From: an uncultured Bacilli bacterium
GTDB lineage: Bacteria > Bacillota_I > Bacilli_A > RF39 > UBA660
NCBI GenBank assembly: GCA_944363805.1
Contig: CALVVH010000025.1
Span: forward strand, 1 to 18,134
Length of the DNA stretch: 18,134 nucleotides
Direction of reading: 5' to 3'
This document shows positions 1 through 18,134 of this stretch, piece after piece. How positions within the stretch are numbered: position 1 is the stretch's first letter; each line of letters begins with the position of its first letter. The position numbers were made by a program, and so were the translations under genes. A model generated the notes under the pieces. That model was not told the DNA's origin and did not search any database. It saw only the letters and a program-made list of their open reading frames with translations.

Positions 1-275
1 ATGATGAATATAATGGTTTAATTCATATATCAGAAATATCCAACAGTTTTGTTCATAATGTAAGTGATTATGCCGAAATAGGGGAAGAAATCTATGCAAA
101 AGTAATAGAAGTAGACAATGTAACGAAACATTTAAAACTATCTATAAGAGCTATCAATTACAAATTAGATGGTAAAGAAACCGAAGAAAGTAATAAAGAT
201 GGATTCAAGCCCTTAAAAGAACATTTGGGTTTATGGATTAATGAAAAGTTAAAAGAAATAGGACGATATAAATAA
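1..275 (+). CDS. S1-domain RNA-binding protein, 5' end outside window
   Basis: This is the 3' part of a gene running in from the left edge. The frame starts at base 3 (Asp-Glu-Tyr-Asn-Gly-Leu-Ile-His) and ends with TAA at 273-275. The visible part has the second half of an S1 OB-fold: a G-L-I-H-I-S-E-I-S motif, then the K-V-I-E-V-D strand and the L-K-L-S-I-R strand. The C-terminal tail contains GFKPLKEHLGLWINEKLKE. The same order of motifs and the same tail occur in the minus-strand protein at 2098-2457, so the two are paralogues. Small stand-alone S1 proteins with such a tail resemble YugI (general stress protein 13)/CvfD of Bacillota, which bind RNA or ribosomes; that function is inferred from family resemblance. 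An XRE regulator follows after 28 bp. Confidence 0.8.
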   Translation, partial: DEYNGLIHISEISNSFVHNVSDYAEIGEEIYAKVIEVDNVTKHLKLSIRAINYKLDGKETEESNKDGFKPLKEHLGLWINEKLKEIGRYK

Positions 276-303
276 TCTTTATTATAATATTATTGGTGAT
301 GTC

Positions 304-594
304 ATGAATATAAAACGTAATTTAAGAGATATTCTTAAAACAAATATTAAATATTATCGAATAAAAGCCAATCTGACTCAAGAAGATTTAGCTGAAAACG
401 CAAATGTAACAGCTAAATATATCTCTGATTTAGAAAGAGGTATATTTAATGTAAGTTTAGAAAAACTAGAACAAATTGCTGAAGCTTTAAATATTGAAGC
501 ATATCTACTTTTAAAAGATGATTATAAAAATGAAGTAATACCTATTAAAGTAGATATGATTACGAAAACAAGAAAATCGAAAAAACATTATTAA
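304..594 (+). CDS. Small XRE-family transcriptional regulator
   Basis: A 96-residue protein made almost entirely of one Cro/C1-type helix-turn-helix domain (about residues 8-68). The recognisable parts are the Y-Y-R-I-K-A-N-L-T-Q-E-D-L-A first helices, the turn with T-A-K-Y-I-S-D-L-E-R-G, and S-L-E-K-L-E-Q-I-A-E-A-L. The C-terminus is short and basic, with no ligand-binding or protease domain. The ATG is preceded by GGTGATGTC, a usable ribosome binding site. The gene lies 28 bp after the S1 gene and could be co-transcribed with it. It ends at a hairpin terminator. Its targets cannot be told from the sequence. Single-domain XRE proteins like this are common both in mobile elements and in chromosomes. 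Confidence 0.85.
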   Translation: MNIKRNLRDILKTNIKYYRIKANLTQEDLAENANVTAKYISDLERGIFNVSLEKLEQIAEALNIEAYLLLKDDYKNEVIPIKVDMITKTRKSKKHY

Positions 595-596
595 AA

Positions 597-627
597 ATTG
601 CATATAAATTATATGTAATTTTTTAAT
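597..627 (+). terminator. Rho-independent terminator after the XRE gene
   Basis: An imperfect inverted repeat (ATTGCATATA, short AATT centre, TATATGTAAT; one G-T pair) is followed by a T run. It starts a few bases after the XRE stop codon. Confidence 0.6.
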
Positions 628-702
628 TAAATTTGGTCACTATTGTCCCAGAATTGTCCCGGAAAGAGGGTAGTAGTATTTTTGCCCCAGCTTTAGGACA
701 TG

Positions 703-731
703 AAAAAACCTAGGTAATTCCTAGGTTTTTA
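703..731 (-). terminator. Terminator of the tRNA operon (symmetrical)
   Basis: AAAAACCTAGG, loop of 5, CCTAGGTTTTT: an 11-bp perfect stem that can act on both strands. On the minus strand it lies just past the tRNA-Phe 3' end and closes the Ser-fMet-Asp-Phe operon. Confidence 0.85.
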
Positions 732-743
732 AGTAACATTTTA

Positions 744-819
<76 letters not shown>

Positions 820-826
820 AAAAAAA

Positions 827-903
827 TGGCGGTTCGTACGGGATTCGAACCCGTGATCTTCTGCGTGACAGGCAGACGTCATAGGCCTCTAGACTAACGA
901 ACC
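827..903 (-). tRNA. tRNA-Asp (GTC)
   Basis: On the minus strand it starts GGTTCGT and ends ACGAACC-G-CCA. The anticodon loop is CTGTCAC, with anticodon GTC. The T arm is ACGGG-TTCGAAT-CCCGT. CCA is encoded. It lies 7 bp from tRNA-Phe and 3 bp from tRNA-fMet. Confidence 0.95.
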
Positions 904-906
904 ACA

Positions 907-983
<77 letters not shown>

Positions 984-996
984 ATGTAAAATTAAG

Positions 997-1089
997 TGGC
1001 GGAGGAAAAGGGATTCGAACCCCTGCGCCGATTGCTCGACCTCCCGGTTTTCAAGACCGGTCCCTTCAACCAGACTTGGGTATTCCTCC
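997..1089 (-). tRNA. tRNA-Ser (TGA)
   Basis: On the minus strand it starts GGAGGAA and ends TTCCTCC-G-CCA. The anticodon loop is CTTGAAAA with anticodon TGA. The long variable arm expected for Ser is present, giving 93 nt. It is the first gene of the tRNA operon, about 20 bp downstream of the predicted transcription start. Confidence 0.95.
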
Positions 1090-1112
1090 ATATTTTCCCG
1101 GTCAACAAAGCA

Positions 1113-1141
1113 ATTATAGCAAAGATATTTTAGCATGTCAA
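1113..1141 (-). promoter_or_regulatory. Perfect consensus promoter of the tRNA operon
   Basis: On the minus strand: TTGACA (1141-1136), exactly 17 bp, TATAAT (1118-1113). Both hexamers match the sigma-A consensus fully, as expected for a stable-RNA operon. The start would be near 1106, shortly before tRNA-Ser. Confidence 0.93.
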
Positions 1142-1235
1142 CCACATTTCTTTATTTTTTTATACTTCTTAATATTAATATAAGCATATTTTAAAAAATA
1201 TTTCCTAAAAAACACTTATTTTTTGAAAAAAAGAC

Positions 1236-1264
1236 TTGAAAAAGAAGAAAAAACATATTATACT
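1236..1264 (+). promoter_or_regulatory. Promoter of the split tRNA-Leu gene
   Basis: TTGAAA (1236-1241), 17 bp, TATACT (1259-1264). The predicted start near 1271 lies about 25 bp before the mature tRNA 5' end. Confidence 0.8.
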
Positions 1265-1330
1265 TAAGAAGTCTTATTCATTAAGACAAGTGCCTGCCCA
1301 AGTGGCGGAATAGGTAGACGCACAGGACTT

Positions 1331-2012
1331 AAGGCCTCTTACTAACTGTTGGAAGGCCTTGAGCACTAGTCTAGAAATAGATTATGTGAATTTGCTCAAA
1401 TTCGGGGAAACCTTACAGATAACGCTGATGGCAATCCCGAGCCAAGATTTGCGGGGGTAATTTTGAAATTAAAATACTCAAAAGATGTATTAAGTGATAT
1501 TATTTCAAATTCTATAAGCAAAAGAGAATGTTTAATAAAACTTAATTTGAAACCATATGGTGGAAATTATCGAATTCTCAATAGATATATAGAAATGTTT
1601 AAATTAGATACATCTCATTTCCTTGGACAAGGCTGGAATAAAAATAATAGTCCAGCAGATATAAAACCAATCGAAAAATGTTTTAATAACGAAATTCCTA
1701 TTACTAGTTATAAGTTAAAAAATCGCATTTTAAAGGAAAAAATCAAAAATTATAAATGCGAGATATGTGGATTAGAAAAATGGAATAATCAAAAAATACC
1801 ATTGGAATTACACCACATTAATGGAAACAACAAAGATAATAGCCTTAACAATTTACAATTACTTTGTCCAAATTGCCATGCTTTAACTGATAACTACAGA
1901 AACCGTAAATAAGGTGTAGAGACTTGACGGGCAATACCTAAGTCCGAAAGATATGGTAAAGAGAAAGTCCAGACTACAAACATTTTATGGTAGTGAAAAC
2001 TATAGTAGTAAG
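1331..2012 (+). ncRNA. Group I self-splicing intron (cyanobacterial tRNA-Leu type, IC3-like)
   Basis: The intron is 682 nt, about 232 nt without its ORF. P1 pairs exon CUU plus AAGGCC (1328-1336) with GGCCTTGAG (1355-1363), placing the required U-G pair exactly at the splice site (U1330, G1361). P2 is TAGTCTA-GAAA-TAGATTA (1367-1384). The P4-P5 core reads CGGGGAAACC, then GGCAATCCCGAGCCAAG. P6a pairs 1447-1454 with 1903-1910. The P7/P3 region reads GTAGAGACTTGACGGGC and, further on, GGTAAAGAGAAAGTCC. A TAGT-GAAA-ACTA hairpin lies in the P9 region, and the last base is G (2012). These blocks match what I remember of the Anabaena tRNA-Leu(UAA) intron almost word for word, and the insertion site is the same. 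Self-splicing is inferred. The embedded HNH gene is unusual, since introns of this type normally carry no ORF. Confidence 0.92.
1463..1912 (+). CDS. HNH homing endonuclease encoded inside the tRNA-Leu intron
   Basis: 149 residues with a TTG start. A GGGGG ribosome binding site (1453-1457) lies 5 nt before it. The C-terminal half is an HNH nuclease domain with zinc-binding cysteines: C99-x2-C102, the catalytic H117-H118, the N126-N130 region, then C135-x2-C138-H139. The middle segment S-H-F-L-G-Q-G-W-N-K (51-60) is the linker often seen in phage and intron HNH enzymes. The N-terminal third is probably a helical DNA-binding part. The likely role is to cut intronless tRNA-Leu genes and so spread the intron; the target is inferred from the location. 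The ORF fills the P6 loop. Its last codons (CCGTAAAT) form one strand of P6a, and its ribosome binding site overlaps the other. Domain structure is complete, with no frameshift, so it may still be active. Confidence 0.92.
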   Translation: MKLKYSKDVLSDIISNSISKRECLIKLNLKPYGGNYRILNRYIEMFKLDTSHFLGQGWNKNNSPADIKPIEKCFNNEIPITSYKLKNRILKEKIKNYKCEICGLEKWNNQKIPLELHHINGNNKDNSLNNLQLLCPNCHALTDNYRNRK

Positions 2013-2077
2013 AAAATCCTGCGAGTATAACAACTCGTGCCGGTTCAAGTCCGGCCTTGGGCACCAATTTAAAAATA

Positions 2078-2108
2078 AAACTGGAATAAAATCCAGTTTA
2101 TTTTTTTT
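2078..2108 (+). terminator. Terminator shared by tRNA-Leu and the convergent S1 gene
   Basis: AAACTGGA, loop ATAAAA, TCCAGTTT, then A and eight T. It starts 11 bp after the tRNA CCA. Read on the minus strand, the stem begins at the stop codon of the S1 gene (2100-2098) and is followed by TTTTATTTTT, so it can serve both genes. Confidence 0.85.
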
Positions 2109-2457
2109 GCTTTTCATATTCCTTCATCTTTTCATCAATCCATATTGGCAACATATTTTTAAGTGGCAAAAATCCCTTCCGTGATTCAACAATATGCATT
2201 CCATCATCTTCCGTCTTATAATAAATATTTTTAATTGACATCTTCATTTGTTTAGTTTCGTAATCAATATCTAAAATTTGACAATAAACAATTTCACCAA
2301 CATGGACAAAATCATTTACATCTTTGACAAATTCATTAGACACTTCAGATATATGACATAATCCAGAAAATTCGGAATCGACTAGAACAAAAAAGCCATA
2401 ATCAGTAATTCCACTGACTTTACATTCAATTATATCTCCTGTTTTATATTTTGGCAT
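2098..2457 (-). CDS. S1-domain RNA-binding protein (YugI/CvfD-like)
   Basis: 119 residues from the ATG at 2457, which has AAGAGGTG 5 nt before it. A longer frame to 2490 exists but runs through the promoter and is unlikely to be used. Residues 1-75 form a full S1 OB-fold: Y-K-T-G-D-I-I-E-C-K-V-S-G-I, then D-Y-G-F-F-V, G-L-C-H-I-S-E-V-S, G-E-I-V-Y-C-Q-I-L-D-I-D, and the closing M-K-M-S-I-K strand. The C-terminal tail has G-F-L-P-L-K-N-M-L-P-I-W-I-D-E-K. Single-S1 proteins of this length in Bacillota bind ribosomes or mRNA and act in stress or gene regulation. The protein is a paralogue of the truncated one at 1-275. It is convergent with the split tRNA-Leu and divergent from the NifU-like gene. 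Confidence 0.88.
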   Translation of the reverse strand: MPKYKTGDIIECKVSGITDYGFFVLVDSEFSGLCHISEVSNEFVKDVNDFVHVGEIVYCQILDIDYETKQMKMSIKNIYYKTEDDGMHIVESRKGFLPLKNMLPIWIDEKMKEYEKQKK

Positions 2458-2480
2458 TTCACACCTCTTAACTAATTTTA

Positions 2481-2509
2481 AGTATACCATTAAATTCTTT
2501 ACTTAACAA
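2481..2509 (-). promoter_or_regulatory. Promoter of the S1-domain gene
   Basis: On the minus strand: TTGTTA (2509-2504), 17 bp, TATACT (2486-2481). It lies inside the frame extension upstream of 2457, supporting the shorter start. Confidence 0.75.
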
Positions 2510-2526
2510 CCTCAAAGCCTTATAAT
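2498..2526 (+). promoter_or_regulatory. Promoter of the NifU-like gene
   Basis: TTTACT (2498-2503), 17 bp, TATAAT (2521-2526). The start would be near 2533, leaving a very short leader that begins at the ribosome binding site. It interleaves with the divergent S1 promoter. Confidence 0.6.
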
Positions 2527-2543
2527 ATAAGAAGGTGATTTGC

Positions 2544-2768
2544 ATGGAAGAAAAATTAAAAGATATGATTGATCAAATACGTCCTTTCTTAGTAATGGAC
2601 GGCGGCGATATTGAATTTGTTAAATATGAAGATAATTACTTATACATAAAATTATCTGGTGCTTGCCAAAATTGCATGTATCAAGATAATACTATCAATG
2701 ATGGCATTTTTGAATTTTTTAAAGCCGAAGTTCCCGAACTTGAAGGAGTTATCAACATCAATTTATAA
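2544..2768 (+). CDS. NifU C-terminal-domain Fe-S scaffold protein
   Basis: 74 residues from the ATG at 2544, with AAGGTGAT upstream. It is one NifU C-terminal (Nfu) domain: I-R-P-F-L-V-M-D-G-G-D-I-E-F-V near the N-terminus, then L-S-G-A-C-Q-N-C-M with the C-x2-C pair that binds a bridging 4Fe-4S cluster, and a final helix and strand (V-P-E-L-E-G-V-I-N-I). Proteins of this type carry Fe-S clusters to target enzymes. Length and domain content match stand-alone Nfu/YutI of Bacillota. The stop overlaps the end of the convergent kinase-like gene by 11 bp. In Bacillus, as I recall, yutI also lies in the region of yutH and yutD. Confidence 0.92.
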   Translation: MEEKLKDMIDQIRPFLVMDGGDIEFVKYEDNYLYIKLSGACQNCMYQDNTINDGIFEFFKAEVPELEGVININL

Positions 2769-3684
2769 GCCAATCTATTTTTTCTATCGGAGCATATTTA
2801 GTTATTTCTAAATATGCTTCTTTTAAAAATGTTTCAAAAATCTCATTCTTTTTTATAACACTTACCAAATCTTCTTCATCTCTATCGTTATTCATTACCT
2901 CTTCATAAATATCAAAATAATAAGACGGATATAATAACCGAGCATAAAACATACTGGCCTCATAAACGTTTAAATTAGCTATTTTTAGATAATATTTTAA
3001 ATCTTCATAAACTTCGTCTTCACAATCATCATTACTAAAAAACATAGCCTTTAAATATTCCGCCACATCTCTAACCGCTAAATCAAAAATGAAAGATAAG
3101 GGATTTAAAAAGTTCAACTTATAATTAGGATAAAAGACCCGCCGATGTGCCAAAACAATTGCTGCATTACGTTGCATAAAACTGACATTAATTTTATTTA
3201 CATAACTTATAGCATTCTCAGCTAGTCCTACATAATAACTAAAAGAATCTTTGATAACCGGTTTATTTAAAGCTAACTCCCTAATTTGATATTCAAAATA
3301 ATCGATTTTGCTACTCCATAAACTTGCCCAATTATTTCGGTATAATTTAGAATTATAATTGTTAAGTTTTAACTTATTAGCCATATCAACAATATCAAAA
3401 ATATCAAATTGTTCAGCATAATTGACCACTGACATTAAAATATAATTATAATCATTTACTTTTGTTAAAAATTCTTGATTTCGATTTAAAATAATATCGT
3501 TAACTTCAATACCTCTTTCTTTCATATTGCGAATACATAAAATAAGATCATCTAACTCATCGAGTCCTCGATTATAGAAAACAAAAAAATAATCAACATT
3601 TTGATATTTAAAGTGATACTTACCATTATTTTCTTCCAAGCCTTCCACATCGATATTATAATAAAATCTTATCGTCTCTTTCAT
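2758..3684 (-). CDS. Degenerate kinase-like protein, possibly CotS/YutH-type spore coat family
   Basis: 308 residues, soluble, with no signal peptide or membrane segment. Residues 175-225 contain V-L-A-H-R-R-V, then L-N-P-L-S-F-I-F-D-L-A-V-R-D-V-A-E-Y-L-K. This arrangement resembles the catalytic and metal-binding loops of the CotS/YutH aminoglycoside-phosphotransferase-like family. The H-x-D catalytic motif is not intact, so it may be a pseudokinase. The N-terminal part looks like the beta-rich kinase lobe, with no clear nucleotide-binding lysine. Neighbours support the call: NifU, YutD and YunB homologues are close, as I recall for the yut region of Bacillus. The ATG has no ribosome binding site and sits 5 nt after a TATAAT. 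In-frame upstream there is a stop, so this is the only plausible long start. Identity is moderate, activity unknown. Confidence 0.5.
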   Translation of the reverse strand: MKETIRFYYNIDVEGLEENNGKYHFKYQNVDYFFVFYNRGLDELDDLILCIRNMKERGIEVNDIILNRNQEFLTKVNDYNYILMSVVNYAEQFDIFDIVDMANKLKLNNYNSKLYRNNWASLWSSKIDYFEYQIRELALNKPVIKDSFSYYVGLAENAISYVNKINVSFMQRNAAIVLAHRRVFYPNYKLNFLNPLSFIFDLAVRDVAEYLKAMFFSNDDCEDEVYEDLKYYLKIANLNVYEASMFYARLLYPSYYFDIYEEVMNNDRDEEDLVSVIKKNEIFETFLKEAYLEITKYAPIEKIDWLIN

Positions 3685-3696
3685 ACTACATTATAT

Positions 3697-3723
3697 AAAA
3701 AAAAGATGGTTTTTATAACCATC
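3697..3723 (-). terminator. Terminator between the acidic-tail gene and the kinase-like gene
   Basis: On the minus strand: GATGGTT, loop of 5, AACCATC, then eight T. It lies 10 bp after the stop of the acidic-tail gene. The T run leads into a TATAAT just before the next ATG. Confidence 0.85.
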
Positions 3724-3733
3724 ACTAATAAGT

Positions 3734-4660
3734 CTATTTTTTAAATTTAGCTAACAAAGCATCAAACATATTTTCACAAGCTTTCAAAAAAGCTTCTTTA
3801 TCTGCAGTAAAATCAACTGGAACATCGTTTTGTGATTGTATTACATCTGCATCTTCAGCATTATTGAAAACAACTTCATCCACTGGAGCGACAACATTTT
3901 CTGCTGGAGCATCAGATACAACAGATTGATTTTCAACGGGTACTTCTATTTCCGGAATACTTTCATTAGCTGTTGTTTCACTTACTGGGGCTACTGTTTG
4001 GGCATCAACCGGAGCATCAGGCATAACTGGTGTAACATCACTAGATACAACAGATTCTTCTTGTGGAAGCGGCGCAATAGGTACATCTACGCTTTGTTGT
4101 ATATCCATTTGTGGTACTTGTGGCATTTCTACTGGTTGAGCATCAACTGGAGCACTTTCTACCATTTGTTCATTTTGAGCAACAGGAATACTTTCTCCAA
4201 CAGATTCTGGTTGACTTGAATCTTCCACAGGTACAACATTTTCTACTGGTGTTCCTACATTTGCATCTTGGTCAACTGCAACATTATTTACTACATTACC
4301 GGCATCTTCAACATTAGGTCGATAATTATTCTTTAAAGCATCAAAAGAAGCTACTGGCAACGTAAGTTGTGAAAAGAATACATCATCAGCACTTAGCGAT
4401 TCCCCAACAACTACATAATCAACTTGATTACCAGCAATAATCATCCGCAAAGTTTCTTTAACAACTCCCCATTCATTTTGATCAATAATTTTTACTAATT
4501 TATTATTTTCTAATTTCGATACTAAAATAATTGGTAATCCCATAGTTCCATTTATTTCGTTATCAAACACTACATAAATAGCATTGTTACTTTTAAATGC
4601 TGATACCAATGGTTTTTCTAAACTAGCTCCAGATACCATATTTATTTTAATCTTTTCCAC
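3734..4660 (-). CDS. Unknown protein with small N-terminal domain and long acidic Pro/Val-rich tail
   Basis: I do not recognise this family. From the GTG at 4660 it has 308 residues. AAGAAGGG lies 10 nt before it; a TTG at 4669 in frame is only 1 nt from that site. Residues 1-115 look like a folded alpha/beta domain (alternating strands such as A-I-Y-V-V-F-D, L-P-I-I-L-V-S and V-D-Y-V-V-V-G). Residues 115-287 contain no Lys, Arg or His and are rich in Pro, Val, Glu, Asp, Gln and Ser, so the segment is acidic and disordered. The C-terminus is one amphipathic helix, K-E-A-F-L-K-A-C-E-N-M-F-D-A-L-L-A-K-F-K-K. This layout suggests a folded head and a peptide-like tip joined by a flexible spacer. 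It follows yutD on the same strand after 47 bp and ends at a strong terminator. Confidence 0.8.
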   Translation of the reverse strand: MEKIKINMVSGASLEKPLVSAFKSNNAIYVVFDNEINGTMGLPIILVSKLENNKLVKIIDQNEWGVVKETLRMIIAGNQVDYVVVGESLSADDVFFSQLTLPVASFDALKNNYRPNVEDAGNVVNNVAVDQDANVGTPVENVVPVEDSSQPESVGESIPVAQNEQMVESAPVDAQPVEMPQVPQMDIQQSVDVPIAPLPQEESVVSSDVTPVMPDAPVDAQTVAPVSETTANESIPEIEVPVENQSVVSDAPAENVVAPVDEVVFNNAEDADVIQSQNDVPVDFTADKEAFLKACENMFDALLAKFKK

Positions 4661-4707
4661 ATCAATCAATCCCTTCTTTTATTCTATATGTAATTATAAC
4701 AAAACAA

Positions 4708-4998
4708 TTACTTTTTTTCAACCGGCAATCTTCTCAAAATGAAATACCTGCAATCATATGCACAATTTTTCTCAATATATTCGCCAATTTTGCTATAATC
4801 ATTTATTGGCTTAAAATTTTTATTTGTCTTATCATTGAAACCTTTAAGACGAACCTTGCCATAAGCATAATCACCTAAAATATAATCAAAATTATCAAAA
4901 TAATCCGTTATTTTGCCTTGCAAATCATCTAAATTTAATGCATCACGATAATTTTTAATTACTTCATATTTTTTCCCATCGGCAATAACCTTTTCCAT
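4708..4998 (-). CDS. yutD: YutD family protein (DUF1027)
   Basis: 96 residues from the ATG at 4998; a 6-residue extension upstream is possible but AGGTGGGG lies just before this ATG. The family signature is clear: Y-E-V-I-K-N-Y-R-D-A-L-N-L-D-D-L in the first third, then Y-F-D-N-F-D-Y-I-L-G-D-Y-A-Y-G-K-V-R-L-K-G-F, and the cysteine end motif C-A-Y-D-C-R-Y-F-I-L-R-R. Length fits the family, although the Bacillus protein has an additional tail. The molecular function is not established. The preceding gene ends 7 bp before the start, so its end holds this ribosome binding site and the two are likely translationally coupled. Confidence 0.92.
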   Translation of the reverse strand: MEKVIADGKKYEVIKNYRDALNLDDLQGKITDYFDNFDYILGDYAYGKVRLKGFNDKTNKNFKPINDYSKIGEYIEKNCAYDCRYFILRRLPVEKK

Positions 4999-5005
4999 AC
5001 CCCAC

Positions 5006-5839
5006 CTATAAAACAATAAAAGTTACAATACCTACTAACATAATTATAGTACAAATAACACTCATTACTAAAAGGATATCAACATATCCATTACCAGAAG
5101 TAACTTTATTATTTTCTCTTTCTAAAGCTTCAATTGCTTTTTCCAATAAATATTCCTTATTAATAGCATTTTCTCTTATTTTAAAATAATCATATACTTG
5201 ATGATTTACTCTATCAAGTTCATTACTATCCATTCTATTTAAATCGTCCATTGAATAATTTAATATCTCATAAGCTTTAACATTCAAATAATGTTTTTCT
5301 TTCGGGGCAACAACTTTTACATTATCGCGCATTTGTTGTTTAAAATATTTATCTACTTCAGACACATCGGTAGCAGTCAAAAAATTATAAGATACTCGAA
5401 GTGGATTTTCAGTAAATGGTGTATATAACAATCCATAAAAATTTTTGACTTCATCTTCTGTTAAATGATAATTCATTTTTTTAGCAATGAACATATCAAT
5501 TAAATCTTTTTGAGTTACTACAAAATAAGGATTTTTCTTTTTTACATCTGCATTAATTTTTTCATTTTCCTTCTCAATATCATAATACATTTGTAAATTA
5601 CTAAAAAACACTTCTAAAGCTTCTTTAGTATATCCATACTTTGTTAAATTTTTATACAACAAATCTGGATCATTTACCACCATTGGATTGACAATATCCA
5701 ATTCACTATACATACAAATAAGCATTCTCACAACTACTACCAAAAAAGAATTATAAGTAATTCCTTGGGGTTGATCGGCACTTTTCAAATAATCATCAAT
5801 AGCTTTCGAAAAAGCTTCATTAACAAATACTTGGTTCAT
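5006..5839 (-). CDS. Unknown protein with C-terminal membrane anchor
   Basis: 277 residues, not recognised. The first 240 are soluble and mainly helical, with a charged stretch (D-I-E-K-E-N-E-K-I-N-A-D-V-K-K-K) and a Y-L-L-E-K-A-I-E-A-L-E-R-E-N coiled segment before the anchor. Residues about 251-276 form one hydrophobic segment (I-L-L-V-M-S-V-I-C-T-I-I-M-L-V-G-I-V), reaching the C-terminus, so the bulk is probably cytoplasmic. The start ATG has AGGGTGAG 5 nt upstream. It lies between yunB (33 bp) and yutD (7 bp) on the same strand and is probably in one operon with them. This hints at a sporulation or envelope role, but nothing in the protein itself proves it. Confidence 0.85.
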   Translation of the reverse strand: MNQVFVNEAFSKAIDDYLKSADQPQGITYNSFLVVVVRMLICMYSELDIVNPMVVNDPDLLYKNLTKYGYTKEALEVFFSNLQMYYDIEKENEKINADVKKKNPYFVVTQKDLIDMFIAKKMNYHLTEDEVKNFYGLLYTPFTENPLRVSYNFLTATDVSEVDKYFKQQMRDNVKVVAPKEKHYLNVKAYEILNYSMDDLNRMDSNELDRVNHQVYDYFKIRENAINKEYLLEKAIEALERENNKVTSGNGYVDILLVMSVICTIIMLVGIVTFIVL

Positions 5840-5872
5840 ATTCTCACCCTATTATCAATTATAGCATAAAAT

Positions 5873-6601
5873 TTATTCAATGGGAATAGATAATAAATTA
5901 CTTTTTTCAATAATTGCTCCACCATAATAGGCTGGCACTCTTCCGTTGATAACTTGTGAAGAAATTAATACATCGTACTCTATTTCTAAATTACTTTTAG
6001 CAACTGGTGCTACTATTTGTTCTGTTACTTTAATAGTTACATAAAGTTCCACTAATGCGTTGTTCATTCCATATTCCCTTATCTCACTACGAATATTTGT
6101 AAGAAGCGAACCAACAAAGTTAATTTTAAAATAAATTTTAGGTCCTAAATTACTAAGTAAAACACTATCTGATGCCACCATCATTGGCATAGCCATTACT
6201 AGCCCGTTTGCACTAGAAGAAATACTCGAATCGATTTTTTCGACCACTACTCCATTTTCCATATCGGTAATTAATCGATTTAACTCGTCGGTAACTGTAT
6301 CCAAAACCATATAAGCTTTGTTTAAATCGAAATCAGCAAAAATTATTTCTCCAGCTTCATTTTTATTTATTACTAAAATATCTTTCAAGGCATCATTTGT
6401 AAATAAGTCATAACCGACATTATTACTTAAAAATGATTCTGTAAACTTCTTTAACCTTGCTTCAGCCACCGTCATAATTTTCGGTGAAATCTTAGTATCA
6501 TAAATTCGCAATAAGAAAAAAGTCAAAAAAAATATCAAAAGAAATATTACTAATAATACTTTTGATACTTTATATGTTGTTCTTATATGCAATCTTTTCA
6601 T
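5873..6601 (-). CDS. yunB: Sporulation protein YunB
   Basis: 242 residues. One N-terminal membrane segment (residues 13-32, V-L-L-V-I-F-L-L-I-F-F-L-T-F-F-L) is followed by the YunB domain. Diagnostic stretches are V-A-E-A-R, then G-P-K-I-Y-F-K-I-N-F-V-G-S-L-L-T-N-I near residue 155, Y-G-M-N-N-A-L-V-E-L-Y-V, K-V-T-E-Q-I-V-A-P and a late N-G-R-V-P-A-Y-Y-G-G. Length is close to the Bacillus protein. YunB is known as a mother-cell (sigma-E) sporulation protein whose loss impairs spores; its biochemistry is unclear. The start has no convincing ribosome binding site and lies 15 bp after the preceding stop, so translation may depend on coupling. It is one of the main reasons to call the organism a spore-former. 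Confidence 0.93.
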   Translation of the reverse strand: MKRLHIRTTYKVSKVLLVIFLLIFFLTFFLLRIYDTKISPKIMTVAEARLKKFTESFLSNNVGYDLFTNDALKDILVINKNEAGEIIFADFDLNKAYMVLDTVTDELNRLITDMENGVVVEKIDSSISSSANGLVMAMPMMVASDSVLLSNLGPKIYFKINFVGSLLTNIRSEIREYGMNNALVELYVTIKVTEQIVAPVAKSNLEIEYDVLISSQVINGRVPAYYGGAIIEKSNLLSIPIE

Positions 6602-6616
6602 ATTAAATTTTATGTA

Positions 6617-7495
6617 TTAAAAACCTATAAAAGACTTTAAAAATATAAACATTCCTACTAAAAAGGCAATAACAACCAAAGCAATTAATATTTTTACCCA
6701 AACACTTAATTTATTGTCATCCAAAAAGTCATCATTATCATCTTCAAAATCCTTTTTATTAAATAAGTTATTCGTATAAAAAGAATCATCAATCCTATTA
6801 TCATTATTATTTTCAGGAACTTTCTCCTTACTTAATGCCTCACTAGTTGAAGCTTTAACCTTTATCTCTTCTGTCATTTTTTCATAAACTGCAGTATTTT
6901 CATCACCCTTTAAATCTTCTAAGATACTAAGAGGATCAATATCAGGAACATCTTCTGCATTTTTTTGGTGTTCTTCTTTTATCCTAGCTTCATTAATAGT
7001 AATTGTATTGATAAGTTCCATCAAATCTTCTTCAGCCTTTTTCATCTCTGGCTTATCACGAACTTCTTCTATGTTTTCATCATTCTTATACTTATTATCA
7101 TCTATTTTCAAATTGTTTAAAATATCGTATTGGGTATTTCGCAATTTTTTAGACCGCGCTTCTTCATAAGTTTCTGTCTTTTCATCCTTCGCTTTTTCCA
7201 AAATAACATTTAAATCATATTCTTTCGTAGGAACATCATCTATTAACTTACTTTCCTCTTCTCGAGGTTCTACTCTAATACTCCTTCGCTTCGGAGCCTC
7301 ATTATATTTAGTATCTAATATTTTTTTAATTTTCTCAATATCTATTTCTGGTTCTTGATTACCAATGACGGTGGCATTACTTTTCACGCTAAAACTGTCG
7401 AGTTCGCTTTCATTAATTTCTTTATACAACTCAACATTTCTCGACACTCTCGACATTTTGTTATCTTCACTATACTTATTCATTCTTGAATCCAT
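6617..7495 (-). CDS. Unknown charged tail-anchored protein
   Basis: 292 residues, not recognised. Residues 1-265 are very rich in Glu, Lys, Asp and Asn and are probably disordered with helical parts. Residues about 268-290 are a single hydrophobic segment (V-W-V-K-I-L-I-A-L-V-V-I-A-F-L-V-G-M-F-I-F-L) at the extreme C-terminus, so the protein would sit in the membrane by its tail. The N-terminus has a short arginine-containing motif (M-S-R-V-S-R-N-V-E-L-Y-K-E-I), which is the part most likely to be conserved. The ATG has AGAGG upstream. It is the first gene of the minus-strand unit that continues to yunB and yutD. No function can be given. Confidence 0.82.
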   Translation of the reverse strand: MDSRMNKYSEDNKMSRVSRNVELYKEINESELDSFSVKSNATVIGNQEPEIDIEKIKKILDTKYNEAPKRRSIRVEPREEESKLIDDVPTKEYDLNVILEKAKDEKTETYEEARSKKLRNTQYDILNNLKIDDNKYKNDENIEEVRDKPEMKKAEEDLMELINTITINEARIKEEHQKNAEDVPDIDPLSILEDLKGDENTAVYEKMTEEIKVKASTSEALSKEKVPENNNDNRIDDSFYTNNLFNKKDFEDDNDDFLDDNKLSVWVKILIALVVIAFLVGMFIFLKSFIGF

Positions 7496-7513
7496 AACGC
7501 TACCTCTACCAAA

Positions 7514-7542
7514 ATGATAACATAAATTCTACAATTTTTAAA
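7514..7542 (-). promoter_or_regulatory. Putative promoter of the tail-anchored protein/yunB unit
   Basis: On the minus strand: TTTAAA (7542-7537), 17 bp, TATCAT (7519-7514). It is a moderate sigma-A match 19 bp before the ATG and divergent from the ferredoxin promoter. A sporulation sigma factor could also act here; I see no clear match. Confidence 0.4.
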
Positions 7543-7551
7543 CATTTATCG

Positions 7552-7580
7552 TTGATTTTTAAAAATCAATTTACTATAAT
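7552..7580 (+). promoter_or_regulatory. Ferredoxin promoter overlapped by an 18-bp perfect palindrome
   Basis: TTGATT (7552-7557), 17 bp, TATAAT (7575-7580). Positions 7552-7569 read TTGATTTTTAAAAATCAA, a perfect inverted repeat covering the -35 box and most of the spacer. It could be an operator for a dimeric repressor. Confidence 0.75.
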
Positions 7581-7599
7581 TATACAAGGAGGAAGACAA

Positions 7600-7806
7600 A
7601 TGAAAAAAATTATTGTAAATGAAAATTGTATTGGCTGTGGCATGTGTATTGCTATTGATAATGAACATTTCGATTTTCAAGATGGGCTATCACATGCTAT
7701 AAGTAATGAAAACTTAGATTCCGAAGCTCTTAAAAATGCTATTGACTCTTGTCCAGTTGGAGCTATTAAAATCGCAGACGACAGTGAAGAAAATAACTCA
7801 AACTAA
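7600..7806 (+). CDS. Single-cluster 4Fe-4S ferredoxin
   Basis: 68 residues from the ATG at 7600, preceded by AGGAGG. An in-frame upstream start would lie inside the promoter and is rejected. The cluster ligands are C-I-G-C-G-M-C near residues 9-15 and the lone Cys in S-C-P-V-G-A-I near residue 53. This gives four cysteines for one 4Fe-4S cluster, like the short Fer protein of Bacillus. It is a soluble electron carrier; its partner enzymes are not in the window. The C-terminus is acidic (D-D-S-E-E-N-N-S-N). It is monocistronic, between its own promoter and a terminator. Confidence 0.95.
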   Translation: MKKIIVNENCIGCGMCIAIDNEHFDFQDGLSHAISNENLDSEALKNAIDSCPVGAIKIADDSEENNSN

Positions 7807-7810
7807 AAAA

Positions 7811-7834
7811 ACTAGTCAAACTAGTCTTTTTTTT
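7811..7834 (+). terminator. Terminator after the ferredoxin (probably bidirectional)
   Basis: ACTAGT, loop CAA, ACTAGT, one C, then eight T, starting 4 bp after the ferredoxin stop. The minus-strand gene at 7833 ends in its T run, and the A run on the other side makes it usable in both directions. Confidence 0.75.
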
Positions 7835-8363
7835 AACATAAATATTGGATAAGCTCTCCTATTTCATTATCTTTATCTGCTATTTCTTCTAAAGAAATTG
7901 TCAAAATATCTAAAATATCTTCATTAAATTCCCGTAATCTATCACAATATCCTTTTTGTAATATATACCCCTTTTTTAAATCGACATTTCCTTTTTTAAA
8001 TATTCGCACATAAACTACTCTATCTAAATCGACACGTAAAGCAACTTTTTGAATAACTTTGGATAGAATCGTAATATTTTTACTCAACAAGTTACTATCA
8101 TATTTGTTAAAAAATTCGATATTTAACATGATGTCTTTATATCTTGCCACAACTCGCGCAATTGTCCGATCTTTCCAATCCATCTTTTTAAAGTCGTTTT
8201 TTGGATACATAATAATATTATTGTACAAATCTTTTTCTTTTAATTTTCTGATTTTCTTATAGATATTGATAATAAAAAAATTATTTTCTGTTCTAATTTT
8301 TTCATCTACTAATTTCTCTAAATCTTTCTTTTTTACTGCTGATAAATCACAATTTGCCTTCAT
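7833..8363 (-). CDS. Unknown 176-residue basic protein
   Basis: Not recognised. It has no signal peptide and no membrane segment, is rich in Lys, Ile and Asp, and is predicted mainly helical. Regions that look structured are W-K-D-R-T-I-A-R-V-V-A-R-Y-K-D (about 62-76), L-S-K-V-I-Q-K-V-A-L-R-V-D-L-D-R-V-V-Y-V-R-I (about 99-121) and a very acidic C-terminus (I-S-L-E-E-I-A-D-K-D-N-E-I). The ATG has AAAGGA 6 nt upstream. It is the last gene of the dacF-spmA-spmB-rluB strand, 50 bp after rluB, and may belong to that unit. I cannot give a function. Confidence 0.8.
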   Translation of the reverse strand: MKANCDLSAVKKKDLEKLVDEKIRTENNFFIINIYKKIRKLKEKDLYNNIIMYPKNDFKKMDWKDRTIARVVARYKDIMLNIEFFNKYDSNLLSKNITILSKVIQKVALRVDLDRVVYVRIFKKGNVDLKKGYILQKGYCDRLREFNEDILDILTISLEEIADKDNEIGELIQYLC

Positions 8364-8413
8364 AAAATTTCCTTTCTTAGTTCCTAACCGTCTAAAAAAA
8401 AACTAAAAAGTCC

Positions 8414-9133
8414 CTACCTTTTAGCTAACGCATATAATTTTTTTATTTCTTTAATAGTTAAATTACGATATTCTCCAGATTTCAAATTTTTTATATCTAA
8501 AAAACCATAAGCAACCCTACTTAGTTTAAGAACGTTTACGCCTATTTCTTTAAATAATTTTTTAATTATATGGTTCCTGCCTTCAACAATTGTAATTTCT
8601 ACAATTTCGGTATTTTTTTCCAAATCTTTCTTTTTTACTTTAAATTTCTTCACTTCTACTTTCCTCTTATCAATGGTAATCCCTTTCTTAATTGCTAAAA
8701 TATCATCTTTAGTAAGTATTCTATCGATTTTAGCTATATATGTTTTCTCAATTTCAAAACTAGGATGCATAAGTGTATTTGCAAAATCTCCATCATTAGT
8801 AAGTAGAATTATCCCCGTAGTATCATAATCCAATCTGCCAATAGGATAAATTCGCGCATCAGTATTGATTAAATCGACGACAGTAATGCGTCCTGCTTCA
8901 TCATTTACACTACTTATTACACTACGTGGTTTATTTAAAATATAATATTCATGCTTGACATCTTTATTAATTATAATGCCATCTATGCTGATAATATCGT
9001 GTTCTGCTACCTTAGTTCCTAATTCAGTAACTATTTTCCCATTGACCATAACTTTTTGCTTACGAATCAAATCTTCAGCTTTTCGTCTTGATGTATATCC
9101 ATATGAGGCAATAACCTTTTGCAAGCGTTCCAT
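8414..9133 (-). CDS. rluB: RNA pseudouridine synthase, RluB/RsuA family
   Basis: 239 residues from the ATG at 9133, with GGTGG 5 nt before it. An S4 RNA-binding domain occupies about residues 1-50 (R-L-Q-K-V-I-A-S-Y-G-Y-T-S-R-R-K-A-E). The catalytic domain follows, with N-K-P-R near 67 and the motif G-R-L-D-Y-D-T-T-G at 99-107, where D102 is the expected catalytic aspartate. L-L-T-N-D-G and E-K-T-Y complete the family pattern. Enzymes of this group convert a uridine of large-subunit rRNA (U2605 for RluB) to pseudouridine. RsuA or RluE specificity cannot be excluded from motifs alone. The position after dacF-spmA-spmB is the usual one for rluB in Bacillota. Confidence 0.9.
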   Translation of the reverse strand: MERLQKVIASYGYTSRRKAEDLIRKQKVMVNGKIVTELGTKVAEHDIISIDGIIINKDVKHEYYILNKPRSVISSVNDEAGRITVVDLINTDARIYPIGRLDYDTTGIILLTNDGDFANTLMHPSFEIEKTYIAKIDRILTKDDILAIKKGITIDKRKVEVKKFKVKKKDLEKNTEIVEITIVEGRNHIIKKLFKEIGVNVLKLSRVAYGFLDIKNLKSGEYRNLTIKEIKKLYALAKR

Positions 9134-9164
9134 ATAAACCACCAATTTAATTATATCACATAAT

Positions 9165-9683
9165 TTAGAAAAATAACATGGTTATTAAAAAAGCTACAGT
9201 AATACCTACCAAATCTGCAAAAAGTCCCACACCTAAAGAATACCGAATTTTTTTGATTCCAATAGAACTAAAATAAAGAGCCAAAACATAGATTGTAGTG
9301 TCTGTACACCCTTGCAAGACACTTGCTAATCTTCCAACATAAGAATCCGGCCCATAATTTATAAATATATCGTTCATTATAGCCAATGTCGCTGTTCCTG
9401 AAATTGGTCTAAGTAGAGCCATTGGCATGATTTCGACAGGAATGTTTATTAAATTTAACAAAGGCTTAAAAATCCCCAAAACTTCATAAACGAAATTACT
9501 ATCTAAAAAAATATTGATGGCAAAAACCATAGCTATAATCGAAGGAAATATATTAAAAGAAATGAGTAATCCTTCCTTAGCCCCTTCTAAAAAAGCATCA
9601 TAAATACTAACCTTTTTCTTAAAACCATAAAATATTACAAATACTACAAATATAGGAATGACAATCTTTGATAAAGTATTCAT
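9165..9683 (-). CDS. spmB: Spore maturation protein B
   Basis: 172 residues, integral membrane. Hydrophobic segments lie at about 6-20, 40-60, 70-80, 125-140 and 150-171. Family marks are F-Y-G-F-K-K-K-V-x-I-Y-D-A-F-L-E-G-A-K-E-G-L, then R-P-I-S-G-T-A-T-L near residue 93 and Q-G-C-T-D-T-T-I-Y-V near residue 125. SpmB and SpmA together are needed for normal dehydration of the spore core in Bacillus and Clostridium. It overlaps spmA by 4 bp (ATGA), so the two are translationally coupled. The protein is about the usual length. Confidence 0.95.
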   Translation of the reverse strand: MNTLSKIVIPIFVVFVIFYGFKKKVSIYDAFLEGAKEGLLISFNIFPSIIAMVFAINIFLDSNFVYEVLGIFKPLLNLINIPVEIMPMALLRPISGTATLAIMNDIFINYGPDSYVGRLASVLQGCTDTTIYVLALYFSSIGIKKIRYSLGVGLFADLVGITVAFLITMLFF

Positions 9684-10261
9684 TTTTTACTCCTTTTTCG
9701 GATAAAATAGTCTAGCAACAAACCTCCTACACTTGAGCAAAAGGTTGCAATAACGCCTGGCAAAATAATTTCAGAAGGATTGTTTGATCCATGAGCAATT
9801 CGTAAAGCTAATACTGTTGTAGGCACAATAGTTACTCCCGCAGTATTTAAAACCAAGAATGTAATCATTGCAACACTTGCTGTATCTTTATTCTTGTTAA
9901 TTTTTTGTAACTCACTCATTGCTTTAAGCCCAAATGGTGTAGCAGCACTCCCCAGTCCCATCATATTTGCGGCAATATTCGAAGCAATAAACCCTAAAGC
10001 TGGATTGTCTTTGGGAACTGAAGGAAAAAGTTTAGAAAGTATTGGTTCAACTAACCGAGCAAATTTTCGTAAAAGTCCTGACTCTTCGGCTATCTTCATA
10101 ATCCCCGTCCATAAAACAATAATAGGCAAAATTGATAACATTAAGTCTAAAGCCTTTTGCCCATTAGTCAAAATACTATCATTTATCACATCAAGCCGAC
10201 CAGTAAAAAGAGAAAAAAGTATTCCAATAATTATCAGAAAAAACCAAATATAACTTACCAT
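9680..10261 (-). CDS. spmA: Spore maturation protein A
   Basis: 193 residues from the ATG at 10261, which has GAGGTGG 6 nt upstream and overlaps the dacF stop by 7 bp. A frame extension to 10291 lies inside dacF and is rejected. It is an integral membrane protein. Typical stretches are I-V-L-W-T-G-I-M-K-I-A-E-E-S-G-L-L, then F-P-x-V-P-K-D-N-P-A-L-G-F-I-A-S-N and M-M-G-L-G-S-A-A-T-P-F-G-L-K-A-M. Members of this nucleoside-recognition (Gate) family are membrane transport-like proteins. SpmA acts with SpmB in spore core dehydration. Its DacF neighbour acts on spore cortex peptidoglycan, so the cluster is functionally coherent. Confidence 0.95.
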   Translation of the reverse strand: MVSYIWFFLIIIGILFSLFTGRLDVINDSILTNGQKALDLMLSILPIIVLWTGIMKIAEESGLLRKFARLVEPILSKLFPSVPKDNPALGFIASNIAANMMGLGSAATPFGLKAMSELQKINKNKDTASVAMITFLVLNTAGVTIVPTTVLALRIAHGSNNPSEIILPGVIATFCSSVGGLLLDYFIRKRSKK

Positions 10262-11337
10262 CTGAGCCACCTCAAAAATCTTTCCCACCACGATAACTTT
10301 TCTATATCATCTTCTTTTAAAACATAAATATTTTCGCGACGTATTTCCTCATCACCTAAATAAATAATTACTTCTCCCACTTTATCTCCATCAACATAAG
10401 TATTGTTTTTATTTTTATAAAGTTGATATTCAATCTTTAATTTTTTCTTTTCATCCCCAGTAACAGGTACATATATATCAGCATCTACATACAAAGTATC
10501 ATTTTTATATACACTATCTTGTTTTACCTCAAAGTTATCTTTATCGATAACTTTGACTGCATGATAATTACGAAAAACTTGTTCATACAAAGTAATATGA
10601 TCTTGAAAATCATTGGGATCATTTAACGTTACCACTACCAAATTAATATTATTATTACTACCAGTAGTAACTAGTGTTCTCCGTGCTTTTTCCGTAAATC
10701 CCGTTTTGCCCCCCGTTATAAATTCATAATTGTGCAATAATTTATTTTTACTTGTCCAAGAATAAGTCTTATAATTAGTTTTGACCGTATAATTTTTAGC
10801 ACCAAATATTTCTTTAAAAATATCATTTTCCATCGCATATTTAGTAAGTAAAGCCATATCATATGCACTTGAAATATTCCCAGTTCCATCATCTTCTTCT
10901 AAACCATGTGCATTATAAAAATATGAATCTTCCATACCAATTCTACTTGCTACTTCATTCATAAGCATAGCAAATGCATCCATACTCCCCGCCACATTTT
11001 TAGCAATAACCATTGCTGCATCATTACCACTACGAAGCATAAGCCCGTAAAGCAAATCTCGCAAAGTCAATTTTTCTCCAAGTTCAATATATATAGCACT
11101 ACCATAAGCCTTTAAAATTTCATCCCCTACTTCCACTACTTTATCGATATCTGCATATTCAATAGTAACAATACAAGTCATAATTTTAGTAATACTAGCA
11201 ATTAATCTTTCATCATGAATATTATTAGCATGTAGTACTCGTCCATTATCTAAATCCATAACAATACTACTGCTAGCACTAATTGCTTCTACTTTTAATG
11301 GCATTAACAAAAAAAGCAAAAAAATTAACTTTTTCAT
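10255..11337 (-). CDS. dacF: D-alanyl-D-alanine carboxypeptidase (sporulation DacF type)
   Basis: 360 residues. A signal peptide is clear (M-K-K-L-I-F-L-L-F-L-L-M-P-L, cleavage near A18). The serine transpeptidase motifs are all present: S48-I-T-K51 (nucleophile and general base), S103-G-N105, and K211-T-G213. The C-terminal part (about 265-330) is the beta-rich PBP5 domain, and the end is W-W-E-R-F-L-R-W-L-R-W, an amphipathic membrane-associating helix typical of low-molecular-mass PBPs. It trims the terminal D-Ala of peptidoglycan stem peptides. Its place directly before spmA-spmB makes the DacF assignment better than housekeeping DacA. AGGGG lies 8 nt before the ATG. In Bacillus this operon is made in the forespore; I could not identify a sigma-F or sigma-G promoter with confidence. 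Confidence 0.93.
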   Translation of the reverse strand: MKKLIFLLFLLMPLKVEAISASSSIVMDLDNGRVLHANNIHDERLIASITKIMTCIVTIEYADIDKVVEVGDEILKAYGSAIYIELGEKLTLRDLLYGLMLRSGNDAAMVIAKNVAGSMDAFAMLMNEVASRIGMEDSYFYNAHGLEEDDGTGNISSAYDMALLTKYAMENDIFKEIFGAKNYTVKTNYKTYSWTSKNKLLHNYEFITGGKTGFTEKARRTLVTTGSNNNINLVVVTLNDPNDFQDHITLYEQVFRNYHAVKVIDKDNFEVKQDSVYKNDTLYVDADIYVPVTGDEKKKLKIEYQLYKNKNNTYVDGDKVGEVIIYLGDEEIRRENIYVLKEDDIEKLSWWERFLRWLRW

Positions 11338-11397
11338 ACGATTACCCCTATAAAAAGATATGACTTACGTGGTAAAATATGTTTCAAGGAGGTTTTT

Positions 11398-12207
11398 ATG
11401 CTTATAACAAAATTACAATTACAAGGTTATCAAATAAAACATGAAATTACCAAAAAAATAGAAAATCATGAAGAAAGTCGCTTTTTTTACAAAATTTTTT
11501 GTAATGCTTTAAAAAATTTTCCAACTAACATTGATGAAGAAGCTTTTTTAGAAATTTTAGAAACTACTAACGATTTAATCGATCAAGCATGCTTGTATAT
11601 TTTAGTTTCCAAATTAGGAAATACTGTTTTAGAAAAAGACCCTTGCTACATTTCCGAACTATGTACATCAATGACTATGAAAGAAGTTTCTCCCCAGTTT
11701 TTTGACTCTATCGCCCTTTATTTTTTAAGCGAACCAATATACAGTTTAATTCAACAAATTAATAGAACTAGTTATCTTTATGGCTACATAACTTTATTTG
11801 ATATCATTATCGACAATTTTGATTTGTTTAATTTAGATGAATGGGAAAAAAATAAAATCATTAAAACCCTTAATGCTTTATTAAATCAAGACTATCACAT
11901 CTTATTTCCAACTATCGATACTCTTAATGACATATTTTTAATTATGTATCAAAAAATGCTCGAAATTAATCGTCAGACAATAACTTATACTGCTATAGAT
12001 TTTAAAAAAGTTATTTTACTAAAAACTTACTCAGAAAGTAGTGATATCCAGTTAAAAGCTGAATTAACTCAAGACCTAATAAACTGTGAACACGAAAGCT
12101 TTGATGCTAAAACAATCATTGACAAATGTTTAAAAACAATTGAAGAATATCGCTATCGCTTTGCTCATATAACTTTATCAAGAAGGACACACCATGAAAA
12201 AAAATAA
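11398..12207 (+). CDS. Unknown helical protein, first of a paralogous pair
   Basis: 269 residues, no signal peptide or membrane segment, Ile/Leu/Asn-rich and predicted all helical. I do not recognise the family. AAGGAGG lies 6 nt before the ATG. The stretch from D-P-C-Y-I-S-E-L-C (about residue 80) to Y-S-L-I-Q-Q-I-N-R lines up with H-P-L-F-S-E-D-L-C to Y-S-T-I-I-K-A-L-R of the next gene. The shared pattern is P-x-aromatic, L-C, S-P, F-L, I-Y-S-x-I and R at equal spacing. The two proteins are also equal in length, and their C-terminal segments (K-C-L-K-T-I-E-E-Y and D-C-L-T-I-I-S-H-Y) match. It is divergent from dacF and overlaps the next gene by 14 bp. No function can be given. Confidence 0.85.
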   Translation: MLITKLQLQGYQIKHEITKKIENHEESRFFYKIFCNALKNFPTNIDEEAFLEILETTNDLIDQACLYILVSKLGNTVLEKDPCYISELCTSMTMKEVSPQFFDSIALYFLSEPIYSLIQQINRTSYLYGYITLFDIIIDNFDLFNLDEWEKNKIIKTLNALLNQDYHILFPTIDTLNDIFLIMYQKMLEINRQTITYTAIDFKKVILLKTYSESSDIQLKAELTQDLINCEHESFDAKTIIDKCLKTIEEYRYRFAHITLSRRTHHEKK

Positions 12208-13006
12208 AATAATCGAATACTTTCAATTCAACCTATTCCGTTTGAAAAATTGGGTCAACAAAACTCCTAAAGAAGAAATTGAAGAAATATCTTTAATTGT
12301 ATTTAATCATCTTATCAACCAGTTTCCCAATGATAATTGGCATGCTATTAAATCATCCTTTGAAGATTACACAGATATTAAATCTCCACAATGGGTAGTG
12401 AATTACACAATCTTAGCTTATTATCTCGGACCAACTTATACTGAAAGTCACCCTCTTTTCAGCGAAGACCTATGTGATATCTTAACAAATTACAAAACAA
12501 GTCCCTATAAATTAGCTCAGTTTGCTAGATTTTTCTTAAACTCCCATATTTATAGCACTATCATAAAAGCCCTGAGGACCAAAGGAATACCCCCAAAATA
12601 TATCATCAAATTGACCTTAGAAAACTTTAATTTAAATGAAGTAAGTAGTTCTATTACCAAAAAAATATATCATGATATCATAGTTTTTGTTAATGATTTT
12701 GATTACCAAATATTTTCTGGCAACTACAGTTTTTTCAACATCTATCGTTGTTTAAAAAAATTGTGGGATAATTATATTATTCTAGAACTTCCTACCCTCA
12801 ATTTTCAAGACATTGAACTTTTATTAGAGTTTGAAAATATTCCAGATGCCTACACTAAAAATAAAATTCACCATGATTTTTCTGTAATTGAAAAAAAAGA
12901 AACCAGTATTGCTGAAAAATTTCAAGATTGCTTGACCATAATAAGTCATTACTCTTATGACCTACCTAGTTATCTTCCTTCACGTAAAATATATGAAGAA
13001 AAATAA
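12194..13006 (+). CDS. Unknown helical protein, second of a paralogous pair
   Basis: 270 residues, cytoplasmic, predicted helical, more aromatic than its partner (many Tyr, Phe and Trp). It starts inside the end of the preceding gene (14 bp overlap), with AGAAGGA upstream of the ATG, so translation is coupled. It shares the F-P, P-x-F-S-E-D-L-C and S-H-I-Y-S-T-I-I patterns with the preceding protein at matching positions. The overlap and similarity suggest an old tandem duplication that has diverged strongly, and perhaps two subunits of one complex. It ends in a terminator hairpin that contains its stop codon. Confidence 0.85.
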   Translation: MKKNKIIEYFQFNLFRLKNWVNKTPKEEIEEISLIVFNHLINQFPNDNWHAIKSSFEDYTDIKSPQWVVNYTILAYYLGPTYTESHPLFSEDLCDILTNYKTSPYKLAQFARFFLNSHIYSTIIKALRTKGIPPKYIIKLTLENFNLNEVSSSITKKIYHDIIVFVNDFDYQIFSGNYSFFNIYRCLKKLWDNYIILELPTLNFQDIELLLEFENIPDAYTKNKIHHDFSVIEKKETSIAEKFQDCLTIISHYSYDLPSYLPSRKIYEEK

Positions 13007-13033
13007 CGAAGAATTTTTCCTCGTTATTTTTTT
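13001..13033 (+). terminator. Terminator shared by the paralogue pair and the lipoprotein gene
   Basis: AAATAACGA (containing the stop codon TAA), loop of 11, TCGTTATTT, then more T. The symmetrical A and T runs allow it to act for the convergent lipoprotein gene as well. Confidence 0.8.
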
Positions 13034-13592
13034 ATTCACTATCATAATTATAAATTCCATGTATTTTTTCTAAATCACTTTGCGTTAATTCAGTTATTTG
13101 CCAATTATCATCTTCATCTTTAGTTAAGTTAAAAGTTATTGTATATTCTACTGTGTCTGTATTCTTTTGCATTACATCTAACTTATAATCCATAAATTTT
13201 GTACTGTCATATTCACCATTCTCATCAGCAAATTCCCCACTATGTTCATTCAAATACTCAGTAGCATCTTTTTGAACTTTATATAGATCATATACAGTAA
13301 TTTTAGCTTCAACAGTTGCACTATCTCCATCATATTCTTCATTATCTATTTCGTAATTTAAATCAGAATATTGTTTTTTTATTATATCACGATACTTTTC
13401 CTTTTGTCCTTCTGTCAAATCAGTTTCTTGCTCGACCACTTCATCTAAATCCCCCAAAACATTGGCACTTAGATTACGGTATTGGTCTAAGAATTCTTCA
13501 ACTCGTCCTTTAGCAGTCATTTGCATACAACCACAGCCAGCTAAAAGGAATACAAAAGCCACAATACTCAATATTTTACATACTTTTTTCAT
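13032..13592 (-). CDS. Putative lipoprotein, acidic, function unknown
   Basis: 186 residues from the ATG at 13592. AAGGA lies 9 nt upstream, whereas for the ATG at 13601 it would touch the codon. A lipoprotein signal peptide is clear: basic start, hydrophobic I-L-S-I-V-A-F-V-F-L, lipobox L-L-A-G-C with C20 as the lipidated residue. The mature part begins with a helix (G-R-V-E-E-F-L-D-Q-Y-R-N-L) and continues with strands of the type T-V-E-A-K-I-T-V-Y-D-L and V-E-Y-T-I-T-F-N-L-T-K-D, ending in D-N-W-Q-I-T-E-L. This pattern resembles NTF2-like or DUF-type lipoproteins of Bacillota, but I cannot assign a family. It is probably anchored on the outer face of the membrane. Confidence 0.85.
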   Translation of the reverse strand: MKKVCKILSIVAFVFLLAGCGCMQMTAKGRVEEFLDQYRNLSANVLGDLDEVVEQETDLTEGQKEKYRDIIKKQYSDLNYEIDNEEYDGDSATVEAKITVYDLYKVQKDATEYLNEHSGEFADENGEYDSTKFMDYKLDVMQKNTDTVEYTITFNLTKDEDDNWQITELTQSDLEKIHGIYNYDSE

Positions 13593-13636
13593 ACATCCCA
13601 TTCCTTACAATAATATAGTTCCCCAAATTGAAATTA

Positions 13637-14266
13637 TTATACATTATTATAACTAAGCTTTATTAAATTATATATTTTTATTTCATCTTCAGTAATTTCT
13701 CCATTTAACCTATGTTGCATTTCTTTAATCATTTCAGCCACATTTCTCTTACTTTTTTTAAACCATTCATTATATAAAAAAACTATTTTTTCCCATTTTT
13801 TATTTTGATAAAGTGTATTTATCTCCAGATTAATTAAATCCTTTACTATTTTTTCACTTCGTAGTTTATCCTGGCATTCCAACTTATTGACAATTTTATA
13901 TTCCAACTTTTCCATCGGAATCGTATAAAGTTTTTCTAAAATATTACATTCATCATTAACTTGTAAATAACTTCTAGAAATACTCACGCCATTGTCATTA
14001 AATTCCAAAACAATAGCTCCATTTTTACTAGCAAACAGCGCCGAATATTCCAAAAAACCCTTCTTTATCTTTGTCTTATTATGAATACTTTCTAAAAAAC
14101 TTTTAGAAACTTGAATGTTATTACCAATTATATCCTTAATAACTTTGATAGAAACTTGTAAAACCGGAATCTTTTTAATTGCTTCTAGACAATCGCTTTC
14201 TTCCCATTCATAAAACATCCAATTATCATCTTGAAAATTTACTACTATGTCGTAATAAAAACTCAT
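13637..14266 (-). CDS. DUF3603-like protein
   Basis: 209 residues, soluble. The N-terminus M-S-F-Y-Y-D-I-V-V-N-F-Q-D and F-Y-E-W-E-E-S-D-C-L-E, then I-K-K-I-P-V-L-Q-V-S, followed by A-I-V-L-E-F-N-D-N-G-V-S-I-S-R-S-Y-L and N-I-L-E near the middle, fit a family I remember as DUF3603 in Bacillota. The C-terminal half is helical with N-E-W-F. The biochemical role is unknown. GAGAGG lies about 10 nt before the ATG. The first 41 bp overlap the end of the small membrane protein gene upstream, so the two are probably co-translated. The family name is from memory and only moderately sure; the gene itself is certain. Confidence 0.8.
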   Translation of the reverse strand: MSFYYDIVVNFQDDNWMFYEWEESDCLEAIKKIPVLQVSIKVIKDIIGNNIQVSKSFLESIHNKTKIKKGFLEYSALFASKNGAIVLEFNDNGVSISRSYLQVNDECNILEKLYTIPMEKLEYKIVNKLECQDKLRSEKIVKDLINLEINTLYQNKKWEKIVFLYNEWFKKSKRNVAEMIKEMQHRLNGEITEDEIKIYNLIKLSYNNV

Positions 14267-14462
14267 CTTTTATTATCCTCTCCAATCCTTTATAAATAAA
14301 AAATATTCCCAACAAGCCCAACCAAATAATACCGCTTCTAATAATAAAATAGACAAATTCTAAAAATGTATACCCTATAACTAACAAATTTAAATAAATA
14401 ACAATAAAAAAGAACATCAAACTACAACAAATTATTCCTAACACTAAATAAAATATTCTCAT
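14226..14462 (-). CDS. Small membrane protein, two or three helices
   Basis: 78 residues, strongly hydrophobic: segments at about 3-24 (Y-L-V-L-G-I-I-C-C-S-L-M-F-F-F-I), 26-42 and 44-58 (W-L-G-L-L-G-I-F-F-I-Y). The C-terminus is basic and charged (E-R-I-I-K-D-E-F-L-L-R-H). It overlaps the DUF3603-like gene by 41 bp on the same strand, in a different frame. No ribosome binding site is visible; the ATG follows TATATT by 5 nt, so the message could be leaderless. I do not recognise a family. Confidence 0.65.
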   Translation of the reverse strand: MRIFYLVLGIICCSLMFFFIVIYLNLLVIGYTFLEFVYFIIRSGIIWLGLLGIFFIYKGLERIIKDEFLLRHSSKFSR

Positions 14463-14499
14463 ACTAAAATATATATGTTAAAATAATTAAGGTGATGTT

Positions 14500-15114
14500 A
14501 TGCAAATTGTTTTAAAGAGTATCATAGTGTTGATAAGTACTATTTTATTAACAGGATGTTCAACCGATACCGAAGAAATAACTGATAACCCAATAGTAAC
14601 CATGGAAATTGCTGATTATGGAACTATCACTATTGAGCTTTTGCCGGAATATGCCCCGAATACTGTAGCAAATTTTGTAAATTTAATTGAAGAAGGTTTT
14701 TATGACGGTCTTACATTCCATCGTTCTGTTCCAGGCTTTGTCCTACAAGGTGGTGATCCTAGTGGTGATGGTACTTGTGGTCCAGGCTATACCATCGATG
14801 GTGAATTTAAACAAAATGGCTACACTAAAAATACTTTAAGTCATACCCGTGGAGTAATTTCAATGGCTCGAAGTCAAGCATATGATTCCGCTGGTAGTCA
14901 ATTTTTCATCGTCTTAGATGACTCTGCTACTTATTCTTTAGATGGTTTATATGCAGGTTTCGGTATTGTTACTGATGGTATGGACATAATTGATAAAATA
15001 GTTGAAAACGAAGAAATTGCTAGCGACATAACTGGAGCACTAGCAGAAAATGTCGTAATAACTAAAGTAACCGTTGACACCTTCGGCTATGAATATGAAG
15101 TAGAAAAAAACTAA
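14500..15114 (+). CDS. Lipoprotein cyclophilin (peptidyl-prolyl isomerase)
   Basis: 204 residues with the ribosome binding site AAGGTGAT. The signal peptide ends in lipobox L-L-T-G-C, with C20 lipidated, so the enzyme would be outside the membrane. Residues 31-195 form a cyclophilin domain: F-H-R at 73-75 (R75 is the expected catalytic arginine), V-L-Q-G-G-D-P-S-G-D-G at 81-91, S-M-A-R near 121, and A-G-S-Q-F-F-I at 131-137. It speeds proline isomerisation and probably assists folding of exported proteins. Several Bacillota encode such extracellular cyclophilins next to or in place of PrsA. The gene has its own terminator, located inside the convergent gene. Confidence 0.94.
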   Translation: MQIVLKSIIVLISTILLTGCSTDTEEITDNPIVTMEIADYGTITIELLPEYAPNTVANFVNLIEEGFYDGLTFHRSVPGFVLQGGDPSGDGTCGPGYTIDGEFKQNGYTKNTLSHTRGVISMARSQAYDSAGSQFFIVLDDSATYSLDGLYAGFGIVTDGMDIIDKIVENEEIASDITGALAENVVITKVTVDTFGYEYEVEKN

Positions 15115-15932
15115 GTTGCTGATTTATCAAATTTGATATCAGCAATTTTTTTATTTTCTAAACTATCAGCTACTTCAAGTACCAAGAGCGCCGCTTTACT
15201 AAGAGCGGCACTATACAATTTATTAAATTCTGACAAATAGTTGTTGTATATTTCCTCTCTATCCTTTTTGGGATAACAAAAAGCCAAAAAAGTAAATTTT
15301 TGAGCATACCTTGGAGTTACAAAATCAATTATCTTATACCCAATTCTCTTAAACCCCAACTTATCTTTCCGATAAATTTTAATAAAGCCTGGAATATTGT
15401 GTAAGCCATCCCGCATTAAACTTCCCACGTCATAATTACCATAGACATTAGCAAAAATTCTATTTATTGCTATTTCAATACTTTTGTCCATCTCCACCTT
15501 TGGCACCTTAAACTGATAAGGATCTAATACCATTACATCAATTATACTTTCTAGCATTTCATGTTTCCCATTATTCTTCCATGTATCTTTATCTTTTTTA
15601 TTAAAATAACAATTACAATTATTATTTATCCACGGATGGATATAAGAATCAAGAATATGATGAGCAATGTAACCATAAAGTAATATTTTCAAATTTTCAT
15701 CATTATTCTTTAATATTTCTTTTTGCCACTCTAAAACTAGATTTTTAAAACGACTTTCAGCAATAATTTTTGCCACTTCTTTTCTTTTAGAATAATTAAA
15801 AAAATCCTTAAGTCTAACAAAAAACAACAAATCATGTCCTTGACCTGCCATCAAAAATAGGTTCATATTTCCTTTAAAATTTATCTTTTTACTCAAATCA
15901 TTCATAAATTTAAAATGCGTCATTGTCCCAGC
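15111..15932 (-). CDS. Zinc-dependent phospholipase C-like protein
   Basis: 273 residues from the ATG at 15932 (GTGAGGTG upstream); the longer frame is rejected. It begins M-A-G-T-M-T-H without a signal peptide. The metal-ligand pattern of the zinc-dependent phospholipase C family is present: H7, G-Q-G-H34-D35, A-H92-H93-I-L-D96-S-Y-I-H100-P-W and H125-E-M-L-E129 followed by D133. Such proteins in Bacillota are often annotated as phospholipase C-like hydrolases, but in the absence of a secretion signal the substrate is doubtful. Its last codons overlap the cyclophilin stop by 4 bp, and a terminator for that gene is embedded in its end. Confidence 0.85.
   Translation of the reverse strand, partial: AGTMTHFKFMNDLSKKINFKGNMNLFLMAGQGHDLLFFVRLKDFFNYSKRKEVAKIIAESRFKNLVLEWQKEILKNNDENLKILLYGYIAHHILDSYIHPWINNNCNCYFNKKDKDTWKNNGKHEMLESIIDVMVLDPYQFKVPKVEMDKSIEIAINRIFANVYGNYDVGSLMRDGLHNIPGFIKIYRKDKLGFKRIGYKIIDFVTPRYAQKFTFLAFCYPKKDREEIYNNYLSEFNKLYSAALSKAALLVLEVADSLENKKIADIKFDKSAT
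15116..15152 (+). terminator. Cyclophilin terminator embedded in the convergent gene
   Basis: TTGCTGAT (15116-15123) pairs with ATCAGCAA (15138-15145), followed by seven T. The loop contains its own palindrome (ATCAAATTTGAT). The whole element lies in the last codons of the minus-strand phospholipase-like gene. Confidence 0.8.
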
Positions 15933-16004
15933 CATAAAACACCTCACGTATAAATTATAGTGCAAAAATTTAAAATTTACTATATAATTATAATGGTGAG
16001 AAAA

Positions 16005-16814
16005 ATGAATTTAATAACATATATTATCTTAGGTATCATCCAAGGTATAACAGAACCAATACCTGTATCAAGTAGTGGTCATATTTTTTTATTTAAAAAT
16101 ATTTTCAATACTACTATATTTGACAGTCTAAATTTTGAAATAGTTTCTAACTTTGGTTCATTCATAGCTATATTTATTATATTTTGGAAAGATATCAAAG
16201 AATTAGTAACAGCTTTCTTTAGTTATATTTTTAAAAAGAAAACCCGTCCCAACAATCTTAAAAAGTTCAAGTATTGCCTATATGTAATTTTGAGTACTAT
16301 ACCTGTAGGTATTACAGGCTTCATATTCAAAGACAAATTAGAAAGTTGGTATTCTATAAACGGTCTGGCCATTGCTTTTTTAATAACTGCTCTAGCCTTA
16401 TTTATTGTCCGTAATATGAAAGGCTCTAAAAGCGATTATGACATAACTATAAAAGATGCTATTATCATTGGCCTTTTTCAAGCAGTTACAATTATCCCAG
16501 GCATCAGCAGAAGTGGTACTGTTTTAGTTGCTTGCCTTCTATGTGGTTTAAAAAGAGATACAGCCTTAAAATATACATTTATTCTCTATTTTCCTGTAAG
16601 TGTTGCCACTATGCTTCTAGGTGTAAGTGACCTAATTACAACTAATGAAGTAGAAAGCATGTTAATTCCATATCTTGCAGGTATGCTTGCTGCTGGTATC
16701 GTAACTTTCTTCTCTTACAAATGGCTTAGCAATTGGGTTAAAAACGGTAAACTTTGGAAGTTTTCCATATACTGTGTCTTACTAGCAATATTTATATTTA
16801 TATATTTTAGATAA
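16005..16814 (+). CDS. uppP: Undecaprenyl-diphosphate phosphatase (UppP/BacA family)
   Basis: 269 residues from the ATG at 16005, with TGGTGAG 4 nt upstream; an extension to 15960 has no such site. It is polytopic with about eight hydrophobic segments. The two catalytic repeats are present: G-I-I-Q-G-I-T-E-P-I-P-V-S-S-S-G-H at 10-26 and G-L-F-Q-A-V-T-I-I-P-G-I-S-R-S-G at 156-171, with E17, the serines, H26 and R169 as the expected active residues. It recycles the lipid carrier for cell wall synthesis and can give bacitracin tolerance. The beta-lactamase-like gene follows after 23 bp on the same strand and is probably co-transcribed, which points to an envelope role for both. Confidence 0.95.
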   Translation: MNLITYIILGIIQGITEPIPVSSSGHIFLFKNIFNTTIFDSLNFEIVSNFGSFIAIFIIFWKDIKELVTAFFSYIFKKKTRPNNLKKFKYCLYVILSTIPVGITGFIFKDKLESWYSINGLAIAFLITALALFIVRNMKGSKSDYDITIKDAIIIGLFQAVTIIPGISRSGTVLVACLLCGLKRDTALKYTFILYFPVSVATMLLGVSDLITTNEVESMLIPYLAGMLAAGIVTFFSYKWLSNWVKNGKLWKFSIYCVLLAIFIFIYFR

Positions 16815-16837
16815 GCAAAGAAAAAGTGGTGCGTTGT

Positions 16838-17830
16838 ATGAGCAAAAGAAAAAAAAGTAGAAAAAGAAAAAGTATTTTCATCTTAATATTTATAGTATTT
16901 ATTATTGCCCTAATTGGGATAATTGCCACCAAATTTGAAGAAAGAGCTGCAGCCATAAGAGCTCTTGAACAAAGATACGAAGAACTTAGAATAGAAGCCG
17001 AAAAAATGCAAAAATACACCGACTGTTTAAATACCCCCTATAAAGATGCCAGCATAGATGATTTATTTAACCAACTTATTCAAGAACTAAATAGTAACTC
17101 TGTATCTATCTACTTTGAAGATATTGATAATGACTATTTCTTAACATCCAATGAAAACAAAAACCAATATGCCGCCAGTATAATCAAGTTATATGCGGCA
17201 GCCTACTTACTAGATAATGCTCGAAATGGCAATATCAACCTAGATGACACAATAACTTACACTAGCAATTATGCTTCTATCGCTGGCTTAAAATTAAGTA
17301 CTAGAACTGTTGGGGAAGAAATAACTCTAAGAGATCTAATCGACTATAGTATATCAGTTAGTGATAATGGCGCATATCGTATGCTTAGTGATTATATTGG
17401 TGTAAATGAACTAAAAGAATATGCCCAAAATACTTTAGATGTAAGCTTAACAATAACTCAAAGTGATAGATTTGGTTACATGAGCGTAACTGATACAAAT
17501 AAACTTTTAAATCATGTCTATAACTTCATCCAAATTGATGATGAGTACACCGACTTAATAGTTAATGCTATGAATAATACTTATTACAATGGCTTAAACT
17601 TTGATGATAAAATATTTTTACACAAGTATGGCTACTATGGCAGTTACTTTAATAACATTGGAATTTATAACTCAGGTAGTCCATATCTAATTTCCATATT
17701 TACTCTCTATGGCGATCCTGACCAAGGTGCTTTAACAAGAGTAAATGACATAAGCCAAAAAATATATGACATATATAATGCCAATATAGAAGCCAAAGAA
17801 AACTATTGCTACAATTTAGCTTATAATTAA
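16838..17830 (+). CDS. Membrane-anchored serine hydrolase of beta-lactamase/PBP fold
   Basis: 330 residues from the ATG at 16838 (AAAGTGGTG upstream); a GTG at 16826 is in frame. The N-terminus is very basic (S-K-R-K-K-S-R-K-R-K) and is followed by one membrane helix (about 12-31) and a charged coiled coil (about 32-62), so the catalytic domain would lie outside the cell. The domain has S114-I-I-K117, S175-D-N177 as in class A beta-lactamases, and K263-Y-G265 where K-T-G is usual. A clear class A E166-type glutamate is not evident. It may be an active hydrolase or a cell-wall-binding protein; drug resistance is not implied. Its neighbour UppP and anchor suggest an envelope function. It ends in a terminator. 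Confidence 0.82.
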   Translation: MSKRKKSRKRKSIFILIFIVFIIALIGIIATKFEERAAAIRALEQRYEELRIEAEKMQKYTDCLNTPYKDASIDDLFNQLIQELNSNSVSIYFEDIDNDYFLTSNENKNQYAASIIKLYAAAYLLDNARNGNINLDDTITYTSNYASIAGLKLSTRTVGEEITLRDLIDYSISVSDNGAYRMLSDYIGVNELKEYAQNTLDVSLTITQSDRFGYMSVTDTNKLLNHVYNFIQIDDEYTDLIVNAMNNTYYNGLNFDDKIFLHKYGYYGSYFNNIGIYNSGSPYLISIFTLYGDPDQGALTRVNDISQKIYDIYNANIEAKENYCYNLAYN

Positions 17831-17832
17831 AG

Positions 17833-17856
17833 GATACTCTAAAAAGTATCTTTTTT
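17833..17856 (+). terminator. Terminator of the uppP/serine-hydrolase unit
   Basis: GATACT, loop CTAAAA (the last A pairing optionally), AGTATC, then six T, 3 bp after the stop codon. Confidence 0.8.
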
Positions 17857-17859
17857 ATA

Positions 17860-17990
17860 GAACAAAAGTCAAACAAGTTTGACTATCCTTGCATCACTAC
17901 AAGGCATTTCTACTTCATAGGACTCTTTGAGTCCTCCATAGACCAACTTCGGATGGTCGCCACCCTACTATTTTTGTTCACCTATTTAGA
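17860..17990 (-). ncRNA. Candidate omega RNA of the TnpB element
   Basis: Directly after the tnpB stop the minus strand holds a series of stems: GACCA/TGGTC (17941-17958), GGACTC-TTT-GAGTCC (17920-17934), CCTTG/CAAGG (17887-17904) and AGTCAAAC-AA-GTTTGACT (17867-17884). GAACAAAA (17860-17867) is complementary to TTTTGTTC (17972-17979) and can close the block. In TnpB systems the guide RNA scaffold overlaps the end of tnpB and the right end of the element, and the guide is the flanking host DNA. The RNA probably starts inside tnpB. It is inferred from structure and position; no sequence family was recognised. Confidence 0.7.
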
Positions 17991-18134
17991 TTATAATCTA
18001 TTTACATACATTTTTAAACCTTCAAACATTATATTTACACTTGCATTAACATCACGATCATGTAATGAGCCACACTTAGAACATTCCCAACTTCTTATAG
18101 CTAAATCCTTTACTTCCTTATTTTGATATCCACA
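17991..18134 (-). CDS. tnpB: TnpB RNA-guided nuclease, C-terminal part (5' end outside window)
   Basis: 47 codons and a TAA stop (17993-17991) are visible. They encode the end of the zinc ribbon and the last RuvC motif: a leading [16 protein letters not shown] (second C-x2-C pair), then [11 protein letters not shown], with the RuvC-III aspartate in D-R-D. This is the hallmark of the TnpB C-terminus; the remaining about 300 to 350 residues lie beyond the right edge. TnpB is an RNA-guided DNA nuclease that helps the element persist. The motif residues are intact, so this end gives no sign of decay. Confidence 0.95.

Follow-up and report, generated by a model that had tools for sequence, protein, structure and literature searches.

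Introduction

The group I intron in the tRNA-Leu(UAA) gene of cyanobacteria and plastids is the textbook ancient intron, an ORF-less element of subgroup IC3 whose vertical descent is cited as an example of very great age. Cyanobacteria also have a tRNA-fMet intron with the endonuclease I-Ssp6803I, reportedly described by Bonocora and Shub; this is likewise a group I intron in an anticodon loop with an endonuclease of its own, in that case of the PD-(D/E)XK type. Introns of this kind are understood in terms of the homing cycle model, in which an empty site is invaded and the invader later decays.

Excerpts of the published literature place the tRNA-Leu(UAA) intron in most cyanobacteria (PMC4476775) and assign the tRNA group I introns of bacteria to cyanobacteria, alpha- and beta-proteobacteria (PMC4033280). 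A putative group I intron outside cyanobacteria lies in the tRNA-Leu-TAA genes of Beggiatoa and Thiomargarita; the Thiomargarita gene, at 353 bases (17090-17442), is too short to hold the 450-nt ORF described below, and the excerpt of that paper reports neither an endonuclease in the tRNA nor mobility (PMC4853749), whereas the intron described here has an HNH gene. I-PfoP3I is, as here, an HNH homing endonuclease in a group I intron, that of a phage, but its intron sits in a protein gene (PMC3428280, in part), as did all phage introns known to the excerpted 2014 review (PMC3984707); among our loci, phage tRNA-Leu genes carry HNH introns. No tRNA intron of Bacillota is named in the part consulted of a 2025 paper on a database of group I introns (PMC11835236), and among the matches listed in a search of the open-licence literature there was no report of an HNH-bearing tRNA-Leu(UAA) intron and none of a tRNA-Leu(UAA) intron in Bacillota.

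The present study concerns an 18,134-nt stretch of DNA, the window, from a gut Bacilli bacterium. An earlier note, made from the letters alone, had proposed that a cyanobacterial-type group I intron splits a tRNA-Leu(UAA) gene in a low-GC spore-former. The description of the host was borne out by a GC content of 0.30 and by a Spore_YunB match (PF09560, 71.6 bits) at 5873-6601 of the window; its order would, by size and gene content, fit RF39, members of which are predicted, in an excerpted report, to be able to sporulate (PMC10868615).

Results

The split tRNA-Leu(UAA) gene and its surroundings

With introns allowed, ARAGORN reported a tRNA-Leu(taa) that spans 1296-2066 and is interrupted behind base 35 by 682 nt of intron, whereas the default run without introns missed the split gene. 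Exon 1 ends in ...CAGGACTT (1330), the intron begins with AAGGCC and ends in ...GTAAG (2012), and exon 2 begins with AAAATCCTG; the spliced exons would read ...CAGGACTTAAAATCCTG... across the junction. The 5' exon is identical in L001, L004, L005, L007, L008 and L177, and the joined exons are a close match to the unsplit tRNA-Leu(UAA) genes found in relatives from the host's order. Eight such copies, at seven loci, were compared; seven read CAGGACTT/AAAATCCTG over the insertion point and the remaining one reads GGGACTT/AAAATCCC. The ARAGORN prediction and the intronless relatives agree in placing the intron between U34 and A35, which is the insertion site of the cyanobacterial tRNA-Leu(UAA) intron, and both this position and the joining of the exons into a tRNA-Leu had been read correctly in the earlier note. 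At L003, around 5540-5560, the 3' exon is absent after the P9 region, unlike in L009, through either a deletion or an assembly error.

The positions of the features are collected in Table 1. Genes for the S1 and NifU-like proteins adjoin tRNA-Leu in the window, in L001, L002 and L010, and in nine of the ten intronless loci (L202-L211); they were not found by tRNA-Leu in L003-L008. A tRNA-Ser-Met-Asp-Phe cluster adjoins tRNA-Leu at several loci, both intron-bearing and intronless. Because the tRNA-Leu of the window, L001, L002 and L010 lies beside the same tRNA cluster and S1/NifU-like genes as in intronless relatives, the intron appears to have entered a resident gene, although the orthology of the insertion site is clearest for some loci only. 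The tRNA-Leu of the window is inverted with respect to its tRNA cluster, an arrangement not seen in L008 or in most intronless loci. Two S1-domain frames, at 6-257 and 2098-2490, flank the tRNA genes of the window and are 49% identical over the matched part.

Table 1. Features of the window around the split tRNA-Leu(UAA) gene. A slash within a sequence marks the splice site.
Feature	Position	Strand	Basis
tRNA-Phe, -Asp, -Met, -Ser cluster	744..1089	-	ARAGORN; also adjoins tRNA-Leu in intronless relatives
tRNA-Leu(UAA) 5' exon, ending at U34	1296..1330	+	ARAGORN, introns allowed; near-identical in intronless relatives
Group I intron (682 nt) ending in G2012	1331..2012	+	ARAGORN with introns; R2 and R3 models
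P1: CUU/AAGGCC (1328-1336) with GGCCUUGAG (1355-1363)	1328..1363	+	Sequence; R1 and R2 consensus structures
P3: UUGCUC with GGGCAA, pseudoknot	1392..1397 with 1929-1934	+	Covariation, 82 distinct introns
P4: UUCGGG (1401-1406) with CCCGAG (1436-1441), P5 within	1401..1441	+	Covariation
P6a: AUUUGCGG with CCGUAAAU (last HNH codons)	1447..1454 with 1903-1910	+	6 distinct Bacilli versions
HNH endonuclease ORF, 149 aa, TTG start	1463..1912	+	Pfam HNH; PHROG 10822
P7: GACUU (1921-1925) with AAGUC (1965-1969), around P8	1921..1969	+	Covariation
P8	1935-1938 with 1955-1958	+	Read from sequence
tRNA-Leu(UAA) 3' exon, CCA encoded	2013..2066	+	ARAGORN with introns; intronless relatives
CvfD-like S1 protein (-) and NifU-like gene (+, by reading)	2098..2768	-, +	Downstream neighbours

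The ribozyme core

The Rfam group I search, which the earlier note had suggested as a check, fell short on the window itself, where RF00028 scored 24.0 bits (E 9e-4) against a gathering score of 50; at gathering scores Rfam reported plain tRNAs but no RF00028, both in the window and at 12 related loci. Tested on 10 genomes with ORF-bearing tRNA-Leu introns, RF00028 did not have these introns among its matches, but an ORF-deleted sister intron at the same site (genome G326) scored 63.7 bits, above the cut-off. The weak score on the window is probably due to the 450-nt ORF, and we therefore built models of our own from introns of other groups, with no Bacilli sequence in either: R2 (28 rows) for the 5' half of the intron and R3 (32 rows) for the 3' half with exon 2. 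R2 matched the window only at 1321-1446 (88.2 bits, E 2e-19) and R3 matched it at 1912-2066 (140.4 bits, E 1.5e-40), the E-values being rough, as the tool itself states; the three other R3 matches in the window reached at most 12 bits, and two of them lay over plain tRNA genes at 744-1093. With both halves matched, the resemblance to these introns is far beyond chance.

The pairings of the core were examined by covariation in a set in which 104 of 141 introns were usable and 82 were distinct (an earlier set had 102 of 116 usable and 30 distinct); the core of the window passed the filter of the 82-intron set. P3 was paired in 98.6% of cells over 82 distinct introns (shuffled mean 51%, maximum 62%), P4 in 98.4% over 82 (shuffled maximum 90.9%), P6 in 100% over 82 (shuffled maximum 92%) and P7 in 99.8% over 80 (shuffled maximum 94.8%), the shuffles carrying no correction for relatedness. 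P1 places a U-G pair, U1330-G1361, at the 5' splice site, and the last intron base is G2012, as in group I introns. The P3-P7 pseudoknot and the P4-P6 core, together with the model matches, identify the window intron as a group I intron, and the conserved P4 and P7 blocks, the splice-site U-G and the terminal G that the earlier note had pointed out all proved to be as described.

P6a is paired in 45 of 48 cells among the six distinct Bacilli versions, and one of its pairs varies between G-C, A-U and G-U. Since one strand of P6a consists of the last HNH codons, the end of the ORF would, on these few sequences, also serve the ribozyme.

The HNH gene inside the intron

The ORF occupies the P6 loop, with a G-rich, Shine-Dalgarno-like run at 1453-1457 ahead of its TTG start. 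Its product matches Pfam PF01844 at 23.1 bits (cut-off 21.4) and the HNH family PHROG 10822 at 150.8 bits, and has 1728 homologues; the HNH and cysteine residues are invariant in 33 of these, picked among 120 listed of the 1728. The gene is under purifying selection (dN 0.032 and dS 0.585 between the window and L001). In a confident AlphaFold2 model of the protein (pLDDT 90.1, pTM 0.57), the N-terminal part is helical and the C-terminal part holds the HNH fold. Searches of the PDB gave loose matches only, by sequence (E 0.21 at best) and by fold (Foldseek E 4.5e-3 at best, with McrA), and a plasmid search with the HNH protein gave no match. In a protein tree with a bootstrap that was still unsettled, the HNH sequences of the Bacilli, 11 in all, fall into a single clade (100/100). 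In the database proteins P0016, P0018, P0024 and P0069, N-terminal extensions resemble the translated P4-P6 core.

Alleles and the probable need for splicing

Of 385 genomes sampled from the host order, 272 had the intact intronless motif AGGACTTAAAATCCT, and the seven that carry the intron all lacked it. A looser intronless tRNA-Leu(UAA) motif, RGGACTTAAAATCCY, was found in 0 of 11 intron-bearing genomes; a copy without the intron may be missed in MAGs. Counted over 20 of the 25 ORFs listed for the window, 228 of the 460 Leu codons are UUA. Because the motif is missing from all 11 intron-bearing genomes, the decoding of UUA probably needs splicing, as the earlier note had expected if the host had no second copy of the tRNA.

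Among relatives of the host the site occurs as empty, full, frameshifted and ORF-deleted alleles. The HNH gene is frameshifted in L009 and L010, the latter also with a changed cysteine, and a shortened 96-aa form of the protein (P0061) was found on 53 contigs. In the ORF-deleted allele, L177, a stretch of about 413 bases is gone from the ORF, and both strands of P6a and the first codons are retained. The empty, full, frameshifted, shortened and deleted alleles fit a homing cycle; some of the decayed HNH alleles could be assembly errors. The frameshifts in L009 and L010, the missing part of the 3' exon of L003 and the weak RF00028 score of the window are what one would expect of a dead gene, that is, a decayed intron in a tRNA pseudogene. 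We regard this as scarcely credible for the window, given that its exons are intact and its core conserved, that P3, P4, P6 and P7 covary and that the intronless motif is lacking in all 11 intron-bearing genomes.

Distribution in the Bacilli

The intron model matched 32 of the 385 genomes of the host order. Seven of these carry the tRNA-Leu intron, at 90-97 bits, whereas the other 25 reached only 34-56 bits; G002, G006, G008 and G009, which lie outside the 385-genome sample, carry the tRNA-Leu intron too. ARAGORN placed 16 of 23 weaker loci (L179-L201) in tRNA-Thr(UGU) or tRNA-Tyr(GUA), gave four others different labels and gave three none. In the phylum sample three of 392 genomes matched, all three of them also matched in the order search, and in the class sample five of 296; both samples overlap with the host order. 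The tRNA-Leu intron is patchy in the host order (7/385), and it is not inherited throughout the lineage. The expectation of the earlier note that Bacillota would hold few or no cases is roughly sound for the phylum sample (3/392) and fails for the host order, in which the intron model matched 32 of 385 genomes.

The tRNA-Tyr intron of a related Bacilli locus, L163, carries a PDDEXK_5 gene (61.3 bits) and in this respect resembles the I-Ssp6803I case. Group I introns of adjacent tRNA-Thr(UGU) and tRNA-Tyr(GUA) genes lie back to back in related Bacilli, at L163 1925-2927, L164 1538-2180 and L190 1148-1765. At L251 1333-2124, from the same class and outside the order sample, the interior of a tRNA intron resembles, by eye, a different HNH gene.

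Vertical descent and recent transfer

One possible explanation of the patchy distribution is that the intron is old and vertical, with a single gain at the root of this Bacilli group and many later losses, and that the HNH gene is an immobile leftover. An RpoB tree of 29 rows divides the intron-bearing genomes between two clades (99/100 and 92/97), as this explanation would have it; the tree lacks G008, which had no RpoB match, and G017, whose RpoB is a fragment, and for G002, a mixed MAG with two RpoB copies, the contaminant G002a (branch about 5) was ignored and the Bacilli copy (L247) used. Between the two clades the HNH dS is about as large as the RpoB dS, and the single HNH clade of the Bacilli (100/100, with the bootstrap not settled) points in the same direction.

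Comparisons of third codon positions within the same contigs gave a different picture. Five pairs were compared, the HNH gene against non-overlapping flanking frames; because gene and flanks come from the same contigs, the comparison sidesteps the problem of the mixed MAG in the pair G001-G002. For L001 and L002, the HNH gene differs at 1 of 149 third positions and the flanking frames at 327 of 900 (p 3e-25); for L003 and L005 the numbers are 0 of 149 and 285 of 929 (p 3e-22). Overlapping frames led to the same result for these two pairs. The contrast is smaller for the window and L001 (33 of 149 against 307 of 800, p 1e-4), for the window and L002 (33 of 149 against 327 of 814, p 2e-5) and for L004 and L006 (25 of 149 against 256 of 762, p 3e-5), and at 4-fold sites HNH gene and flanks of L004 and L006 showed no difference (p 0.57). 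The HNH dS is 0.01 and 0.00 where the RpoB dS is 0.38 and 0.86, and such near-zero HNH values occur in only 2 of 21 genome pairs, one of them G001-G002 with its mixed MAG. Identity profiles drop at or shortly beyond the tRNA gene; between the window and L010, nucleotide identity is 97-100% within the gene and has dropped to 71-76% at a distance of about 1 kb.

Near-identical HNH genes within diverged flanks of the same contigs show, as judged from these substitution counts, recent intron transfer in two of the five pairs, and with the empty sites of relatives these islands of identity point to movement of the intron into intronless alleles. Horizontal transfer, one of the two histories suggested in the earlier note, is borne out by these two pairs. 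The 0-1 differences in 149 third positions, set against about a third in the flanks, the very patchy 7 of 385 and the purifying selection on the HNH gene together make the old vertical intron an improbable account of the whole pattern, provided that the islands of identity are not artefacts of assembly. Between the two clades, an older vertical stay or an older transfer may lie behind the similar HNH and RpoB dS.

The HNH family and related introns in other phyla and phages

A profile search of genome contigs with the HNH protein, of which the best 80 of 392 relatives were kept, gave with the window 81 genomic loci; the HNH gene lies inside a group I tRNA intron in 59 of them and beside one in 9, and in 13 none was recognised. 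Among 80 viral loci kept of at least 524, it lies inside in 15 and beside in 24, and 41 have no recognised intron tRNA. All 161 loci together have 33 beside and 54 without a recognised intron tRNA; L003 and L009, missed by ARAGORN, were placed inside the intron by reading. Within these kept loci the family is found in or beside tRNA introns, mostly of tRNA-Leu(UAA), in several phyla and in phages, and in this sense the wider history that the earlier note had offered beside transfer also holds.

The place of the gene varies among the kept loci. It lies in P6 in sense direction in the Bacilli and three others; in P6 antisense in Proteobacteria, Acidobacteriota, Chloroflexota, Fermentibacterota and phages; in the P1/P2 loop in sense direction mostly in Bacteroidota and phages, and also in L073; and in further loci outside the tRNA gene. 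L032, L048, L139 and L147 were taken as P6 from the position and strand of the ORF, and L068 by reading. In many of L011-L048 (mostly Gammaproteobacteria, also Acidobacteriota and Chloroflexota) the P6 HNH gene is antisense to the tRNA. In L029, L033, L034, L037, L041, L052, L063 and L071 it lies just outside a tRNA-Leu with a small intron, which would fit a free-standing partner nuclease.

A 595-kb phage record without annotation (LR756511.1; L248 2812-3598) has a tRNA-Leu(UAA) gene with a 700-nt intron and the HNH gene inside it. The viral contigs L098, L109, L111, L123, L126 and L127 also have a tRNA-Leu(UAA) intron with an HNH gene inside. Dulem virus 42 (H2) was considered as an intron carrier and rejected, as its HNH gene is present with no adjacent group I core motif. 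At L083 2451-2719 a phage tRNA has a CUU/AAAA loop and an intron, and its body lacks the long variable arm that marks tRNA-Leu. Where ARAGORN labels phage or P1-inserted genes as Ser, Phe, Tyr or Lys, as it does for some, it seems to have misread the CUU/AAAA loop; L073, L083 and L100 were read by eye.

The variety of these positions raises the alternative that the HNH protein is a free-standing nuclease which merely shelters in tRNA introns, the introns themselves moving with phages or by flanking recombination. The varied placing of the family, in both orientations within P6, in the P1/P2 loop and also beyond the gene, would agree with it, as would the 41 of 80 kept viral loci without a recognised intron tRNA. 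With 59 of 81 kept genomic loci inside a group I tRNA intron and the island of identity centred on the intron, we consider it unlikely, though the least so of the alternatives weighed here.

From 141 introns, 129 cores were extracted for a tree, 108 of them distinct; a separate core extraction lost 25 of the 141. The Bacilli tRNA-Leu introns group (95/89) with introns from the tRNA-Thr and tRNA-Tyr genes of their own order, with one intron from Bdellovibrio and with one from a phage, and this group adjoins an Anaerolineales intron (96/90); deeper forks are unsure. The intron of L017, titled Klebsiella pneumoniae, groups with those of uncultured Gammaproteobacteria, and its MAG may be mislabelled or mixed.

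The cyanobacterial type proposed in the earlier note fared unevenly. The insertion site agrees with it, whereas the relatives found are from other Bacilli, Proteobacteria, Acidobacteriota, Chloroflexota, Bacteroidota and phages, in a comparison made up of introns from outside the cyanobacteria. The shared U34/A35 site would be explained if the classical cyanobacterial tRNA-Leu(UAA) intron had been transferred into Bacillota. The closest introns among the kept loci, in a core tree of introns from other bacteria and phages, are those of Bacilli, Chloroflexota, Proteobacteria and phages, and the titles of the kept genomic HNH loci name no cyanobacterium as host (viral records carry no host); on this set we hold such a transfer to be improbable.

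Discussion

The window intron looks like a live homing intron and not simply a stray cyanobacterial one. We strongly favor a reading, drawn from the sequences, that combines a self-splicing ribozyme, HNH-driven spread, recent movement between species and later decay of the ORF. As the core and exons suggest, the RNA would fold into a P1-P9 ribozyme whose guanosine-dependent self-excision links U34 to A35. The HNH protein made from the ORF in the P6 loop may cut or nick intronless tRNA-Leu(UAA) genes at or near CAGGACTT/AAAATCCTG, and repair would copy the intron with its ORF into the cut gene. By this route the intron would have moved recently between species of one Bacilli group, as the two pairs with islands of identity indicate. 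Once the target is filled, the ORF would decay by frameshift or deletion; these states are seen, and their cause is our interpretation. The ribozyme would be retained, presumably because the sole copy of the tRNA needs splicing.

The window intron shares with the tRNA-Leu(UAA) intron of cyanobacteria and plastids the tRNA, the insertion site and a group I core, and differs from it in the HNH gene in P6, the Bacilli host and the recent transfer seen here. It differs from the I-Ssp6803I system in having an HNH rather than a PD-(D/E)XK gene and in residing in tRNA-Leu rather than tRNA-fMet. The presence in the intron of the HNH gene, on which the earlier note is silent, shifts the picture from a relic to a mobile element.

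A broader hypothesis, which we put forward as tentative and hold to be less probable than its opposite, is that a single homing family, ribozyme and HNH gene together, targets the anticodon loop of tRNA-Leu(UAA) across many phyla and phages, with large phages as shuttles and with an HNH gene that has changed place more than once, to lie sense or antisense in P6, in the P1/P2 loop or beyond the gene. If this is true, then the ORF-less intron of cyanobacteria and plastids would be an immobilised branch of a still mobile family and not its source.

According to an excerpt of its description, tRNAscan-SE 2.0 was not designed for the detection of group I introns (PMC8450103). Genes of this kind escape plain tRNA finders, so that MAGs and phages may be judged, in error, to lack a UUA-decoding tRNA. 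A mobile tRNA-Leu(UAA) intron with its own endonuclease, of which related Bacilli show empty, full, decaying and ORF-deleted alleles, would make the homing cycle directly testable, and the same allele series would allow a test of what a ribozyme costs its host when it sits in what seems to be the sole UUA-reading tRNA.
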